NCBI GenBank assembly: GCA_021776115.1
Contig: JAJFGN010000028.1
Span: 1-64,000 of the forward strand
Direction of reading: 5' to 3'
DNA: 64,000 bases
Source of the DNA: Kiloniellaceae bacterium
Lineage (GTDB): Bacteria; Pseudomonadota; Alphaproteobacteria; Kiloniellales; J153
A program made the translations under genes and the position numbers. Under the pieces are notes generated by a model that was given only the letters and a program-made list of their open reading frames with translations, was not told the DNA's origin and searched no databases. Below, piece after piece: positions 1 to 64,000 of this stretch (the stretch's first letter is position 1; each line of letters opens with the position of its first letter).

Positions 1-126
1 GCTTCGGGCTGGATCTGGCCTTGCATTCGGGTCTGGCTCCCAATCATCTGTTCAGGACAAGCGCGAAGGACCGGCGGACCACGCTCACCCGCGGGTCGAA
101 GCCAAGGGGACTACGGCCCCGCCGGT

Positions 127-162
127 CCGGTCCAGGGCGAGCGATCGCTCGCCCTGGACCGG
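127..162. repeat. perfect 36-bp palindrome
   Basis: The left arm CCGGTCCAGGGCGAGCGA is matched base for base by the right arm with no loop; the centre is GCGATCGC. Transcribed RNA would form an 18-bp GC-rich stem, but no T-run follows on either strand, so it is not a classical terminator. It could be a transcription-end stem for the unseen left-hand gene, or a protein-binding site. Confidence 0.85.
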
Positions 163-282
163 CGCAACTCTTCGCCGATTCGCGCCTGACAGAACATGCA
201 AGGGGCACTTGCTTAGCGCCCCAGCTCCACCCATCCAACCCAGTCGACCCAATGCCCTCTCACCCGGCGGACTGACGCCCGC

Positions 283-334
283 CACCCTCTCCCTCAAGGG
301 GCGAGGGTTTAGTTGGCGCGGCGCGCTGTCCCCC
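283..334. repeat. REP-like dispersed repeat, copy 1
   Basis: A short stem of the type CACCCTCTCCCTC / GGGGCGAGGGT is followed by a GGCGCGGCGCGCTGTCCCC-like tail. The same order of stem and tail, with substitutions, recurs at 28161-28222 between phnC and phnE. Such CCCTCNCC/GGNGAGGG stems are common intergenic repeats in alphaproteobacterial genomes. Confidence 0.55.
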
Positions 335-382
335 GCCCACGCCCATGGACACCACCCGCGCCGGGGCCATATAACCTGGACC

Positions 383-1231
383 ATGAGCACGCGGCCTTTC
401 CTTAAGATGCACGGCCTGGGCAACGACTTCGTGGTCGTCGATGCGCGGGACGAGCCCTTTGCACCCGGGGTGGCGGCGCGGCGGCGGATTGCCGACCGGC
501 GCTTTGGCGTGGGCTGCGACCAGCTTGTGATTCTGGAACCGGCCCCAAGGGAGAACGGGCAGGGCGCCGACCTGGCTTTGCGCTTTTACAACCCGGATGG
601 CGGCGAGGCCGAGGCTTGCGGCAACGGCACGCGCTGCGCCGCCGCGCTGATCATGGCCGAGACCGGGGCGGCGAGCCTGAACATCCGCACGCTCGGCGGC
701 CTGCTGCGTGCCGAGGCCGCGGGGCCAGGCCGGGTCAGCGTCGATATGGGCGAGGCCAAGACCGGCTGGCGCGAGATTCCGCTGGCACGCGAGATGAACA
801 CATTGCATCTGGATCTGGCGGCGGGGCCCCTGCGCGATCCCGTCGCGACCGGCATGGGCAATCCGCATGCGACCTTTTTCGTGGAAGATATCGGCGCCAT
901 CGATATCGCGACGCTGGGCCCCAAGCTGGAGCACGATCCGCTGTTCCCGGCGCGCGCCAACATCGGCGTCGCGCAAGTCACCGGGCCGGACTCCTTACGC
1001 CTGCGGGTGTGGGAGCGCGGCGCGGGCCTGACGATGGCCTGCGGCAGCGGCGCCTGTGCCGCCACCGTGGCGGCCGCGCGGCGCGGTCTGACCGGGCGCA
1101 AGGTCACACTCGATCTGGACGGCGGGACCCTCAAAGTCGAATGGCGCGAGGATGGCCACGTGGTCATGACCGGGCCGGTCGCGACCGCCTTCACCGGCGA
1201 ATTGAGCGCCGATCTGCTGGACGACGCATGA
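383..1231 (+). CDS. dapF: diaminopimelate epimerase
   Basis: Interconverts LL- and meso-diaminopimelate for lysine and peptidoglycan synthesis, in the cytoplasm. The protein is 282 residues, the usual family length. It opens with FLKMHGLGNDF, typical of DapF N-termini. The two catalytic cysteines are visible in CGNGTRC (Cys79) and ACGSGACA (Cys220). I chose the ATG at 383 because the frame upstream has no DapF-like sequence. The stop overlaps the mtaB start by ATGA, and the order dapF-mtaB-ftsY is a familiar alphaproteobacterial operon. I am sure of the function. Confidence 0.97.
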   Translation: MSTRPFLKMHGLGNDFVVVDARDEPFAPGVAARRRIADRRFGVGCDQLVILEPAPRENGQGADLALRFYNPDGGEAEACGNGTRCAAALIMAETGAASLNIRTLGGLLRAEAAGPGRVSVDMGEAKTGWREIPLAREMNTLHLDLAAGPLRDPVATGMGNPHATFFVEDIGAIDIATLGPKLEHDPLFPARANIGVAQVTGPDSLRLRVWERGAGLTMACGSGACAATVAAARRGLTGRKVTLDLDGGTLKVEWREDGHVVMTGPVATAFTGELSADLLDDA

Positions 1232-2496
1232 GCGCGCGCACGAACGAGCCAAATATCATCACCTTCGGCTGCCGCCTGAACGCCTGGGAGTCGGAGGTCA
1301 TGCGCGATCACGCGCGCGCCGCGAACGCCAGTGCCGATGCTGGCCAAACTGTGATCGTCAACACCTGCGCCGTCACCGCCGAGGCCGAGCGTCAGGCCCG
1401 TCAGGCGATCCGCCGGGCCCGGCGCGACCATCCCAAGGCGCGCGTCATCGTCACCGGCTGCGCGGCGCAGATCGACCCCGCCACCTACGCCGCCATGCCG
1501 GAGGTCGACCGGGTGCTTGGCAACGCCGAGAAGCTGCGGCCCGAAAGCTATGCCCCCGAAGCCACAGAACGCATTGTTGTCGACGACATCATGGCGGTGC
1601 GCGAAATCGCGGGGCACTTGATCGAGGGTTTCGCCGAGCGCACCCGCGCCTTCGTGCAGGTCCAGCAGGGCTGCGATCACCGCTGCACCTTCTGCATCAT
1701 CCCTTTCGGGCGCGGCAACAGCCGCTCGGTGCCCATCGGCGAGGTCGTCGCCCAGGTGCGCGCGCTGGTCGAGGGTGGCACCGCCGAGGTGGTCTTGAGC
1801 GGTGTCGACATCACCTCCTACGGCCGCGACCTGCCGGGCGCGCCGAGCCTGGGCCAGATGGTCCGCCGCCTGCTGGCCCTGGCGCCCGAATTGAAGCGCC
1901 TGCGTCTCTCTTCCATCGACGCGATTGAACTGGACCGGGACCTCTTTCGCCTGCTCGCCGAAGAACCGCGCCTCATGCCGCACCTGCATCTTTCGCTGCA
2001 ATCGGGCGACGACATGATCCTGAAGCGCATGAAGCGGCGTCACAGCCGCACCGAGGCGGTCGCGCTGTGCGAGGAGGTGCGCAGGCTTCGCCCCGACATC
2101 GTCTTCGGCGCCGATCTGATTGCCGGCTTCCCGACCGAGACACGCGCGATGTTCGCCAACACCGCCAAGTTGATCGAGGACTGCGGCCTGACCTATCTGC
2201 ACGTCTTCCCCTACTCGGCCCGGCCCGGCACCCCGGCGGCGCGCATGCCCCAGGTGCCGGGGAGCGAGCGTAAGGCGCGGGCCAAGGGCTTGCGCGACCT
2301 GGGCGCGGCCGCGCTCGGGCGTTTCTTCGAGACCCAAGTTGGCGCGCATGCGCGGGTCCTGATCGAGAAGCCGGGCCAAGGACGTTGCGAGCACTTCGCG
2401 CCGGTCGTGCTCGATCATGGCGCGCCGGGGGAAATCGTGGCGGCGCGCATCACCGAGGTGGAGCCGGGTCAGCTTCGCGGCGTCCGCGCGGCATGA
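1228..2496 (+). CDS. mtaB: tRNA threonylcarbamoyladenosine methylthiotransferase
   Basis: A radical-SAM methylthiotransferase of the MtaB group, which makes 2-methylthio-t6A at position 37 of ANN-decoding tRNAs. Its 422 residues contain an N-terminal MTTase domain with the three cluster cysteines (Cys15, Cys47, Cys78) and a radical-SAM motif CDHRCTFC (Cys149, 153, 156). A weaker C-terminal TRAM-like stretch follows. The short form and the FGCRLN opening fit MtaB better than MiaB or RimO. The start overlaps dapF and the stop overlaps ftsY, both by ATGA, which suggests translational coupling. Confidence 0.92.
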   Translation: MSARTNEPNIITFGCRLNAWESEVMRDHARAANASADAGQTVIVNTCAVTAEAERQARQAIRRARRDHPKARVIVTGCAAQIDPATYAAMPEVDRVLGNAEKLRPESYAPEATERIVVDDIMAVREIAGHLIEGFAERTRAFVQVQQGCDHRCTFCIIPFGRGNSRSVPIGEVVAQVRALVEGGTAEVVLSGVDITSYGRDLPGAPSLGQMVRRLLALAPELKRLRLSSIDAIELDRDLFRLLAEEPRLMPHLHLSLQSGDDMILKRMKRRHSRTEAVALCEEVRRLRPDIVFGADLIAGFPTETRAMFANTAKLIEDCGLTYLHVFPYSARPGTPAARMPQVPGSERKARAKGLRDLGAAALGRFFETQVGAHARVLIEKPGQGRCEHFAPVVLDHGAPGEIVAARITEVEPGQLRGVRAA

Positions 2497-3431
2497 GCGA
2501 GACCGAGGCCAAAGGCGGTTGGTTCGGCCGCCTCAAGGCGGGTCTGTCGCGCTCCTCCACCAAGTTGGGCGACGGCATCTCCGGCATCTTCACCAAGCGC
2601 AAGCTGGACGACGCAGCGCTGGAGGAATTGGAAGAGCTGCTCATCACCGCCGACCTCGGCGTCCAGGCCGCGGCTCGCCTGACCGCCGATCTGGCCAAGA
2701 CCCGCTTCGACAAGGACATCTCGCCGCAAGAGGTGCGCCGCGCCCTGGCCGACGACATCGCCGCGATCCTGGAGCCGGTGGCTCGGCCATTGACGCCCGA
2801 CCCGGCGCGCAAGCCCCATGTGGTCCTGGTCGTCGGTGTCAACGGCAGCGGCAAGACTACGACCATCGGCAAAATGGCCAAGCACTACCGCGAGCAGGGC
2901 CTGAAGGTGCGCCTGGCCGCCGGCGACACCTTCCGCGCCGCCGCGATCGAGCAGTTGCAGCTTTGGGGCGAACGCACCGGATGCCCGGTGGTCGCGGGCG
3001 CCCCCGGCGCCGATGCCGCGGGTCTGGCCTTCGGCGCGTTGGAAACCGCGCGGCGCGAGGGCGACGATTTGCTGCTGATCGACACCGCCGGGCGCTTGCA
3101 CAACAAAGCCGACCTTATGGCGGGTTTGCAGAAGATCGGCCGGGTCCTGAAGAAACTGGATGAGAGCGCGCCACACGATGTGATCCTGGTCCTCGACGCC
3201 ACCACCGGGCAGAACGCGCACGCCCAGGTCGAGACCTTCAAGGAGTTGGTGGACGTCACCGGCCTGGTGGTCACCAAGCTCGACGGCAGCGCGCGCGGCG
3301 GCGTCCTGGTCGCCCTGGCCGAACGCTTCGGCCTGCCGGTCCACGCCATCGGCGTCGGCGAAAGCGCCGAAGACCTGCGCCCCTTCAAGGCCCAAGACTT
3401 CGCGGAGTCGCTGATGGGCCTCGGCGGTTAA
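2493..3431 (+). CDS. ftsY: signal recognition particle receptor
   Basis: The SRP receptor GTPase, which docks ribosome-SRP complexes at the inner membrane. The 312 residues comprise a short N-terminal membrane-targeting region, the helical N domain and the NG GTPase. The P-loop GVNGSGKT is at 115-122, DTAGR at 197-201 and TKLDG at 261-265. The long acidic A domain of the E. coli protein is absent, as is usual in alphaproteobacteria. It is the last gene of the dapF operon; no obvious terminator follows. Confidence 0.97.
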   Translation: MSETEAKGGWFGRLKAGLSRSSTKLGDGISGIFTKRKLDDAALEELEELLITADLGVQAAARLTADLAKTRFDKDISPQEVRRALADDIAAILEPVARPLTPDPARKPHVVLVVGVNGSGKTTTIGKMAKHYREQGLKVRLAAGDTFRAAAIEQLQLWGERTGCPVVAGAPGADAAGLAFGALETARREGDDLLLIDTAGRLHNKADLMAGLQKIGRVLKKLDESAPHDVILVLDATTGQNAHAQVETFKELVDVTGLVVTKLDGSARGGVLVALAERFGLPVHAIGVGESAEDLRPFKAQDFAESLMGLGG

Positions 3432-3595
3432 GGCAAGGACTCCTACTACCGAGTCAATGAATGGGGGCCGGAGGAAACAACCTCCAATCCTCAAGGCGTC
3501 GGCCGGTTCACAATTTTCTTTACATTCGCAGGCAAGCGGCCGTCCATCAGACGGCAGCGATACCCGCTGCACGTTAGCTGAACAGGAGCATTGGT

Positions 3596-4849
3596 TTGAG
3601 CGGCGTGAAGGCTTCATCTCCCCCCTTTGCGGTTACCAGCATCGTTCTGTCCATGGGGCTGATGGCTGTCGGTAACGGCGTTATGTTCGCTTACATTCCC
3701 GTGAAGCTTGCGTTCGAGGGCTTCGATCCCTGGGTCGCGGGTGCGGTCCTCACGGCCTTGGCCGCCGGCGGATTGGGCGGTTGTCTTTTGACCGGCCCCT
3801 TGGTGCGGCGGGTCGGGCACGCCCGGGTGTTCGCGTCGCTCGCGGCGGTCGTCAACTTGTCGGTCCTGATCATCGCGCTCGGGACCGAACCGTTTCTCTG
3901 GATGCTCTCCCGGGGCCTGTACGGGTTCGCCATGTCCGGGCTCTTTATCGTCAGCCAAAGCTGGTTGAACGATGCCTGCGGAAACGAATGGCGGGGTAAG
4001 GTCATCGCCGTTTTCTACATGACCTATGTCATCGCCATCGGCGCGGGTTCGTTTCTTCTGAAATACATCTCGCTTGAGACGATGCAGGGCCCGCTGCTGG
4101 GCATCTTCTTCGCGACGCTGGCGATTCTGCCGGTCGGATTGACCCGGCTCAGAACGCCCCCGCCGCCGGCGAGCGTATCCGTTGCCGTCCGGGCGGTCTG
4201 GCGAATTTCTCCGGTCGGGTTGGTGGGGCTGCTTACGGTCGGCGGCTTGACCATGCTGGTCCAAGGCTTCGCGCCCATATACGCGGCGACCGGCGGCTAC
4301 GCGAAGGACGATATCGCCCTTCTTATGTTCCTCATGCAATTCGGTATGATCGCCATTCAATATCCGCTTGGGGCGATCTCCGACCGCACCGACCGGCGTT
4401 ACGTTCTCATCGCGGCATCGGCACTCGTGATCGTAAGCGCGGGGATCGCGACTCAAATGTCCGGGACGAGCTTGCTTTGGCTGATCCTGGTGTTCGCGGT
4501 CTGGAGTGGCGCCACGGAGTCTATTTATGCCGTCGCCAATGCCCATGCCAACGATCGCGCCGACCCGCAGTATTACGTGTCCTTATCCAGCACCCTGCTG
4601 GTGGCCTGGTCGGTCTCGGGCATCGTGTTGCCGGGACTGGCGACCGCCTTGACTCAGGTCGTTGGACCCAAAGCCTTCATGTTCGTGGCCATAGCCACCG
4701 CGACTCTCTATGCCGCGTTCGTTGTGTATCGCTTGACCCGCCGCGAACCGGCGCCGGAGGCAGACCAAGAACCTTACCAGCCCATCAGCGCCCAGGTGCC
4801 TTACACCGCCGAGCTGGCGCCTCAGCCTTCCGAAGAGGGATCGTCGTAG
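3596..4849 (+). CDS. major facilitator superfamily transporter
   Basis: A 417-residue polytopic membrane protein with about twelve hydrophobic segments and a polar tail of some 35 residues. The loop between segments 2 and 3 (GPLVRRVGHARVF) and the one near the middle (GAISDRTDRRYV) match the MFS loop signature around the 2-3 and 8-9 turns. The TTG at 3596 is chosen because AGGAG lies 9 bases upstream and no better start exists. The overall pattern resembles the YcaD-like group of efflux carriers, but the substrate cannot be read from the sequence. It is monocistronic, with a 164-bp gap after ftsY. Confidence 0.85.
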   Translation: MSGVKASSPPFAVTSIVLSMGLMAVGNGVMFAYIPVKLAFEGFDPWVAGAVLTALAAGGLGGCLLTGPLVRRVGHARVFASLAAVVNLSVLIIALGTEPFLWMLSRGLYGFAMSGLFIVSQSWLNDACGNEWRGKVIAVFYMTYVIAIGAGSFLLKYISLETMQGPLLGIFFATLAILPVGLTRLRTPPPPASVSVAVRAVWRISPVGLVGLLTVGGLTMLVQGFAPIYAATGGYAKDDIALLMFLMQFGMIAIQYPLGAISDRTDRRYVLIAASALVIVSAGIATQMSGTSLLWLILVFAVWSGATESIYAVANAHANDRADPQYYVSLSSTLLVAWSVSGIVLPGLATALTQVVGPKAFMFVAIATATLYAAFVVYRLTRREPAPEADQEPYQPISAQVPYTAELAPQPSEEGSS

Positions 4850-5197
4850 TCGCGTTGGCCCAGGTGGAGGTGCCGAGAGGCGTGCTTCGGAAAACTCTGC
4901 CGCGGATCGATGACCTGCGACCAAAACCCGCCCCGGCGTGGATTGAGGGAATCGGCGCCAAGGTGAAGATGACGGGAGCGGTACGTCTGAATGACGGAAA
5001 ATTTGGGTGAATGGAATTTCGGACACCGGAAAACCGAAAACTCAGGTCATCGGATGACTGCGGAGAAATTCTTTCGCTTCAATGTTGGTACGCGGCGTAT
5101 GATTTCCACGAACCTGGAGGTTATCCGGGAAATGCAAGTTCGGATCTTTCAAAGGATTTTCGGCGTCGGATTCTAACCGCCTTTTTTTGGGGAATGT
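4850..5197. other. intergenic region before dsbB
   Basis: 348 bp, noticeably more AT-rich towards its right end than the flanking genes. A 61-codon open frame (4991-5176) has no ribosome site and no recognisable protein character, so I do not call it. A T7 run at about 5182-5188 is not preceded by a stem. The change in composition continues into dsbB-dsbA. Confidence 0.5.
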
Positions 5198-5641
5198 ATG
5201 AAAAGTAAAGTTTCTTCCCTGGGCATTCAGCCCGGCTGGACCCTGCTCTTCGCCGCCTGGATCGTGGTCGCCAGCGCCACCCTCGGCAGCCTCTTCTTCA
5301 GCGAAGTCATGCGGGTTCCGGTCTGTGTGCTGTGCTGGTATCAACGAGTTGCCATGTACCCCTTGACCCTGATTCTCGCCATTGGCCTGTTCCCCTATGA
5401 CCCCAAGGTTGTGCGATATGCCGGCGCACTGGCGGGCGTGGGATGGCTTACCGCCATGTTCCACGTACTCCTGGTTGCCGGGATCGTTCCGGAAAGGGTC
5501 CAACCCTGTGTGCAGGGCATCCCGTGTTCGGAAACCTACATCTCTCTGCTCGGGTTTTTGAGCATTCCCGTCATGTCTCTTTTTACCTTTACCCTCATTG
5601 GCGTCTTGTTGTTTTACGCACATAAGATGGAATCATCATGA
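5198..5641 (+). CDS. dsbB: disulfide bond formation protein B family
   Basis: A four-span inner-membrane quinone reductase that reoxidises a DsbA-type partner. The 147 residues carry the periplasmic pairs CVLC (Cys43/Cys46) and CVQGIPC (Cys104/Cys110) in the expected loops. The short form with CxxC-W-Y-Q-R resembles the BdbC/DsbB-2 group. GGGGAA precedes the ATG. The stop overlaps the next gene by ATGA, so the oxidase and its thiol partner are translationally coupled. Codon use and composition are more AT-rich than in the neighbours, which suggests acquisition as a cassette. Confidence 0.9.
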   Translation: MKSKVSSLGIQPGWTLLFAAWIVVASATLGSLFFSEVMRVPVCVLCWYQRVAMYPLTLILAIGLFPYDPKVVRYAGALAGVGWLTAMFHVLLVAGIVPERVQPCVQGIPCSETYISLLGFLSIPVMSLFTFTLIGVLLFYAHKMESS

Positions 5642-6270
5642 ATCGGAAAACCCTATTCATCTCCGTTGCCGGGCTGCTTCTGCTGGTCTTTGCCGTTGCC
5701 GCGGTGCTGTTTCAACAAAGTGCGTCCGAGAGCCGCAACCAAAGCGCGCTGGAGCGGGAAGGAGCTCCCATCAAGGGGCCCCACGACGCCAAGGTCACCA
5801 TTGTAGAATTTCTTGACCCGGCTTGCGGGACCTGCCGGGACTTCTATCCCCTTGTGAAGCGGTTGATCGACAAGTACCCGGGCAAGGTAAGAGTAATGGT
5901 CCGCTACGCCCCGCTTCACCCCGGCTCGGACCAAGTGGTCAAAATGCTAGAGGCGGCCCGCTATCAGGGTAAGTTTTGGCAAGCCCTGGAATTGTTGTTC
6001 CGCGACCAAAATCGTTGGGTGGTCAATCACAATTCCCAGCCTACGCGCGCTCTGGCTGTCTTGCGCTCCTTGGACTTGGACCTGAATCGGTTTTCGGCCG
6101 ATATGAATCGTCCAGAGTTAGCCCAAGCGATTCAAAGAGACGTGCAGGATGGGCAGGCCCTCAATGTCCGGGCCACCCCTGAATTCTTCGTCAATGGACG
6201 GCCCATGACCAGTTTTAGCTATGATCATTTGAGCAACCTGGTAAAGGAGGCGGTGGCCGACGCTTATTGA
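5638..6270 (+). CDS. DsbA/BdbD-like thiol oxidoreductase
   Basis: A membrane-anchored periplasmic thioredoxin-fold oxidase. The 210 residues begin with an uncleaved-looking signal anchor (about residues 5-25), followed by a DsbA-type fold with active site CGTC (Cys63/Cys66) and the cis-proline loop ATPEFFVNG (Pro181). It overlaps dsbB by ATGA and is the likely partner of that quinone reductase. CGTC rather than CPHC and the single N-terminal anchor point to the BdbD/DsbA_4 branch. Its physiological substrates are unknown from this context. Confidence 0.88.
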   Translation: MNRKTLFISVAGLLLLVFAVAAVLFQQSASESRNQSALEREGAPIKGPHDAKVTIVEFLDPACGTCRDFYPLVKRLIDKYPGKVRVMVRYAPLHPGSDQVVKMLEAARYQGKFWQALELLFRDQNRWVVNHNSQPTRALAVLRSLDLDLNRFSADMNRPELAQAIQRDVQDGQALNVRATPEFFVNGRPMTSFSYDHLSNLVKEAVADAY

Positions 6271-6306
6271 CGGTTGTGCTCACCTGATCATCCGTTTATG
6301 CGCGCA

Positions 6307-7809
6307 CTAGCGCTGCGTCTCCTTTTCCACCTCGCGGCCCAGGCGGGTGACGATCTCCGGCAGGGCGCGCACGTCGGCGGCGGTGGTGCGGAAGTTGGTG
6401 ATGCAGGCACGCAGGTAAAACCGCCCGTCGATCACCGCGTTCGAGAGAAACGCTTCGCCACCGCCTTGAATGCGCGACAAGAGCGCCGTGTTCAGGGCGT
6501 CCAAGCGCTCGCCGTCTTGGGCCGGGTCCAGGCCTTCGGGCACATAGCGGAAGGTCGTGATGCTCAGGCTTTGGGTCGCGGTTTCGATCTGAGGGTCGGC
6601 GGCGAGCGCCGCGTGCATCTCGCGCGCCAGACGCAGGTTGCCGGCGATCATGGCGCGATAGCCCGCGCGCCCCGCGCCTTGCAGCGCCAGCCAAACCTTG
6701 AGCGCGCGAAAGCCGCGTGAGTTCTGCGGCCCGTATTCGTGATAGTGCATCACCTCGCCATCATCGACGTTGTAGTGGTAATAGGGCGGCCGGAAACTGA
6801 AAGTATCGCGCAGGGACTGGCGGTCGCGCACCAAGGCGCAGCCGGCTTCGAGCGGCACGAACAGCCACTTGTGCGCATCCACCGCCAGGGAGTCGGCCTC
6901 GCGCAGGCCCTTCAAGTCGGCTGGTGAGCCCGGCGCCACGATGGCCGGCGCGCCATAGCACCCGTCGACGTGAAACCAGAGGCCGTTTTCGCGGGCGATC
7001 GCGGCCAATTCGGGCAAGGGATCGACCGCGCCGGTACTGACCGTGCCGGCGGCGCCGACCAGCAAGAAGGGCTGCTCCCCCGCCGCCCGATCGGCGGCGA
7101 TCCGGGTCCGCAATTCCGCGGTGTCCATACGCAAGTCCGTGCCGGTCCCGATCCAGCGGATCGCGTCGGTGCCGAGCCCGAAAATGTCGGCGCCCTTCTC
7201 CAGCCAAGTGTGGGTCTCGCGCGAGGCATAGATGCGCAAAGCCCCCGCCGCCGGCGCCAATCCCTCGCGGCGCGTGTCCCAATCGGCGCGCGCGCGGCGC
7301 GCCGCCAGGATGCCGATGAAGTTGGCCATGTTGCCGCCGCTGGTCAGCAGGCCGCCGCAGTCGGTCGGGTAGCCCAGCAGATCGGCGATCCAACGCACCG
7401 ATTGCGCCTCGATCTCGCTGGGCAAAGGGGCCGAGCTCCAGGCTGCCAGGTTGGGATTCACGGCGGCGGCGAGAAAGTCGCCCAGAAACCCGATCGGCGC
7501 GGGCGAGCCGATGACATAGCCCCAAGATTTGGGATGGCCGTTGATCCGGCAGCCGTCGAAGACAAGCTCCGCCGCGCGCGCCAGCAGAGTTCCAGCGTCG
7601 GTTCCATGTTCCGGCAAGCCGCCTTGGCCCAGACGCGCCCGCGCCTCGGCCGGCGAAATATCGCGCGCGGCCGGGCGATTGGGGATCTGTTGAATGAAGT
7701 CCGCGATCCGCTCGACCAAGTCATGACCCAGCGCCCGAAACTCGCCCGCGCTCATGTCGAGGGGCGCCGCCGGGTACTCGTCTTCCGCCGTCGAGTTATG
7801 CTGCACCAT
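6307..7809 (-). CDS. PLP-dependent group II amino acid decarboxylase
   Basis: A pyridoxal-5'-phosphate decarboxylase of the aromatic-L-amino-acid/glutamate decarboxylase family. The 500 residues have the cofactor lysine in DAHKWLF (Lys314), a HVDGCYGA stretch carrying the PLP-binding aspartate, and the N-terminal GHPKSWGYV motif typical of the family. The substrate (tryptophan, tyrosine, DOPA or other) cannot be assigned. It faces away from dsbA and lies 73 bp downstream of the acyl-CoA dehydrogenase on the same strand, so they may be co-transcribed. Confidence 0.88.
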   Translation of the reverse strand: MVQHNSTAEDEYPAAPLDMSAGEFRALGHDLVERIADFIQQIPNRPAARDISPAEARARLGQGGLPEHGTDAGTLLARAAELVFDGCRINGHPKSWGYVIGSPAPIGFLGDFLAAAVNPNLAAWSSAPLPSEIEAQSVRWIADLLGYPTDCGGLLTSGGNMANFIGILAARRARADWDTRREGLAPAAGALRIYASRETHTWLEKGADIFGLGTDAIRWIGTGTDLRMDTAELRTRIAADRAAGEQPFLLVGAAGTVSTGAVDPLPELAAIARENGLWFHVDGCYGAPAIVAPGSPADLKGLREADSLAVDAHKWLFVPLEAGCALVRDRQSLRDTFSFRPPYYHYNVDDGEVMHYHEYGPQNSRGFRALKVWLALQGAGRAGYRAMIAGNLRLAREMHAALAADPQIETATQSLSITTFRYVPEGLDPAQDGERLDALNTALLSRIQGGGEAFLSNAVIDGRFYLRACITNFRTTAADVRALPEIVTRLGREVEKETQR

Positions 7810-7882
7810 GCGCGACCTTCCTGCTAAATGAGTTGGCGGGAAGGATAGCGCGTTCGCTCGCGGCCTGGCCAGGACGCGGCGT

Positions 7883-9607
7883 TTAGCCCTCGAGCGAGGC
7901 GTAGCCGATTATCCGCGCGAAGGCCTTTTGCGCCGGGTCGCGCTTCGGGCCTATGGGCGCGCGCCCCGCGAAGCGGGAGGCCAGGTAGCGCCGCGCGATT
8001 ACGGTTTTGCGCGCATCGCCCTCGGCAAGATCGGCGGCGGCTTCTTCCAGCAGCAGCGCCGCGCAAAGGGCGTCGGCCATGAGGTCCATGAGACGCCGGG
8101 CGTGGCGCGGTCCTTCGTGTTCGTGCCCGTTCAGATAGGTGAGCGCCTCGGCGCAAGCACCTCGGGCCGCGCGCAAGGTGGCGGCCTCGTCCGCCAAGGT
8201 GCTGGGCAAGGACTCCTCGACACCTTGCAGGTGCGCCAGGAACGCAGCGCCGCCCGTGCCCCCACCTGAACCGAGGGCGGCGCGCAAGAGTTCCAGGGCC
8301 TGAATGTTCGACGGCCCCTCCCAAACGCTCAAGACCATGACGTCGCGGTACAGGCGCGCGGTCGGCCAATCCTCGGTGTAACCGTTGCCGCCGACCAGTT
8401 CGAGTGCCTGGCGCGCGGCCTGGATAGCGGCCTCGGCGGTACGGCATTTCGCCAAGGCCGTGACCGTGCGCAACCACGGTTGTTGACGCGCGTCGGCCGA
8501 GGCCGCATCGAAAGCGAACGCGGCTTCGAAGGCAAGCGCGGCGCCGGCTTCCTGCTCCATCGCAAGATCGAGCAAGGTATCGCGCACCATGGGATAGCGC
8601 GCTATCGAGGATCCGAAGGCCCGCCGGTGTGTGGCCCAGCAAACCGCTTCCAGAAACGCGCGGCGATGCGCGCCGCAGGCCGCCATGGCGTTGTGGATAC
8701 GGCTATAGGCGAGCGCTTCCATCATGACCTTCAGGCCCTGCGGCGGCCCGGCGACCTCAAGCGCCCAGGCGCCGTCCAACTCGACCTCGCCGGTCGCCAG
8801 CGCGCGGGTGCCCAGCTTGTCCTTCAGGCGGCGCACCCAAAGATTGTTCGCCGTGCCGTCCGCCAGGGTGTCGGGCACCAGATAACACCCCAGCCCCTTG
8901 CCGCTCGGTGGCGCGCCGCGCGGCCGCGCGGTCGCGAGCGCCAGACCGGCCCCGGCGTTGCTGGTAAACCACTTGAGACCCGTCAGCCGCCAAACAGCGC
9001 CATCGGGCCGGGCGCGCGTGGTCGTGGCGCCGACATCGGACCCGCCATGCAACTCAGTCGCCCAGGTGCCGCCGGTCTTGGTCAAGCCATCCATGCGCAC
9101 GAGTTCCGGCAAATAGCCGCGGCGCAGCTTCGCCGGCGCCAGGCGCGAGAGGACATAGGCCAAGGCCCCGGTCATGGTCACCGGGCAATGGATCGATATA
9201 TCGCTGTGCGACAGAAGACCGCCCATAACGAAGGAGAGGGTGTGCGGCGCGGGGGCCTTCTCGGCGAAGGCCAGGCCGATAACGCCGCGCCGGTAGGCTT
9301 CCTGATGGCACGCTTGATAGGCGGGATTCAGGATGACATTGCCCAAACGCCCATCGCGCGGCCCGAAGGTTTCCAGGCGCGGCGTCGCGTATCGGTCGCT
9401 ATAGGCCGCCTGCTCGTCGAGCGGACCGCCGGCCCAGGCCCCGAAGTCGGACAGCCGCTTAGCGTGACGCTTCAAGAGTCCCGGCGCGCGCCGGCGCAGC
9501 AAACGAACCGAATTCCGGTCCGACTCGAAGAAGTTCAGTCCCCGGGTTTCGCCCGGATAGGCAAAGGGGGCGTCGAGATCAAGTGCGCTTGACATGGCGA
9601 GCGGCAT
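7883..9607 (-). CDS. AidB-like acyl-CoA dehydrogenase
   Basis: A flavoprotein of the acyl-CoA dehydrogenase superfamily. The 574 residues exceed the usual 380-400, which together with the N-terminal extension and the sequence TELHGGSDVG (cf. TEKQGGSDV in AidB) places it in the AidB/adaptive-alkylation group. The C-terminal GGNGYTEDWP and WEGPSNIQALE motifs are typical of the family. AidB binds DNA and FAD in E. coli; whether this protein protects DNA or oxidises a branched acyl-CoA cannot be decided. An alternative ATG lies at 9595; neither start has a strong ribosome site. Confidence 0.85.
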   Translation of the reverse strand: MPLAMSSALDLDAPFAYPGETRGLNFFESDRNSVRLLRRRAPGLLKRHAKRLSDFGAWAGGPLDEQAAYSDRYATPRLETFGPRDGRLGNVILNPAYQACHQEAYRRGVIGLAFAEKAPAPHTLSFVMGGLLSHSDISIHCPVTMTGALAYVLSRLAPAKLRRGYLPELVRMDGLTKTGGTWATELHGGSDVGATTTRARPDGAVWRLTGLKWFTSNAGAGLALATARPRGAPPSGKGLGCYLVPDTLADGTANNLWVRRLKDKLGTRALATGEVELDGAWALEVAGPPQGLKVMMEALAYSRIHNAMAACGAHRRAFLEAVCWATHRRAFGSSIARYPMVRDTLLDLAMEQEAGAALAFEAAFAFDAASADARQQPWLRTVTALAKCRTAEAAIQAARQALELVGGNGYTEDWPTARLYRDVMVLSVWEGPSNIQALELLRAALGSGGGTGGAAFLAHLQGVEESLPSTLADEAATLRAARGACAEALTYLNGHEHEGPRHARRLMDLMADALCAALLLEEAAADLAEGDARKTVIARRYLASRFAGRAPIGPKRDPAQKAFARIIGYASLEG

Positions 9608-9770
9608 TTCTCGTTATCGGTCTCGGCCAGATGCCAGATACAGCGTACACGAACTTTCCGGCAATATTCAGGGGTCAAATATTTTGATTCACGAACCATC
9701 TAAAGCTGCTGTTAATGGAGAAAATACTACCATAGCGTGAATTTCTTCATTTCCGGCCGGATCGACCGAC

Positions 9771-10559
9771 ATGCAAGACGCCGCCGCCTACCTGGACGAT
9801 GGGATCTTCGCGCAGTTAAGACAGGATTTCCTGACCGATACGCGCGAGCGCTTGGACGAAATGGAGTCCGCCGCCAGCGACGACAAATCTACGGGCGGTA
9901 ACGCCCTACTGACCATTCGGCGCGAGGGGCATAACATTAAGGGCCTGGCCGCATCGCTTGGATTCTCCTCGATCACCATCATTGCCCACCGGCTGGAAGA
10001 CTTTGTCGCGGAGCTGACAGACCTGACGGACTCACATGTTTCCGACGTTCTGGTCTATATCGACTGCATACGGGGTATTGTCGAGGACGGGAATGACCCT
10101 GGCGACAGCAAGACGGCCGAGATCTTGCGCACCCTGCCCGCGCACACCGGCGGTTCGATGACGGGTGGCGACTTCGAGGTCAAGGAGGCGCGGCGAGTCG
10201 AGGTTCTGCTGGTTGCACCGGGGCGCGCCGTCCGCCGCATGATCACCGGCGAGTTACGCGCCCTCGGATTTCGCGTCAGTACGACGCTGTCGCCATGGCA
10301 AGCCTTGGAAATGGCGGCGCGGACCCAACCCGATTTAGTTATTACCTCAGCGGTCATGGACCAACTGACCGGCATAGACCTCGTGCGGGCAATGCGTGCC
10401 ATCGCCCCAACCAAGGACCTGCCGCTGGCCCTCTTGACCAGCCTGGAAGCCGATCATCCGGACATGAAACGCCTGCCGGACGATGTCGCGATCATCCATT
10501 TGAACCGGACGGTCACCGACGAGTTGGGCGACCTGGTGACACGTTTCGATTTCGGATAG
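9771..10559 (+). CDS. HPt domain fused to a degenerate receiver
   Basis: A 262-residue signalling protein. Residues about 10-110 form a histidine-phosphotransfer domain with the candidate phospho-histidine His54 in EGHNIKGLAASLGF. Residues about 143-262 have the length and hydrophobic pattern of a CheY receiver, but the conserved residues are gone: the acidic pair is VAP (148-150), the phospho-aspartate position is Ser193 in ITSAVMD, and the lysine position reads LNR (Asn245). The receiver therefore cannot be phosphorylated in the usual way. No kinase gene is adjacent; the nearest is at 13884. Confidence 0.8.
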   Translation: MQDAAAYLDDGIFAQLRQDFLTDTRERLDEMESAASDDKSTGGNALLTIRREGHNIKGLAASLGFSSITIIAHRLEDFVAELTDLTDSHVSDVLVYIDCIRGIVEDGNDPGDSKTAEILRTLPAHTGGSMTGGDFEVKEARRVEVLLVAPGRAVRRMITGELRALGFRVSTTLSPWQALEMAARTQPDLVITSAVMDQLTGIDLVRAMRAIAPTKDLPLALLTSLEADHPDMKRLPDDVAIIHLNRTVTDELGDLVTRFDFG

Positions 10560-10701
10560 ACGCGACTCGCGAGACTCGACCGCTGTGCTGGACGACTCGC
10601 GGGAAAATCGGTCTAATCGCGGTCCCGTATGAAATTTTTGTGACGCCCGTGCGGGCAGCGCCCTGGCGGCCCCATAACTCACCGCGTCATGGAGTCCGGC
10701 C

Positions 10702-11556
10702 ATGGCCTTGGACCTGGGTGTCCTTTTGCTTGTTCTGCTCGCGGCCGCCTTGCACGCGAGCTGGAACGCAATCGTCAAAGCAGGCGGCGACCGCCTGGTC
10801 ATGACCACCCTGGTCATGATCGGGCCGGCGCCGGTGTGCCTGGTCGCGCTGTTCTTCCTGCCCGCGCTCCAACCCGGGGCTTGGCCCTTTCTGATTGCCT
10901 CCGCGCTCATCCACTACCTGTACTATGCGCTTCTCATCGGCGCCTATAAGCACGGCGACCTCAGTCAGGTTTATCCGATTTCCCGCGGCGCCGCACCGGC
11001 CCTGGTCGCGGTCGCCGCCTGGGTCTTCGCCGGCGAGGCCTTGAGCGCGCGCGAAATGCTCGGTGTGCTCATCGTCTCCGCCGGAATCATGAGTCTCGCG
11101 TGGCGCCGTAACGGGACCAGACTGCCCGCGGAAAGCAAGGCTGTCGCTCTGGCCCTGACCAACGGTGTCGCCATTTCCGCTTATCTCATCGCCGACGGCA
11201 TGGGCGTGCGCCAGGCCGGCAACGCTTTCACATATATTAGTTGGCTGTTCGTGCTCGAAGCCCTGCCGCTTTTCGCCCTCACGCTATGGTTGCGGCGCGG
11301 GCGGGTTATGGAGTCATTTTCCCCGAACTGGAAGCCCGGCGTTCTGGGCGGCACGATCGCGGCGGTTTCCTACGGCATCGCGCTCTGGGCCATGAGCCAG
11401 GGCCCCATGGCTCATATCGTCGCCTTGCGTGAGACCAGTGTCTTGTTCGGCGCCGCCTTGGGCGCGCTGGTGCTCAAGGAATCCTTTGGCAAGCAGCGCA
11501 TCGTGGCCGCCGCGGTCGTGGCCGGCGGGGCGGTTCTGCTGAACCTGGGTTCTTGA
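10702..11556 (+). CDS. EamA-family drug/metabolite transporter
   Basis: 284 residues with about ten hydrophobic spans in two similar halves, the DMT/EamA arrangement. Typical signatures are HASWNAIVKAGGDR near the start, QVYPISRGAAPALVA after the third span and ETSVLFGAALG in the second half. The direction (efflux of an amino acid or metabolite) is inferred from the family only. It stands alone on the plus strand and converges on the Nudix gene with 8 bp between stops. Confidence 0.88.
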   Translation: MALDLGVLLLVLLAAALHASWNAIVKAGGDRLVMTTLVMIGPAPVCLVALFFLPALQPGAWPFLIASALIHYLYYALLIGAYKHGDLSQVYPISRGAAPALVAVAAWVFAGEALSAREMLGVLIVSAGIMSLAWRRNGTRLPAESKAVALALTNGVAISAYLIADGMGVRQAGNAFTYISWLFVLEALPLFALTLWLRRGRVMESFSPNWKPGVLGGTIAAVSYGIALWAMSQGPMAHIVALRETSVLFGAALGALVLKESFGKQRIVAAAVVAGGAVLLNLGS

Positions 11557-11564
11557 TCGCGGCG

Positions 11565-12137
11565 CTACAGCCCCTGGACGTCGCCGGTTTCACCCTCCGG
11601 GTTACCGCGCGGCGCGAAGATCGCTTCATCGCGAAGGTCGCGGAAATCGCGCAGGGCCCAGTGGACGGACGGAAAAGCAATATCGTCCCAGGGAATCTCG
11701 TCCCAGAGGAACAGACCTGTCTCCTGCGTCTCCGGCCCCGGCGCGACCTCGGGCGTGTCCAAGCGGGCCCGATAGATCAATTGGACCTGGCTGAGCCTGG
11801 GAATGGAGTAGACGGCCAAGAGCTGATCCAGGGTGAGGCGGGCGCGGGCTTCCTCCCAAGCTTCGCGAAGGGCCCCTTCCGCGGCACTTTCCCCCAGTTC
11901 CAGATATCCCGCCGGTAAGGTCCAAAAACCCTTCCGCGGATCGATGGAGCGCCGGCACAGAAGAATCCGATCCTCCCAGGCTGCAACAGACCCGACCACG
12001 ACCTTGGGATTTTCGTACTGGACGAAACCGCAATCGCCGCACACGAGCCGGGGCCGGTCGTCGCCTTCGGGAATTTCGCGAAGGAAACGTGTTTTCGCCT
12101 CGGGGCGCGTTTCCTCCTCGGGGCCGGGCACAGACAT
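11565..12137 (-). CDS. Nudix hydrolase with N-terminal zinc-ribbon remnant
   Basis: Hydrolyses a nucleoside diphosphate linked to another group; the substrate is probably ADP-ribose or NADH-like, from family resemblance. The 190 residues contain CGDCG (Cys33/Cys36), half of a zinc ribbon, followed by NPKVVVG and a Nudix box starting at GYLELGE (about residues 77-99) with REAWEEA. I start at the ATG at 12137 (MSVPGPEEE), because the 17 residues upstream in frame do not resemble the family. Confidence 0.85.
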   Translation of the reverse strand: MSVPGPEEETRPEAKTRFLREIPEGDDRPRLVCGDCGFVQYENPKVVVGSVAAWEDRILLCRRSIDPRKGFWTLPAGYLELGESAAEGALREAWEEARARLTLDQLLAVYSIPRLSQVQLIYRARLDTPEVAPGPETQETGLFLWDEIPWDDIAFPSVHWALRDFRDLRDEAIFAPRGNPEGETGDVQGL

Positions 12138-12196
12138 GAAGGTAATTTGGCGCAAGGACGCGCACCCGGCAAGGCACGGCCGGGGCACCCGCCGAA

Positions 12197-12493
12197 TCAG
12201 GCGCTCAGGTCGATAAGGCTGCCGCGCGGCGGTAAGCGCCCTTGATCCGACAGAACCTGGACCGCTTGCGCCAAATTTTCCGCCCGGGATAAGCTGGCAG
12301 CTAGAGCCTGAGGTGCCGCCCGGGAGACCTGAGGCGCAGCCGTGGGGGCCTTATGCGTCGGGTCACGGCCCAGAACCGGGGCCTTGGCGTTTGCCTTGGC
12401 CTGAAGCTCGGGATTGATCTGCTGGTTGCTGCCGGCCTGGGGCTGATTTAGGAAACCAAGCCCGGCAAGGAAGGAATTTCCTGGGATTTGCAT
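12197..12493 (-). CDS. small hypothetical protein, 98 aa
   Basis: A proline-, alanine- and glutamine-rich polypeptide with no signal peptide and no membrane span. It opens MQIPGNSFLAGLGFL and ends with a more ordered segment, SRAENLAQAVQVLSDQGR. The ATG at 12493 is preferred to a TTG three codons upstream; neither has a clear ribosome site. It lies between the Nudix gene and a DUF2336 gene on the other strand. I do not recognise the family. Its amphipathic C-terminal helix hints at a protein-interaction role only. Confidence 0.5.
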   Translation of the reverse strand: MQIPGNSFLAGLGFLNQPQAGSNQQINPELQAKANAKAPVLGRDPTHKAPTAAPQVSRAAPQALAASLSRAENLAQAVQVLSDQGRLPPRGSLIDLSA

Positions 12494-12722
12494 AGCCGGC
12501 AATTTGGCATGGCGCGGACTAAGAGCAAGTTAAGACAAATGGTTTCCGATCGTGGTATGACCCTAATTGCCGGTTAACGCCTTGAAACAAGGCTGCTTTA
12601 GATGCCCTCGGCGGGCAAACTTTGTTAACCAATCCCAACTAACATGAACGTCCGATGAATCCAGTATTCCGTCTTGCGGAAATCCTTGAGCGCCATGACC
12701 GAGCGGCACAAGAAAGCCCACC

Positions 12723-13874
12723 ATGACCGGCCAGAACGATGATTTGACCGGCTTGTTGAAGTTAGCCCTCGATAAATCGGTCGAGGGCCGCCGCAACCTG
12801 ACCGCCACCTTAGGGGACCTGTTCTCGGACCGCACCAGCGTGCTGAGCGAGCGCGAACGCGCGCTGATGAGCGACATTCTGCACAAGCTTATCCGCGATT
12901 GCGAAATGGCGGTGCGGCGCGACCTGGCGGAACGTTTGTCCAAGGCCGAAAACCCGCCGCACGATCTGATCGTCGCGCTTGCCAACGATCAAATCGAGGT
13001 CGCGCAACCGATCTTGATGAATAGCGACGTCCTGCGCGACATGGAACTGGTCCAGATTGTCCGCCGGCGCACCCACGAGCATCAGCTCGCGATTACCATG
13101 CGCCGGGCGCTGAGCGAGCCGGTCTCCGACGCTCTCGTCGAGACCGGCGACGTCAATGTGATCAAGGCCCTGTTAGAGAACCAAGATGCCCGCATCTCGG
13201 AAGCGACCATGACCTACCTGGCCGAAGAGTCACAGCGTGTCGACACTTATCAGGAACCCCTGATCAAGCGTCATGACCTGAATCCCGAGCTAGCCAGGCG
13301 CATGTACCTGTGGGTGTCCGCCGCCTTGCGCCAACACATCACACAAAATTTCGAGGTCGACCCGACCGAGCTTGACGACAGTCTGGAAAAACTGGCCAGC
13401 ACCATGGCTGGGGACCCGGCCCAGCATGAAACTGACCGGGAAGCCAAGCGGCCGGCCGCAATTCTAGCGCAACACCTGGGCGACGCCGACGGGATCAGCT
13501 GGCACCTCTTGATACAAGTACTGCGCCAGGGTGAGATTCCTTTGTTCGAAGCCTTGTTCGGCAAACTGAGCGGCCTTACCCCGGAGCGCGTCGTCAAGGT
13601 GCTTTACGAGTCCGGCGGGGAAAGCCTGGCGATCGCGTGCCGGGCCCTGGACATGCCGAAAACTACTTTCGCGACAACCTATCTGCTGAGCCGGCGCAGC
13701 GAGTCCGGGCGGCGAGTCGCCGATCCCCGCGCCCTCGCGCACGTGCTTGGCTTGTTCGACAAGATCAACCCTAAAAGTGCGCAAGATGTCTTGAAAAGCT
13801 GGCGCCGGGACGAGGATTACCAGGACGCGATCGAGCAAGTCGCAAATACTTCGCCGACGGGGCCTGGTGCCTAA
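12723..13874 (+). CDS. DUF2336 domain protein
   Basis: A 383-residue cytoplasmic protein built of helical repeats. The first two thirds (segments such as LSERERALMSDILHKLI and RRDLAERLS) match the DUF2336 family, which is largely restricted to alphaproteobacteria and resembles HEAT repeats. The C-terminal third continues with similar helices. The family's biochemical role is not established. It ends 9 bp before the histidine kinase gene, so the two are almost certainly one transcript and may share a signalling pathway. Confidence 0.8.
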   Translation: MTGQNDDLTGLLKLALDKSVEGRRNLTATLGDLFSDRTSVLSERERALMSDILHKLIRDCEMAVRRDLAERLSKAENPPHDLIVALANDQIEVAQPILMNSDVLRDMELVQIVRRRTHEHQLAITMRRALSEPVSDALVETGDVNVIKALLENQDARISEATMTYLAEESQRVDTYQEPLIKRHDLNPELARRMYLWVSAALRQHITQNFEVDPTELDDSLEKLASTMAGDPAQHETDREAKRPAAILAQHLGDADGISWHLLIQVLRQGEIPLFEALFGKLSGLTPERVVKVLYESGGESLAIACRALDMPKTTFATTYLLSRRSESGRRVADPRALAHVLGLFDKINPKSAQDVLKSWRRDEDYQDAIEQVANTSPTGPGA

Positions 13875-13883
13875 GGGCAAGAT

Positions 13884-15347
13884 ATGAACGCAAGAATCGA
13901 TAGGACCGCCGAGTGGTCGCCCGAAACCGATAATCCACCGGCCCTCCTCGACGTCTTTCAGCGCCAGTTGCTAGATTATGCGCCGCCCACTTGCGTGGCC
14001 GACCGCCAGGGGAATCTCGTTTATAGCAACGCGGCCTACCAGCTCATCGCGGACTATATAACGTCTGCCGACCGTGCGCGTCGGGACGGCGAAGAAATCG
14101 CGCTCGTGATCGGCGAGCGTATCGAACGCTTTACCTTGCGAAGCCAAAGTATCGAAGGGTCCGATGGCCTGCCGGCCTTGATCGCGACGATCCTCGAGCC
14201 GCAGCACGACCATGAGTGGACCGGCACCGCCTTGGACAGCGCGCTCGAACGCTTGGAAGACATAACCCGCCTGGTTACCGATTGGATCTGGGAGACGAAC
14301 CGGAACCTGGTGCTGACGTACGTGTCGCCCCGGGTCAACGATACGACGGGATATCATCAGATCGAGTTAACTGGACGCGCGCTGACGGACTTGCCCACGG
14401 AGCCGAACCAGACCTTGCTGGCCTTGCTAGAGCCGGAAAACAGAAAGCCGTTTCGCGACATCGAAGTCCAGATCGCGGGGCGCGACGGTCGAATACGGGA
14501 CGTTCAACTCAGCGGCCTGCCGATCTTTTGCCACAAGAGTGGCGATTTCCTGGGGTATCGCGGCACCGCCCACGACATCACCGAGATACGCTGGCGCGAA
14601 ACGGCGATTCGCAAGGCCAGGGACGATGCGGAGCTGGCCAGCCGTGCGAAGAGCGAGTTCCTAGCCAACATGAGCCATGAACTCCGCACGCCCTTGAACG
14701 CAATCATCGGTTTCTCGGAAATTATGGGCGGCGAGATGCTGGGCCCACTCGGCAGCGAACAGTACAAGGGCTACGTCCACGACATCGCCGACAGCGCCCG
14801 TCATCTGCTGGCCCTAATCAGCGATATCCTGGACGCCGCGAAGATCGAGTCGGGACACATGTCGCTGAGCGAAACCGAGGTCGACCCCAGCGCCTTGATC
14901 GGATCGGCGATTCGCCTGATGACCCCACGCGCTCAACGGGCGGGTTTGACTCTGAAAGCCCATATCGCACCTGGCCTTCCCAACGTCTTGGCCGATGAAA
15001 CCAAGCTGAAGCAAATTCTGATCAACCTCACCGCGAACTCGGTCAAGTTTACCCGCCCCGGCGGCCGGGTTGACCTGCGGGCAAGCACGAGCGAGTCGGG
15101 CGAGCTCGTGATCATGGTCTGCGATACCGGCATCGGTATCGCATCGGACGATATTTCCCGCGCCCTGACGCCATTCGGGCAGGTTGAGTCGCACTTGAAC
15201 CGCTCCTACGAGGGCACCGGCCTCGGCCTGCCCCTGGCCAAGTCGATGACCGAGATGCACGGCGGCACCTTCGAGTTGGTCAGTCAATTGGACGTGGGAA
15301 CCACGGTCACGCTGCGCCTGCCGGAAAGCCGCGTCCTGCGCGCATAG
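13884..15347 (+). CDS. cytoplasmic PAS-domain sensor histidine kinase
   Basis: 487 residues without membrane spans. A first PAS-like region covers about 25-110 and a second about 130-230, ending in FLGYRGTAHDITE. A HisKA domain follows with phospho-acceptor His265 in NMSHELRTPLNAIIGFSEIM, then a HATPase with the N box around Asn385, DTGIGI (G1) and GTGLGLPLAK (G2). All catalytic motifs are intact, unlike the dead receiver in the protein at 9771. No response regulator is adjacent. The sensed signal is unknown; a soluble PAS sensor suggests redox, light or a metabolite. Confidence 0.92.
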   Translation: MNARIDRTAEWSPETDNPPALLDVFQRQLLDYAPPTCVADRQGNLVYSNAAYQLIADYITSADRARRDGEEIALVIGERIERFTLRSQSIEGSDGLPALIATILEPQHDHEWTGTALDSALERLEDITRLVTDWIWETNRNLVLTYVSPRVNDTTGYHQIELTGRALTDLPTEPNQTLLALLEPENRKPFRDIEVQIAGRDGRIRDVQLSGLPIFCHKSGDFLGYRGTAHDITEIRWRETAIRKARDDAELASRAKSEFLANMSHELRTPLNAIIGFSEIMGGEMLGPLGSEQYKGYVHDIADSARHLLALISDILDAAKIESGHMSLSETEVDPSALIGSAIRLMTPRAQRAGLTLKAHIAPGLPNVLADETKLKQILINLTANSVKFTRPGGRVDLRASTSESGELVIMVCDTGIGIASDDISRALTPFGQVESHLNRSYEGTGLGLPLAKSMTEMHGGTFELVSQLDVGTTVTLRLPESRVLRA

Positions 15348-15416
15348 AACCTGATGTTCCGATAATCGGCCGCTTTTACCTTCCGCGAGGCGGGTGCAGC
15401 CGTTAGCCTTCGGGAC

Positions 15417-16163
15417 GTGGCACAAGGTCCCTCTCCTCCCCAACGAAGCCGCGATTTCGGCGGCACGCGGCAAGCACTTTGGGCCGGCGTACGCCTCGCC
15501 TTCGGTGTGCCGGCCGTCGTTCTGTCCGCCAGCTACCTGGGCTTCGGCGCGCTGGCTCAGCAGGTCGATCTTGAGATTTGGCACGCGCTGTTCTCGGTTG
15601 TGACCGCGTGGGCCTTGCCGGGCCAGGTTGCCTTGGTCGAGCTTTATGCCGATGGCGCCTCGATCCTGGCCATTGCCGTGGCGGTGGCCCTGACCAACGC
15701 CCGCCTGCTGCCCATGGCCATCACCTTGATGACGCTGGTGCGCGCGCCCGGGACCCCGCGTTGGCAGTATTACCTCGCCGCCCATTGGGTCGCGGTCACC
15801 GGCTGGGCCCTGGCAATGCGCGACTGCCCGGCCATGCCGCCCGAGCAGCGCCGGCCGTTCTTCATGGGCATCAGCCTGGTGCTCTGGACAGTCAGCTTGC
15901 TGGGCACGGCGCTGGGATTCGCTCTGGCCGGGAGCGTGCCGAGCTACATTACGCTGGGCCTCGTATTCCTAAATCCCATCTATTTCATGCTTGTGGTCGC
16001 GGGCGACGTGCGCGGTGTCTCGCGTATTCTGGCCGCCGTCCTCGGGGCGCTCGCCGGTCCCCTGCTATACCTAGCAACACCCGATTGGAGCTTGCTGCTA
16101 ACCGGTGTGGGCGTGGGCAGCCTGGCGTATCTGGTTGGGCAGGCCCGGGCGGGAAGGACTTGA
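15417..16163 (+). CDS. azlC: AzlC-family branched-chain amino acid exporter subunit
   Basis: The large subunit of an AzlCD-type exporter. The 248 residues have about seven membrane segments and the AzlC pattern FGVPAVVLSASYLGFGALA near the N-terminus, with LTNARLLPMA in the middle. The GTG start at 15417 is the only reasonable start in frame. The AzlD-type partner follows after 7 bp. In Bacillus the pair exports azaleucine and, in other bacteria, branched-chain amino acids; the substrate here is inferred. Confidence 0.85.
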   Translation: MAQGPSPPQRSRDFGGTRQALWAGVRLAFGVPAVVLSASYLGFGALAQQVDLEIWHALFSVVTAWALPGQVALVELYADGASILAIAVAVALTNARLLPMAITLMTLVRAPGTPRWQYYLAAHWVAVTGWALAMRDCPAMPPEQRRPFFMGISLVLWTVSLLGTALGFALAGSVPSYITLGLVFLNPIYFMLVVAGDVRGVSRILAAVLGALAGPLLYLATPDWSLLLTGVGVGSLAYLVGQARAGRT

Positions 16164-16170
16164 AGCCGCG

Positions 16171-16521
16171 ATGACAGAGGTTTCCCTCTGGTGGCCGTTC
16201 GCGGTCATGCTTGCCGGCGCTGCGGTGACTTACGCCTGGCGCGCCTTGGGCGTCGTCCTGTCGGGCCGGATCGCCCCGCAAGGCAAGCTGTTCGAATGGA
16301 TTGCCTGCATCGCCTATGCGCTGCTGTCGGGTTTGATCGCCCGCATGATCCTGTTGCCGGCTGGGCCCCTGGCCGAGGTCCCCTTGGCCGATCGGCTGGG
16401 CGCCGCAATCCTGGGCTTGGCGGTGTTCTTTTTGGCCCGGCGCAACATGCCGCTCGGGGTCGTAAGCGCCGTGGCGGCACTGATGGCGCTATCCTGGGCG
16501 CGCGGCGCCGGCGTGCTATGA
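16171..16521 (+). CDS. azlD: AzlD-family transporter subunit
   Basis: A 116-residue protein with four hydrophobic segments, the usual size and topology of AzlD. It carries the family-typical TYAWRALGVVL segment and FEWIACIAYALLSGLIARM. The ATG at 16171 follows the azlC stop closely, which fits a two-subunit exporter. The gene converges on pgk with only 7 bp between the stops. Confidence 0.82.
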   Translation: MTEVSLWWPFAVMLAGAAVTYAWRALGVVLSGRIAPQGKLFEWIACIAYALLSGLIARMILLPAGPLAEVPLADRLGAAILGLAVFFLARRNMPLGVVSAVAALMALSWARGAGVL

Positions 16522-16528
16522 AGCGGGC

Positions 16529-17734
16529 TTAGCCCGCCGCGTCCTCGAGCGCCTTGACGCCGGGCAGGGTCTTGCCTTCGAGCCATTCCAGGAACGCACC
16601 GCCGGCGGTCGAGACGTAGGAGAAATCCTCCAGCACCCCGGCGTGAGCGAGCGCCGCGACGGTATCGCCGCCCCCCGCCACGCTGCGCAGACGTCCCGCC
16701 TGGGTCAGCTTGGCCGCCTTTTGCGCAAGCCTGTTCGTGCCCGCATCGAAAGGCGGCGTCTCGAAACATCCGAGCGGCCCGTTCCAAACCAGAGTCGCGC
16801 AAGATTCGAGGTGGGTCCCCAGTGTATCGACCGTCGCGGGTCCGAGGTCGAGGATCATCTTGTCCGCTGGCACCTGCTTCACGTTGACCGTCTCGCTCGC
16901 CACCCCGGCTTTGAGTGTTTCAGCCACGACCGCGTCGCTGGGCAGCAGGATGTCGCACTGCTCGGCGCGCGCCCGCTCCAGAATCTCACGCGCCGTATCG
17001 GCCATGTCGTGCTCGCACAACGATTTGCCGACATCGATTCCCAGAGCATGCAAAAAAGTATTCGCCATGCCACCGCCGATCATCACGGCATCGGCCTTCG
17101 CCAGCAGGTTGCCCAGCAGATCGAGCTTGGTCGAGACCTTGGCGCCGCCGACAACGACCGCGACCGGCCGCTCCGGCGTTTCCAGGGCGGCGCTCAGGTT
17201 CTCCAACTCGTCCTGCATGAGACGCCCGGCGGCGGCGGGCAGCAGGCGCGCGATCGCCTCGACCGAGGCATGGGCGCGGTGCGACACCGCGAAAGCGTCG
17301 TTCACATAAAGATCGCCCAGGCCAGCCAGCGCCGCCGCGAAGCCGGTATCGTTGGCCTCCTCCCCGGCATGAAAACGCAGATTCTCCAGCACCGCGATGT
17401 CGCCGTCTTGTAGGCCGCTTACAAGCCTCTCCGCCGCCGGACCTATGCAGTCTTCACCGAAGGCAACGTCGCGTCCGCCCAACAACCGAGACAGCGCCGC
17501 CGCGATGGGCGCGAGCGACAACTCAGCCGAGCGCTGGCCCTTGGGCCGACCGAAGTGGGACAGGATCACGACCCGGGCGCCGCGTTCCGTCAGCTCGCGA
17601 ATGCTGGGCAGGCAGCGTTCGATGCGCGTCGTGTCGCCGACCTGTCCGTCCTTCATGGGCACGTTGAAGTCGACGCGCAACAGCACACGCCGGCCCGAAG
17701 GGTTTAAATCGTCGAGGGTTTTAAAGCGGGCCAC
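16529..17734 (-). CDS. pgk: phosphoglycerate kinase
   Basis: The glycolytic/gluconeogenic enzyme that exchanges phosphate between 1,3-bisphosphoglycerate and ADP. The 401 residues carry the signature [11 protein letters not shown] near the N-terminus, [15 protein letters not shown] in the middle and GGGDTVAAL near the C-terminus. It starts with GTG at 17734, with GGAGAGG 11 bases upstream. It is not beside gap or fba as is usual; instead it sits 2 bp downstream of a fumarylacetoacetase-family gene. Confidence 0.95.
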
Positions 17735-17736
17735 GC

Positions 17737-18603
17737 TTAAGCCACCCTCTCCGCCACCACTGGATTGCGAAGAACACCGATTTTCTCGATCTCGACCTCG
17801 CACACGTCGCCGGGCTTCATCCAGACCGGCGGCTTGCGCGCGAAGCCGACGCCGGGCGGGGTGCCGGTGGGAATGATGTCGCCGGGTTCCAGCGTCATGA
17901 CCTCGGAAAGGGTCGCGATCAAGCTCGCCACGTCGAAGATCATATCGCCGGTGTCGCTGTCTTGCAGGGTTTCGCCATTGAGCCGCGTCTGGATACGCAA
18001 CCCGGCGGCGCCAGGCGGCAGCTCGTCGGCGGTCACGATATCGGGCCCCCAGGCGCCCGAGGCGTCGAAGTTCTTGCCCATGGCCCATTGCGTGGATTTG
18101 AACTGATAGTCGCGCAGGCTGCCGTCGTTGAAGACCGAATAGCCGGCGACATGGTCGAGGGCCTTGTCCTTGGCGATGTGCCGTCCGCCAGTGCCGATCA
18201 CGACCAGCAACTCGGCCTCGAAATCGAAATTATGGCTGGCAGCCGGGCAAACCAGGGCCTCCCCGTCGGCGACCAGCGACGTTGGCCAGCGTGGAAAGAC
18301 GATGGGATAATCCGGGATCGCCATGCCCGATTCCTCGGCGTGGCTGCGATAATTCAAGCCGATCGCCAGGATCTTGGGCGGATGCGGGATCGGCACCTCG
18401 AGGCGGGCCGCCTTGGCGGGAACCGTCGCGTCTTCGCCGGCGGTTTCCGCCGCGCGGGCCACGTCGGCCATGGCGCCGGCCGCGAAAATGGCGGGCCAAG
18501 AGTCCGGCAGCGCGGGCGCCGCCTTGGATAGATCGACGATGCGATCGCCGCGCCGAACGCCCGGGCGCGCCCGGCCCTCTGCCACCAATGTCACAAGTCT
18601 CAC
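17737..18603 (-). CDS. fumarylacetoacetate hydrolase family protein
   Basis: A metal-dependent C-C hydrolase/decarboxylase of the FAH family (acylpyruvase, ureidoglycolate lyase and relatives). The 288 residues keep the metal ligands in [13 protein letters not shown] (Glu129, Glu131) and [10 protein letters not shown] (Asp160), and the NYRSHAEE motif near His88. The start is taken as GTG at 18603, preceded by GGGGAC; a longer form from 18699 would add 32 arginine-rich residues unlike the family. The precise substrate is not determinable. It ends 2 bp before pgk. Confidence 0.85.
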
Positions 18604-18725
18604 CCAGCGTCCCCTTTTCAGTCCCTCGATGTGTCGGCAGGAGGTGAGAATAGGGACGTGCCGAGGCACGGCAAGGCGCTTTTCGTGGCCCCGCCGCAAA
18701 AATCGCGCCGCCGGCGGCGTAAGGC

Positions 18726-19517
18726 TTAGGGTTCGGTTTGCCGGTACACGGCGCGGGCGATACCGAGCATCTCCTCGCGCGGCAAGGGCCCGACCAGGGC
18801 ATATCCGAGGGCGCCGTCGAGCCAGTAGAACGCGGCCAAACCGTCCTCCTCGGCGAAGCGGAAAGCGGTCTCGACGCCCTTGGTGTCGGCCTGGATGTAG
18901 CAGGTGATCCGCCGGCCGGCCGCATCCTCGTACATGAACTGCGCGGCCGCGCCGTCGCGCGCGGGGAGCAGGCGGCCGCCCATGAGCCGGAAACCGAATT
19001 CCCGCAAATCGGGCGCGCTGAGCGGCGTGCCAACGCGCTTCGACAGCCAGGCGATCAGGTGCGCCTCCTCGGCCCGGACCTCGACCGGGTGGCGGACCTC
19101 GACGCTGTAAACCCGGTGCGCGGCGGCGGCCCGGACAAGCAGATCGCCACCGGCGGCGCCGGCGCCCGGCGCCACTTCATCCGGCTTTTCCAAAGCCCCG
19201 CGTAAAGTCCAGCCGCCGCCCAGACCCAGCGTCAACACCAGCATGGCCGCCATGGCCGTGGGCAGCCAGCGCGCGGGCCGGCGCGCCGCACCGCCACGGG
19301 CCGCGCGCAACAAGCGCTCGGGAACCGGCTCGCGGTCCGGCCCGCGCAAGGACCCGCGCAGGATGTCGCCGTGACGTCGAAAGTCGCCGAGGCGCGCCGC
19401 CTGGTCCGGGTTTTCGGCCAGAAAGCGCTCGACCGCGCCGCGGCGCGCGGGATCGAGCCAGCCGTCGACCCAGGCCTGAAGTTCCTCCTCGTTGACCGGA
19501 CGCGCGGCGGCGTTCAT
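18726..19517 (-). CDS. membrane anti-sigma factor
   Basis: 263 residues: a cytoplasmic N-terminal segment (about 1-80) with LQAWVDGWLDPARR, typical of anti-sigma-domain starts, one membrane span at about 84-103, and a periplasmic domain of some 150 residues. No zinc-binding HxxxCxxC is present, so it is not of the ZAS type. It overlaps the sigma gene by 4 bp. The periplasmic part probably senses an envelope signal. It contains a single cysteine (RRITCYIQ). Confidence 0.85.
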   Translation of the reverse strand: MNAAARPVNEEELQAWVDGWLDPARRGAVERFLAENPDQAARLGDFRRHGDILRGSLRGPDREPVPERLLRAARGGAARRPARWLPTAMAAMLVLTLGLGGGWTLRGALEKPDEVAPGAGAAGGDLLVRAAAAHRVYSVEVRHPVEVRAEEAHLIAWLSKRVGTPLSAPDLREFGFRLMGGRLLPARDGAAAQFMYEDAAGRRITCYIQADTKGVETAFRFAEEDGLAAFYWLDGALGYALVGPLPREEMLGIARAVYRQTEP

Positions 19518-20029
19518 TTGATTCTCCTAAGCGTCGCGGCGCCCGGCGCCCCGCCGGTCATGGCGGCGCGCATGCGCTCGCGCCCGCGCGACAGGCGCGA
19601 CATGACCGTGCCCAGGGGCACACCCAGCGTTTCCGCGACTTCCTTGTATTGCAGACCCTCGACCGCGACCAAAATCAGGACCTCGCGCTGGTCGGCCTCC
19701 AGGTCCTCGAGCGCCGCGAGCGCCTCCACGGCCTGAACGCGATCGACCTGAGACTCGGGATGCGGGGTCAAGGGACTTGCCGTGTCGATCGGCACCTCGG
19801 ACGGACGCCGCCCGCGCCAGCGGACCTGATTGAGGTGCAGGTTACGCATGAGGGCGAAGAGCCAGGGCCGGAAGCGATCCGGGTTGTGCCACAGACGCCG
19901 TTTGGTTATGGCGCGCTCGAGGCAATCTTGAACCAGATCGTCGGCCCGCTCCGCGTCGCGCAGCAAATAGCGGGCGTAGCGGCGGAGGGCCGGGATCTCT
20001 TGCTCAAGCCGGCGCGCGAAATCCGACAT
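19514..20029 (-). CDS. ECF sigma factor
   Basis: A 171-residue RNA polymerase sigma factor of the extracytoplasmic-function type. Region 2 includes RYARYLLRDAERADDLVQD and PWLFALMRNLHLNQVR. Region 4 includes LVAVEGLQYKEVAETLGVP and GTVMSRLSRGRERMR, a clear helix-turn-helix. It is followed by the anti-sigma gene with a 4-bp overlap and preceded by a gene for a small exported protein, which suggests a three-gene operon. Confidence 0.93.
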   Translation of the reverse strand: MSDFARRLEQEIPALRRYARYLLRDAERADDLVQDCLERAITKRRLWHNPDRFRPWLFALMRNLHLNQVRWRGRRPSEVPIDTASPLTPHPESQVDRVQAVEALAALEDLEADQREVLILVAVEGLQYKEVAETLGVPLGTVMSRLSRGRERMRAAMTGGAPGAATLRRIK

Positions 20030-20089
20030 CCCGACCGCCCCAATCCCAAACCTCTCCGCCGCCCAAATCTAGACGAATTCCCAAAGGCC

Positions 20090-20344
20090 TTATTTGATGC
20101 CGATGATTTCCTTGGCCTTGGTCAGCGCCGCCATCGACTCGGTGTGCTTGCCGGCCTTGTGCAGCGCTTCGCCCTGGTCGCGTAGGGCCTTGGCTTCGTC
20201 CTTCTGCGCGCTCGAAAGCTGCATGTTGGTTGCCATCGCGGCGTCGATCGCCTTGACGTTGACGGGGCATTGCGCGGCCATGGCGCCGCCGGCGGTGAGC
20301 AGGCTCACGGCCAGGGCCGCGGCAGCTAAGGGAAGTCGGAACAT
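20090..20344 (-). CDS. small exported protein of the sigma operon
   Basis: 84 residues with a signal peptide (MFRLPLAAAALAVSLL, cleavage probably after GGAMA) and a mature part of about 60 residues with one cysteine near its start and two amphipathic helices, the second like half a TPR (ALHKAGKHTESMAALTKAK). AAGGAGA lies 7-8 bases before the ATG at 20344, which decides the start. It is the first gene of the ECF sigma operon, so it may be the signal carrier or the main effector. I do not recognise a named family. Confidence 0.75.
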   Translation of the reverse strand: MFRLPLAAAALAVSLLTAGGAMAAQCPVNVKAIDAAMATNMQLSSAQKDEAKALRDQGEALHKAGKHTESMAALTKAKEIIGIK

Positions 20345-20413
20345 CTCTTGTCTCCTTGGGTACGAGGCGCGACTCCTCGCGCGGGACAAGCCCGAAGCGG
20401 GCCCGTCCCTGGT

Positions 20414-20441
20414 GTAGACACCCTTGCCGCGGCTTTATTCC
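20414..20441 (-). promoter_or_regulatory. candidate ECF-type promoter
   Basis: Reading on the minus strand, GGAATA (20436-20441, in GGAATAAA) is separated by 16 bp from GTCTAC (20414-20419). GGAAT-type -35 and GTCT/TCTA-type -10 elements with 16-17 bp spacing are typical of ECF sigma promoters. It would start transcription about 60 bp upstream of the small exported protein gene, allowing the sigma factor to control its own operon. This is an inference from spacing and motif. Confidence 0.45.
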
Positions 20442-20477
20442 CGGCGGCTGCGGAAAATACCGGCCGCCGGAATTTTT

Positions 20478-21977
20478 TTAGCCCAACACCGGAATCGAGT
20501 AATCGGCGCCGGCGCGGATGCCGGTGGGCCAGCGCGCGGTGACCGTCTTCAGCTTGGTGTAGAAGCGCACGCCTTCCATGCCATGCATGTGATGGTCGCC
20601 GAACAGCGAGCGCTTCCAGCCGCCGAAGCTGTGGTAGGCGACCGGCACCGGGATCGGCACGTTGACACCGACCATGCCGACCTTGATGCCGTCGGCGAAG
20701 CTGCGCGCCGCGTCGCCGTCGCGGGTGAAGATCGCGGTGCCGTTGCCGTACTCGTGACTGTTGACCATATCGACAGCCTCGCCATAGTCCTTGGCGCGCA
20801 CGACCGACAGCACCGGGCCGAAGATCTCGTCGGTGTAGATCGACATATCGGTCGTCACCTTGTCGAAGATCGAGCCGCCCATGAAGTAGCCCTTCTCGTA
20901 GCCCTGCAAGCTGATCTTGCGGCCGTCGAGCACCAGGGAGGCGCCTTCCTTCACGCCCCGGTCGATGTAACCCATGACCTTGTCGTAATGCTCCTTGGTC
21001 ACCAGCGGGCCCATCTCTACCTCGGGATCGACGCCGGGACCGACCTTGAGCGCCTGAACCCGCGGCGTCAGGCGGTCGATCAACTGGTCCGCTACCTTAT
21101 CGCCGACCGCGACCGCGACCGAGATCGCCATGCAGCGCTCCCCCGCCGAGCCGTAGGCCGCGCCCATGATGGCGTCGCTGACCTGCTCCATGTCGGCGTC
21201 GGGCATGATGACCATGTGGTTCTTGGCCCCGCCCAAGGCCTGGACCCGCTTATTGTGGGCGCAGCCGGTGTGGTAGATGTATTCCGCCGTCGCGGTCGCG
21301 CCGACGAAGCTGACCGCCGCGATGTCGGGGTCGGTCAAGATGGCGTTGACCGCCTCCTTATCGCCCTGGACCACGTTGAAGACGCCGTCGGGCAAGCCGG
21401 CCTCCTTGTAAAGCTCGGCCAGGCGCATCGAGAAGGAGGGGTCTTTTTCCGAAGGCTTCAAGATGAAGGTATTGCCGCAGGCGATCGCGATCGGCGACAT
21501 CCACAAGGGGATCATGGCCGGAAAGTTGAACGGCGTGATGCCCGCGACCACGCCCAGGGGCTGGCGCATGGAATAGCTGTCGATGGCGGTGCCGACATCG
21601 CCGGTGAACTCGCCTTTGAGGAGGTGCGGGATACCGCAGGCGAATTCCACCACCTCGATACCGCGCGTGGTCGAGCCCTTGGCGTCGTCGACGGTCTTGC
21701 CGTGCTCCTCGGTCACCAGGCGGGCCAACTCATCGAGATTGTCCTCGAGCAGCTGCTTGAGGCGGAACATCACCCGCGCCCGGCGCAGGGGCGGCGTCGC
21801 GGCCCAAGCGGGAAAGGCGGCCTTGGCCGCCGCCACCGCGCCACGCACCTCGGCGGCGCTGGCGAAGGAGACCTTGCGCACCACCTCGCCGATCGCCGGG
21901 TTATAGACATCGCCGAAACGGCCGCTCGCGCCCTCGGCCACGCGGCCGTTGACGTAGTGTTGAATGACGTCGGTCAT
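20478..21977 (-). CDS. mmsA: methylmalonate-semialdehyde dehydrogenase (acylating)
   Basis: Converts methylmalonate or malonate semialdehyde plus CoA and NAD to propionyl- or acetyl-CoA, in valine and myo-inositol/beta-alanine breakdown. The 499 residues carry the nucleophile Cys282 in [12 protein letters not shown], and [14 protein letters not shown] in the cofactor region. The Arg and Met neighbours of the Cys are typical of MmsA among aldehyde dehydrogenases. GGGAG precedes the ATG at 21977. No other valine-pathway gene is adjacent. Confidence 0.93.
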
Positions 21978-22173
21978 GGGGACTCCCTCAAGCTTTCTTG
22001 CGCTCATTGTCCGAACCCGGCCCAATGGACGCCCTGGGACCGGCGATTGCCCGGAGAATAGACTAGCCTGGTAGGGCGCGGAAAGAGCTAGAATCGGGGC
22101 GGAAGTCGCCAAGAAGACGGCGGTGGCGCGGAGGAAGGCCGAAGGTCGGTAATATTTTAAGTTATATTTTCTC

Positions 22174-22201
22174 TTGAAAAATTAGCAAAACTCCATATTC
22201 T
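22174..22201 (+). promoter_or_regulatory. candidate promoter of the XRE-ImmA operon
   Basis: TTGAAA (22174-22179), 16 bp, then TATTCT (22196-22201), in a strikingly AT-rich stretch that marks the left edge of the accessory island. It would start transcription about 25 bp before the first gene. Confidence 0.45.
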
Positions 22202-22232
22202 GTCGGCACACTGATTGTGAAGGTCTGCTGAC

Positions 22233-22763
22233 ATGAACCAAGACGAGTGCATGAGTTTTCTGACGCCGTGGTTTGAGCGTATCTACGCTCAGTTCCCAAT
22301 GGCGGTGAGTCTGTACAACGATAATTACCCCAGTCGCGTTCGGGCTGAACACGATGATAGCCTTGCGGCTCATTGCGTCCACCGGCATGTGGTAACTGGC
22401 TTCCAGCGTGAATTTGACAATGACCGCAGATTCCATTTTTTAAAGCCAAAGGGGCTGCACGTTCTCAACGTTCATGATCGAATCGTCGCTCGATTCAAGA
22501 AGGTTGATGCTGAGGGACGACACCAAAATGCCGATACTGAGCAACAGCGTCTATTTGATCGTCAAATGCCAATACCAGGCTTGCCTGAAGAAGCCCTGCG
22601 GGTGACATTCGGGTACGAGCCAGACCCCGCCTTTTCTAAGTGTGAGCGCGTGATTGTGGCATGCCCGAGTGGCAAGTCTATAAAGTGGGCGGGGCAGATC
22701 GTAGAGGATGACGGCGAATATGGCTGGGTCGATCTCACCCAACCCAAACTCGTCGCAAGCTAA
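22233..22763 (+). CDS. hypothetical protein upstream of XRE-ImmA
   Basis: 176 residues, no signal peptide or membrane span. The N-terminal part has aromatic-rich CMSFLTPWFERIYAQFP; the C-terminal part has PGLPEEALRVTFGYEPDP and ends with a beta-rich segment. I do not recognise the fold. The base composition is more AT-rich than the window as a whole and matches the following XRE-ImmA gene, 54 bp downstream. It may be the partner (toxin, antitoxin or effector) of that regulator-protease, by position only. Confidence 0.65.
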   Translation: MNQDECMSFLTPWFERIYAQFPMAVSLYNDNYPSRVRAEHDDSLAAHCVHRHVVTGFQREFDNDRRFHFLKPKGLHVLNVHDRIVARFKKVDAEGRHQNADTEQQRLFDRQMPIPGLPEEALRVTFGYEPDPAFSKCERVIVACPSGKSIKWAGQIVEDDGEYGWVDLTQPKLVAS

Positions 22764-22764
22764 T

Positions 22765-22801
22765 CGGTATTCAAGCAAAAGGAGGTCGAGAACGAATACC
22801 G
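22765..22801 (+). promoter_or_regulatory. inverted repeat enclosing an unused Shine-Dalgarno
   Basis: CGGTATTC (22765-22772) and GAATACCG (22794-22801) form a perfect 8-bp inverted repeat around AAGGAGG (22779-22785). No start codon follows that Shine-Dalgarno at usable distance. The real ribosome site of the next gene is AGAGGT just before 22818. It may be an operator or an RNA element setting the ratio of the two proteins. Confidence 0.4.
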
Positions 22802-22817
22802 GATACAGAGGTACGAG

Positions 22818-23861
22818 ATGATTAATCGTGACATGCTTCAATTGGCACGAGCCGCCCGAGGATTCACTCAAGCGGATATCGCCCGCGCTTCGGGTGTAAC
22901 ACAAGCGCTCATTTCCAAGATCGAGAACGGTTTGGGGGAGCCGTCGACAGAAGTTGTTGCGGCCCTTGCGAGGGCGCTTAATTTCCCAATTGAGTTCTTT
23001 TTTTGTAAAGACAAAATCTATGGGCTACCTCAGTTCCATTATCGGAAACGAGCCAGACTGGGGATGCGTGCCGTTCAGAAGATTGAGGCGGGCATAAACA
23101 TTCAGAGAATGCACATTGAACGGCTTGTGCAATCGTATGAGGGCATAAAGCAGAACCACTTACCAAGTATCGATCTGGACGAAAAAGGCTGGACCCCGCA
23201 GAAGGCTGCGCAGCATTTGCGCGGGTTTTGGATGATACCCAGTGGTCCAATAGCTAATCTTACCGAGATCGTCGAGAACGCGGGCGTTGTCATCGTTCAG
23301 CTTGATTTCGAAACTCATTTGCTTGACGCCATGAGTTTCAGAATCCCCGGATTGCCGCCCTTGATTTTTATGAATTGTGCTGTGCCCGGAGATCGGTATC
23401 GGTTTACGCTTGCCCACGAATTGGCGCACCTTGTTCTTCACAATGCCCCAATGGATGATGATGACATGGAAGCGCAGGCGGATGAATTTGCCGGCGGGTT
23501 CTTGATGCCCGCGAGCGAAATCCGACCTTACTTGAAGTATCCATCTTTGGGCAAGCTGGGTCGCGTCAAGTCATATTGGAAAGTATCAATAAAGGCGCTG
23601 ATCTATAATGCCTTTAAATTGAATTTGATTACGCCCTCTCAATACCGTGGCTTGAATGTTAATTACAGCAAAGCCGGGTATTCAAAGGGCGAGCCGTTCC
23701 CTATCGCTGTCGAAGAGCCTCGGCTTCTTTCGGAGATGGTAGACCACCACATGCAGGAACTTGGATACTCGCTTATCGAGATAGCTCAATTGTTGCGTAT
23801 GGAGCCAAACGAATTTCAGCGCAAATACGTGGGGCGCCCGCAGCTTCGTCTAGTGAAGTAA
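22818..23861 (+). CDS. XRE regulator fused to ImmA/IrrE metallopeptidase
   Basis: 347 residues. The first about 65 are an XRE helix-turn-helix (RGFTQADIARASGVTQALIS). After a helical linker, an ImmA/IrrE-type zinc peptidase follows with HELAH (His200, Glu201, His204) and the downstream QADEFAGGFLMP that supplies further ligands. Such fusions cleave repressors in mobile elements and act in toxin-antitoxin-like modules. The gene is preceded by an uncharacterised protein in the same orientation and is part of an AT-richer island. Confidence 0.88.
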   Translation: MINRDMLQLARAARGFTQADIARASGVTQALISKIENGLGEPSTEVVAALARALNFPIEFFFCKDKIYGLPQFHYRKRARLGMRAVQKIEAGINIQRMHIERLVQSYEGIKQNHLPSIDLDEKGWTPQKAAQHLRGFWMIPSGPIANLTEIVENAGVVIVQLDFETHLLDAMSFRIPGLPPLIFMNCAVPGDRYRFTLAHELAHLVLHNAPMDDDDMEAQADEFAGGFLMPASEIRPYLKYPSLGKLGRVKSYWKVSIKALIYNAFKLNLITPSQYRGLNVNYSKAGYSKGEPFPIAVEEPRLLSEMVDHHMQELGYSLIEIAQLLRMEPNEFQRKYVGRPQLRLVK

Positions 23862-23881
23862 ATGCGGTTACGGGAACCGAA

Positions 23882-23950
23882 TACGGGGACATGGCCCGAT
23901 TAAGAGACACAATGCTTAATTACCGTCGGAACACGTGTTATGTCCCCGTA
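23882..23950. repeat. inverted repeat after the XRE-ImmA gene
   Basis: TACGGGGACAT (23882-23892) and ATGTCCCCGTA (23940-23950) are perfect 11-bp inverted repeats 47 bp apart. The interval also holds the 10-bp palindrome AACACGTGTT (23930-23939). GGGGACAT-type ends are frequently seen in REP-like and transposon-derived elements. It marks the right border of the AT-richer island. Confidence 0.6.
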
Positions 23951-24024
23951 ATTAAACGCGCAGGCGTGGCGGCGCCCCATGGTGCGATATCGGGGGCGGC
24001 GAATGGCCCCCGATACCCGCGAGC

Positions 24025-24693
24025 CTAATCCGCCGCGAAGCAGTACAGGAGTCCGGCGCCGCCGGTGCTCGCAAGGCCCGCCTGGCTGCATCCCCTTGAC
24101 CCATGGGCGGAGTTCCAGGAGGTGTTGCCGCCGCCGTGGCGGTCGTGATGTCCGACCTGGGCGCTGCCATCGCCGGAGCTGGTCCAGTTGCTGCAGGTAT
24201 GGTCGGCTGTCTCTCTAGGGAAATAGGCGGTCCCGTCAGCCATCGAACCGGTCAGAATGTCGTGCTCGTTGGGTTTGTCGTAGCGCCCTTTCACGCGGTT
24301 GCCGTTTTCGTCCAACGCGGTTCTTAAGATAATGTTCGGGCTCAAGTGGAGTTGATCGAGATCGCTGGCGATCAGCTCTCCCTTCGCGTTGTACCAGGGG
24401 CCGGAGCCGATCCGGTTACGCGCGGAAATGCCGCGCTTGCCTTTTTCCTGGGTGCTGAGATAGGCGCGCCAGGTGCGTCCGCTGGACCCGGCCGCCGTCG
24501 CCAGCTTGGTGCAATAGGCGTCGGCGCCTTCGAGGCCGCCCAAATTTCCGCCCTGTCCCGGACCGGTACTGGTGATGAAAAATCCCATCGGAGGATCTTG
24601 CGCGAGCGCGATCGGCGCGCTCATCAGAAGCAGCAGGCCCGCCACGACCCCTGCCATACCCCCTGCCATACCCATCGTTCTCGGTACGCTCAT
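24025..24693 (-). CDS. secreted DUF1554 (C-type-lectin-like) protein
   Basis: 222 residues with a signal peptide (about 1-31, ending IALA). The mature part carries the DUF1554 pattern: GLEGADAYC near the start, TWRAYLSTQ, a NRIGSGPWYNAKG segment, and CSNWTSSG near the end followed by GLLYCF. Homologues, mostly in Leptospira and marine or soil proteobacteria, are surface or secreted and have a C-type-lectin-like fold. It stands alone on the minus strand between repeat elements. A role in adhesion is possible but unproven. Confidence 0.8.
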   Translation of the reverse strand: MSVPRTMGMAGGMAGVVAGLLLLMSAPIALAQDPPMGFFITSTGPGQGGNLGGLEGADAYCTKLATAAGSSGRTWRAYLSTQEKGKRGISARNRIGSGPWYNAKGELIASDLDQLHLSPNIILRTALDENGNRVKGRYDKPNEHDILTGSMADGTAYFPRETADHTCSNWTSSGDGSAQVGHHDRHGGGNTSWNSAHGSRGCSQAGLASTGGAGLLYCFAAD

Positions 24694-24800
24694 TTCGGCA
24701 TCCTTTCCCTGTTGTGCGACGAAGAGTAGCGTTTTGGGCTTTCGCTAACAATTTGGTTAATGAAATTCCGGGGTAATATCTGCGCGAGCGCCCTTAATTC

Positions 24801-24880
24801 ACCCCCCTATTTCCCCCGCCTTTGCGTTGCGCGGGCCGGGCTGGGCGCTAGGCAAGGCTTCGTTTGGGCGTGGGCCGTGG
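24801..24880. repeat. diverged dispersed repeat, copy 1
   Basis: This 80-bp stretch shares order and wording with 26096-26175: C-rich start, TTGCG-GGGCCGGGCT, GCTAGGC, and a TGGGGCCGTG-like end. The 365-bp gap (24694-25058) that holds it contains nothing else I can assign, apart from AT-rich DNA next to 24720-24780. Confidence 0.5.
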
Positions 24881-25058
24881 CGTTCCGGGACAGGGTGTAA
24901 TTTCGAGAATTTCGGGGATACTATGCGGTTGTCATAGGCGTCGCGGAGGTCCGGAGACAGGACTTCATAACCGTCGAAATAAATAACGTTATCCCCTAAC
25001 TTGACGGGGCTGAGACAGTCTACACGGCCGGGCCAAGGTACGCGCGAGGTGCAGTGGA

Positions 25059-25913
25059 ATGAAGCAACTCAGGGCTCTCGTTACCTTGGCGTTTGGGCTT
25101 ACGACATGCGCCGCCGGCCAAATCGAGCAGACACATGCGGTTAGCGGTGTTGAGCCAAGTATCGCATGCCGCGCCAAATTGGTCTGTTTTTCGGAAATTA
25201 GGAGAGATGGAAATATCGAAGTCTGGATGGAGACCTACAAAGATAAACCGGTGACGGTCGCCTTTACCTCTAAAGTCAGCGACGTTAGCGGCGAAACGAA
25301 TTCTTTTTCAAAAGCAATTTTCGCACCCACGCACGAAAAAGTTCTGAACCTGGTGACGCCTGCGCGCGGATCGTGGGGCTATAGGTGGCGCTACAATACG
25401 CACATCGGTTCGGAAACGGTCATGCACGACAACGAGGTCGTGTATAGACTTCCCTATGCCTCCGGCCAGAGCTTCACGGTGATTCAAGGATTTAATGGGA
25501 CCTATACACATACGGGCCGGTATCGTTACGCGATTGATTGGCGCATGCGGGTCGGCACAAGAATCCTTGCGGCGCGTGGCGGTGTCGTTGTCGGCACCCG
25601 CGACGATTCGAAATTTGGGAAAGGCGGCGAGGAGAATTTTATCTGGATACAACATAGCGATGGGACCGTTGGCCATTACCTCCATCTCAAACAGGGCGGC
25701 GTGCTTGTGAGCGAGGGCCAAGAAATCCGCGCGGGGGACGCGATCGGTATCTCCGGAAATACCGGATTTTCGACCGAACCGCATTTACATTTCCACGTCT
25801 CGACGCCGACACCCGGTGAAAGAGACGCCTTTAAGACGTTTCCGATTGTGTTCCGTGTTTCGGGCGGCTCGGCCGTCCGGCTGCAGGAGGGCCGAAGCTA
25901 TGTCGCGGAGTAG
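25059..25913 (+). CDS. LytM-type M23 peptidase
   Basis: An exported zinc metallopeptidase likely acting on peptidoglycan cross-links. The 284 residues begin with a signal sequence (about 1-20; LTTC may be a weak lipobox). The M23 core lies at about 145-250: HTGRYRYAID (His151, Asp160), GHYLHL (His209) and HLHFH (His244), so the metal and catalytic residues are present. An N-terminal region of about 110 residues is of unknown fold. It is monocistronic, flanked by repeats, and less GC-rich than the core genome. Confidence 0.85.
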   Translation: MKQLRALVTLAFGLTTCAAGQIEQTHAVSGVEPSIACRAKLVCFSEIRRDGNIEVWMETYKDKPVTVAFTSKVSDVSGETNSFSKAIFAPTHEKVLNLVTPARGSWGYRWRYNTHIGSETVMHDNEVVYRLPYASGQSFTVIQGFNGTYTHTGRYRYAIDWRMRVGTRILAARGGVVVGTRDDSKFGKGGEENFIWIQHSDGTVGHYLHLKQGGVLVSEGQEIRAGDAIGISGNTGFSTEPHLHFHVSTPTPGERDAFKTFPIVFRVSGGSAVRLQEGRSYVAE

Positions 25914-26095
25914 GGCTGTGTCCCACGCCTTGCCGCCTTTTCTCCGGCCCTAGAGCGCCTTAAGTGCGCATCGGAACCGCTTGAGTGGCGTTACGGAAAG
26001 TTTCGGGGGCAAAGTTCCGGGGACGCAAACAGGCGCGGCACGCACGAAAAGAATCTTCGCCGGGCGCAGCCACCGGCGTGAGCACCCGTTTCACC

Positions 26096-26175
26096 GCCCC
26101 TGTTTTCCCCAGTCTTGGTGTTGCGGGGGCCGGGCTAGATGCTAGGCTTGGGCGCGCTTATTCGAGGGTTGCTTG
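26096..26175. repeat. diverged dispersed repeat, copy 2
   Basis: Second copy of the element at 24801-24880, with shared blocks GTTGCGGGGGCCGGGCT and GCTAGGC. The two copies bracket the M23 peptidase gene in direct orientation. Confidence 0.5.
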
Positions 26176-26317
26176 GGGCCGTGCCCATTGCCCTCTCCCG
26201 CCGGGAGAGGGACGCTGGCATGGCTGGCTGGAATGACGCGGCGGCCGCCAATGACGTGGCCCCATGAGGCGGTGCCCCAGCGGCGCGAAGTTGAATTGGA
26301 GAGCCGGGCGGCGGCCG

Positions 26318-26354
26318 AAAAAAAAGTTCCCTGTTCTCAGGGAATAACAGGGAA
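26318..26354 (-). terminator. rho-independent terminator of the phn operon
   Basis: On the minus strand, TTCCCTGTT (26354-26346) and AACAGGGAA (26335-26327) form a 9-bp stem, followed after one C by a run of T residues (26325-26318 and beyond, AAAAAAAA on the plus strand). It lies about 45 bp past the stop of the last phnE gene. Confidence 0.8.
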
Positions 26355-26398
26355 TTCGGAATCCCGGAAAACGGTACTCAGATACCGCTCACCCCCGC

Positions 26399-27214
26399 TC
26401 AAATGATCGCGTGGCGGACCTTGGCGGAGACCCATTCGCTGAACAGGACCGCGATCAGGATGGTGATCAAGATGAGGGTCACTTGCGGCCAGGCCAGGAC
26501 GTTGAGCGAGGCTTGCAGTTGCAGGCCGATGCCGCCCGCGCCAACCAGACCGAGGACGGTGGATTCGCGGATGTTGATGTCCCAACGGAACACCGTGATG
26601 CCGGCGAAGGCGGGCGCGATCTGCGGCGCGATGCCGTAGGCCATGACCTGCCAGCGCGAGGCGCCGGTGGCGCTGATCGCCTCGACCTGGGTGGTGTCGA
26701 TCTCCTCGATCGCCTCATAGAGTAGCTTGGCCATGAAGCCGATGGAGCGCAGGCCGATGGCGATGGTGCCGGCCAGAACGCCGGGCCCGATGATGGAGAC
26801 CAGCAACAGGGCCCAGATAAGCGAGTTGATCGAGCGCGAGGACACGATGATCAGAAGCGCGACCGGCCGGATCAGGGTCGTGCTGGGGGTGGTGTTGCGC
26901 GCCGCCAGGAAGGCGACCGGCACCGCCATGACAATCGCCAGCGCGGTGCCCAGGGTCGCGATGTTGAGCGTATCCCAAAGCGGCACCCAGAGCTTATCGA
27001 TATAGGCCCAGCGCGGTGGGATCATGCGGCCGCCGATGTCGCCGGCGATCCTGGGCGCGTCCCAAACGAAGAACCAGGTCGTCGCGTCGGAGACGAACTT
27101 CCAGCAATAGAGGAACAAGGCGGCGCCGATCAGCCAGCCGAACCAAATCGCGAACTGCTGCTTGCTTGTGCGCCGCTGCCAAACCTTGGTGCCCGCGCGC
27201 TCAAGACTCGGCAT
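26399..27214 (-). CDS. phnE: phosphonate-type ABC transporter permease 1
   Basis: An inner-membrane permease of the PhnE family. The 271 residues have about six spans and the EAA-loop-like block EAISATGASRWQVMAYGI, with FRWDINIRESTVLGLVGAGGIG typical of PhnE. The start overlaps the stop of the preceding permease gene as TGATG; a GTG one codon upstream is the alternative. It pairs with the second PhnE to form a heterodimeric channel. Substrate: phosphonate, phosphite or phosphate ester, by family. Confidence 0.9.
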   Translation of the reverse strand: MPSLERAGTKVWQRRTSKQQFAIWFGWLIGAALFLYCWKFVSDATTWFFVWDAPRIAGDIGGRMIPPRWAYIDKLWVPLWDTLNIATLGTALAIVMAVPVAFLAARNTTPSTTLIRPVALLIIVSSRSINSLIWALLLVSIIGPGVLAGTIAIGLRSIGFMAKLLYEAIEEIDTTQVEAISATGASRWQVMAYGIAPQIAPAFAGITVFRWDINIRESTVLGLVGAGGIGLQLQASLNVLAWPQVTLILITILIAVLFSEWVSAKVRHAII

Positions 27215-28032
27215 CACTGCACCCGCGCGCGAATGAGGCCCGAGCTATACTCCGCGATCATGACAATGCCGATGATGGTGATGATAATCGCGGCCGCGGT
27301 GTCGAACTCATAGCGGTCGAAGGCGGTGTTCAAGGTCGCGCCGATGCCGCCCGCGCCGACCAGACCCACAACCGCGGATTCGCGGAAATTGATATCCAGA
27401 CGGTAGAGCGAGAGGCCGATCAGGCGCGGCATGACCTGAGGTTGAATCCCGTAGTTCATGAACTGCCACCAGCGCGCCCCGGTCGCCCGCACCGCCTCGG
27501 CCTGGCCTTTATCGATATCCTCGATGTCCTCGGCCAAGAGCTTGGACAGGAACCCGATGGTCGCGAAGGACAGCGTCAGCACGCCGGCCAAGGGCCCGAA
27601 GCCGAAGATGGCCACGAAAAAGATCGCGATGATGATTTCCTGCAAACTGCGCGAGATCGCAATGATGCCCCGGCACAGAAGATACACCGGCAGCGGCGCG
27701 ATATTGCGCGCCGCGCCCAGGCCGATGGGTATGGAGATCGCGATCCCGATGACCGTGGAGGTCACGGTCATGACCAAGCTTTCGATCACGCCGTCGCGGA
27801 TGTCGTTCCAACGCTCCGAGAAGTCGGGCTCAGTGAAGGCGATGACGAAGGCCCAGCCCCGGTCGAGACCTTCGTAAATGCGCAGCCAGTTGACTTCCAG
27901 CGTACCAATGGCGACCGCGAAATAAAGCGCGGCGCCGAGCCCAAGCACCCACCGCAGGCGGGGGCTTTCGATCAGCGGCGGCGGACGCCAACGCCGCGCC
28001 AACTCGCGCGCATCGAAGCTGGTGTCGCTCAT
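27214..28032 (-). CDS. phnE: phosphonate-type ABC transporter permease 2
   Basis: 272 residues with the same architecture as the following gene, including EAVRATGARWWQFMNYGI and YRLDINFRESAVVGLVGAGGIG. Two distinct PhnE-type permeases in tandem is a common arrangement. The 244 bp upstream, between this gene and phnC, hold no gene but do hold repeat stems (28161-28257), so the repeat sits inside the operon. Confidence 0.9.
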   Translation of the reverse strand: MSDTSFDARELARRWRPPPLIESPRLRWVLGLGAALYFAVAIGTLEVNWLRIYEGLDRGWAFVIAFTEPDFSERWNDIRDGVIESLVMTVTSTVIGIAISIPIGLGAARNIAPLPVYLLCRGIIAISRSLQEIIIAIFFVAIFGFGPLAGVLTLSFATIGFLSKLLAEDIEDIDKGQAEAVRATGARWWQFMNYGIQPQVMPRLIGLSLYRLDINFRESAVVGLVGAGGIGATLNTAFDRYEFDTAAAIIITIIGIVMIAEYSSGLIRARVQ

Positions 28033-28160
28033 GGCGCGCCGTAGGATCGAACCCTATTCGCGCCCCGCGAAGGGCACCGTCGGGCCGGGGGCATGGCGGC
28101 CGCGCGTCCGCCGGCGCCGCGCGTGCTTGGCGAGGCTGTCACCCCCACCCGCGCTTCGCG

Positions 28161-28257
28161 CACCCTCCCCCGTCGAAGGGGGAGGGTTAGTTTGTCCGGC
28201 GCTACGCTGTCTTGTCCCCTCCCCCCTTGAGGGGGAGGGTTAGGGTGGGGGGGCTTG
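28161..28257. repeat. REP-like repeat copy 2 plus a second stem
   Basis: Two adjacent GC stems: CACCCTCCCCC / GGGGGAGGGTTAG, then CCCTCCCCCCTTGA / GGGGGAGGGTTAGGG. The first stem and its following CGGCGCTACGCTGTC tail parallel 283-334 at the left end of the window. It sits in the spacer between phnC and phnE and could stabilise or trim the mRNA. Confidence 0.7.
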
Positions 28258-28276
28258 CGGTGCGCGGTCCGGTCCA

Positions 28277-29098
28277 TCACATCGCCGCCATGCGTTCTTC
28301 TTCGGTCAAGACATTTGCCTCGCGGGCCTTATCGGCACCCCTGTCGCGGGTCGCGGCCCAGTCTTCTTCGCCGTAGATTTCGGTTAAAACCTCGGGCGTC
28401 ATGTCGTCGGGCGCGCCATCGTAGACAACCTCGCCCAAGCGCAAGCCCACGATGCGCTGCACGAACATCTGGGCCAGGGCGACGTCGTGGATATTGATGA
28501 TCGCGGCCAACTGCCGCTCGGCGCAAAGCTCGCAGATGAGGCGCATGATCTGGCGCGAGGTCTTGGGGTCGAGGCTCGCAGTCGGTTCGTCGACCAGAAG
28601 CAGGTCCGGCCCCTGGATCAACGCGCGGGCGATGCCGACGCGCTGGCGCTGCCCGCCCGACAATTCATCGGCCCGCTGGTCGGCGAATTCCTCCAGCCCG
28701 ACCCTTTGCAACAGGCGGAAGGCCTCCTCTACCGCCGCTTGGGGAAAGCGCCGGAAATAGCTGCGCCAAAAGCCGACGTAACCGAGTTGACCCGACAGCA
28801 CGTTCTCCATCACGGTCAAGCGCTCGACCAGCGCGTATTCCTGAAAGATCATGCCCATGCGCCGCCGGGCTCGGCGCAAGCCCCCGGCGCCGAGGCGCGT
28901 GACATCCTCGCTATTGAGTTCGATACGCCCCGAACTGGGCTCAACCAAGCGGTTGATGCAACGGATCAGCGTGGACTTGCCGGCCCCTGACGGGCCGATC
29001 AGAGCCAGAACCTGGCCACGGGGGACTTCCAGATCGACGCCCTTAAGGGCTTTATCCCCGGTCTTGTATTGCTTGACCAGATTCTCAAGACGCAACAT
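28277..29098 (-). CDS. phnC: phosphonate-type ABC transporter ATPase
   Basis: 273 residues. Walker [10 protein letters not shown] lies at about 35-43, the signature is [15 protein letters not shown], and Walker B is [13 protein letters not shown]. The sequence downstream, [11 protein letters not shown], matches PhnC. The C-terminus is extended by some 30 residues rich in Glu and Arg. The order on the minus strand is phnD, phnC, phnE, phnE. Confidence 0.92.
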
Positions 29099-29145
29099 GC
29101 GATCAGCCTCGATACCCGCGCGGAAAATTCTCGAAGATCAACTCC

Positions 29146-29180
29146 GCCCGACCTCGCCCCATAAAGGGGAGAGGTCGGGC
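29146..29180. repeat. stem-loop between phnD and phnC
   Basis: GCCCGACCTC (29146-29155) and GAGGTCGGGC (29171-29180) pair perfectly, with an inner CCCC/GGGG and loop ATAAA. No T-run follows on the minus strand. It may protect the abundant binding-protein mRNA, as stems after solute-binding-protein genes often do. Confidence 0.7.
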
Positions 29181-29270
29181 AGAATGATACGTAACCACCG
29201 TTCCTTCGTACAATCGCGCAGTCAGACGCGGCACCCGAAGACCCGCCATATGGATCGCTAGGCGATCACC

Positions 29271-30275
29271 TTACTTGCAGGAATAGGACACGTTGTTAGC
29301 CGCGTCGATTGTGCGGATGACGTCCCAGTGCTCCTTGTAGGTGATCGGGATGAACTGGCCCTCGCCGTTCTTTTCGAACTCGGTCTTCAGGCTGGTCGGC
29401 GTGCCGTCCGGCTTGACCCACTGGAAACTGGAGAAGGCTTCGCGCACCTTTTGCGCCAGGTCCGGCTTCAGGTTGTAGACGTGGCCGTAGCCGGTGGTCG
29501 GGAAGGTCTGCGACTTGTAGATCACTTTGAGCTGGTCGTCCTTGACAACGTCGCGCTTGATCATGCGCGCCTTGACGCTGTTAGCGATCGAAGCGGCGTC
29601 GTAATCCTTGTTGGCGACGCCCAGGATCGAGTTGTCGTGCTTACCGGAAAAGGTGGTCTTGAAGTCGCGATCCGGAATCATGTCGAATTTGGCCTTGAGC
29701 AGGGCCGAGGGCGCCTTAAAGCCGGAATTGGAGGTCGGCGAGGTGAAGGCGAGGGTCCGGCCCTTGATGTCCTCGACCTTCTCGATGCCGCTGCCCGGAT
29801 AGGATATAATCTCCATCTCGTAGCCGAAGCTGCCGTCCAGGCCGGCCATGATGGTGAAGGGCGCGAACCCGGCGCAGTTGACCGCCAGCGGATTGGAGCC
29901 GGTGTTGAAGCCGGCGACGTGCAGACGGCCGGAACGCATGGCCTCGATCTGGGCGGCGTTGGACTGCACCGGGAAGAACTGGACCTTTTTGCCGGTGAGC
30001 TTTTCCATATGCTCCAGGAAATCGGCCCAGGCTTCGCGGTACACGGCGGGGTCTTCGACCGGCGTGTAGGCGAAGATCAAGGTGCTGGGGTCGATCCACT
30101 TGCTGGAATCGCTCGGCGCGTCGGCGACAAGATCGCCGTCGGCATCGCAGAAACGCTCGTCAAGGGCGCCGCGCGGGCAATCCGTGGCGCTCATGCTTGG
30201 CGTTGGCGCGAACATGAGCCCGGTGAGCGCCAAGCCCAACAGTACGTTACGGCACAAGGGTAAATTGACCGACAT
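29271..30275 (-). CDS. phnD: phosphonate-type substrate-binding protein
   Basis: A periplasmic solute-binding protein of the PhnD/SsuA-like group (334 residues). The signal peptide is about residues 1-29. The mature part shows FAYTPVEDP, FFPVQSNAAQIEAMRSG and FTSPTSNSGFKAPSALLK, typical of PhnD and PtxB. It is the first gene of the operon, and its regulatory region is shared with the divergent Crp-type gene. The ligand could be phosphonate, phosphite or a phosphate ester. Confidence 0.92.
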   Translation of the reverse strand: MSVNLPLCRNVLLGLALTGLMFAPTPSMSATDCPRGALDERFCDADGDLVADAPSDSSKWIDPSTLIFAYTPVEDPAVYREAWADFLEHMEKLTGKKVQFFPVQSNAAQIEAMRSGRLHVAGFNTGSNPLAVNCAGFAPFTIMAGLDGSFGYEMEIISYPGSGIEKVEDIKGRTLAFTSPTSNSGFKAPSALLKAKFDMIPDRDFKTTFSGKHDNSILGVANKDYDAASIANSVKARMIKRDVVKDDQLKVIYKSQTFPTTGYGHVYNLKPDLAQKVREAFSSFQWVKPDGTPTSLKTEFEKNGEGQFIPITYKEHWDVIRTIDAANNVSYSCK

Positions 30276-30376
30276 CGATATCCTCCCTGGTTATTCGGTG
30301 CTGGTCCTGGCGTTTGCGCCTGTGTGCGACCAACCCGGTGGCCAAAACTCTCGTTTCCGGCTGCGCCGGAATGGTT

Positions 30377-30394
30377 TCGTCATATTTCTGTAAC
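30377..30394 (+). promoter_or_regulatory. possible Pho box
   Basis: TCGTCAT, 4 bp (ATTT), CTGTAAC: close to the tandem CTGTCAT-N4-CTGTCAT repeat bound by PhoB. It reads in the direction of the Crp-type gene, about 136 bp upstream of it, and about 102 bp upstream of phnD in the other direction. The orientation makes the assignment to phnD uncertain. Confidence 0.35.
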
Positions 30395-30529
30395 ATTATC
30401 CGTGTGTTTCGCCAAGTTTCATTGCGGGCTTCGGACGCCCAGACCAGAGCCTCTCTGCCCGCCCCGCCCCTGGCCTGACGGGTCCTTCGTGAGTAGACTA
30501 AGCTTCCTTGAGGGGGTGGGGAGCGGATT

Positions 30530-31228
30530 GTGGAAACTTGGGACGCCAGGTCGCTGGCCGGCATCGCCATGTTCGATGGCCTCGATGAGGTGGAACGGAA
30601 ACGCCTGGAGGAACGCTGTCAGTGGCGCCGTTTCGCCGCCGGCCAAACCATCCTGGAACGCGGCAGCGACAGCCGGGAGGTCCTGTTCATCGTCCAGGGC
30701 ACGGTCAATATCGTCAATTACTCACAGTCGGGGCGCGAGATCGCGTACGCGAACTTGGGCACCGGCGAATGCTTCGGCGAGTTGGCCGCGATTGACGGGC
30801 AGCCGCGCTCGGCCAGCGTGGTCGCGACCGAGCCGACTTTGGTCGCGGTCCTGGCGGCGGAACGCTTTCTGGAGCTGCTGAAGGAGCGCGCGGAGGTTAC
30901 CTTCCGCATGTTGACCCGCCTGGCCACCATGGTACGCAGCGGCGATGTGCGCATCATGGAGTTAAGCACCTTGGCCGCGACCCAGCGCGTTTACGCCGAG
31001 CTTTTGCGCATGGCCAAGCCCGACGCGGCGGGCACCGGATTGTACGTCATTCACCCCTTGCCGCCACTGCGCGAAGTCGCCAGCCGGGTCAGCACAACGC
31101 GCGAGACCGTGGCCCGCGCCATGAGCCATCTATATCCAAGCGGCATCATCCGGCGCAAAGGGCGCAGCCTCTACATCATGGACCGCACCAAGTTCGAAGA
31201 GCTGCTGGCTACCATGCGAAGCGAGTAG
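30530..31228 (+). CDS. Crp/Fnr-family transcription regulator
   Basis: 232 residues: a cyclic-nucleotide-binding fold at about 15-130 (YANLGTGECFGELAAIDGQPRS matches the cNMP phosphate-binding cassette, with Arg-Ser near its end as in cAMP binders), a dimerisation helix, and a winged helix with VASRVSTTRETVARAMSHLY. No FNR-type cysteine cluster is present. The start is GTG at 30530, after GGGGAG. It is divergent from phnD and might control it; it is also a candidate regulator for the TGTGA-N6-TCACA sites near 53167 and 55076. Confidence 0.9.
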   Translation: METWDARSLAGIAMFDGLDEVERKRLEERCQWRRFAAGQTILERGSDSREVLFIVQGTVNIVNYSQSGREIAYANLGTGECFGELAAIDGQPRSASVVATEPTLVAVLAAERFLELLKERAEVTFRMLTRLATMVRSGDVRIMELSTLAATQRVYAELLRMAKPDAAGTGLYVIHPLPPLREVASRVSTTRETVARAMSHLYPSGIIRRKGRSLYIMDRTKFEELLATMRSE

Positions 31229-31269
31229 GGCGATTGAGCATTTGGGAGAGGCCACCCGGGCTTCATTTG

Positions 31270-31352
31270 TCACCCTCGGGCTTGACCCGGCAATCCATCG
31301 AGGTCCGAGTCTCGCTCTCCGATGGACCCGTAGGTCAAGCCCGGCAATGACA
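31270..31352. repeat. alphaproteobacterial palindromic repeat
   Basis: GGGCTTGACC (31278-31287) and GGTCAAGCCC (31333-31342) with inner CCATCG / CGATGG, and outer TGTCA / TGACA. This matches the widespread element containing CGGGCTTGACCCGGCAATCC. It lies between the convergent crp-like and htpG genes, where it could serve as a bidirectional 3' end. Confidence 0.75.
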
Positions 31353-31378
31353 TTTCAAAGAAGGGCTCGAGCCAAACT

Positions 31379-33289
31379 CTAAGCCCCGAAGCCCCGCTCA
31401 ACGATGGTGGTGAGGCGGCGGGCGAAGGCGGCCGGATCGGGCACCGCCTCACCCTCCAGAATCCGCGCCTGATCCAGCAGCAACCAAGCCGCGTCCTCGA
31501 GCGCCGCGTTGTCGCCCTCGCCCGCTGTGCCCTTGGTTTCCAAGCGTTGGGACAGACTGCGGATCAAGTTATGCTTGGGGTTGATTTCCAGCACCCGTTT
31601 CGAGGCCATGTCGATCTGGCGGTGCTGCTTGAGCAGGCGCTCCAGGTGCATGTCCATGTCGCCCTCGTCCGCGATCAAGCAGACCGGGCTGCCGGTTAGG
31701 CGCTCACTCCGCCGCACGTCCTTGACCGCGTCCTTCAGCGCCAATTTGAGGAAGGCGACCAGGGCATCGGTGCCGGGCGCGGCGGCTTCCGGTTCCTGTT
31801 TCGCGTCCCCGTCCTCGCCCGCGTCCTTGGCGGCAAAGCCGCTCAAGTCGACGCCGCCGCGCGTGACCGACTTGAAGGACTTGTCCTTGAAAGTGGCGAC
31901 CGCGGGAATCCAAAACTCATCCACCGGGTCGCTCAGCAACAGAACTTCGATGCCCTTGGCCTCGAAGCCTTCGAGGTGCGGGCTGCGGCGCACCGCGTCC
32001 GCGTCGTCGCCGGTAATGTAATAGATTTCGCTCTGGCCTTCCGGCATACGTTCCACGTATTCGCTGAGACTGGTCAGCCCTTCAATCTTGGTGGAGGCGA
32101 AGCGGACAAGCCCGGTCAGCGTCTCGCGCTGACTGGCATCCTCGTACAAACCTTCCTTCAAGACCGCGCCAAAGTTGTCCCAGAACGCGGCGTACTCCTC
32201 CGGCTTTTTCTCCGCCTTTTTCTTTAGCTCGTTCAGCACGCGCTTGGTCACGGCGCCGCGAATCTTGGCCAAGACAGGATGGCTTTGCAGCATCTCGCGG
32301 CTGATGTTGAGCGCCAAATCCTCGGTATCGATCACACCGCGCAGGAAGCGTAAGTAGGGTGGGACCAGTTCCGCGCAGTCGTCGGTGATGAAGATTCGCT
32401 TTACGTATAATTTTACCCCGTGACGGCGTTCCGGATTGAACAAATCGAAGGGTTGGACGGCCGGCACATAGAGCAGGCCGCTGTATTCGATCACGCCCTC
32501 CGCCTTGAAATGGAGACGCAGCCAGGGGTCGTCCATGGCATGCGCGACGTGGTGATAGAATTCCGTGTACTGTACGTCGGTGATGTCCGACTTGGACCGC
32601 ATCCAGATCGCGGACGCGCTGTTCAGCGTGTCTTCCTTGTCGCCTTCCGTCATCACGACAGGGATCGCGACATGATCCGAGTAGGTCTTGACGATGTTGC
32701 GCAGGCGCGCCGGGTCCAGATACTCGGCCGCATCTTTCTTGAGCGAGAGCACAATCCGGCTGCCGCGCGCCAGGTCCAGTGAGTCCGGGCTTGCCGGCGC
32801 CACGGTGAATTCGCCCTTGCCGTCGGAAATCCAGGTCCAAGCATGATCTTCGCCCGCCTTGCGGCAGGTCACCTCAACCCGGTCGGCGACCATGAAGACC
32901 GAATAAAACCCGACCCCGAACTGGCCGATGAGATTGGCGCCCTCTCCCTTGTCCTCGATCTGGCGCATAAAGGCGGCGGTACCGGAGCGCGCGATGGTGC
33001 CCAGGTTCTCGATCAAGTCGTCACGGTTCATACCGATGCCATTATCCGAGATCGTGAGGGTTCGGGACTTAGCATCGGGTTTCAGGTGGATTTTGAAGCC
33101 GGGATCACCACTTAGAAGGTTGGGCTCGGTCAAGGCCGCGTAACGCAACCGGTCGCAGGCGTCGGAGGCGTTGGATATCAGTTCGCGAAGGAAGATCTCC
33201 TTATTCGAGTAGAGCGAATTGGCGACAATATCGAGAAGCCGGCTGACTTCCGCCTGAAAACTTAATTTCTCTTCGGAAATGCTGTCCAT
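31379..33289 (-). CDS. htpG: molecular chaperone HtpG (Hsp90)
   Basis: An ATP-dependent cytoplasmic chaperone, 636 residues. The N-terminal GHKL ATPase shows NASDACDRLRYAAL, ISDNGIGMN and GQFGVGFYS. The middle domain and C-terminal dimerisation domain follow at normal length. GAGGAAGG lies 8 bases before the ATG at 33289 and settles the start. A heat-shock-type promoter candidate lies about 80 bp upstream. It is monocistronic. Confidence 0.96.
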   Translation of the reverse strand: MDSISEEKLSFQAEVSRLLDIVANSLYSNKEIFLRELISNASDACDRLRYAALTEPNLLSGDPGFKIHLKPDAKSRTLTISDNGIGMNRDDLIENLGTIARSGTAAFMRQIEDKGEGANLIGQFGVGFYSVFMVADRVEVTCRKAGEDHAWTWISDGKGEFTVAPASPDSLDLARGSRIVLSLKKDAAEYLDPARLRNIVKTYSDHVAIPVVMTEGDKEDTLNSASAIWMRSKSDITDVQYTEFYHHVAHAMDDPWLRLHFKAEGVIEYSGLLYVPAVQPFDLFNPERRHGVKLYVKRIFITDDCAELVPPYLRFLRGVIDTEDLALNISREMLQSHPVLAKIRGAVTKRVLNELKKKAEKKPEEYAAFWDNFGAVLKEGLYEDASQRETLTGLVRFASTKIEGLTSLSEYVERMPEGQSEIYYITGDDADAVRRSPHLEGFEAKGIEVLLLSDPVDEFWIPAVATFKDKSFKSVTRGGVDLSGFAAKDAGEDGDAKQEPEAAAPGTDALVAFLKLALKDAVKDVRRSERLTGSPVCLIADEGDMDMHLERLLKQHRQIDMASKRVLEINPKHNLIRSLSQRLETKGTAGEGDNAALEDAAWLLLDQARILEGEAVPDPAAFARRLTTIVERGFGA

Positions 33290-33366
33290 ATCGCCTTCCT
33301 CAACCATAAATCGCACCTTCTCCGGCTGAATCGTACCGCTGCTTAGGATTTCGTAAACTGCGCCTG

Positions 33367-33395
33367 ATATGTGGTAATACTGGCGAAACTGCAAG
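33367..33395 (-). promoter_or_regulatory. candidate heat-shock (sigma-32) promoter of htpG
   Basis: On the minus strand CTTGCAG (33395-33389), 14 bp, CCACATAT (33374-33367), close to the consensus CTTGAAA-N11/16-CCCCATNT. The predicted start near 33360 leaves a leader of about 70 nt. The gene's function supports the call. Confidence 0.55.
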
Positions 33396-33431
33396 GCCCG
33401 GACCGGACCGACCCTTTTTGAGGGAACGGCG

Positions 33432-34151
33432 ATGACCGAGGGCAACGAGATGCAGGCACGACGACAGGCCATGGTCGCCGAAGTCGAGGCGGAGGTGGCC
33501 GACACGCGAAAATGGCTGGGCAAGCGCAGGCTCGATCCAAGGGTCGTCGCGGCCATGGCCAAGGTGCCCCGGCATCGTTTCGTCCCCACCGTCAACCAGA
33601 GACATGCCTACGAGAACCGGCCGCAACCGATCGGCCACGGGCAAACGATCTCACAGCCCTACATGGTCGCCATCATGACCGACCTCGCCGACATCCAGCC
33701 GGATGACCGGGTGCTGGAAATCGGTACTGGCTGCGGCTATCAGACCGCCATCCTGGCCGAGCTCGCGGCCCAGGTCTTTTCGGTCGAGATCGTGCCGGAG
33801 CTGGCGGGCCCGGCCGCCGCGCGCCTGCGCGACTTGGGCTGCACAAACGTCGAGGTCATGTGCGGCGACGGCGCCCTAGGCTGGAGCGACCGCGCGCCCT
33901 TCGACGCCATCGTTGTGACCGCCGCGGCCTGGCAGCGCATTCCGCCGGCCCTGATCGCACAACTGGCTCCAGGCGGGCGTTTGATCATCCCGGTGGATCG
34001 CAGCGCATCGGCGGCGCGGTTTCCCTATCTCGATCAGGACCAGGAACTCATGGTCGTCACCAAAGACAAGGAGGGCCGAATTGCCGAACGCAACGTGCTT
34101 CCGGTTGCCTTCGTTCCGCTGGTCGAGAGAAGCGCCGACCCGGCAGCCTAA
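33432..34151 (+). CDS. pcm: protein-L-isoaspartate O-methyltransferase
   Basis: Repairs isoaspartyl residues using S-adenosylmethionine. The 239 residues contain the substrate loop PIGHGQTISQPYMVA, motif I VLEIGTGCGYQTA, and GGRLIIPV. The N-terminal helix is longer than usual. It is divergent from htpG, so two protein-quality-control genes share one intergenic region. Confidence 0.92.
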   Translation: MTEGNEMQARRQAMVAEVEAEVADTRKWLGKRRLDPRVVAAMAKVPRHRFVPTVNQRHAYENRPQPIGHGQTISQPYMVAIMTDLADIQPDDRVLEIGTGCGYQTAILAELAAQVFSVEIVPELAGPAAARLRDLGCTNVEVMCGDGALGWSDRAPFDAIVVTAAAWQRIPPALIAQLAPGGRLIIPVDRSASAARFPYLDQDQELMVVTKDKEGRIAERNVLPVAFVPLVERSADPAA

Positions 34152-34206
34152 CCCGAGCATGCCCGGGGCTTGCTACCGAGCCGCGGATCGCTGATACCAA
34201 ATCTCG

Positions 34207-36780
34207 ATGATAATGACCCCTTTCGCGCGCCGCCGCGTCACCGCGGTCCTCGGTCCCACAAACACCGGAAAGACGTACCTGGCGATCGAGCGCATGCTGG
34301 GGCACGCCAGCGGCATGATCGGGTTTCCCCTGCGGCTGCTGGCGCGCGAAAACTACGACCGGGTGGTCAAGATCAAAGGCGCGGGCCAGGTCGCGCTGGT
34401 CACAGGCGAAGAGAAAATTGTGCCACCGGGCGCGCGCTATTTCCTCTGCACCGTCGAATCCATGCCGGTCGATCGCGCGACCGACTTCTTAGGCGTCGAC
34501 GAAATCCAGCTCTGCGCGGACCCGGAGCGCGGCCACGTCTTCACAGACCGTCTGCTGCACGCACGCGGGACGCAGGAGACCATGTTCATGGGCGCGGACA
34601 CCCTGCGCACCATCCTGCGCAAACTCGTCCCCGAAGCGGAGACGATCTCGCGGCCCCGGTTTTCGACCCTCGCCTACACCGGAGAGTGCAAGCTGTCGCG
34701 CCTGCCACCGCGGTCGACCGTTGTCGCCTTCTCGGCCGCCGAGGTTTACGAAACGGCGGAGTTGATGCGCCGCCAGCGCGGCGGCACGGCGGTCGTGATG
34801 GGCGCGCTCAGCCCGCGCACGCGCCGGGCGCAGGTCGGCATGTTCGAGGCTGGCGAGGTCGATTACCTGGTCGCCACCGACGCCATCGGCATGGGCCTGA
34901 ATTTGGACCTGGAGCACGTGGCCTTCGCCAAGTTGTCGAAGTTCGACGGCCAGACAATGCGCCCCCTCGGGGCGTCGGAAATAGCCCAGATCGCGGGGCG
35001 CGCCGGGCGCCACATGACCGACGGCAGCTTTGGGACCACCAACGACATCGGACCGATCGACCCCAAAACGATCGAGGCGGTCGAGGAGCATCGATTCGAC
35101 CCCCATGACACCGTATTCTGGCGGGCGCGCGACTTGAACCTGCGCTCGCCCGGCGCCCTGTTGACAAGCCTCGAGCGCCACCCGCCCTCACCGATCCTCA
35201 GACGCGCGTCTCGGTGCGACGACCTTCGGGCCTTGAGCGCCTTGGCCCGCGAGCCGGATATTCTCGATTTGGCGCGCAATCCTGGCGCTGTCGGTCTGCT
35301 GTGGGAGGTGTGCCAAATCCCGGACTTCCAGAAAATTCTCTCCGACCGGCATACACGCCTGCTGAGCCGAATTTATCGCAACTTGATGGCCGGAGGCCTT
35401 GACGCTGGGAGCTACCTGCCCACCGACTGGGTGGCACAACAAATCGCCCGCATCGACCGCTGCGATGGCGATATCGACACACTGGTCGCCCGGATCGCTC
35501 AGGTACGCACCTGGACCTACGTTTCGCACCGCGCCGACTGGTTGGCCGATCCCCAGCATTGGCAGGAGCGCACCCGTGCCATTGAAGACAAGCTGTCGGA
35601 CGCTTTGCACGAGCGCTTGACCGCGCGCTTCGTGGACCGGCGCGCGGCCGTGCTGGTCCGGCGCCTGCGGACCGGTGACGAAATGCTGGCCGCGATCAAG
35701 GCCGATGGCATCGTCTTGGTCGAAGGCGAATTCGTTGGCCGGCTGCACGGATTTCGGTTCCAGGTCGATGAGGCGGTGACGGGCGGGGACGCGCAGGCCC
35801 TGCTGACGGCCGCGCGGCGGGCACTCCTAAGCGAGATTCCGAGGCGTCTGCGCGCCCTGGAGCGGGCGCCAGCGCAGGAATTCGCGCTTCTGCCCGGCGG
35901 CGGCTTAACCTGGCGAGGCGAAGCGGTCGGCGGCCTAGGCGCGGGCGACACCGCCCTGACACCGATAGTCGAGCCTCTGAGCAGCGAGTTTTTGGACAGC
36001 CGCGCGCGCGAACGTTTACGCCTCTGCCTGGCGGCCTGGCTGCAGCGTCACCTGCGGGCGCGTTTGATGCCCCTGTACCGTGTCTGTGAAGCAGCTACCC
36101 AAGGCGAATTCTCAGGTCCTGCGCGGGGCCTCTTATACCAACTGGGCGAAGCTCTCGGCGTTATCCCGCGCGACCGGGTCGGGGAGCAGCTTCGCGCCAT
36201 CGGCAAGGCGGAGCGCAAGCGTCTAGCGGCGCTGGGCGTACGCTTGGGCCGGGTCAGCGTTTACATGCCGGCCCTGCGCCGCTCCGGCCGCCCGGAGATT
36301 CTTGGCCTTCTGTGGTCCGCTCATCGCCGGACCGCGATCCCGGCGTTCCCGGCGCACGAATCGCGCACTTGCCTGCCGGCGCCGGACGCAGACGAGAGTT
36401 TCTACTTGGCGGTCGGGTATTGTTGCCTGCCCGGGTTCAAGGGACCGAGGCTTGCCATCCGCGCCGAAGCATTGGAACACCTAGCTCAGGAGGTATTTCG
36501 CTTGAGCCAAAACGGCCCCTTCAGGGCCTCGGCGCGGCTGCACCGCCTTGTCGACGGAGACGCGGCGCGCTTGGAAACCGCGCTTAGAGCCCTGCGCTAC
36601 GACGTGCGCCAGGACACGGAGGGGCTCCAAGTTTCGCGGCGCCGGGGGCGTGCGGGCAATGGCGCCAACGGGCGCGGCGATAAGAACGCCGGCCCAGCAA
36701 AGAAATCCGGACCCAGGCAAGTGCGAAAGACAAATTCCTCGCCCTTCGACATTCTGCGGGAGCTAACACCCGGCGAATGA
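34207..36780 (+). CDS. SUV3/MgpS-like RNA helicase
   Basis: An 857-residue superfamily 2 helicase. Walker A GPTNTGKT lies at 16-23, the DEIQ box at 98-101 (hence not a strict DEAD protein) and motif VI QIAGRAGRH at 261-269. A long alpha-helical region follows, and then a basic, disordered C-terminus (residues about 810-845). The mitochondrial SUV3 helicase, which works with RNA-degrading enzymes, is the closest well-known relative; bacterial members occur in alphaproteobacteria in this same position next to an S4-domain gene. It overlaps the next gene by ATGA. Confidence 0.88.
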   Translation: MIMTPFARRRVTAVLGPTNTGKTYLAIERMLGHASGMIGFPLRLLARENYDRVVKIKGAGQVALVTGEEKIVPPGARYFLCTVESMPVDRATDFLGVDEIQLCADPERGHVFTDRLLHARGTQETMFMGADTLRTILRKLVPEAETISRPRFSTLAYTGECKLSRLPPRSTVVAFSAAEVYETAELMRRQRGGTAVVMGALSPRTRRAQVGMFEAGEVDYLVATDAIGMGLNLDLEHVAFAKLSKFDGQTMRPLGASEIAQIAGRAGRHMTDGSFGTTNDIGPIDPKTIEAVEEHRFDPHDTVFWRARDLNLRSPGALLTSLERHPPSPILRRASRCDDLRALSALAREPDILDLARNPGAVGLLWEVCQIPDFQKILSDRHTRLLSRIYRNLMAGGLDAGSYLPTDWVAQQIARIDRCDGDIDTLVARIAQVRTWTYVSHRADWLADPQHWQERTRAIEDKLSDALHERLTARFVDRRAAVLVRRLRTGDEMLAAIKADGIVLVEGEFVGRLHGFRFQVDEAVTGGDAQALLTAARRALLSEIPRRLRALERAPAQEFALLPGGGLTWRGEAVGGLGAGDTALTPIVEPLSSEFLDSRARERLRLCLAAWLQRHLRARLMPLYRVCEAATQGEFSGPARGLLYQLGEALGVIPRDRVGEQLRAIGKAERKRLAALGVRLGRVSVYMPALRRSGRPEILGLLWSAHRRTAIPAFPAHESRTCLPAPDADESFYLAVGYCCLPGFKGPRLAIRAEALEHLAQEVFRLSQNGPFRASARLHRLVDGDAARLETALRALRYDVRQDTEGLQVSRRRGRAGNGANGRGDKNAGPAKKSGPRQVRKTNSSPFDILRELTPGE

Positions 36781-37160
36781 CTGAATCTTCGCTACGCCTC
36801 GACAAATGGCTTTGGTATGCGCGTTTCTTCAAGACGCGCTCCCTGGCAACGGGGGTTTGCAACGCCGGGCACTTGCGGATCGGTGGCGACATCATTTCCA
36901 AGGCCCATCACAAGGTGCGCCCCGGCGATATCCTGACCTTCCCGCAGAGCCGGCAGATTCGGGTCGTGAAGATACTCGCTTTGGCGAGCCGCCGCGGCCC
37001 GGCGCCCGAGGCCCAAGAGCTCTATGAGGATTTGAGCCCGCCCAGCAAAGAAACCCGGTTGCCGCGTGACACCGCTGGCGGGGTTCGCCGTGAACCGGGG
37101 TCCGGCCGCCCAACCAAACGCGACCGCCGGGCGCTGGAAAAGGTCCGCGGTGGCGCCTGA
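36777..37160 (+). CDS. S4-domain RNA-binding protein, Hsp15-like
   Basis: 127 residues. The S4 domain is at about 6-65: LRLDKWLWYARFFKTRSLA, then NAGHLRIGG and VRPGDIL, as in Hsp15, which in E. coli binds stalled 50S subunits carrying nascent chains. The basic tail is longer than in E. coli. Translational coupling with the helicase suggests a shared role in RNA or ribosome handling. Confidence 0.88.
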   Translation: MTESSLRLDKWLWYARFFKTRSLATGVCNAGHLRIGGDIISKAHHKVRPGDILTFPQSRQIRVVKILALASRRGPAPEAQELYEDLSPPSKETRLPRDTAGGVRREPGSGRPTKRDRRALEKVRGGA

Positions 37161-37567
37161 TCTGCCATAGGGACCTTCGCCCTGCCAAGAAGACGGCGTC
37201 CAAAAATAAACTGCGTTGCGCTGAAACCTATTGCCGATTGCGGGCGTAATCATACATGAGGGGTGGCGGCTTTGCCGTTCCGACCGCTGTCTGCCGGATT
37301 TCTCAAAATGCGGGCAAAGCGGACTAGCGGATAGGGCTAAAACGTTCATCCGCCGCAACCGAGCCGGTCTCGCGTGGACCCTTGGACCGGTCCCGATGGG
37401 TACCATATCTAGCGGTGTCTCAGGCAGGGGAAACAAATTATGCTGAGTAGGCCAGCGAAATTAACTTGGTGTTAACCAAGCCGGTGCGACGATCCGCGCG
37501 TGATCGAACGGCCCGGCCCAAGCGTCAGCGAGCTCAGTGGGATCGCGACGACGAAAAAAGCGATGGA
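37161..37567. other. intergenic region
   Basis: 407 bp with no gene I can support. AT-rich patches near 37430-37470 could hold a promoter for the small protein or the TerB-like gene, but I see no convincing pair of elements. Confidence 0.4.
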
Positions 37568-37771
37568 ATGAAAACTCCGATGGTTAGTCCCTACCTCAAC
37601 CGGCCGGTCCGATCCCTCGATCAAGTTTTGAAGGCGCGGGCCGAAACCCTCGGCCCGCCGCCGGCGGAGCGCCCATCCAAGCACCTGGAAACGGCGCCGA
37701 ACCCGGCACCGGCACTGTCGCGCCAGCTCAGCGAGCCTGAGACCCTGCCTGCCCCCCGGCGCGCCGCCTAG
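37568..37771 (+). CDS. small hypothetical protein, 67 aa
   Basis: 67 residues from the ATG at 37568: MKTPMVSPYLNRPVRSLD, then a short helix and a proline-rich tail. A longer frame from 37466 would add 34 very basic residues and looks artificial. The PYLNRP-RSLDQVL opening is the kind of short conserved segment seen in small alphaproteobacterial proteins of unknown role. It precedes the TerB-like gene by 61 bp in the same direction. Confidence 0.45.
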   Translation: MKTPMVSPYLNRPVRSLDQVLKARAETLGPPPAERPSKHLETAPNPAPALSRQLSEPETLPAPRRAA

Positions 37772-37832
37772 AGCCTTATCTTCCGGTTCCGATAGGCACA
37801 ATCCGCTCAGGGTTGCGCCCCGGCGAAGGCGC

Positions 37833-38318
37833 ATGATACGCAAAGCCGTGTTCGAACGCATCAAAGCCTTTGTCAGCAATTGGGAATCCAGCGCCGCGCC
37901 GGGTGAGCGCACGCATCCGATTGAAGAGTATCAGATGGCCGCCGCGGCCCTCTTGGTTGAGGCGGCGCAGATGGATGAAACCTTCGACGCACGCGAACGG
38001 GCCACGATCGTCAATCTCTTGACCGGCCGCTTCGGACTCACGATCCAAGAGAGCGAGGAATTGCTCGAAGCCGCCGAAGAGGAAGTCGCTCGCTCCAGTC
38101 AGCTCTACGCATTTACCAGGGCGGTCAAGGACGCCTTCACAGGTGAGGAGCGTATCGAACTCGTGGAGATGCTCTGGGAAGTCGCGTATACCGACGGCGA
38201 ACTGCACGATTATGAGGCGAGCCTGATCCGCCGCGTGACCGGCTTGCTGCAGGTCAGCGATCGCGATAGCGGTGCGGCGCGCAAGCGGGCCTTGGAAAAA
38301 TTGGGCCGGAAGAACTAG
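37833..38318 (+). CDS. TerB-like protein
   Basis: 161 residues, all helical, matching the TerB/DjlA N-terminal fold: a YQMAAAALLVEAAQMDETFDARE segment with acidic residues typical of the family's metal site, and a second half-site LWEVAYTDGELHDYEASLI. TerB proteins were named from tellurite resistance, but most members in this position are of unknown role. It precedes fdxA by 79 bp on the same strand. Confidence 0.8.
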   Translation: MIRKAVFERIKAFVSNWESSAAPGERTHPIEEYQMAAAALLVEAAQMDETFDARERATIVNLLTGRFGLTIQESEELLEAAEEEVARSSQLYAFTRAVKDAFTGEERIELVEMLWEVAYTDGELHDYEASLIRRVTGLLQVSDRDSGAARKRALEKLGRKN

Positions 38319-38397
38319 TCTAGCCCAGATGATTTGGGCCGGGCATCAAAGTGGCGGAAATGCCTTTCGAATTGGGCGGTAGAAGGAGAGCGAAGCA

Positions 38398-38736
<339 letters not shown>

Positions 38737-38854
38737 ATATTTGGGTTATTTTTCCTAACTTTCACAGGAAAACCCGGACCCGATATCTGAGGGGCTTGGC
38801 CGACCAAAACGGGTCTTCGCCATCCCGTTTTGCCTCGCGTTTGCACCGCGACCC

Positions 38855-38883
38855 TTGAATATTCCAGAAAAATGATGTATATA
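38855..38883 (+). promoter_or_regulatory. candidate sigma-70 promoter of carD
   Basis: TTGAAT (38855-38860), 17 bp, TATATA (38878-38883). This is the best promoter-like pair in the 457-bp gap 38737-39193 before carD. Use of it would give a leader of about 300 nt. The rest of the gap shows no gene. Confidence 0.45.
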
Positions 38884-39193
38884 TAACCGGTTAGTAACAG
38901 ACCTCATCGAGCCCAATTTGGGTACTTTCGCGGTCGCGGTAGGATATCGGAAGCAGCGACGCCGAGGGATGGCAATAAGTTACCGGGGCGGGGTGCCGTA
39001 AGGGTTGCGGCACCTTAATTTTGTTCATGTTTCCTGGCGGCTAGGGTCCAGTTTCCATCGCCGCGCAGCGATTCGCCTATTGCGCGCCGCGACCGGCCGA
39101 ATTCCTGGGCGCGGCACCCTGGGCACGGCGCGCCGAAATGACGCTGAAAGCGCTGGCGCGAGTTGATTAACTAAGGAATCGATTGAAAAGCGA

Positions 39194-39724
39194 ATGACCA
39201 AAAAGCGGATTACCAAGGAACAGAAAGCGGCCAAGGAAGCGGGCTTCGAGACCGGCGATTACGTCGTGTACCCGACCCACGGCGTTGGCCGGGTTCAGGG
39301 CGTGGAGGTCCAGGAAATCTCCGGCCATACACTGACTCTGATAATTATTAAGTTCGAAAAAGACCGCATGACCTTGCGCGTCCCCATCTCCAAAGCGGAA
39401 GAATCGGGCCTGCGTAAGCTTTCCAGCCGCAAATTGATGGATTCCGCGCTGGCGACCCTGAAAGGGCGCAGCCGCGTGAAGCGGACTATGTGGAGCCGGC
39501 GCGCGCAGGAATACGAGGCCAAGATCAATTCGGGCGACCCCGTGTCGATCGCCGAGGTGGTGCGGGATCTGCACCGCGGCGCGGATCAGCCGGACCAGTC
39601 CTATAGCGAGCGGCAGATGTACCAGGCGGCACTCGACCGCTTGGCGCGCGAGCTGGCGGCGGTCGAGAAAATCGACGAGGACGCGGCGGCCCTTAAGCTG
39701 GAAGAACTTCTCACTGCAGCGTAG
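39194..39724 (+). CDS. carD: CarD-family transcription regulator
   Basis: Binds the RNA polymerase beta lobe and stabilises open complexes. The 176 residues open with a CarD_CdnL_TRCF domain, GDYVVYPTHGVGRVQGVE and FEKDRMTLRVPISKAEE, followed by helices including MWSRRAQEYEAKINSGD. A CarD homologue is general in alphaproteobacteria. The start at 39194 is the only ATG fitting the family's N-terminus. Confidence 0.93.
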   Translation: MTKKRITKEQKAAKEAGFETGDYVVYPTHGVGRVQGVEVQEISGHTLTLIIIKFEKDRMTLRVPISKAEESGLRKLSSRKLMDSALATLKGRSRVKRTMWSRRAQEYEAKINSGDPVSIAEVVRDLHRGADQPDQSYSERQMYQAALDRLARELAAVEKIDEDAAALKLEELLTAA

Positions 39725-39878
39725 GTTAGTGCCCTCTATCGTAAATGGATGGCACTAAGCCTGTCCGGTTGACAGTCACGAGCCCAAACATTCAGGCTCA
39801 CCGGACCACTTAACACCTTCGGCCGGCCGCGGTAGAATCGCGGCGCCGGAGCAAAGCGGGGGATCGCCTGCCGGCGCT

Positions 39879-40679
39879 ATGACGGATCGGCAGAAATTCG
39901 CGGTGCTGCGCACCGCGCGTCGAATCTGGGCGGTCGGGGCGATTCACGCCGATGTCGCCCGGCTCAAGCGGCTGCACGCGCGTTTGTGGCCCAAGCTGGA
40001 GCTGTGTGACCGGATCGTCTATACGGGAAACATGATCGGGCACGCGCCCCTGGCCCGCGAGACCCTCGATACACTCTTGAATTTCCGCCTGCATCACCTG
40101 GCGCGGCCACACAGCGAGGCCGACGACGTCGTCTATCTGCGCGGCAGCCAGGAAGAGATGTGGCAAAAGCTGTTGCAGCTTCAATTCGCCACCAACCCGC
40201 GCGGAGTCCTGGAATGGATGATCGCCCAAGGTGTCGGCCCGACCCTCGAATCCTATGGCGTGGCGGTACAAGACGCCATGCGCGAGGCGGCGGCCGGCAC
40301 GGTATCCTTGACCCGCTGGACCGGCCGGCTGCGTCAATCGATCCATGCGCAATCCGGCCACCATCAGATCATGGCCGCCCTGCGCCGCGCGGCCTATACC
40401 GAGGAAGGCACGCTCCTTTTCGTCAACGCCGGGCTTGACCCGAAGCGTCCGCTTGAAACCCAAAGCGACAGCTTTTGGTGGTCCAGTACGGAGTTCGCGG
40501 GCATTTCGGAACCCTTCGGGCAGTTCAAGCGTGTCGTGCGCGGTTACGACCCTAATCACGGCGGCTACAAGGACTCCGAGTACGCCTTGACGATCGATGG
40601 CGGCTGCGGTTTCGACGGGCAACTGATGGCGGCCTGTCTTAGTGCCGAAGGGGAAATCCTCGATATCGTCGAAGCCTAG
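39879..40679 (+). CDS. calcineurin-fold protein lacking metal ligands
   Basis: 266 residues with the layout of a GpA-type serine/threonine phosphatase: VGAIHADVARLK (20-30) in place of GDIHG, YTGNMIGHAP (49-57) for GDYIDRGP, LRGSQEEM (87-94) for GNHE, LFVNAGLDP (179-187) for FVHAGL, and a GCGFDGQLMAACL end for the LDTGA-GGxLTAL element. The first Asp, bridging Asp, Asn/His pair and later His are replaced by Ala, Asn, Ser/Gln and Asn; only His23 remains. The fold is probably kept without phosphatase activity. It lies between carD and a membrane aspartic-protease gene. Confidence 0.7.
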   Translation: MTDRQKFAVLRTARRIWAVGAIHADVARLKRLHARLWPKLELCDRIVYTGNMIGHAPLARETLDTLLNFRLHHLARPHSEADDVVYLRGSQEEMWQKLLQLQFATNPRGVLEWMIAQGVGPTLESYGVAVQDAMREAAAGTVSLTRWTGRLRQSIHAQSGHHQIMAALRRAAYTEEGTLLFVNAGLDPKRPLETQSDSFWWSSTEFAGISEPFGQFKRVVRGYDPNHGGYKDSEYALTIDGGCGFDGQLMAACLSAEGEILDIVEA

Positions 40680-40737
40680 AGCCTAGCCCCGCGAAATAAA
40701 CGGCCATTTATCAGAGATCGACAGGAAGGGGCGCGAC

Positions 40738-41469
40738 ATGGGCGGTCCTTGGGGCCCGGGCCCAAGGCGTTCGTCAACCGGCAGCGGATGGGTGTTATGG
40801 CTGGCGCTGGTTCTCGGCGTCGCGGGGCTGGTCGCCTTTCTGGCCTGGCGGTTCCCGGACGCCATCTACTCAGATAACGACTGGGCGCGAATCGTCTATT
40901 TGGTGCTGCTGCTGGTCCTGGTGTCGAGTTCGGTCCTGGCTGGCCGCCGGTTAAGGCTCAAGGGCGTCGCCAAAGCGGCGGCGATTTGGGCGGCCATCAT
41001 TGTGGTGCTAACGCTCGGCTATGGCTATCGCCTGGAGCTTGGCGCCATCGGCGAGCGCGTGCTGGGCGAGTTCCTGCCTCACCGCGGCACGGTGGTCGGT
41101 GACGACGAGGTCCGGTTCCCAGCCGGCCTCGACGGCCACTTCCGGATCGAGGCCTTGGTCGACGGTACGCCCGTGCGTTTCCTCGTCGATACCGGGGCGA
41201 GCGGCATCATTCTGAGCCCGGCCGATGCCCGCCGGATCGGCTTCGACCCAGAAAGGCTCAGCTTCACGGGCATCGCGGAAACCGCCAATGGAAACGTGCG
41301 CACGGCTCCGGTGCGCCTCGACAGCGTCGAGATCGGCCCGATTCAGATGACCGACCTACCAGCCTCGGTCAATCAGGCGGCGATGCGCGGCTCGTTGCTC
41401 GGCATGAGCTTTCTCGAGCACCTGCGGTCCTTCGAGGTGCGCGATGGCGTCTTGATCCTGCGCCGGTGA
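40738..41469 (+). CDS. membrane-anchored retropepsin-like aspartic protease
   Basis: 243 residues. Three hydrophobic segments at about 18-37, 50-67 and 79-95 are followed by a periplasmic clan AA protease domain with catalytic DTGAS (Asp151), the ILSPADARRIG flap region and LLGMSFLEHL. It matches the TIGR02281-type family found in alphaproteobacteria. The family forms homodimers, each giving one aspartate. Its substrate is unknown. Confidence 0.85.
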   Translation: MGGPWGPGPRRSSTGSGWVLWLALVLGVAGLVAFLAWRFPDAIYSDNDWARIVYLVLLLVLVSSSVLAGRRLRLKGVAKAAAIWAAIIVVLTLGYGYRLELGAIGERVLGEFLPHRGTVVGDDEVRFPAGLDGHFRIEALVDGTPVRFLVDTGASGIILSPADARRIGFDPERLSFTGIAETANGNVRTAPVRLDSVEIGPIQMTDLPASVNQAAMRGSLLGMSFLEHLRSFEVRDGVLILRR

Positions 41470-41650
41470 TCGCGGGGCGCGGGGACGTCTATTATCGGCT
41501 ACCTGAAACACCGGCCTTGCTGTAGATGGCTTCTTTCGCCGGCATTGGCGCACCGCCGCTGACCTAGCTCAGATCTAGTTTACAAGCACACGACCCCGTG
41601 CGGTGGTCCCAAGATTGAATCGCCGCACCGTGGGCCGGAACGACCGGCGT

Positions 41651-43117
41651 CTATTCGGCGACGATCTTGATCTTTTGGCCTAGCTGTAGCTTGCTGTCCG
41701 GTCTTAATCCGTTAAGCACCTGGAGACGCGGCAGCGCGTAGCTTTCGAACGGCGAGCGCGCGGCGAGCGATTGCAGCGTTTCGCCGGACCGCACCATATG
41801 AACCCGCACCCGCAAGGGTTTGATGGTTGCGATGTCTCCGTCGTTGAGCTTGCGAAAACTGTAGGTTGTTTTGCGCAAGTCTTCGGCCAAGGCCGCGCTC
41901 GCCTCCGGGCGAGTGACGAACAGCATGCGATAGATTGTCTGGCCATCGTAGCGGATGGCAACCAGGCGTACGTCTCGCGGCCCTTCTTTCGTATCCAATC
42001 TGATTTGTCCGGTCGCGGCCGCCATGCCGTTGACGGTGGTCGCTTCGACATCGCGCAACGCCGCCCCCTTGGCCCAGATTTGAGTCAGGTACGCGGGCAT
42101 AGCGACATCGCCATCCGCCTTGCCTCGATCGAAGATAATGGCCGCGCCCTGCGGGCCGCGCGCGACCACGGCTTGGCGCCCATTGGCTAGCTGAAAATTC
42201 GCTGGCACGTCGAAAGCAAACTTGAGCTTGGCATGAAGGAATGTGCGGCCCCGTACGATACCCTCGTCCGGGTTATCGCCGTAGAGCATGCCATCGATCT
42301 TGTTCAGATAGATGTCGCGCGCGTGCATGGGGTTCGCGACCGTCTTAACGCCCGCCTCGCGCATCGCCGCCTCGACCCGATCGGCGGTACGCGGATGGGT
42401 CTGCATGATATTGAAATCGTCCGCCTTGCCCGGCTGGCCCGCCATCTCGGCCTCGAGGCGGCTATCGGCCAACAAATGTTCCAAGAAGGACGCCATGGCC
42501 TGGGGGTCGTATCCGGCGCGCGCCAGGTATCGAATGCCGAGCAGGTCGGCTTCGTGTTCCTGTTCGCGCGAAAAACTGGTCAGTGCGATTCCGCCGACCG
42601 CGCCGGCGGCATCCGACGCTATGCCGCCGAACAGGATACCGAGACCGATTTGCGCGATGTTGGCGGCCATGGCCTGGCCATAGCGTTCCGCGCTGTGCCG
42701 CGCGGTTACGTGACCGATCTCGTGCGCCAAAACACCGGCCATTTCCGCTTCGTCGCTGGCGAGCGCAAGAAGGCCACGGGTGATATAAACGTAACCGCCC
42801 GGTAGCGCGAAAGCGTTCACGATCGGCGTGTCCAAAACCGTGAAGGTGAACTTTAGCTCGGGCGATTCGGACGTCTTGGCTATGAGCTCGCCAACACTGC
42901 GAACATAAGCGTTGAGCGCGGGGTTTTCGTAGGCGCCGCCGAATTGCGGGACGATTTTCTCGTGCTCCTGGGCTCCGAGCGCGACTTCATCCTCCGCCGA
43001 CATGCCGCCGGTGAAAAAGGCGCGCCCCGTCGCCGGCGCGGTTTCACACCCGGCCAAGACGGCGCCAGCCGTCAGCAATGCCAAAGCCAATGCCGCGCGC
43101 GCTATTCGCGTGATCAT
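41651..43117 (-). CDS. M48 family lipoprotein metalloprotease with LysM
   Basis: 488 residues. A lipoprotein signal ends in LAGC (Cys24). The M48 domain has HEIGH (His132, Glu133, His136) and a downstream EADLLGIRYLARAGYDP carrying the third ligand. A C-terminal LysM-like segment (about 437-488: VRSGETLQSLAARSP and GLRPDSKLQLGQKIKI) would bind peptidoglycan. BepA/YfgC in E. coli is related but has TPRs instead. GAGGTGATC precedes the ATG at 43117. It overlaps the preceding nuclease-like gene by ATGA. Confidence 0.88.
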   Translation of the reverse strand: MITRIARAALALALLTAGAVLAGCETAPATGRAFFTGGMSAEDEVALGAQEHEKIVPQFGGAYENPALNAYVRSVGELIAKTSESPELKFTFTVLDTPIVNAFALPGGYVYITRGLLALASDEAEMAGVLAHEIGHVTARHSAERYGQAMAANIAQIGLGILFGGIASDAAGAVGGIALTSFSREQEHEADLLGIRYLARAGYDPQAMASFLEHLLADSRLEAEMAGQPGKADDFNIMQTHPRTADRVEAAMREAGVKTVANPMHARDIYLNKIDGMLYGDNPDEGIVRGRTFLHAKLKFAFDVPANFQLANGRQAVVARGPQGAAIIFDRGKADGDVAMPAYLTQIWAKGAALRDVEATTVNGMAAATGQIRLDTKEGPRDVRLVAIRYDGQTIYRMLFVTRPEASAALAEDLRKTTYSFRKLNDGDIATIKPLRVRVHMVRSGETLQSLAARSPFESYALPRLQVLNGLRPDSKLQLGQKIKIVAE

Positions 43118-43941
43118 GGACCGATCACCTCTATCTGTTCCGGATGGGTCGCTTCTATCATGGGTCCGTTGAAAGATTTTAGCCAACCGCGAGCTCGTAC
43201 GATACGCCTTCGATAATCATCAGGTTGTATATTCTCGGCTTCGAATTGCCGGCGCGCCTTGGGCGAGACGGTCACCGTAAAGTCTTCGCGCCAATCGTCA
43301 CCGAAGTTGAGATAAACACGCCCACGCACAACCGCAACCTCCCGCACCCGGCCCTCGACCAACTCGAACCCGCCGATGTGGCGCACCGCCTGTTCAGGGG
43401 TACGCACAGCGTAGAAAGGATGGGCCCAGATGCCGCGCCGCGCCACCCGTGCCTCGCTCTCACGCGCCAGCATCTCGGGCACCAAGGCGCGGTTGTCGGC
43501 AAAGCTATAGACCCGCGCCATGCCCAGGCTCAGCAGCTTGCCCTGGATCCAGCCGCCCTCGGCATCGAAAAGCTGCGCCAGCGCCCGGCCGTGCCGGTCG
43601 ATGCGGCGCCCACCATAGGCCAGGGTCAGCCTTTGGCCCAAAGTCAGGACGGACAAGGCTTGTTTGGCCTTCTCGGCCAGCGGCCACGCCTTGAAACCGG
43701 CCCGGCCTAGGGGCAGCTTCGGCGCTTGAATGCCCACCAAGCGTACCTGGCGGCCATCGTCGAGCACTATGGTGTCGCCGTCGACGATCTCAACCGCGCT
43801 GGCCGTCCCGCCATCGCTGAGTCCGGCAGGAAGCGGTGGCTCGCCCGCGGCGCGCCCACTCTGGAACGGCGCGCCAAGCCCGACAATCGGAACCGCCAAC
43901 GCCAAGGCCAGGAAGGTGCGTCGCAGGGGTTGGGCCGGCAC
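43114..43941 (-). CDS. exported staphylococcal-nuclease-like protein
   Basis: 275 residues with a signal peptide (about 1-31). The thermonuclease fold (SNc) follows: VDGDTIVLDDGRQVRLVGIQ, and RGIWAHPFY at the end of the domain. The Arg of canonical RLxGIDxPE is there, but the acid after GI is replaced by Gln in GIQAPK, so activity may be lowered. A C-terminal part of some 80 residues, up to EQIEVIGP, is not part of the fold. The start is GTG at 43941 with AAGGAT upstream. It is coupled to the M48 gene. Confidence 0.82.
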   Translation of the reverse strand: MPAQPLRRTFLALALAVPIVGLGAPFQSGRAAGEPPLPAGLSDGGTASAVEIVDGDTIVLDDGRQVRLVGIQAPKLPLGRAGFKAWPLAEKAKQALSVLTLGQRLTLAYGGRRIDRHGRALAQLFDAEGGWIQGKLLSLGMARVYSFADNRALVPEMLARESEARVARRGIWAHPFYAVRTPEQAVRHIGGFELVEGRVREVAVVRGRVYLNFGDDWREDFTVTVSPKARRQFEAENIQPDDYRRRIVRARGWLKSFNGPMIEATHPEQIEVIGP

Positions 43942-44060
43942 TCAAATATCCTTCATCTTCGGTTCACGCAGCCCCGCGCCGGTCCGCGCATTGGCAAGGC
44001 CGAATCGGAGTGCGATATAGGATACCCCGATAGACGCCGACATGCATGTGAGGCCAGTGA

Positions 44061-45014
44061 ATGCCCAACCACGAGCTGTTCGCCCCGACCGAACCCTTTG
44101 AGACCGGCCTCATGGCGCGCGATAAACCGCACGTCCTGTATTGGGAGCAATCGGGCAATCCAAAGGGCGCGCCGGTCGTTTTCCTTCACGGTGGTCCGGG
44201 CGCCGGCGCCTCGCCCGACCATCGCCGCTTTTTCGACCCCGCTCATTACCGGATCGTGATTTTCGATCAGCGCGGCGCCGGGCGTTCGACACCTCTGGGC
44301 GAGATCGCGAGCAACACGACCCAAGACCTGATCGGCGATATCGAGGCCCTGCGCGAACACCTGGATGTCGAGCGGTGGCTGGTTTTCGGCGGCTCCTGGG
44401 GCTCGACCCTGGCGCTGGCCTACGCCCAAGCCCATCCAGAACGGGCCGCCGGGCTTATCCTGCGCGGTATCTTCCTGTGCAGCGCCGCCGAGATCGACTG
44501 GTTTCTCTATGGCATGCGCTGGATACATCCCGAAGCCTGGCAGCGCTTCGCCGAACCGATCCCGGAGGCCGAGCGCGGCGACCTCCTGAACTCTTATCAC
44601 CGGCGGCTGATCGACCCCGACCCGGAGGTGCACATGCCCGCCGCCCGGGCTTGGAGCACTTACGAGGGCGCTTGCTGCACTCTCCTGCCCAGCCCCGATA
44701 CGGTGGCCGCGTTCTCGCGCGACCAAATGGCCCTGGGCCTGGCGCGAATCGAGGCACATTACTTTGCCAATCGTATCTTCCTGGAAGACGGGCAGTTGTT
44801 GCGCGATCTCGACCGGATCCGCAAGATTCCCGGCGTCATCGTTCAAGGCCGCTACGATATCGTCTGCCCTATTGCCACGGCAGACTCCCTGCATCATGCT
44901 TGGCCGGAAGCCGACTATGCGATCGTGCCCGACGCCGGGCATTCGGCCATGGAACCGGGAGTACGGCGGGCGCTGGTCGCGGCCACGGAGAGTTTCAAGG
45001 GTAACAGCCTATAA
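44061..45014 (+). CDS. pip: proline iminopeptidase
   Basis: An alpha/beta-hydrolase that removes N-terminal proline from peptides. The 317 residues show the oxyanion motif HGGPGAG (43-49), FDQRGAGRS, the nucleophile Ser112 in FGGSWGS, and GRYDIVCP and DAGHS for the acid and histidine. Length and motifs fit S33 prolyl aminopeptidase. It is monocistronic on the plus strand. Confidence 0.93.
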   Translation: MPNHELFAPTEPFETGLMARDKPHVLYWEQSGNPKGAPVVFLHGGPGAGASPDHRRFFDPAHYRIVIFDQRGAGRSTPLGEIASNTTQDLIGDIEALREHLDVERWLVFGGSWGSTLALAYAQAHPERAAGLILRGIFLCSAAEIDWFLYGMRWIHPEAWQRFAEPIPEAERGDLLNSYHRRLIDPDPEVHMPAARAWSTYEGACCTLLPSPDTVAAFSRDQMALGLARIEAHYFANRIFLEDGQLLRDLDRIRKIPGVIVQGRYDIVCPIATADSLHHAWPEADYAIVPDAGHSAMEPGVRRALVAATESFKGNSL

Positions 45015-45088
45015 GAAGTGCCGATTTGGGCGGTGCGGATTCGGGCCGCACGCCAAGAAATGGGCATCACGGAACTGGGGAATCTAGA

Positions 45089-45607
45089 ATGAAGTTTGCA
45101 TACCGGGTGCTAGGCGCGGCCCTGACATCGGCCTTGCTATTGGCGACGCCCGCGCGCGCGGAGCCGGGGGAAGAGACCGGGCACCTGGTCTTCGGCCTAG
45201 GGTATCACGATTTTGACAACGGCGAGAACGACGCCGCCGATTTCCGCGTCGATTACCGGCACGGCAAGGGCCTGTATTTCATCAAACCCTGGCTCGGCAT
45301 CGAGGCGACTAACGACGGCGCCGTGTGGGGCGGTGGCGGCCTTTATGCCGACCTCCCAATTTACCAGCGCCTTTACCTGACCGTTGCGACCGGCGTCGGC
45401 GGGTACAGCCAAGGTGACGGCAAGGATCTCGGCCACACCGTGGAATTCCGCTCCCAGGCCGAGGCGAGCTACCGCTTCGATAACGGCATGCGCCTGGGAA
45501 TCGCGATCAGCCATCTCTCCAACGCCAGCCTAAGTGACAAAAACCCCGGGGTGAACGTTCTCAGCGCCGTCTACTTGGTCCCGCTCGGAAGCCTGATCCC
45601 CGATTGA
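45089..45607 (+). CDS. PagL-like lipid A 3-O-deacylase
   Basis: An outer-membrane beta-barrel enzyme that trims lipid A. The 172 residues begin with a signal peptide (about 1-25, ending ARA). The C-terminal region has the ISHLSNASLSDKNPG segment with the His-Ser-Asn typical of PagL's active site. The barrel strands alternate as expected, and the protein ends at the usual length. Start at ATG 45089 (MKFAYRV). A tRNA gene follows 62 bp downstream. Confidence 0.85.
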   Translation: MKFAYRVLGAALTSALLLATPARAEPGEETGHLVFGLGYHDFDNGENDAADFRVDYRHGKGLYFIKPWLGIEATNDGAVWGGGGLYADLPIYQRLYLTVATGVGGYSQGDGKDLGHTVEFRSQAEASYRFDNGMRLGIAISHLSNASLSDKNPGVNVLSAVYLVPLGSLIPD

Positions 45608-45669
45608 GCGGGCGGGGAAGCACACCGATTGGTTGCGCCAACGTTCCGGTGTATAATTGGCGCCGCACT

Positions 45670-45746
45670 GTCCCCGTAGCTCAGCAGGATAGAGCACCAG
45701 ATTCCTAATCTGGGGGTCACAGGTTCGAATCCTGTCGGGGACGCCA
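45670..45746 (+). tRNA. tRNA-Arg (anticodon CCT)
   Basis: 77 nt. Acceptor stem GTCCCCG / CGGGGAC with a G discriminator and encoded CCA. D-loop AGCTCAGCAGGATAGAGC, anticodon stem CCAGA / TCTGG with loop TTCCTAA (anticodon CCT), T-loop GGTTCGAATCC. It reads AGG arginine codons. A 3' CCA is present in the DNA. Confidence 0.97.
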
Positions 45747-45803
45747 GCCGGTCCTGGGTCCATCCCGGAACAAAGCCGCGCCGGGCCCGGCCGCGGCGTT
45801 CGT

Positions 45804-46361
45804 TTAGGCGGCGGCGCGCATGCCGCGCAGGATGCGCAGGAAACCCTCGACCGCGCGCTCTGGCGAACCGTCGTTCATGAGGGTGATGACATCGTGACCA
45901 TTGAGATCGAAGGCGGCCGCCCGGCGCAGCCGTCCAGCGACCTCGTCGCCCGCTTCGCGGCCGCGCGCGGCCAGGCGGCGGTGCAACAGGGATTCGGGCG
46001 CGGTCACGCAAACGACCGCCAAGTTGGCATAGCGCTCACGCGCCTCGGCGACGATGCTGCGAGAAACGTTGACCACGACGATTCGGCCGGCCGCTAAGCT
46101 GTCCTCGATCTCGCGGGACACGCCGTAGCCGAGATTGTGCGCCCGCCAGGAAAGCGCGTAAGCTCCCTGGGCTTGGCGTTCGGCGAAGCCCGCCTCGGTG
46201 ATCGCGATGTGGCGTTCCGTCCAATCGCCGGCAGGCCGGGTAATCTCGCGTTGAGGAAAGACATAGCGCCACTGCTCGGCCAGGGCCGCCCGGGCGCTTT
46301 GGATCACGGTATCCTTGCCGGCGCCCGAGGGTCCGACAACGAGGGTCAAGGTTCCCAACAT
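45804..46361 (-). CDS. phnN: ribose 1,5-bisphosphate phosphokinase
   Basis: Makes phosphoribosyl pyrophosphate from ribose 1,5-bisphosphate, the last step of the C-P lyase pathway. The 185 residues have a guanylate-kinase-like fold with P-loop GPSGAGKDT (10-18) and REITRPAGDWTERH. No C-P lyase gene is in the window, and the phosphonate transporter is about 15 kb away, so it is an orphan member of the pathway here. It starts at ATG 46361. Confidence 0.88.
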   Translation of the reverse strand: MLGTLTLVVGPSGAGKDTVIQSARAALAEQWRYVFPQREITRPAGDWTERHIAITEAGFAERQAQGAYALSWRAHNLGYGVSREIEDSLAAGRIVVVNVSRSIVAEARERYANLAVVCVTAPESLLHRRLAARGREAGDEVAGRLRRAAAFDLNGHDVITLMNDGSPERAVEGFLRILRGMRAAA

Positions 46362-46551
46362 GGTCCAAGCCTGTCTGTTTGTGCGGCCGTGCGCGGGCCG
46401 TCATTCGCGCTATGTCATAGCCCCATCGCGATGAATATTTCGTGACATTAATGCGGCGCGATTCTCGGCGGCGCAGGCAGCGGCCAAGGCACTGTGGGCC
46501 GCGTTGCGGCAGTTTCTGGCCTGCACCCTAGATACGGCCGATCCGAAAGCC

Positions 46552-47223
46552 TCAGGACCGGCGATCTGCGGCGGCGCCGGTGGCCAGGGTCCATTCGACC
46601 AGGCGGCGCAGGACCTTGCCCAGTGCCTCGTCGAAGGCCTCGATAACCGCGGGGACCGAGTCCTTGCGGGCCGGCTCGCGGGCCTCAAACGCCATCGAGC
46701 CGATGATTGCGCGGCGCGGCATCTGGACTAGGCGGGCGGCCATGGCGACGTGCCCGCGCGGCTGGCCGCCATTGAAATATTCGGTCTGAAACTCACGCAA
46801 TTCCGTTTTCAAGACAAAGTCCGCACGCAAACCTACGTCGTCGCGTCCAACCGCGACGATGCGCCCCGAGTTCTCGAAGGATTCGATCATCAGGGTCTGG
46901 ATCATCTGAGGCGCGCGATCCGACCACTGCGCCCGGGCGTAGTACTCGATCTGCAGCGGCGCGCGCTGCAAGGCGATGCGCGTGGTGTCGATCCCGGCGT
47001 TCGCCCGGGGCGCCTCGAGCACGAGTTGCCAATCGACCGTGGGCATGTCATCGCGGAACGTGCTTTTGGGCGATAGCCGGTACAATTCCGGCGGCGGGCC
47101 TTGGCCGGGTACGGGCACCTGGCAGGCCGCCAAGCCCGCCAAAGGGGCGGCCAGAAGAAGCTTTAACGCCTGCCGGCGCGCCGGCAGGGCCACGGCCCGA
47201 AAAGCTACCTTACCTTGCTTCAT
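46552..47223 (-). CDS. ABC-type transport auxiliary lipoprotein
   Basis: 223 residues, lipoprotein signal with LAAC (Cys34). The mature part fits the ABC_trans_aux family (PqiC/LetB-associated), with YRLSPKSTF and the long beta-rich remainder. It overlaps the mlaD gene by 14 bp and is the last gene of the mla operon, so it is probably the outer-membrane-side partner of the lipid transporter. The 190-bp gap to phnN holds nothing clear. Confidence 0.82.
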   Translation of the reverse strand: MKQGKVAFRAVALPARRQALKLLLAAPLAGLAACQVPVPGQGPPPELYRLSPKSTFRDDMPTVDWQLVLEAPRANAGIDTTRIALQRAPLQIEYYARAQWSDRAPQMIQTLMIESFENSGRIVAVGRDDVGLRADFVLKTELREFQTEYFNGGQPRGHVAMAARLVQMPRRAIIGSMAFEAREPARKDSVPAVIEAFDEALGKVLRRLVEWTLATGAAADRRS

Positions 47224-48238
47224 AACCCTCTTGCCGATTGCCGAAGAAAAAACGGGCCGGGTCGCGCTCGATATCCGTCGTCACCCGGTTGAGCGCGACG
47301 ACAAGGTCGCGCATTTCGATAAGCAGAACCGAGAGCTCGGACAAGCCGGTCGAGGTGAAGTCGCGGATTCCCTCGCGGTTCTCGGCGACCAGTTCTTTCA
47401 ATTCACCGCTCATGATGGTGAAGTTGTTCGCGGTTGCGCGCAAATCCGCGATCAGAGCGCGCGCGTCCGAGGCGGTGATGGCAACGGATTGGTTGATTCC
47501 CGTCGCCATGAGGTCGACCGATGTCAAGGTGCCGTCCAGTCTTTGCACAAGCTTGGTACCGTCCGCTTTCAGCGTCCCGGCCATGTCCTCCAAGGCGCTG
47601 GCCGTGCCGCGCAGGTGCGACATGGTGGCCCCGGCATCGGCGATCAGACCGCCGATGTCGTCCTTGTGCGCGGCCAGGGTGTCGGTAAAGCCGCGCGCGT
47701 TCGCGAGAATGGCGCCAATTTCCGCCCGGTTGGTGTCGTTCAAGAGGTCGCTGGCGCGCGCCAGCAGAAGATCGACCTTTTGAACCAATTCGGGCGCCCC
47801 TTCCAGCACCTGCTGAAGCGAGGACGGGCGCGAGGCGATGATTGGGCGGCGCTGACCCGCGAGCACCTCTAAGGGCGGCGAATCGGTGGTGGTTTCGCCG
47901 AGCAGGACATAGAGCCCGCCGGTCAGGCCCTCGATCTCCATGGTCGCGATGGTATCGCTGCGAACCGGCGTCTGCGACTCAACCTCGATCGTGACGGTCA
48001 CCCGGTCGGGCCGCGCGGCATCCAAGCCAACATCGATCACCTCACCCACACCTACGCCGCGGTAGCGCACGGGCGAACCAATCTTCAGACCGGTGACAGA
48101 GCCTTCGTAATGAATGTCATAGCGCGCGAACTGGACATCGAACTGAAATTTCGCGAGCCATAGCACAAAAACGATCAGCCCGACCGCCAGCGCGAGCACG
48201 AAGCCGCCGACCAAGAGATAATTCGCCCTCGTTTCCAT
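47210..48238 (-). CDS. mlaD: MlaD/MCE-family lipid-transport protein
   Basis: 342 residues. One N-terminal membrane span (about 8-30) is followed by an MCE domain (about 40-120: FDIHYEGSVTGL-like opening, GSPVRYRGVGVGEV, VRSDTIATMEIEGLTG). A long coiled-coil-like helix (about 130-330) extends it beyond the E. coli MlaD (183 residues), resembling the YrbD/LetB-like extended forms. It is the substrate-binding periplasmic part of the transporter. Confidence 0.9.
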   Translation of the reverse strand: METRANYLLVGGFVLALAVGLIVFVLWLAKFQFDVQFARYDIHYEGSVTGLKIGSPVRYRGVGVGEVIDVGLDAARPDRVTVTIEVESQTPVRSDTIATMEIEGLTGGLYVLLGETTTDSPPLEVLAGQRRPIIASRPSSLQQVLEGAPELVQKVDLLLARASDLLNDTNRAEIGAILANARGFTDTLAAHKDDIGGLIADAGATMSHLRGTASALEDMAGTLKADGTKLVQRLDGTLTSVDLMATGINQSVAITASDARALIADLRATANNFTIMSGELKELVAENREGIRDFTSTGLSELSVLLIEMRDLVVALNRVTTDIERDPARFFFGNRQEGYEAR

Positions 48239-48241
48239 GGC

Positions 48242-49084
48242 TCAGACGTTATCCTCTTCACGTCCAACGGCTTCACGGTCGCCAACTCTATGCCCATCTG
48301 GGGGTTGCGCCGTGCCGGCGGCGGCGCGACCACGCGGCCCGTTGAAATAGTCTTGGATCCAGGGGTCCGGCTCACACAACAAAACCTCGATTGTGCCGAC
48401 CTTAACACGTTTGCCGGTCAAGACCGCAACCCGGTCGCAGATCGCGTAAAGGCTGTCCAGATCGTGCGTGATCATGACCACGGTCAAGCCGAGCGCGCGT
48501 TGCAGTTGCCCGATCAATTGATCGAAACGCGACGCGCCGATGGGATCGAGGCCTGCCGTCGGCTCGTCTAGGAAAAGGATCTCCGGGTCCAGCGCCAAGG
48601 CGCGCGCCAGACCGGCGCGCTTGCGCATGCCACCGGAAAGTTCGGACGGATACTTGTTGGCGGCCTCCGGCGGCAGACCGGCCAGGGCGATCTTTATGTC
48701 GACCAACTCGCGGCGCAGGACCCGGTCCAGCTTCGTGTGCTCTTTCAGAGGCACGTCGATGTTCTGCGCCACGGTCAGGGAGCTGAACAGGGCGCCATCC
48801 TGAAACAAAAGACCCCAGCGCCGCTGTAGTGTGCGCCACCCAGCGTCGTCCAGCGCGCGGGTATCCTGGCCGAAGACCTCAATCCGGCCCGACGCGGGAC
48901 GCATGAGCCCGACGATCTCGCGCAACAGGACGGATTTGCCCGTGCCGGAGCCGCCAACCACACCGATGACCTCGCGCGCCATCACGTCGAGGTCGAGATT
49001 CTCGTGAATAACCTGCGTACCGAATCGGGTGGACAAATCCCGAATCCGAATGATCGGCGTGTCGTGGTCGCTTTGCGGGTCCAT
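48242..49084 (-). CDS. mlaF: MlaF-type ABC transporter ATPase
   Basis: 280 residues. Walker A GGSGTGKS is at 44-51, the signature LSGGMRKRAGLARAL and Walker B ILFLDEPTAGLDP follow. The GGMRKR signature is typical of the Mla/Ttg2A subfamily. The C-terminal tail of about 35 polar residues is longer than in E. coli. It lies 3 bp from mlaD and 6 bp from mlaE. Confidence 0.92.
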   Translation of the reverse strand: MDPQSDHDTPIIRIRDLSTRFGTQVIHENLDLDVMAREVIGVVGGSGTGKSVLLREIVGLMRPASGRIEVFGQDTRALDDAGWRTLQRRWGLLFQDGALFSSLTVAQNIDVPLKEHTKLDRVLRRELVDIKIALAGLPPEAANKYPSELSGGMRKRAGLARALALDPEILFLDEPTAGLDPIGASRFDQLIGQLQRALGLTVVMITHDLDSLYAICDRVAVLTGKRVKVGTIEVLLCEPDPWIQDYFNGPRGRAAAGTAQPPDGHRVGDREAVGREEDNV

Positions 49085-49090
49085 AAAGGC

Positions 49091-50269
49091 CTAGATTTTC
49101 AGGAACGAAAACATGATCGAGAACATGGCGTCGAGAACGATAACCAGGAACACCGCCTCGACCACGGCGCGGGTCGTCTGCCGTCCGACCGATTCGGCGC
49201 TGCGCGATACCTTCAGGCCCTCGTAACAACCGACCAGAGAGATAATGAAACCGAAGATCGGCGCCTTGAGGATACCGATCCAGAACGACCACATGGTGAC
49301 TGCCTCGCTCAATTGCCGGGCGAAGCGCACGAAGGAAATGTCCAGCACCGCGGTGGCCATGACCGCGCCGCCCAGAAGCCCCATGATGTCGGCATAAAAG
49401 GTCAACAAGGGCATCACCACGACCAGCGCCAAGACACGCGGAACCACAAGGACCTCCATCGGGTCGAGCCCGATGGCGCGCATGGCGTCGACCTCCTCGT
49501 TCACGGTCATGGTGCCGATCTGGGCGGTGAAGGCGGAGCCGGAGCGCCCGGCCACCATGATCGCGGTCAGCAGGATCCCCATCTCGCGCAGCACGCCGAC
49601 GGCGACGAGGTTGACGGTGAAGATCTGGGCCCCGAAGCGGGCCAATTGATCGGCGCCCTGATAGGCCAGCACAACGCCGATCAGGAACGAGATCAAACCA
49701 ATGATGGGCAGGGCGTTGAGACCCGCCTGCTCCATATGACTGATCCAGGCGGTCCAGCGTAGGCGCCACGGCCTGACAGCCAGGCGAAGCAGGACGACCA
49801 CCGTATGACCCAAGAAGTTGGTTAGGTCGCGCGCCTCGCGCCCAACGAAGAATGTGGCCGCGCCGACGCGCGCGATCATCGCGATCACGGCATTTTCCGC
49901 CGCTGGCGGTGGCGGGCAGGGAACATCGCTCTTCGCCACGGTCTCGATCAGGCTGGCGGTCGCCTTACCCGCGCCGATGAGCTCGACCTCCAGGCCCTGG
50001 GCGCGGAAATGCTTGACCGTCTTGTAGACCAGCCAGGCGCCGGCGGTATCCATCGCCTCGACCGCGGCGATATCCAGGTTGACCCGGCGTGCCGCGCCCG
50101 GCGGCGTGGCGGCAAGCGCCACGGCTTGCTTACCGATACGCTGTGTGATCCAGGGACCGCCGAGCGCGAGTATCAGGGTGCCGGCCTGCTGTTTAGCCTC
50201 GACCCAGGGCGCCGCAGCGGCAAGATCGTTTCGCGCGGTCATGCCCGGGGTCTCTGCGCCCGACGACAC
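49091..50269 (-). CDS. mlaE: STAS-MlaE fused permease
   Basis: 392 residues. The N-terminal about 110 match a STAS domain (MlaB-like: LNIAAVEAMDTAG-type fold, here LDIAAVEAMDTAGAW), joined to the MlaE permease (about 140-390: PIIGLISFLIGVVLAYQGA, GREMGILLTAIMV-type, GLDPMEVLVVPRVLA). Fusion replaces the separate MlaB subunit. The start is GTG at 50269; ATG at 50242 is an alternative, and neither has a strong ribosome site. It is the first gene of the operon. Confidence 0.9.
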   Translation of the reverse strand: MSSGAETPGMTARNDLAAAAPWVEAKQQAGTLILALGGPWITQRIGKQAVALAATPPGAARRVNLDIAAVEAMDTAGAWLVYKTVKHFRAQGLEVELIGAGKATASLIETVAKSDVPCPPPPAAENAVIAMIARVGAATFFVGREARDLTNFLGHTVVVLLRLAVRPWRLRWTAWISHMEQAGLNALPIIGLISFLIGVVLAYQGADQLARFGAQIFTVNLVAVGVLREMGILLTAIMVAGRSGSAFTAQIGTMTVNEEVDAMRAIGLDPMEVLVVPRVLALVVVMPLLTFYADIMGLLGGAVMATAVLDISFVRFARQLSEAVTMWSFWIGILKAPIFGFIISLVGCYEGLKVSRSAESVGRQTTRAVVEAVFLVIVLDAMFSIMFSFLKI

Positions 50270-50458
50270 TCAATTGCAGACACGTTCGGTCCTTATGCGT
50301 GCTCCTCGGCCATGCGTGGCCGGACATGCGCACACTACCGCACCGCCGCGCGAATGCGTAGGCTAAGTGGCGTGGCAGGAACGAAAAACCACCGGCGGGC
50401 GAAGAATCGCCCGGGGCGCGGCGCTGCGTTCCCTCCGCCGCCGTCAGCCATGCTTCGT

Positions 50459-50472
50459 TTGATCTATGTCAA
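50459..50472 (+). promoter_or_regulatory. FNR-type box upstream of the PEP-CTERM gene
   Basis: TTGATCTATGTCAA matches the FNR/anaerobox consensus TTGAT-N4-ATCAA at 9 of 10 defined bases. A TATTGA-like -10 about 25 bp downstream (50493-50498) would place the box near -40, the usual activating position. The only plus-strand gene it can serve is the PEP-CTERM gene, 78 bp on. Confidence 0.55.
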
Positions 50473-50550
50473 AGACGCTCGGCGGCGTCTGATATTGAAT
50501 GTTTGATGGGGGAATGTCGTTTCCTAGATGGCGATGGAGGGCATCGAACC

Positions 50551-51228
50551 ATGAGAAACGCGATCCTTGCGATGGCGCTGTTGGCGACCGCGACGTTTGC
50601 CAATACCGCCGCGAACGCAACGATGGTGTTGGCTGAGGTCAATGGCGACCATAGTGGCTCCTCTACATCTTCAGGGTTTCTTGGGGTTATCCCGACTGAC
50701 GCGGTGTTCCTTTTTGGTTACGGGTTCAATTCCTTCTCGGGCGGGACCCAACCCCTGGGCCTGGATGCCGATTTTTTGTTGGGCGCCAACGTCCCGTGGT
50801 CGCTGGGCAGCACGGGCGCGTTCGACTTCGATAGCGCCAACAGCACGGATTTCGGTCAGATCGTTGCCCGCTTGACCAATGGGATCGATGAAGCGGATCT
50901 ATTCACGGGCGGCCTTGTTCGGCTTGCCAATACTCAAGCGGGAAACTTGCCGTTCACCGGAGGTGTTGGAAGTGGACCTGAGTTTGGGCGGCTGGGGCTG
51001 GGTTCGGATCTTCAGGGCGCGTCAATCGATTTTGTCAGATTGGCCGTGGATGAAGTGTCCTTCACGCTCACGGAGTTCGCGACCGTGGCTACGCTTGAGC
51101 GGCGATTAAGGGCGAGCTGGCAGATTTGGGGCACTGTTGCAGTCCCCGAACCGGCTAGCCTTACCCTCTTCGCCACGGGCTTGATCGGGTTAGGCCTCGT
51201 GGCGCGGCGGCGGCGAAGGAGAACTTGA
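50551..51228 (+). CDS. PEP-CTERM exported protein
   Basis: 225 residues: a signal peptide (about 1-22), a beta-rich body with GDHSGSSTSSGFLG and SLGSTGAFDFDSAN, and a classic PEP-CTERM tail, VPEPASLTLFATGLIGLGL, then an arginine cluster. Such proteins are processed by EpsH/exosortase and anchored or released with exopolysaccharide; no exosortase gene is in the window. GGAGGG precedes the ATG at 50551. An FNR-type box lies upstream. The body's function is unknown. Confidence 0.9.
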   Translation: MRNAILAMALLATATFANTAANATMVLAEVNGDHSGSSTSSGFLGVIPTDAVFLFGYGFNSFSGGTQPLGLDADFLLGANVPWSLGSTGAFDFDSANSTDFGQIVARLTNGIDEADLFTGGLVRLANTQAGNLPFTGGVGSGPEFGRLGLGSDLQGASIDFVRLAVDEVSFTLTEFATVATLERRLRASWQIWGTVAVPEPASLTLFATGLIGLGLVARRRRRRT

Positions 51229-51306
51229 CGCCGTTGCTTCGGTTTGGTCGAACGCCCGTCTCCACATCCTGGGACAGGGGCCTTGGGTGAGGCGGTGACG
51301 GTCGTC

Positions 51307-51786
51307 TTACGTTGTCCGCGTGGCCTCGATCACTTGCGGTTCGTTTTCAACCGGAAAATTGACTGAGTTGGCGATGAAGCACTGGGCGTGCGCATTTTTG
51401 TGTAAGGCGTGGGCCTTAGCCAGGTCACTGCCAGGCGCAACGACCACGCGCGGACGCAGCGCCACCTCGGTAAAACGCCCGCCGCCGCCGGAAAGAACCA
51501 TGACCCCGCTCGCCTCGTCCCCATACGATAGGACTTCGATCTTGGCGCGTGCGCATTCGGCGAGATAGGTCAGCATGTGACAGGCCGAGAGCGCGGCCAG
51601 CAGAAGATCCTCAGGGTTGTGCAGGGCAGAGTCGCCCTTGAACAGGGGGTCGGCGCTGCCGATCAGCGGCGGCTTGCCGGCGGTCGCCACCGAGTATTCG
51701 CGCGAATACCCGGCGTAATCGCGGACCGGTCCCTTGGCCCCGCCGGTCCACGTCAAAGTCGCCGCGTAGGTATGCTCCTTGGCCAT
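51307..51786 (-). CDS. OsmC-family peroxide reductase
   Basis: 159 residues. The OsmC/Ohr fold shows two cysteines: SACHMLTYLA (peroxidatic) and AQCFIANSVNFPV (resolving). The N-terminal WTGGAKGP and GSADPLFKGD segments fit the YhfA/OsmC-2 branch. It is likely a thiol peroxidase for organic hydroperoxides. It follows the CMD-family gene by 55 bp on the same strand. Confidence 0.88.
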   Translation of the reverse strand: MAKEHTYAATLTWTGGAKGPVRDYAGYSREYSVATAGKPPLIGSADPLFKGDSALHNPEDLLLAALSACHMLTYLAECARAKIEVLSYGDEASGVMVLSGGGGRFTEVALRPRVVVAPGSDLAKAHALHKNAHAQCFIANSVNFPVENEPQVIEATRTT

Positions 51787-51841
51787 TCCCTCTCCCTTTC
51801 AGCCTTAGGCCGTCTCCGATACAGCCGTTGCCGGCACGGCC

Positions 51842-52438
51842 CTATTCTCCGGCCATCGCCGGTTCAGGCAGATCTTCGACCTTCGCGCCCTTGGACAGAA
51901 GATCTTCGATCACACCGTCCTCCATACCGATTTGCAGGGCCTCGTTGAAGCGGTTGAAGAAGCCGCACAGGGCGGTCCGCAGGGTCAGCTCGACAATCTG
52001 CTCCTCGGTGAAATGAACGCGCAGACGATCGAAGATCTCATCGCGCATCATTTGCGGCCGTGTCGTCACCTGTACGGCATAGTCTCGTACCAGACGGTCG
52101 GTCTCATCCAATCCGGGGCAGTCGGGCTCCAGAATACGGGCCGCCGTGTCGGGCGCCAAACCCTGTTCGACCAAGCGCGGGGTGTGATGCGCGACGCAGT
52201 AGGCGCATTCGTTGAGCTTGGAGACCGCGACCACGGCGATCTCCAGGTAGCGCTTAGGCAGCACCGCCTCTTCCGCCATTTCCATCAACATCGCCATGAG
52301 GTGGCGCAGGGCCGGCGGGCGATGCGCGAAAATCTTGACCTGGTTCAGGAACGGACCATAGCTGGCCGCGAAGTCACGGTAGATTGACCGTGCGTTCTCC
52401 GGCACCTCCTCGATCTCAACGTCGCGCACGCGGGCCAT
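51842..52438 (-). CDS. carboxymuconolactone decarboxylase / AhpD family
   Basis: 198 residues, all-helical. The CxxC site of the AhpD-like branch is NECAYCVAHH. AhpD members are peroxidase partners with that disulfide, while true decarboxylases lack it. Adjacency to an OsmC-family gene fits a redox function. Confidence 0.85.
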   Translation of the reverse strand: MARVRDVEIEEVPENARSIYRDFAASYGPFLNQVKIFAHRPPALRHLMAMLMEMAEEAVLPKRYLEIAVVAVSKLNECAYCVAHHTPRLVEQGLAPDTAARILEPDCPGLDETDRLVRDYAVQVTTRPQMMRDEIFDRLRVHFTEEQIVELTLRTALCGFFNRFNEALQIGMEDGVIEDLLSKGAKVEDLPEPAMAGE

Positions 52439-52504
52439 CCCGGCTCTCCCAAATTCTTCAACGTTATCAGCGCTGGTGACGGCAGAGTGTAACCCGGAGA
52501 CGGG

Positions 52505-52873
52505 TCAGGGTGAAATGCCCGAACCCGCACCCCAATAGTCAATCGCGGCGGTAAGCTCGGCGGCGTGGGTCTGCGCCGCCAACGCGCCCCGGTCTGGCCC
52601 CTCGTAGCGGCCCAGCTCGGTCAAGAGCTGAAAAAAGCCCCGCCCCGGGATGGTCTCGCCAAGCCGGCTGACCGCCAGCGCGGCGATCAAGGGGTGCCCG
52701 GCCGCGTGATCCTCGCGCACCAGGGCCTCGAGCGCGAGAGTCAGCTTGTAAATACCGTGCGGCGGCGGAACCGGGACCAAAACCGCGAGATCGCGGTAGG
52801 AAATGGTGCGCCCGGCCGCGGCGAGTGGCAGCAGCGCGGCACGCACGGCAGCGGTTAGGGCGGGATCTGTCAT
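52505..52873 (-). CDS. hypothetical protein, 122 aa
   Basis: No signal or membrane span. It opens MTDPALTAAVRAALLPLA and has TISYRDLAVLVPVPPPHGIYKL and a later GRGFFQLLTELGRYEG segment. ISYRDLA recalls the helix-turn-helix of alkyltransferase-like proteins, but the PCHR active site is absent, so I assign no function. GGGAGGT lies directly before the ATG at 52873. A GC-rich hairpin (52896-52929, no T-run) separates it from the 43-aa peptide gene upstream; both may be one transcript. Confidence 0.65.
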   Translation of the reverse strand: MTDPALTAAVRAALLPLAAAGRTISYRDLAVLVPVPPPHGIYKLTLALEALVREDHAAGHPLIAALAVSRLGETIPGRGFFQLLTELGRYEGPDRGALAAQTHAAELTAAIDYWGAGSGISP

Positions 52874-52941
52874 ACCTCCCAGGATACGCTCACCGCGGCC
52901 GGCCAGCAAAATTTCTGGCCGCCGGCCGGTATGGGAAAGGC

Positions 52942-53073
52942 CTAGAAATCGGCGATGAGAGGTAAGGTCAGAATAAGGATGAAGGGAATGGCGAACAGGG
53001 CTCCAACCAGAAAGGCCATGCAATCGTAGATGAATAACGGGTCCCTTTTTTGACGGGTAATTGGCAGTGGCAT
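52942..53073 (-). CDS. 43-aa membrane micropeptide A
   Basis: A 132-nt gene too short for usual thresholds. The product has a polar, basic start (MPLPITRQKRDPLF), one membrane segment from about residue 18 to 40 (MAFLVGALFAIPFILIL) and the end ADF. GGAGGG precedes the ATG by 9 bases. The peptide at 54865-54996 has exactly the same length and 12 identical residues in an ungapped alignment: D17, A20, L22, G24, A28, P30, F31, L33, L35, P38 and F43, plus the initiator. Two CRP-type palindromes lie upstream. I know no family for it. Confidence 0.75.
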   Translation of the reverse strand: MPLPITRQKRDPLFIYDCMAFLVGALFAIPFILILTLPLIADF

Positions 53074-53166
53074 GATCTCGACCCTCCGCAAATAGGGCGC
53101 GCGGCCCCTCGTGTTCACGTCCCGATGTTCATGGGAAACACTTAATCAGGGATCGCTTCATGGAAA

Positions 53167-53214
53167 TGTGACCGCGATCACAGCGGCATCGGCCCAGGCG
53201 TGACCGGCGTCACA
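53167..53214 (-). promoter_or_regulatory. tandem CRP-type sites of micropeptide A
   Basis: TGTGACCGCGATCACA (53167-53182) and CGTGACCGGCGTCACA (53199-53214), centres 32 bp apart. The proximal centre lies 101 bp from the start codon. A block CCATGAACA (minus strand, 53134-53126) begins 32 nt downstream of the proximal site, around the expected transcription start if that site acts at -41.5; a TTAAGT -10-like hexamer (53145-53140) fits. The same geometry is found upstream of peptide B. Confidence 0.7.
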
Positions 53215-53275
53215 CATGCGATATTTTATGGGGATTCGGCGAAAAACGGGGCTTGGATACGAGCCTAGAGTTTGC

Positions 53276-53917
53276 TCAGGCTAAGACCCGCTCCGAGCTA
53301 ATTAGATCGACCCCAGCCTTTAACATCGCGCGCTTGGCGGCCGCTAGCGAACCGTCCAGGTCGATGGCGCGGCAGGCGTCCTCGATGACGACGGAGGTGA
53401 AGCCCTCGCGAGCCGCATCGACGGCCGAGAAGTGAACGCAGAAGTCGGTCGCCAGCCCGGCCAGGAACACGCGGTCGAAATCGCGCGTGCGCAAGTATCC
53501 GGTCAGGCCGGTCGGGGTTGTCCGGTCGTTTTCGAAAAAGGCCGAGTAGGAATCGATTTCGGGCCGAAAGCCTTTGCGGACGATTAACTCACCGCGTGCC
53601 GACTCCAGGTCCTTATGGAAGTCCGCGCCCGGCGTGCCCTGAACGCAATGGTCCGGCCACAAGGTTTGCGCCCCATAAGCAAGCTCGATCGATTCGAAAG
53701 GAGCGTGCCCTGAATGGCTGGACGCAAATGATTGGTGTCCGGGCGGGTGCCAGTCCTGGGTTAGCACGACATGCGCGAAGCGCGCGGCCAGACGGTTGAT
53801 GAGCGGGACAACCGCGTCGCCCTCCGGCACGGCCAAAGCGCCGCCGGGGCAGAAATCGTTTTGGACATCGATCAGGAGTAAAACGTCCGAGGTCTTGGGC
53901 ACAAAAGGTTCCGGCAT
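53276..53917 (-). CDS. pncA: nicotinamidase
   Basis: Hydrolyses nicotinamide to nicotinate for NAD salvage (213 residues). The catalytic triad Asp17 (IDVQNDF), Lys115 (VRKGF) and Cys160 (ATDFCVHFSA) is visible, as are metal ligands in TQDWHPPGH and WPDHC. It starts at ATG 53917 and sits 15 bp after the ygiD-type gene, so they form an operon. Confidence 0.93.
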   Translation of the reverse strand: MPEPFVPKTSDVLLLIDVQNDFCPGGALAVPEGDAVVPLINRLAARFAHVVLTQDWHPPGHQSFASSHSGHAPFESIELAYGAQTLWPDHCVQGTPGADFHKDLESARGELIVRKGFRPEIDSYSAFFENDRTTPTGLTGYLRTRDFDRVFLAGLATDFCVHFSAVDAAREGFTSVVIEDACRAIDLDGSLAAAKRAMLKAGVDLISSERVLA

Positions 53918-53932
53918 ATCGACTTCCGAGTG

Positions 53933-54733
53933 TCAGGCCGCCCCGAAGGCGAAGGCGGCCATGGAAAGGCTGCCATAGGAAAAGCCGCGATGCAAAATCC
54001 GGCCGGGAATGGAATCCGGGCTGCCCGGGTCCGCGCCCGCGCCCATGGCGACCGCAAGCGGCAGGTAGTGATCGTCGCTGGGATGGGCCCGTGAGGCCTG
54101 CGGCGCGCGGTGCATACAATCGGCGATGGCCGTACTGTCTCCGGCCTCGACCGTCTCGACCAACCAGTCTTCGAAAGCCTGGGCCCAATCTGGCGTGTCG
54201 GTTCCAGCGCGCCATTCCGCGAGGTTGTGAGTCGCGGTTCCGCTGCCCAGAACCAGCACGCCCTCGGCACGCAAGGGAGCGAGCGCCCGGCCCAGCGCCA
54301 GGTGCGTCGCGGCGTCGGCGCCGGCATGAAGCGCGAGCTGGGCAACCGGAATGTTGGCCTCTGGATACATGAGCATCAGGGGTTCCCATGCCCCATGATC
54401 GAGTCCGCGCACCGAATCCAGCGCGCAATCCATACCTGCGGCTTGAATCAATTCCGCCGCACGATTCGCGGCAGCGGGCGCCCCCGGCGCCGGATAACGC
54501 AACTCGTAAAGCGGTTTGGGAAAGCCGAAGAAATCGTGGATCGTCTCGGGGACCTCGGTCGTGCTCACGCACGGACCCGGCGCGACCCAATGAGCCGAAA
54601 CGCAAAGCACCGCCTTTGGCCGCGGCAGGTCTTGGCCAAGCCTCGCCAGAACCGCGGCGACGGGCAGGTTGTCGAGCACCATGCTCGGCGGCCCGTGGGA
54701 AATGAAAAGGCTGGGAAGCGCGGAACCGGACAT
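53933..54733 (-). CDS. YgiD/LigB-type extradiol dioxygenase
   Basis: 266 residues of the 4,5-DOPA-dioxygenase class. Metal ligand histidines are in FISHGPPS (His13) and SAHW (His48), with LDHGAWEPL and GTATHN later. It opens aromatic catechols. The ATG at 54733 is taken as the start; in-frame upstream codons to 54802 overlap a transcription terminator and are unlikely. There is little room for its own promoter (see 54773-54804). Confidence 0.88.
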   Translation of the reverse strand: MSGSALPSLFISHGPPSMVLDNLPVAAVLARLGQDLPRPKAVLCVSAHWVAPGPCVSTTEVPETIHDFFGFPKPLYELRYPAPGAPAAANRAAELIQAAGMDCALDSVRGLDHGAWEPLMLMYPEANIPVAQLALHAGADAATHLALGRALAPLRAEGVLVLGSGTATHNLAEWRAGTDTPDWAQAFEDWLVETVEAGDSTAIADCMHRAPQASRAHPSDDHYLPLAVAMGAGADPGSPDSIPGRILHRGFSYGSLSMAAFAFGAA

Positions 54734-54772
54734 TGCAGCCAAGATAACCGGCCCGCGAGCCCTGCACACACG

Positions 54773-54804
54773 AAAAAGCGTGGCCCCGTATGAGGGGACC
54801 ACGC
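54773..54804 (-). terminator. terminator after micropeptide B
   Basis: On the minus strand GCGTGGTCCCC and GGGGCCACGC form a stem around TCATAC, followed directly by TTTTT (54777-54773). It ends about 40 bp before the ygiD-type start codon. Confidence 0.75.
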
Positions 54805-54822
54805 AAGTTTGCCCGGGGGAAA

Positions 54823-54851
54823 CGGACCGGCGGCAAAGCGCCGCCGGTCCG
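54823..54851 (-). terminator. 12-bp GC stem-loop in the micropeptide B 3' region
   Basis: CGGACCGGCGGC (54823-54834) and GCCGCCGGTCCG (54840-54851) pair perfectly around a 5-nt loop. It sits just after the stop of peptide B. There is no T-run, so it may stabilise the RNA or be the first of two tandem stems ending the transcript. Confidence 0.6.
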
Positions 54852-54864
54852 CACGGGCGGAGAC

Positions 54865-54996
54865 CTAGAAGCCAGGAAAAAAAGGTGCCGCAAGGACCAG
54901 AGCGAAGGGCGTGGCGATTATGGTCCCAGCCAAAACCGCCAAGACGTCGAGCGTGACGATGGAGCTCTTGCGCAGAATGTTGGAGCGCTTTGTCAT
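54865..54996 (-). CDS. 43-aa membrane micropeptide B
   Basis: Paralogue of the gene at 52942-53073, same length, minus strand. The product begins MTKRSNILRKSSIV, is strongly basic, and is followed by one membrane segment (about 17-40: LAVLAGTIIATPFALVL) and the end FPGF. AAGGGG lies 8 bases before the ATG. Conserved positions form D-xx-A-x-L-x-G-xxx-A-x-P-F-x-L-x-L-xx-P and a final F. Tandem CRP-type sites and a terminator enclose it, so it has its own transcript. No family is known to me. Confidence 0.75.
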   Translation of the reverse strand: MTKRSNILRKSSIVTLDVLAVLAGTIIATPFALVLAAPFFPGF

Positions 54997-55075
54997 GGTT
55001 TTGCCCCTTAACGTTGCGGGGCGCATCGCCCCTGTGTTCATGGATAGGATTTGGCCACCAAACCGCTCACGAAGA

Positions 55076-55123
55076 AGTGACAGGCGTCACAGCGTCGCGG
55101 TCGGGCCTGTGACCGGTGTCACA
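55076..55123 (-). promoter_or_regulatory. tandem CRP-type sites of micropeptide B
   Basis: AGTGACAGGCGTCACA (55076-55091) and TGTGACCGGTGTCACA (55108-55123), centres 32 bp apart, exactly as upstream of peptide A. CCATGAACA (55043-55035, minus strand) again begins 32 nt downstream of the proximal site. The distal site is a perfect TGTGA-N6-TCACA. Confidence 0.75.
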
Positions 55124-55232
55124 CCCTGCTTGTTTTTGATGTAAGGCGGCGGCGGAAGACGGCGCTAGCGGCCGCGCGCGGCGGCCGCAGTCAGGGCCGC
55201 CGGGGGAGACCGTACCTGCTTACGAAGGCTGG

Positions 55233-56048
55233 CTACTGTTGGGTTAGCCGGTCCAGACGCATGAGACCGGCGCCAAGAATCGGGCCGTTGCGACCCTGCT
55301 GCACGAGAACGGCACACCCAAAATTGCCCCGCGCCGCGGCGCTATCCAGGTTGAGCGGGATTTCCAGGCGTTCGCCCATCCAGGTTCCCAGACGCTCCAT
55401 GCGCCGAACGACATTGGCGTTACGGATCGTACGGCCGGCGTTTTCGCCACGCTTCACGCGGGTTTCATAGCCCTCGTCAAAAATAGCGAGCCAAATGGTG
55501 GCGCCCCGGTCAGGTGCGTGGCCCGCGGGTATAACGACCGTGCCACCATTGCTGGGAACGAATTCGACGGCCACGGGCTTGCGCCGCTTGGCCGCTTTTT
55601 CCAGCGATGCCAGCACCTCGTCACGACGGGAGCCGACGACATCGTAGCGGCCGTCGATTACCATCTGCGGCGTATAGATATAGCGCAGACCCAGCTCCTC
55701 GGCGTAGGCGCGCTGCCGTTCCGTATTTTGCGGGCTGCCGTAGGGATCTCGCCAGCCGATGTAGTCCCAGTAATCCACGTGCAGCGACAGGGCGATCACA
55801 TCGGCGCGCTCGGCCAACTCTCCGAGCAAGGCATCGGCGGGTGGGCAGGAGCTGCAGCCTTGGGACGTAAAGAGCTCGATCACGACCGGTTGTACGGCGG
55901 CGCCTGAACTGGACGACTCCGCCCGGCCGGCGCCAGCGACAAGGGCGAGAATTCCGACGCTCAACAGCCCGGCCCCGGCCAGTCGAGCGGCCCGACCCGC
56001 AAAACCGGCGCGCCACGGCCGTGCGAAGCATTGAAGCCAAGTTAGCAT
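55233..56048 (-). CDS. DUF1223 exported thioredoxin-fold protein
   Basis: 271 residues with a signal sequence (about 20-43). The DUF1223 domain starts VVIELFTSQGCSSCPPADALL with the CSSC pair (Cys65/Cys68), then HVDYWDYIGWRDP and TPQMVIDGRYDVVG. A periplasmic disulfide or reductase role is probable from the fold, but partners are unknown. It precedes the tandem-site/micropeptide B module, all on the minus strand. Confidence 0.85.
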   Translation of the reverse strand: MLTWLQCFARPWRAGFAGRAARLAGAGLLSVGILALVAGAGRAESSSSGAAVQPVVIELFTSQGCSSCPPADALLGELAERADVIALSLHVDYWDYIGWRDPYGSPQNTERQRAYAEELGLRYIYTPQMVIDGRYDVVGSRRDEVLASLEKAAKRRKPVAVEFVPSNGGTVVIPAGHAPDRGATIWLAIFDEGYETRVKRGENAGRTIRNANVVRRMERLGTWMGERLEIPLNLDSAAARGNFGCAVLVQQGRNGPILGAGLMRLDRLTQQ

Positions 56049-56232
56049 TGTTGGACGATACGGAGGTGCTTATTCACAAGCGAATCACGTTAGGGTGAGA
56101 CCGGAACCTTGGCTCAAATATCTGAAAACAATATGAAAACAGCGCACATACAGAGGTGCCAGGCTTGCCGGCACCGACCCGCCTTGGCATAGTCGCGACC
56201 GCGCGTACCGCGCTCAAACCATAAGGTCCTAC

Positions 56233-56856
56233 ATGATCTATCTCCTGCGCCACGGCGAAACGCTGTGGAACCGCGAAGGCCGGAATCAAGGCCAGCTCGA
56301 TTCACCTCTGACGCGTAATGGCATCGCCCAGGTCGAGGCCATGGGCCGGCGCCTGCTGGACGAAATTGGCGATCCGCGTCCTTGGGCGATCGTGGCCAGC
56401 CCGCTGGGCCGTGCCTGGCAGAGCGCGGCCATCGTCGCGGAAATACTCGGCCTGGACCCACGCGCCATTGCACACGACGCACGCCTGGCGGAGATACGAT
56501 TTGGCGCTTGGGAGGGGCGCACCTACGACGAAATCGACGCGGATCAACCGGGCATCTTGGCCCAGCGCGAAGCCGAACTTTGGCGGTTTCGTCCGCCGGG
56601 CGGAGAAAGTTACGCCGACTTGTCCGACCGGGTCGCGCCGTGGTTGTCGTCCATCCCGAAATGGGCGAAGCTCATCGTGGTGTGTCATGGCGGCACCGGG
56701 CGCGTCCTGCGCGGCCTCTTCGCCAAGCTGCCGCCCGAGACCGCGGCAACCTTGAAGAATACCCAGGACGAGCTATACCGCCTGCACGACGGCCGCTTCG
56801 AGGTTTTGAAAACCGGCTTCAATGGCATGAGCAGCCCCGCTGCGGGCACCCGGTGA
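56233..56856 (+). CDS. histidine phosphatase / phosphoglycerate-mutase-like
   Basis: 207 residues. The RHGE motif (Arg6-His7-Gly8-Glu9) is at the start, with the second catalytic His in VVCHGGTGRVLRG. It is in the cofactor-dependent phosphoglycerate mutase/CobC family; the substrate is not determinable. The stop overlaps the next gene's GTG start (GTGA). Confidence 0.85.
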   Translation: MIYLLRHGETLWNREGRNQGQLDSPLTRNGIAQVEAMGRRLLDEIGDPRPWAIVASPLGRAWQSAAIVAEILGLDPRAIAHDARLAEIRFGAWEGRTYDEIDADQPGILAQREAELWRFRPPGGESYADLSDRVAPWLSSIPKWAKLIVVCHGGTGRVLRGLFAKLPPETAATLKNTQDELYRLHDGRFEVLKTGFNGMSSPAAGTR

Positions 56857-57755
56857 ACGCCGCCCTCTATGCGCTGACGGTGTTTTGCTGGGGCACGAGC
56901 TGGCTGGCAGTGAAACTTCATCTAGGCGTGGTCGCGCCCGAAGTTTCGCTGGTCTACCGTTTCGTCCTGGCTGCTGCCCTGACCACGGCGATCTGCTTTG
57001 CGATGCGCAAGCCGATGCGCTTTTCCGCCGGCAATCACCTCTTCATGGCCATGCAGGGATTGTTCCTGTTCTCGACCAACTTTTTCCTGATCTACCTGGG
57101 CACCCAGTATCTGACGTCGGGCTTGGTCGCGGTGATTTTTTCCATGGTCATCGTTTTCAATATCTTCGGCAGCGCGCTTCTGTTCCGCGCCCGTGTGGAG
57201 CCGCGCGTCCTGCTCGGCGCCGCCTGCGGCCTGAGTGGGCTTGTCTTGGTCTTCCGGCCCGAGATCGCAGCCTTCGACCTGGACGCCGAGGGGACCCGAG
57301 GACTCCTGCTAGCGCTGAGCGGGACTTTCTCCGCCGCTTGCGGGATGCTGACGTCAGCTTGGAACCAGCGGCGCCGCGCCCTGCCGGTGTTCCAAACCAA
57401 TGCCTACGGCATGGCTTACGGCGCGGCGTTCACACTTGGCCTTTGCCTGGTGCGCGGCAGTCCTTTCAATTTCGATCCGACGCCGCTTTATGCCGGGTCC
57501 TTGCTCTACCTCTCTGTCTTCTCCACCGTGATCGGGTTTTGGAGTTACCTGACCTTGGTGGGACGCATCGGCGCCGGGCGCGCGGCCTATGCAACCGCCC
57601 TCTTCCCGTTGGTTGCGCTCGCCTTGTCCACTGTCTTCGAGAACTATGTCTGGAGCGGCGAGGCTGCTGCCGGAGTCGCGCTGATCCTGCTCGGCAACAT
57701 CGCGATTCTGGCCAAAGCAAAGACAAGGCCGGCCTCGCCTGAGCGCGCCGGCTAG
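56853..57755 (+). CDS. EamA-family drug/metabolite transporter
   Basis: 300 residues, ten-span DMT carrier: VFCWGTSWLAVKLHLG at the start, LGTQYLTSGLVAVIFSM and LVGRIGAGRAAYATALFPLVALALS in the second half. It starts with GTG at 56853, overlapping the phosphatase gene. The two are translationally coupled. It converges on tctA. The substrate is unknown. Confidence 0.88.
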   Translation: MNAALYALTVFCWGTSWLAVKLHLGVVAPEVSLVYRFVLAAALTTAICFAMRKPMRFSAGNHLFMAMQGLFLFSTNFFLIYLGTQYLTSGLVAVIFSMVIVFNIFGSALLFRARVEPRVLLGAACGLSGLVLVFRPEIAAFDLDAEGTRGLLLALSGTFSAACGMLTSAWNQRRRALPVFQTNAYGMAYGAAFTLGLCLVRGSPFNFDPTPLYAGSLLYLSVFSTVIGFWSYLTLVGRIGAGRAAYATALFPLVALALSTVFENYVWSGEAAAGVALILLGNIAILAKAKTRPASPERAG

Positions 57756-57775
57756 GCCATGATCGTCCTAGGTTT

Positions 57776-59314
57776 TTAACCGCCTTCACCCGCGGCTTCG
57801 CGCCGCCGGGCCAAGGCTCGCGTGACGTAGGGCACCATCATCGGCACGACGAGAATAAGCGCCGCGACGATCAGGATACCGAAGGTCAGGGGCCGCTCCC
57901 AGAGAAACGACCAGGAATCGTCGTTGATGATGAGCGCGCGGCGCAAATTTTCTTCCATCATGCCGCCCAAAATGAAGCCGAGCAGCATGGGCGCCATGGG
58001 AAAGTCGAGCAGGCGCAGAGCAATGGCCGCCACCGCGAAGATCACCATGAGGTGGATATCGAAGGTGTTGAAGGAAACGAAGTAGACTCCGATCAAAGAG
58101 AAGAACAGGATCAGTGGGATCAGGATCGTTTGCGGCAGCGCCAGGATGCGCGCGATGTAGGGGATGAGCGGCAGATTCAGGATCAGCAGAATGACGTTGC
58201 CGATATACATCGACACGATTACCGACCAGAACACCTCCGGATTGTCGAGGAATAGGCGCGGACCGGGCTGTATGCCATAGGACAAGAGCGCGCCCAGCAT
58301 GATCGCCGTGGTCCCCGAGCCCGGGATACCCAGCGTCAGGAGCGGCACGAAGGATCCTGAACACGCGGCGTTGTTGGCGGTTTCCGGTGCGGCCAGGCCG
58401 CGAATCGACCCTTTTCCGAATTGGACCGCCTTCTTCGGCCCGGCCAGCCGCTGCTCCATGCCATAGGCCATAAAGCTGGCAATCGTTGCCCCCGCGCCCG
58501 GCAGCACACCGATGAAGAAGCCGAGGACCGAAGAGCGGCCGATCACCGGTACCATTTCCTTCACTTCCGCACGCGAAAGCTTCATCGACCCGAGGTTCGC
58601 CTGCGCGTCCTTTTCGCGGGCGATATCCGCTTGGCTCTTGGGCTTGAGGACCGCCATCAGGGCCTCGGACAAGGCGAAGGTCGCCATCGCAAGAAGCAGG
58701 AAAGAGACACCGTCGATCAGGTCCAAGATACCCAAGGTGAAACGCTGCACGCCTTGCGTCTGATCGGTCCCGACGGTCGAGATCATCAGGCCCAGAACCG
58801 CCATCATCAGCGCCTTGACCACGTTGCCCTTGCCCGCGAAGGCGGCGACCGCGGTCAAACCCAAGACCATCAAGGCGAAATAGTCGGTCGATCGGAACGA
58901 CAGCGATACGGCGGCGAGCGACGGCGCGGCGATAAGCAGAAAAATTGCCGCGATGGTGCCGCCGGAAAAGGATGAATAGGCCGCGATGGCCAAGGCCTTG
59001 CCGGCTTGGCCCTGCCGCGCCATGGGATAGCCGTCGAAAGCGGTGGCGACCGTCCCCGCCACGCCGGGCGCGTTGATCAGGATCGAGGAGGTCGAACCGC
59101 CGAATATCGCCCCATAATAAACGCCCGCCATCAATATCATGCCCGAAGCCGGATCGAAGCCGTAAGTGATCGGGATCATCAAAGCGATGGCAGAGATCGG
59201 CCCCAGGCCCGGCAGCATGCCGATAAAGGTGCCGACGAAACAACCGGCCACGACCATCAAGAGATTGATCGGCGTGATCACGGTCGCGAGACCTGCGAGG
59301 ATTCCCTCCAGCAT
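57776..59314 (-). CDS. tctA: tripartite tricarboxylate transporter, large subunit
   Basis: 512 residues with about eleven or twelve spans. The TctA family signature is seen in GMLPGLGPISAIALMIPITYG near the N-terminus and GVLPGAGATIASFMAYG in the middle, and the later GIPGSGTTAIMLGALL. It forms the channel that takes up carboxylates with the periplasmic TctC. Order on the minus strand is tctC, tctB, tctA, as is usual. Confidence 0.93.
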   Translation of the reverse strand: MLEGILAGLATVITPINLLMVVAGCFVGTFIGMLPGLGPISAIALMIPITYGFDPASGMILMAGVYYGAIFGGSTSSILINAPGVAGTVATAFDGYPMARQGQAGKALAIAAYSSFSGGTIAAIFLLIAAPSLAAVSLSFRSTDYFALMVLGLTAVAAFAGKGNVVKALMMAVLGLMISTVGTDQTQGVQRFTLGILDLIDGVSFLLLAMATFALSEALMAVLKPKSQADIAREKDAQANLGSMKLSRAEVKEMVPVIGRSSVLGFFIGVLPGAGATIASFMAYGMEQRLAGPKKAVQFGKGSIRGLAAPETANNAACSGSFVPLLTLGIPGSGTTAIMLGALLSYGIQPGPRLFLDNPEVFWSVIVSMYIGNVILLILNLPLIPYIARILALPQTILIPLILFFSLIGVYFVSFNTFDIHLMVIFAVAAIALRLLDFPMAPMLLGFILGGMMEENLRRALIINDDSWSFLWERPLTFGILIVAALILVVPMMVPYVTRALARRREAAGEGG

Positions 59315-59318
59315 CGCC

Positions 59319-59774
59319 TCAACCTCTCAGGAACTCGGGCCAAGGCTCGATGAAAACACCGAGAACCTGGGTCATCAGCGCCCAGAATAAAATTACCAAC
59401 GGGAGCGAGGCCGCCAGGATCAACCACAGGCGCCGTTCGCCGAGGATAACGAAGCCGCCGATCAAGAACAGGCTGGTCGAGATCAGAAAACCGAGTGGCC
59501 GAACACCGAGACCGTAGAAGATCATCAGCGCACACAACAGCGCGGCGCCACCCCAACGGAATTTCGATGACGAGGGAAACGCGCCGCCACCCGGCTTGAG
59601 TAACAAGACCAAGGATAGGACTGCGCCCAAAACCGTCAGCGCCTGCGGCATCGTGCGTGCGGTAAAGGCCGCTTCGGCTTGAAACGGCAGCAGCGGAATA
59701 CGAAACGACAGCGCCCCGTAGCCAAGCGAAAAAGCGAGCATGAGAAGCGCGCCGACACGATCCCGCGAAAGCAT
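59319..59774 (-). CDS. tctB: tripartite tricarboxylate transporter, small subunit
   Basis: 151 residues, four membrane spans, the typical TctB size. The N-terminal DRVGALLMLAFSLGYGALS and the central LGVRPLGFLISTSLFLIGGF match the family. It lies 4 bp from tctA. Confidence 0.88.
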   Translation of the reverse strand: MLSRDRVGALLMLAFSLGYGALSFRIPLLPFQAEAAFTARTMPQALTVLGAVLSLVLLLKPGGGAFPSSSKFRWGGAALLCALMIFYGLGVRPLGFLISTSLFLIGGFVILGERRLWLILAASLPLVILFWALMTQVLGVFIEPWPEFLRG

Positions 59775-59828
59775 GCCAAGCCTCCAAGACGGCGGCGCCC
59801 GGCCGGGGCGCCGGCCGTTTAGCCTAAA

Positions 59829-60812
59829 TCAGAGGAAGCCCAATTCGCGCATCAAGTCACCGATCTGTTGCTCTTGCTCTTCGAGAAACGACACAAAATC
59901 GGGGCCCGGCTTGAAGATGTTGGCCCAGCCGTTGCGGGAGCGGACGTTTTCCCACTCCTTGGTCGCGTACATTTTTTCCAGCACGGCTGTGTAGGCCGCT
60001 TGTTTGTCGGCCGGCAGGCCGGGCGCGCCAAAGAAACCGCGCCAGTTCACGAATTCCGCGTCGGCACCCGATTCCTTGCAGGTCGGGACATCGGGCGCAT
60101 CGCCCAGGCGCGCGCTCGAGGTCACGCACAACACCCGGACCTGGCCTTGCTTCGCCATGTCGAGGGCCTCGCCCAAACCGGTCGAAAGCGCCTCGATCTC
60201 ACCCGACAACAGACCGGCCATGGCCTTACCGCCCGCATCGTAAGGTACATACTTGACCTTGGTCGGCTCCGCCCCCGCCGACTTAAAGATCAGCGCCGCG
60301 ACCACATGGTCCATACTTCCAGCGACCGAGCCGCCCCCGATCGCAAGCTTCTTCGGATCCTCCTTATAGATCGCGAGAAGATCGCCGAAGGATTTGATCG
60401 GTGAGCCGGCGTTCACAACCAAGGTGCCATAATCGCCGATGACGGCCGCTACCGGTGTCAGGTCGCGGAAGGATTGCGGAAAGACCTTCTGCAAGGACCG
60501 GATCACAATCGGTGTCGAATTAACCATCAAGGTGCCGTCTTGTTTGGCCGCCGTTTCGATCAGGTGCGCGATGGCCTTGCCACCGCCGCCGCCGGACATG
60601 TTCTCGAAAGACGCCGTGCCCACGAGGCCGGCTTTGGTCAGAGCCTCGCCGGTGCCGCGCGCGGTCCCATCCCAGCCCCCACCGGCACCGCCAGGAATTA
60701 GGAAATGGATAGACTCGACTTCGGCGGCACTGGCGGCGCCAGCGGCCCCGGTTGCCAGAGCAACCGCGGCAAAGGCCGTTAGCATCGCGCGGCGATTAAG
60801 AAACAGCTTCAT
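59829..60812 (-). CDS. tctC: tripartite tricarboxylate transporter, binding protein
   Basis: The periplasmic solute-binding component (327 residues). GGAGG precedes the ATG at 60812. The signal peptide is about residues 1-28. The mature part shows HFLIPGGAGGGWDGTARG, PTKVKYVPYDAGGKAMAGLLSG and the C-terminal block typical of Bug/TctC proteins. The ligand is a carboxylate, unspecified. The first gene of the operon, it is divergent from the D-cysteine desulfhydrase-like gene. Confidence 0.92.
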   Translation of the reverse strand: MKLFLNRRAMLTAFAAVALATGAAGAASAAEVESIHFLIPGGAGGGWDGTARGTGEALTKAGLVGTASFENMSGGGGGKAIAHLIETAAKQDGTLMVNSTPIVIRSLQKVFPQSFRDLTPVAAVIGDYGTLVVNAGSPIKSFGDLLAIYKEDPKKLAIGGGSVAGSMDHVVAALIFKSAGAEPTKVKYVPYDAGGKAMAGLLSGEIEALSTGLGEALDMAKQGQVRVLCVTSSARLGDAPDVPTCKESGADAEFVNWRGFFGAPGLPADKQAAYTAVLEKMYATKEWENVRSRNGWANIFKPGPDFVSFLEEQEQQIGDLMRELGFL

Positions 60813-60983
60813 CGTGACTTTCCTCCCAAGTGATCGAGTTCTTGTTGCGCTAGGCCGTCGTCGAGCAAGCCCGGTTTTCTTGAAGTTGAGGAAAGCATAA
60901 CAAGCGTCAGACGCCTTGTCCCGCCCCGTTTCGGGCCGGGCCGGTCCCTGGCAAGAGATCGCCCTCGCTGCCATAATGGTGAA

Positions 60984-62006
60984 ATGCTGGAGCGGTTATC
61001 CGAGTTCCCCAGAGTTGCCTTGACGCAGGCGCCGACGCCGATCGAGCCGATGGCGCGCCTCGGCGCCGAGTTGGGGATCGATCTTTTCGTGAAACGCGAC
61101 GACTTAACCGGGCTGGCCATGGGCGGCAACAAGGCGCGCCAGCTTGAGTACTATTTCGGGGCGGCCCAGGCAGCCAAGGCAGATACAATCCTGATTACCG
61201 GCGCGGTGCAGTCGAATTTCGTGCGCATGGCGGCGGCCGCCGCCGCGCGCCTGGGCATGGCCGCCCATGTACAGCTGGAAGACCGGGTGCCGGGCATGGG
61301 CGCGGAGTACGCGCGCTCCGGCAATGTGCTCTTGACCGATCTCCTGGGCGCCAAGCGATACACCTATCCGCGGGGTGAGGACGAAGCCGGGGCGGACGCC
61401 CGGCTGCACGACTTGGCCACGGACATTCGCCGTAGGGGCGGCCGGCCCTATGTGATCCCCCTGGCGCCCAACCACCCGCCGTTGGGTGCCCTCGGTTACA
61501 TTGTCGCGGCCCAGGAAGTCTCGGCGCAAATGGCGCAAGCAAACCAGACTTTCGATTGCATCGTGGTCGCCTCCGGCAGCGGTCTGACCCATAGCGGTCT
61601 TCTGTTCGGCCTGCGCGCCTGCGGCCACGACATGCCGGTTCAAGGCATATGCGTGCGCCGCGCCGCGGGCCCGCAAACGGCGCGAATCGCGTCCAAATGC
61701 GAAGAAATAGCCGAGATGCTGGGGGTGCCGTCCCCGGTAACGGCGCAAGATATCCGGCTCGACGATGCGGCGCTCGCGCCCGGATACGGACGGCTAAGCA
61801 AGGCCGTCAACGAAGCGATACGGCTGGCCGCCACGCGGGAGGGTTTGCTGCTCGACCCGGTCTATACCGGAAAGGTCATGGCTGGATTGATCGCGCTAGC
61901 GCGGGAAAGGATGTGGTCCAAGGACGCGCGCGTCCTTTTTATTCATACCGGCGGCACGCCCGCCCTCTTCGCCTATGGCGCGGAGTTGCGCGACCTATCC
62001 CTGTAA
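60984..62006 (+). CDS. D-cysteine desulfhydrase / ACC deaminase family
   Basis: A PLP enzyme of 340 residues. The cofactor lysine is Lys50 in MGGNKARQLEYY; AVQSNFVRM and HTGGTPALFAYG are typical of the D-cysteine desulfhydrase/1-aminocyclopropane-1-carboxylate deaminase branch. The TPT motif (QAPTPIEPMARL) fits the former. It lies between tctC and the peptide ABC genes. The substrate could be D-cysteine, D-serine or another beta-substituted amino acid. Confidence 0.87.
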   Translation: MLERLSEFPRVALTQAPTPIEPMARLGAELGIDLFVKRDDLTGLAMGGNKARQLEYYFGAAQAAKADTILITGAVQSNFVRMAAAAAARLGMAAHVQLEDRVPGMGAEYARSGNVLLTDLLGAKRYTYPRGEDEAGADARLHDLATDIRRRGGRPYVIPLAPNHPPLGALGYIVAAQEVSAQMAQANQTFDCIVVASGSGLTHSGLLFGLRACGHDMPVQGICVRRAAGPQTARIASKCEEIAEMLGVPSPVTAQDIRLDDAALAPGYGRLSKAVNEAIRLAATREGLLLDPVYTGKVMAGLIALARERMWSKDARVLFIHTGGTPALFAYGAELRDLSL

Positions 62007-62021
62007 GACGCGAACAGTCAT

Positions 62022-63068
62022 TCAGATTCGTTCACCCGCCGGCATGCGGCCTTCTTCAACCGCGTGGCACGCGACCTGGCCGCCGGTCCGCGGGAGGGAT
62101 TGGGGCACCTCGCTCCGGCACCGGTCGTTTGCGAAGGGGCAGCGGGGGTGGAAGTGGCACCCGCTGGGCGGATGGATCGGACTGGGGACCTCGCCGGCAA
62201 CCGCCTGGCGCGGACGGCCGCTCATCTCCAAATCCGGAATGGCGTCGAGCAGCATGCGAGTGTAGGGATGCTGCGGGTTGTGAAACACCTCATCCGCCGG
62301 CGCCCATTCGACCAGGCGGCCGAGATACATGACCCCGACGAAATCGGAAATGTGATAAACCACGGCCAGGTCGTGGCTGATGAAAAGATAAGTCAGGCCC
62401 AACTCGCGCTGCAGGTCCTTCATCAGGTTCAAAATCTGCGCCTGCACCGAAACGTCGAGCGCGCTGGTCGGTTCATCGCAAACCAAAAACTCGGGGTTGC
62501 TGGCCAGGGCCCGAGCGATCGAGATACGCTGACGTTGGCCGCCGGAAAATTCATGCGGGAACTTTTCGCCATCGCGCACCGAGAGGCGGACATGTTCCAG
62601 TAATTCGCCGACCCGGCGCAGAACATCGCGATTGTCTTCGATCAGACGGTGTGTGCGGATCGGCTCGGCGATGATATCCGCCACGCGCCAACGCGGATTT
62701 AGGCTGGCGTAAGGATCTTGAAAGATCATTTGCATGCGCTTGCGCACCGGTTCCATCGCCTTGCGCGTGGTCAAACCGGCTATGTTGACGCCATCGAATT
62801 CGACATGCCCCTTGGTCGGTTGATAAAGCCCAACGACCAGGCGCGCGACCGTGGATTTGCCGCAGCCGGACTCGCCAACCAAGCTGAAAGTCTTGCCGGT
62901 TTCGATTTCGAAATCGATTCCATCGACGGCCCGCAGAATCGACCGGCCGCTACCCTGAAGCGCCCGCGTGACAAAGGGTGGCGAGATATCGAAATATTTC
63001 GCCAGGCCGCCCACCCGCAATAACGGCACGGCGCCGTCCGGCCGTCGTGCTTGTACCGCCTCAGCCAT
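62022..63068 (-). CDS. oligopeptide/dipeptide ABC transporter ATPase 2
   Basis: 348 residues of the OppF/DppF type. Walker A GESGCGKST lies at about 65-73, signature FSGGQRQRISIARAL, Walker B FLVCDEPTSALD and the C-terminal oligo_HPY tail with PSPIHPPSGCHFHPRCP. It overlaps the next gene upstream by 8 bp. Substrate: peptides or related compounds. Confidence 0.92.
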   Translation of the reverse strand: MAEAVQARRPDGAVPLLRVGGLAKYFDISPPFVTRALQGSGRSILRAVDGIDFEIETGKTFSLVGESGCGKSTVARLVVGLYQPTKGHVEFDGVNIAGLTTRKAMEPVRKRMQMIFQDPYASLNPRWRVADIIAEPIRTHRLIEDNRDVLRRVGELLEHVRLSVRDGEKFPHEFSGGQRQRISIARALASNPEFLVCDEPTSALDVSVQAQILNLMKDLQRELGLTYLFISHDLAVVYHISDFVGVMYLGRLVEWAPADEVFHNPQHPYTRMLLDAIPDLEMSGRPRQAVAGEVPSPIHPPSGCHFHPRCPFANDRCRSEVPQSLPRTGGQVACHAVEEGRMPAGERI

Positions 63069-64000
63069 CGCTGCCTGTCCGTTCCATCGCTTGATCGTAC
63101 AACCAGCAAGCGACCTGCGATTTTTCGACCTGCATGAGATCGGGCCGTTCCACCATGCACCGCGCGAAAGCCTTGGGACAACGCGGGTTAAAGGCGCAAC
63201 CGCTGGGGATTTCGGTCAGGCGCGGCATCGACCCCTCGATCTGCACCAGGCGCTCCGTCGCATGGCTCAGCTTCGGGATAGATCCCATTAGACCGTGCGT
63301 GTAGGGATGCTTGGCGCGCTGGATCACCTCGCCCACCGGGCCAATTTCGGCCAAACGTCCGGCGTACATAACCGCGACCCGGTTCGCCGTCTCGGCGATG
63401 ACTCCCATGTCATGCGTGATCAGCACGACCGCCGCGCCGTGCTCGCTGCATAGGCGCTTAAGCAAGGTGATGATTTGGGCCTGGATCGAAACGTCCAGCG
63501 CCGTTGTCGGCTCGTCCGCGATGATCAGCTTCGGATTGATGCATAGCGCCAACGCGATAACGACCCGCTGGCGCATGCCGCCGGAGAACTGGTGTGGATA
63601 TTGATCTATCCGCACCTTGGGCGAGGGTATGCCGACCTCGCCCAATAACTCGATCGCGCGCTTCCGCGCCGCTTGTTCGTCCAGATCGGTGTGTGTCTGT
63701 ATCGTCTCCACCAACTGGCGGCCGACCGAATAAAGGGGATTGAGGCTGGTCAGGGGATCTTGAAAGACCATGCCGATCTCACGGCCGCGCACCTTGCGCA
63801 TTTCTTCGTAGGGCAGATTATCGATACGCCGGCCACTCAGATATACTTGCCCGCCGGCAATCCGCCCAGGCGGCTCCAGCAAACCAATGATCGACGCACC
63901 GGTCAGGGACTTACCCGCGCCGGACTCACCGACCACCCCCAAGACCTCGCCCTCGGCAATATCGAAAGACACGCCGTCGACCGCCACCAAGGTGCCACGG
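63061..64000 (-). CDS. oligopeptide/dipeptide ABC transporter ATPase 1 (partial)
   Basis: OppD/DppD type, cut at its 5' end by the window: the frame runs open to 64000, and the visible part begins [19 protein letters not shown]. Walker A GESGAGKS, signature [15 protein letters not shown] and Walker [13 protein letters not shown] are present. The C-terminal oligo_HPY region includes [12 protein letters not shown]. The permease and binding-protein genes must lie to the right. Only about 10-20 residues are missing. Confidence 0.9.

Follow-up and report, generated by a model that had tools for sequence, protein, structure and literature searches.

How far two very short reading frames on the minus strand of the window (the whole 64,000-nucleotide stretch of DNA that was analysed) represent real proteins, and what may control them, was the question raised by this locus. 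The initial annotation had described two paralogous genes of 132 nt, each with a good ribosome site, and we found both as described: peptide A (MPLPITRQKRDPLFIYDCMAFLVGALFAIPFILILTLPLIADF; 52942..53073, minus strand) and peptide B (MTKRSNILRKSSIVTLDVLAVLAGTIIATPFALVLAAPFFPGF; 54865..54996, minus strand) comprise 43 aa each (stop codon included in the 132 nt), and the sequence upstream reads GGAGGG for the Shine-Dalgarno of A (53082..53087, minus strand) and AAGGGG for that of B (55004..55009, minus strand). Ungapped alignment of the products returned the 12 identities announced among 43 residues (M1, D17, A20, L22, G24, A28, P30, F31, L33, L35, P38 and F43). Both frames are open for 15 codons further upstream, which would give proteins of 58 aa; this longer start was rejected and the 43-aa starts were preferred because the extension is not conserved, the open frame of A in G001 spanning 44 codons only.

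Next, we looked at the frames in relatives. Orthologues of both genes are present in G001, G002 and G003, and the frames are intact, without insertions or deletions, in all four genus genomes examined (8 sequences, no length change). Neither outcome that the initial annotation would have taken as refutation, loss of the frames in relatives or frameshifted orthologous DNA, was obtained. The dN/dS ratio was 0.31 for A and 0.26 for B, and omega = 1 was rejected with p values of 3e-5 and 4e-7, respectively. This purifying selection bears out the earlier view of A and B as real selected micropeptides, with frames of no more than 50 aa under protein-level selection, as in bacterial single-pass small membrane proteins. 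The parallel drift at constant length claimed for them holds for A and B within the genus but not elsewhere, where the total length varies from 38 to 46 aa. Chance open frames with no protein function, a reading suggested by their very short length and by the regulatory sites that this DNA has of its own, are hardly credible against the dN/dS values, the constant length of the eight genus sequences and the relatives in several families. The direct similarity between A and B is weak by itself (E 0.06 and 0.14, within a single genome); their kinship is backed by intermediates, as one G004 peptide is matched by peptide A (query P0001) at 1.4e-5 and by peptide B (query P0002) at 2.2e-8, and the P0002 search also matches the A of G003 at 9.5e-5.

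Relatives occur in other families too, with one to three copies per genome. Homologues were found in 11 of the 61 genomes of the order, a count that omits two weak matches (G045 and G049), and elsewhere in the class in G064, G361, G441 and G239. The search of 385 genomes of the class matched 10, from which G000, G064, G361 and G239 were counted as carriers; G163, G177, G280, G336, G362 and G365, whose matches lie within frames of 216 to 641 codons, were set aside, and so were G064:C252 and G239:C1. The start of the counted G239 copy was chosen by us, because this copy forms the tail of a frame that stays open for 210 codons. A phylum-wide search of 398 genomes matched eight, our own included, and the other seven were not counted as relatives because the matches were weak, none better than 6.5e-5, and in two cases ran across stop codons. 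Also uncounted were the P0001 matches in G018, G045 and a second place in G001 (E 0.07-0.09), and the P0002 matches in G021, G049 and a further place in G001 (E 0.02-0.09). In concordance with the initial annotation, which recognised no family, Pfam, NCBIfam and PHROGs gave chance-level matches only, for the single peptides as for sets of 22 to 25 members, and the PDB gave nothing better than E 5.6. With P0002 as query, the plasmid and phage collections gave no match at E 0.1. The family was likewise unreported in our literature search, which does not prove absence, subscription papers being mostly out of reach.

The layout of the family is rigid: a basic start is followed by an Asp, 13 residues to a Pro-Phe pair, eight to a second Pro and about five to the end, and the near-constant part is the ~27-residue stretch from the Asp to the C-terminus. 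Of 22 members, 20 have a positive net charge on the N-terminal side of the Asp position and the remaining two have 0 and -2, the hydropathy maximum in a 19-residue window reaches 2.63 and 2.38 for the two peptides, and AlphaFold2 models peptide B as a single helix from residue 4 to 39 with a mean pLDDT of 86.6. The basic start and single membrane segment described earlier hold, and a membrane-inserted hydrophobic helix with a positive-inside N-terminus is predicted. Counting against our favoured reading, the hydrophobic stretch, at ~30 residues, is longer than a simple single-pass helix would need.

Another topology considered is a monotopic (reentrant) hairpin broken at Pro30, like the anchor of a small phosphoglycosyl transferase, which the peptide might imitate or block. 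A basic start and an Asp 13 residues before a Pro in a hydrophobic helix resemble the reentrant membrane helix of PglC, which has this Asp-13-Pro spacing. The family HMM matches the N-terminal helix of a protein from one genus, presumably transferase-like, in three genomes (E 1.7e-4 to 3e-3); the spacing is shared with that helix and hhalign gives a probability of 92%, a score that is biased because the profile compared had been picked from the matches. A Pro after a Ser or a branched-chain residue, together with a basic dyad, favours reentrant topology according to PMC6133551; in the peptides, however, the dyad and the Pro are about 20 residues apart, as against 16-17 in PglC. Unlike PglC, moreover, A and B have no catalytic domain and no Pfam match, they carry another conserved Pro eight residues further along, and the AlphaFold2 helix is unbroken. 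The Pfam transferase family (Bac_transf) matched none of the 22 members at E <=10, under filters that drop most matches above 0.1, and the PDB yielded chance matches only. We regard the reentrant arrangement as very improbable.

Then, we studied the promoters, which gave the most telling of the new evidence. Pattern matching placed a proximal CRP-type box upstream of A (TGTGATCGCGGTCACA; 53167..53182, minus strand) in class II position, with a distal one 32 bp farther upstream (TGTGACGCCGGTCACG; 53199..53214, minus strand), and offset analysis located a -10-like hexamer, TTAAGT, 22 nt past the proximal box (53140..53145, minus strand). Peptide B repeats this arrangement with a proximal box (TGTGACGCCTGTCACT; 55076..55091, minus strand), a distal box 32 bp farther upstream (TGTGACACCGGTCACA; 55108..55123, minus strand) and the hexamer CCAAAT (4/6 matches), again at 22 nt (55049..55054, minus strand). 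Two boxes 32 bp apart are the rule at the genus loci, and since A and B both carry their own, the proposal that each forms its own regulated unit stands. A box of the form TGTGA-N6-TCACA (<=2 mismatches) lies within 170 nt upstream in 22 of 23 peptide loci, G004b being the one without; the three copies of G441 were left out of these box and promoter counts. At offset 22 a -10-like hexamer (at least 4/6 matches to TTAAAT, chosen after the sequences had been inspected) is present in 11/22 loci, 7/8 in the genus, and any other single offset from 15 to 34 has it in at most 4/22. This peak agrees with class II geometry, in which the -10 lies ~22 nt past a box centred ~41.5 bp from the predicted start site. 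The 4.3-Mb genome contains nine boxes at <=1 mismatch, four of them at A and B (a control pattern gives two), and the tandem-box pattern occurs at 12 sites in the 61 genomes (reversed control, 0), of which the A and B loci in the four genus genomes account for eight. At the sequence level, both the existence of the peptides and their CRP-type regulation are well supported.

Tandem boxes also stand at a third locus (G000, G001 and G003), which has the -10 CTAAAT or CTAAGT plus a 5' stem-loop whose two stem strands both differ between G000 and G003. This locus bears on the main rival reading, a dual-function RNA, in which the short CRP-dependent transcript would act mainly or also by base-pairing, as in VcdRP and AzuCR, and the peptide would be one of two outputs. 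The same promoter type stands without a family peptide at this third locus and downstream of crp in G033 and G008 (G008 keeps the box and has no peptide frame there), the peptide leaders contain short GC hairpins, and CRP-controlled dual RNAs are already described in PMC8672173. Purifying selection, however, acts on the peptide sequence itself, Rfam has no match at gathering score for A or B, and the leader hairpins are no stronger than dinucleotide shuffles; we hold this explanation to be unlikely. The leader hairpin was also considered as a conserved RNA element and is not claimed as such because its z-scores (-1.7 to +1.9, one 18-nt leader too short to judge being omitted) fall within the shuffle range.

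The window also encodes a crp-like regulator (30530..31228, plus strand; cNMP_binding and HTH_Crp_2 domains), whose orthologue lies upstream of a peptide gene in five related genomes, 136-162 nt before it in G007, G020, G026 and G029 and ~340 nt in G036. In our genome the two are not adjacent, 21.7 kb separating crp from peptide A. A crp orthologue (at least 56% identity, a threshold fixed after the list was seen) is present in 19 of the 61 genomes, and the peptide was detected in 11 of these 19, not in the other eight, and in none of the 42 without it; counting the two weak matches, as was done solely in a second Fisher test, makes the latter 2/42. Of 18 crp loci read, 16 have RETVAR as the putative recognition helix, G036 has RETAAR and in G439 the helix is cut short; the putative pocket motif GEL...PRS is present in 18/18.

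Between the peptides lie pncA, a nicotinamidase gene (53276..53917, minus strand; NCBIfam 212 bits vs a cut-off of 174), and a ygiD-like dioxygenase gene (53933..54733, minus strand; 4,5-DOPA dioxygenase YgiD at 207 bits, below the cut-off of 233), both regarded as neighbours only. The flanking of ygiD-pncA by A and B held in part: the order A-pncA-B is syntenic in 4/4 genus genomes, but ygiD lies between the peptides only in G000 and G002 and was not found there in G001 and G003. A strong terminator-like hairpin follows the stop codon of B shortly (54822..54852, minus strand; z -3.2 to -4.4 relative to mononucleotide shuffles) and recurs in 4/4 B orthologues with differing stem sequences; the one just past A (52900..52921, minus strand) is a weak possible terminator (z -1.6, fold vs shuffles). 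At the crp-free loci of G361, G033, G239, G064, G036b and G004b, judged by homology to window genes and by eye from frame starts (G239 by eye only), we found no shared neighbour, and no target gene was seen to travel with the peptides at any locus. Since crp (5 genomes) and pncA are the only neighbours seen to recur, the modulation of a membrane complex suggested by the initial annotation is something that we infer.

The synteny with pncA in the genus also argues against a type I toxin-like hydrophobic peptide, which would damage the membrane when overproduced and slow growth in starvation. Small size, hydrophobicity, one to three paralogues per genome and own promoters with clear regulatory boxes would suit such a toxin; Asp and proline positions nearly fixed across families and control by a metabolic-type activator would not, and we find it rather improbable.

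Because they are conserved and carry clear double boxes, A and B look like new small membrane effectors of the CRP-type signal. We lean modestly towards a new family of CRP-activated, single-pass inner-membrane micropeptides acting to tune a larger protein in the membrane. The nearby crp-like regulator, with its canonical-looking cyclic-nucleotide pocket, would be loaded with its ligand, presumably cAMP, and would bind the proximal box, whose centre would lie near -41.5, assisted by the second box 32 bp upstream. Binding would activate, rather than repress, a short transcript of ~200 nt. Its translation product would be a peptide whose basic N-terminus stays in the cytoplasm and whose single long hydrophobic helix bears the conserved Asp, the Pro-Phe pair and the second Pro. 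This peptide may pack against a larger inner-membrane protein (of the transporter, oxidase or cyclase type) and adjust its activity or stability, an effect that would operate in the starvation-like conditions raising the signal. Single-helix peptides of small size, CydX, KdpF and AcrZ among them, are known to adjust large membrane proteins, and some subunits of this type are encoded in the operon of their partner. A and B would work like them; they show no partner operon and no Pfam or NCBIfam model match.

CRP-controlled small proteins are known in Escherichia coli and Vibrio, and AzuC and VcdP, as described in PMC8672173, come from CRP-repressed transcripts: AzuC (AzuCR, E. coli) is reported to bind the enzyme GlpD and raise its activity, and VcdP (VcdRP, Vibrio cholerae) is a tiny protein tuning citrate synthase. 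A and B resemble both, by description only, in coupling a short CRP-controlled transcript to a small protein. In contrast to the repressed AzuCR, the geometry of A and B predicts activation, and they are paralogues with tandem boxes and with crp linkage in relatives; VcdRP differs in its 29-aa product, its target, its repression by CRP and its proven base-pairing RNA. A and B would be a separate alphaproteobacterial family, not in the libraries searched, with a sharp promoter. With two tiny genes, and with prkA and a putative small RNA besides the two peptides as the few predicted targets, the role of CRP in these bacteria becomes testable, and shared promoter anatomy can support genes below annotation-library length. 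A broader idea, which we put forward tentatively and with considerable doubt, is that a CRP-family regulator and a downstream membrane micropeptide form one old circuit, in which the peptide serves the regulator as a dedicated membrane output and may, by feedback, restrain a membrane-bound cyclase or carbon/energy uptake; in the genus it would have been duplicated and parted from crp, keeping the double-box promoter. Finally, a second Crp paralogue (C62:21320; 39% identical, recognition helix STHREAVTR) is encoded divergently from a cyclase-domain gene and could bind the same boxes as the crp-like regulator.

Two short minus-strand genes, peptide A at 52942-53073 and peptide B at 54865-54996, were present as the initial annotation described them, each with 43 codons, a basic start, a single hydrophobic segment and a good ribosome site, and an ungapped alignment bore out the identity of 12 of the 43 residues between their products. 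The direct similarity of A and B is weak by itself (E 0.06 and 0.14, within one genome); we took them as paralogues because a third peptide in the relative G004 was matched by both A (1.4e-5) and B (2.2e-8) and because B matched the A of G003, another genome of the genus, at 9.5e-5. All four genomes of the genus that were examined carry A and B with pncA between them, and every copy is exactly 132 nt long. Codon models gave an omega of 0.31 for A and 0.26 for B, and omega = 1, compared using the best of six fixed kappas, was rejected (twice the log-likelihood difference 17.3 and 25.9; p 3e-5 and 4e-7). The 132-nt frames in four genomes and these values support the earlier claim of real selected micropeptides. 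As to their flanking ygiD-pncA, pncA does lie between them throughout, but in two of the four genomes no ygiD was found there, so its presence is a feature of only some members of the genus.

Of 61 genomes of the order searched with a profile of the peptides, 11 proved to carry family members; two additional weak matches (G045 and G049) are not counted among the 11. A class sample of 385 genomes added three carriers (G064, G361 and G239) and the order of G361 one more (G441); in a phylum sample of 398 genomes no relative was counted other than the own genome. The scan of named genomes returned seven loci, all metagenome-assembled, labelled Proteobacteria (three), Alphaproteobacteria (two) and Kiloniellaceae (two). 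Across 22 members the N-terminus is variable and the remaining anatomy strikingly rigid: an Asp stands 13 residues ahead of the first Pro, that of the PF motif, in 18 members, the second Pro follows exactly eight residues beyond the first in all of them, and five residues separate the second Pro from the end in 19. Searches of Pfam, NCBIfam, PHROGs and PDB gave matches at chance level only; as far as they reach the family is new, but its kind is already known. The AlphaFold2 model of B is a single helix spanning residues 4-39 (mean pLDDT 86.6, pTM 0.51). A reentrant membrane hairpin is a possible alternative, given a nearly uncharged stretch of about 30 residues with a Pro inside and a basic dyad preceding it, motifs of a kind described for PglC in PMC6133551, and given one transferase-like anchor that resembles the peptide profile, although this comparison was selected from the matches, the Pfam search gave no match and the modelled helix is unbroken.

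Next, we considered the upstream regions. CRP-type boxes (TGTGA-N6-TCACA palindromes) lie at 53167 and 53199 upstream of A and at 55076 and 55108 upstream of B, with an identical 32-bp spacing. Only nine TGTGAC-N4-GTCACA boxes at up to one mismatch exist in the whole 4.3-Mb genome (two in the reversed control), and the A and B boxes are four of those nine. A box with at most two mismatches from TGTGA-N6-TCACA was present in the 170 nt ahead of the start at 22 of 23 peptide loci, G004b being without one; some boxes, namely the proximal box (nearer the peptide start) of G002B, those of G033 and G239 and the proximal boxes of the three G361 copies, have two mismatches and would each be weak on their own. 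At offset 22 from the proximal box end, a −10-like hexamer (at least four of six matches to TTAAAT or TATAAT, TTAAAT having been picked after the sequences were inspected) occurs at 11 of 22 loci, including seven of the eight genus loci; within the range 15 to 34, every other offset has one at four of 22 loci or fewer. In class II promoters the box centre lies near −41.5, and on sequence grounds offset 22 is this position. The tandem pattern GTGAY-N4-RTCAC, 17-20 nt, GTGAY-N4-RTCAC occurs at 12 sites in the 61 genomes and at none in the reversed control; A and B in the four genomes of the genus account for eight of these and an additional locus shared by G000 (the own genome), G001 and G003 for three, the remaining site being downstream of the G033 crp. 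At the sequence level, the Crp-type signal that had been proposed is strongly supported. In G361, each of the three peptide copies of L084 (contig C74) and L085 (C208) has a pair of overlapping boxes, offset from one another by 14 bp (e.g. TGTGATCGCTGTCATATGACCGGTGTCACT), an arrangement that differs from the 32-bp tandem. A hairpin 3′ of B and its orthologues differs in stem sequence and keeps the same shape, with z-scores of −3.2 to −4.4 relative to mononucleotide shuffles, so B probably forms its own transcript; for A the support is less strong (z −1.6 in this genome, +0.7 in G001).

The peptide gene starts 136-162 nt past the end of a crp-like gene in G007, G020, G026 and G029, and ~340 nt past it in G036. 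The orthologue of this linked crp in the window lies at 30530-31228, 21.7 kb from peptide A, and encodes cyclic-nucleotide-binding and Crp HTH domains; among proteins of solved structure, Vfr and E. coli-type CAP are two of the sequence relatives of its product (E 2e-17 to 1e-15). Among the 18 orthologue loci read, the recognition helix is RETVAR in 16, RETAAR in G036 and cut off in G439, and the GEL...PRS pocket motif is present in all; from E. coli CRP, we take the helix to fit a TGTGA half-site and the motif a cyclic-nucleotide pocket. In 19 of the 61 order genomes there is an orthologue at ≥56% identity, a threshold set post hoc with the list already seen (two are partial, G005 and G439). 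The peptide is present in 11 of these 19 genomes and absent from the remaining 42, or present in two of the 42 when weak matches are included (Fisher p 2e-7, or 1e-5, relatedness ignored). A second Crp-like paralogue of the own genome (C62:21320-21979, L148; 39% identical, recognition helix STHREAVTR) is divergent from an adenylate/guanylate cyclase-domain gene (Guanylate_cyc, PF00211, E 1e-10), with which it likely forms a cyclic-nucleotide signalling pair, and could be an alternative binder of the peptide boxes.

We propose that a CRP-type regulator would activate expression of the micropeptide, activation being predicted from box position alone, and that the product, a putative single-pass membrane peptide, would pack against a larger inner-membrane protein and tune it; modulation of a membrane complex, as initially suggested, is what we infer for both peptides. 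Two known cases offer a comparison (PMC8672173): AzuC reportedly increases the activity of GlpD, and VcdP that of citrate synthase. Each of them comes from a transcript that CRP represses, whereas the box position of A and B predicts activation.

That the transcript is a dual-function RNA stays the main rival to this mechanism because the promoter type is also present at loci without the family peptide, although hairpins in the leaders of the peptide genes did not reach significance. In G008 (L099) the box is still present downstream of crp; the ~130 nt after it hold no peptide frame and appear non-coding, and a hairpin with a T-rich tail follows before pncA. G033 (L108) has two boxes and a −10 downstream of crp, its peptide being located elsewhere, and here too the stretch appears non-coding. 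In G438 (L103) crp and a perfect box are followed by an unrelated small hydrophobic frame (about 2354-2509, reversed strand, HTALFAALIWFAASLACLVALWGMNRWDD...), which may have replaced the peptide without being homologous to it. The third tandem-box locus (G000 C1:75554-75603, L062, L137 and L149; G001 C46:44329, L147; G003 C85:98288, L136) lies downstream of a Pmp3-family gene (PF01679, E 4e-19 in the own genome) and has a −10, CTAAAT or CTAAGT, ~21 nt past the box. No membrane frame was seen downstream; both sides of a 5′ stem change between G000 and G003, and G001 keeps the loop on a shorter stem. We regard this locus as a putative CRP-dependent small RNA.

Elsewhere in the own genome, a prkA gene (Pfam AAA_PrkA, E 8e-177) has a CRP-type box 160 nt upstream, at C1:127544-127559 (L066), with CTAAAT at offset 22, and is a likely further target of the same regulator. 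Another box at C66:67947-67962 (L065, minus), followed by CTATATT at about class II distance, leads to a 58-aa frame that had no Pfam match. Finally, the window contains a Cis8_sRNA Rfam match (RF02646) at 58137-58264 (+; 81 bits, above the gathering score), and the protein encoded at 50503-51228 (+) ends in a tail, VPEPASLTLFATGLIGLGLVARRRRRRT, which we liken to the PEP-CTERM motif.
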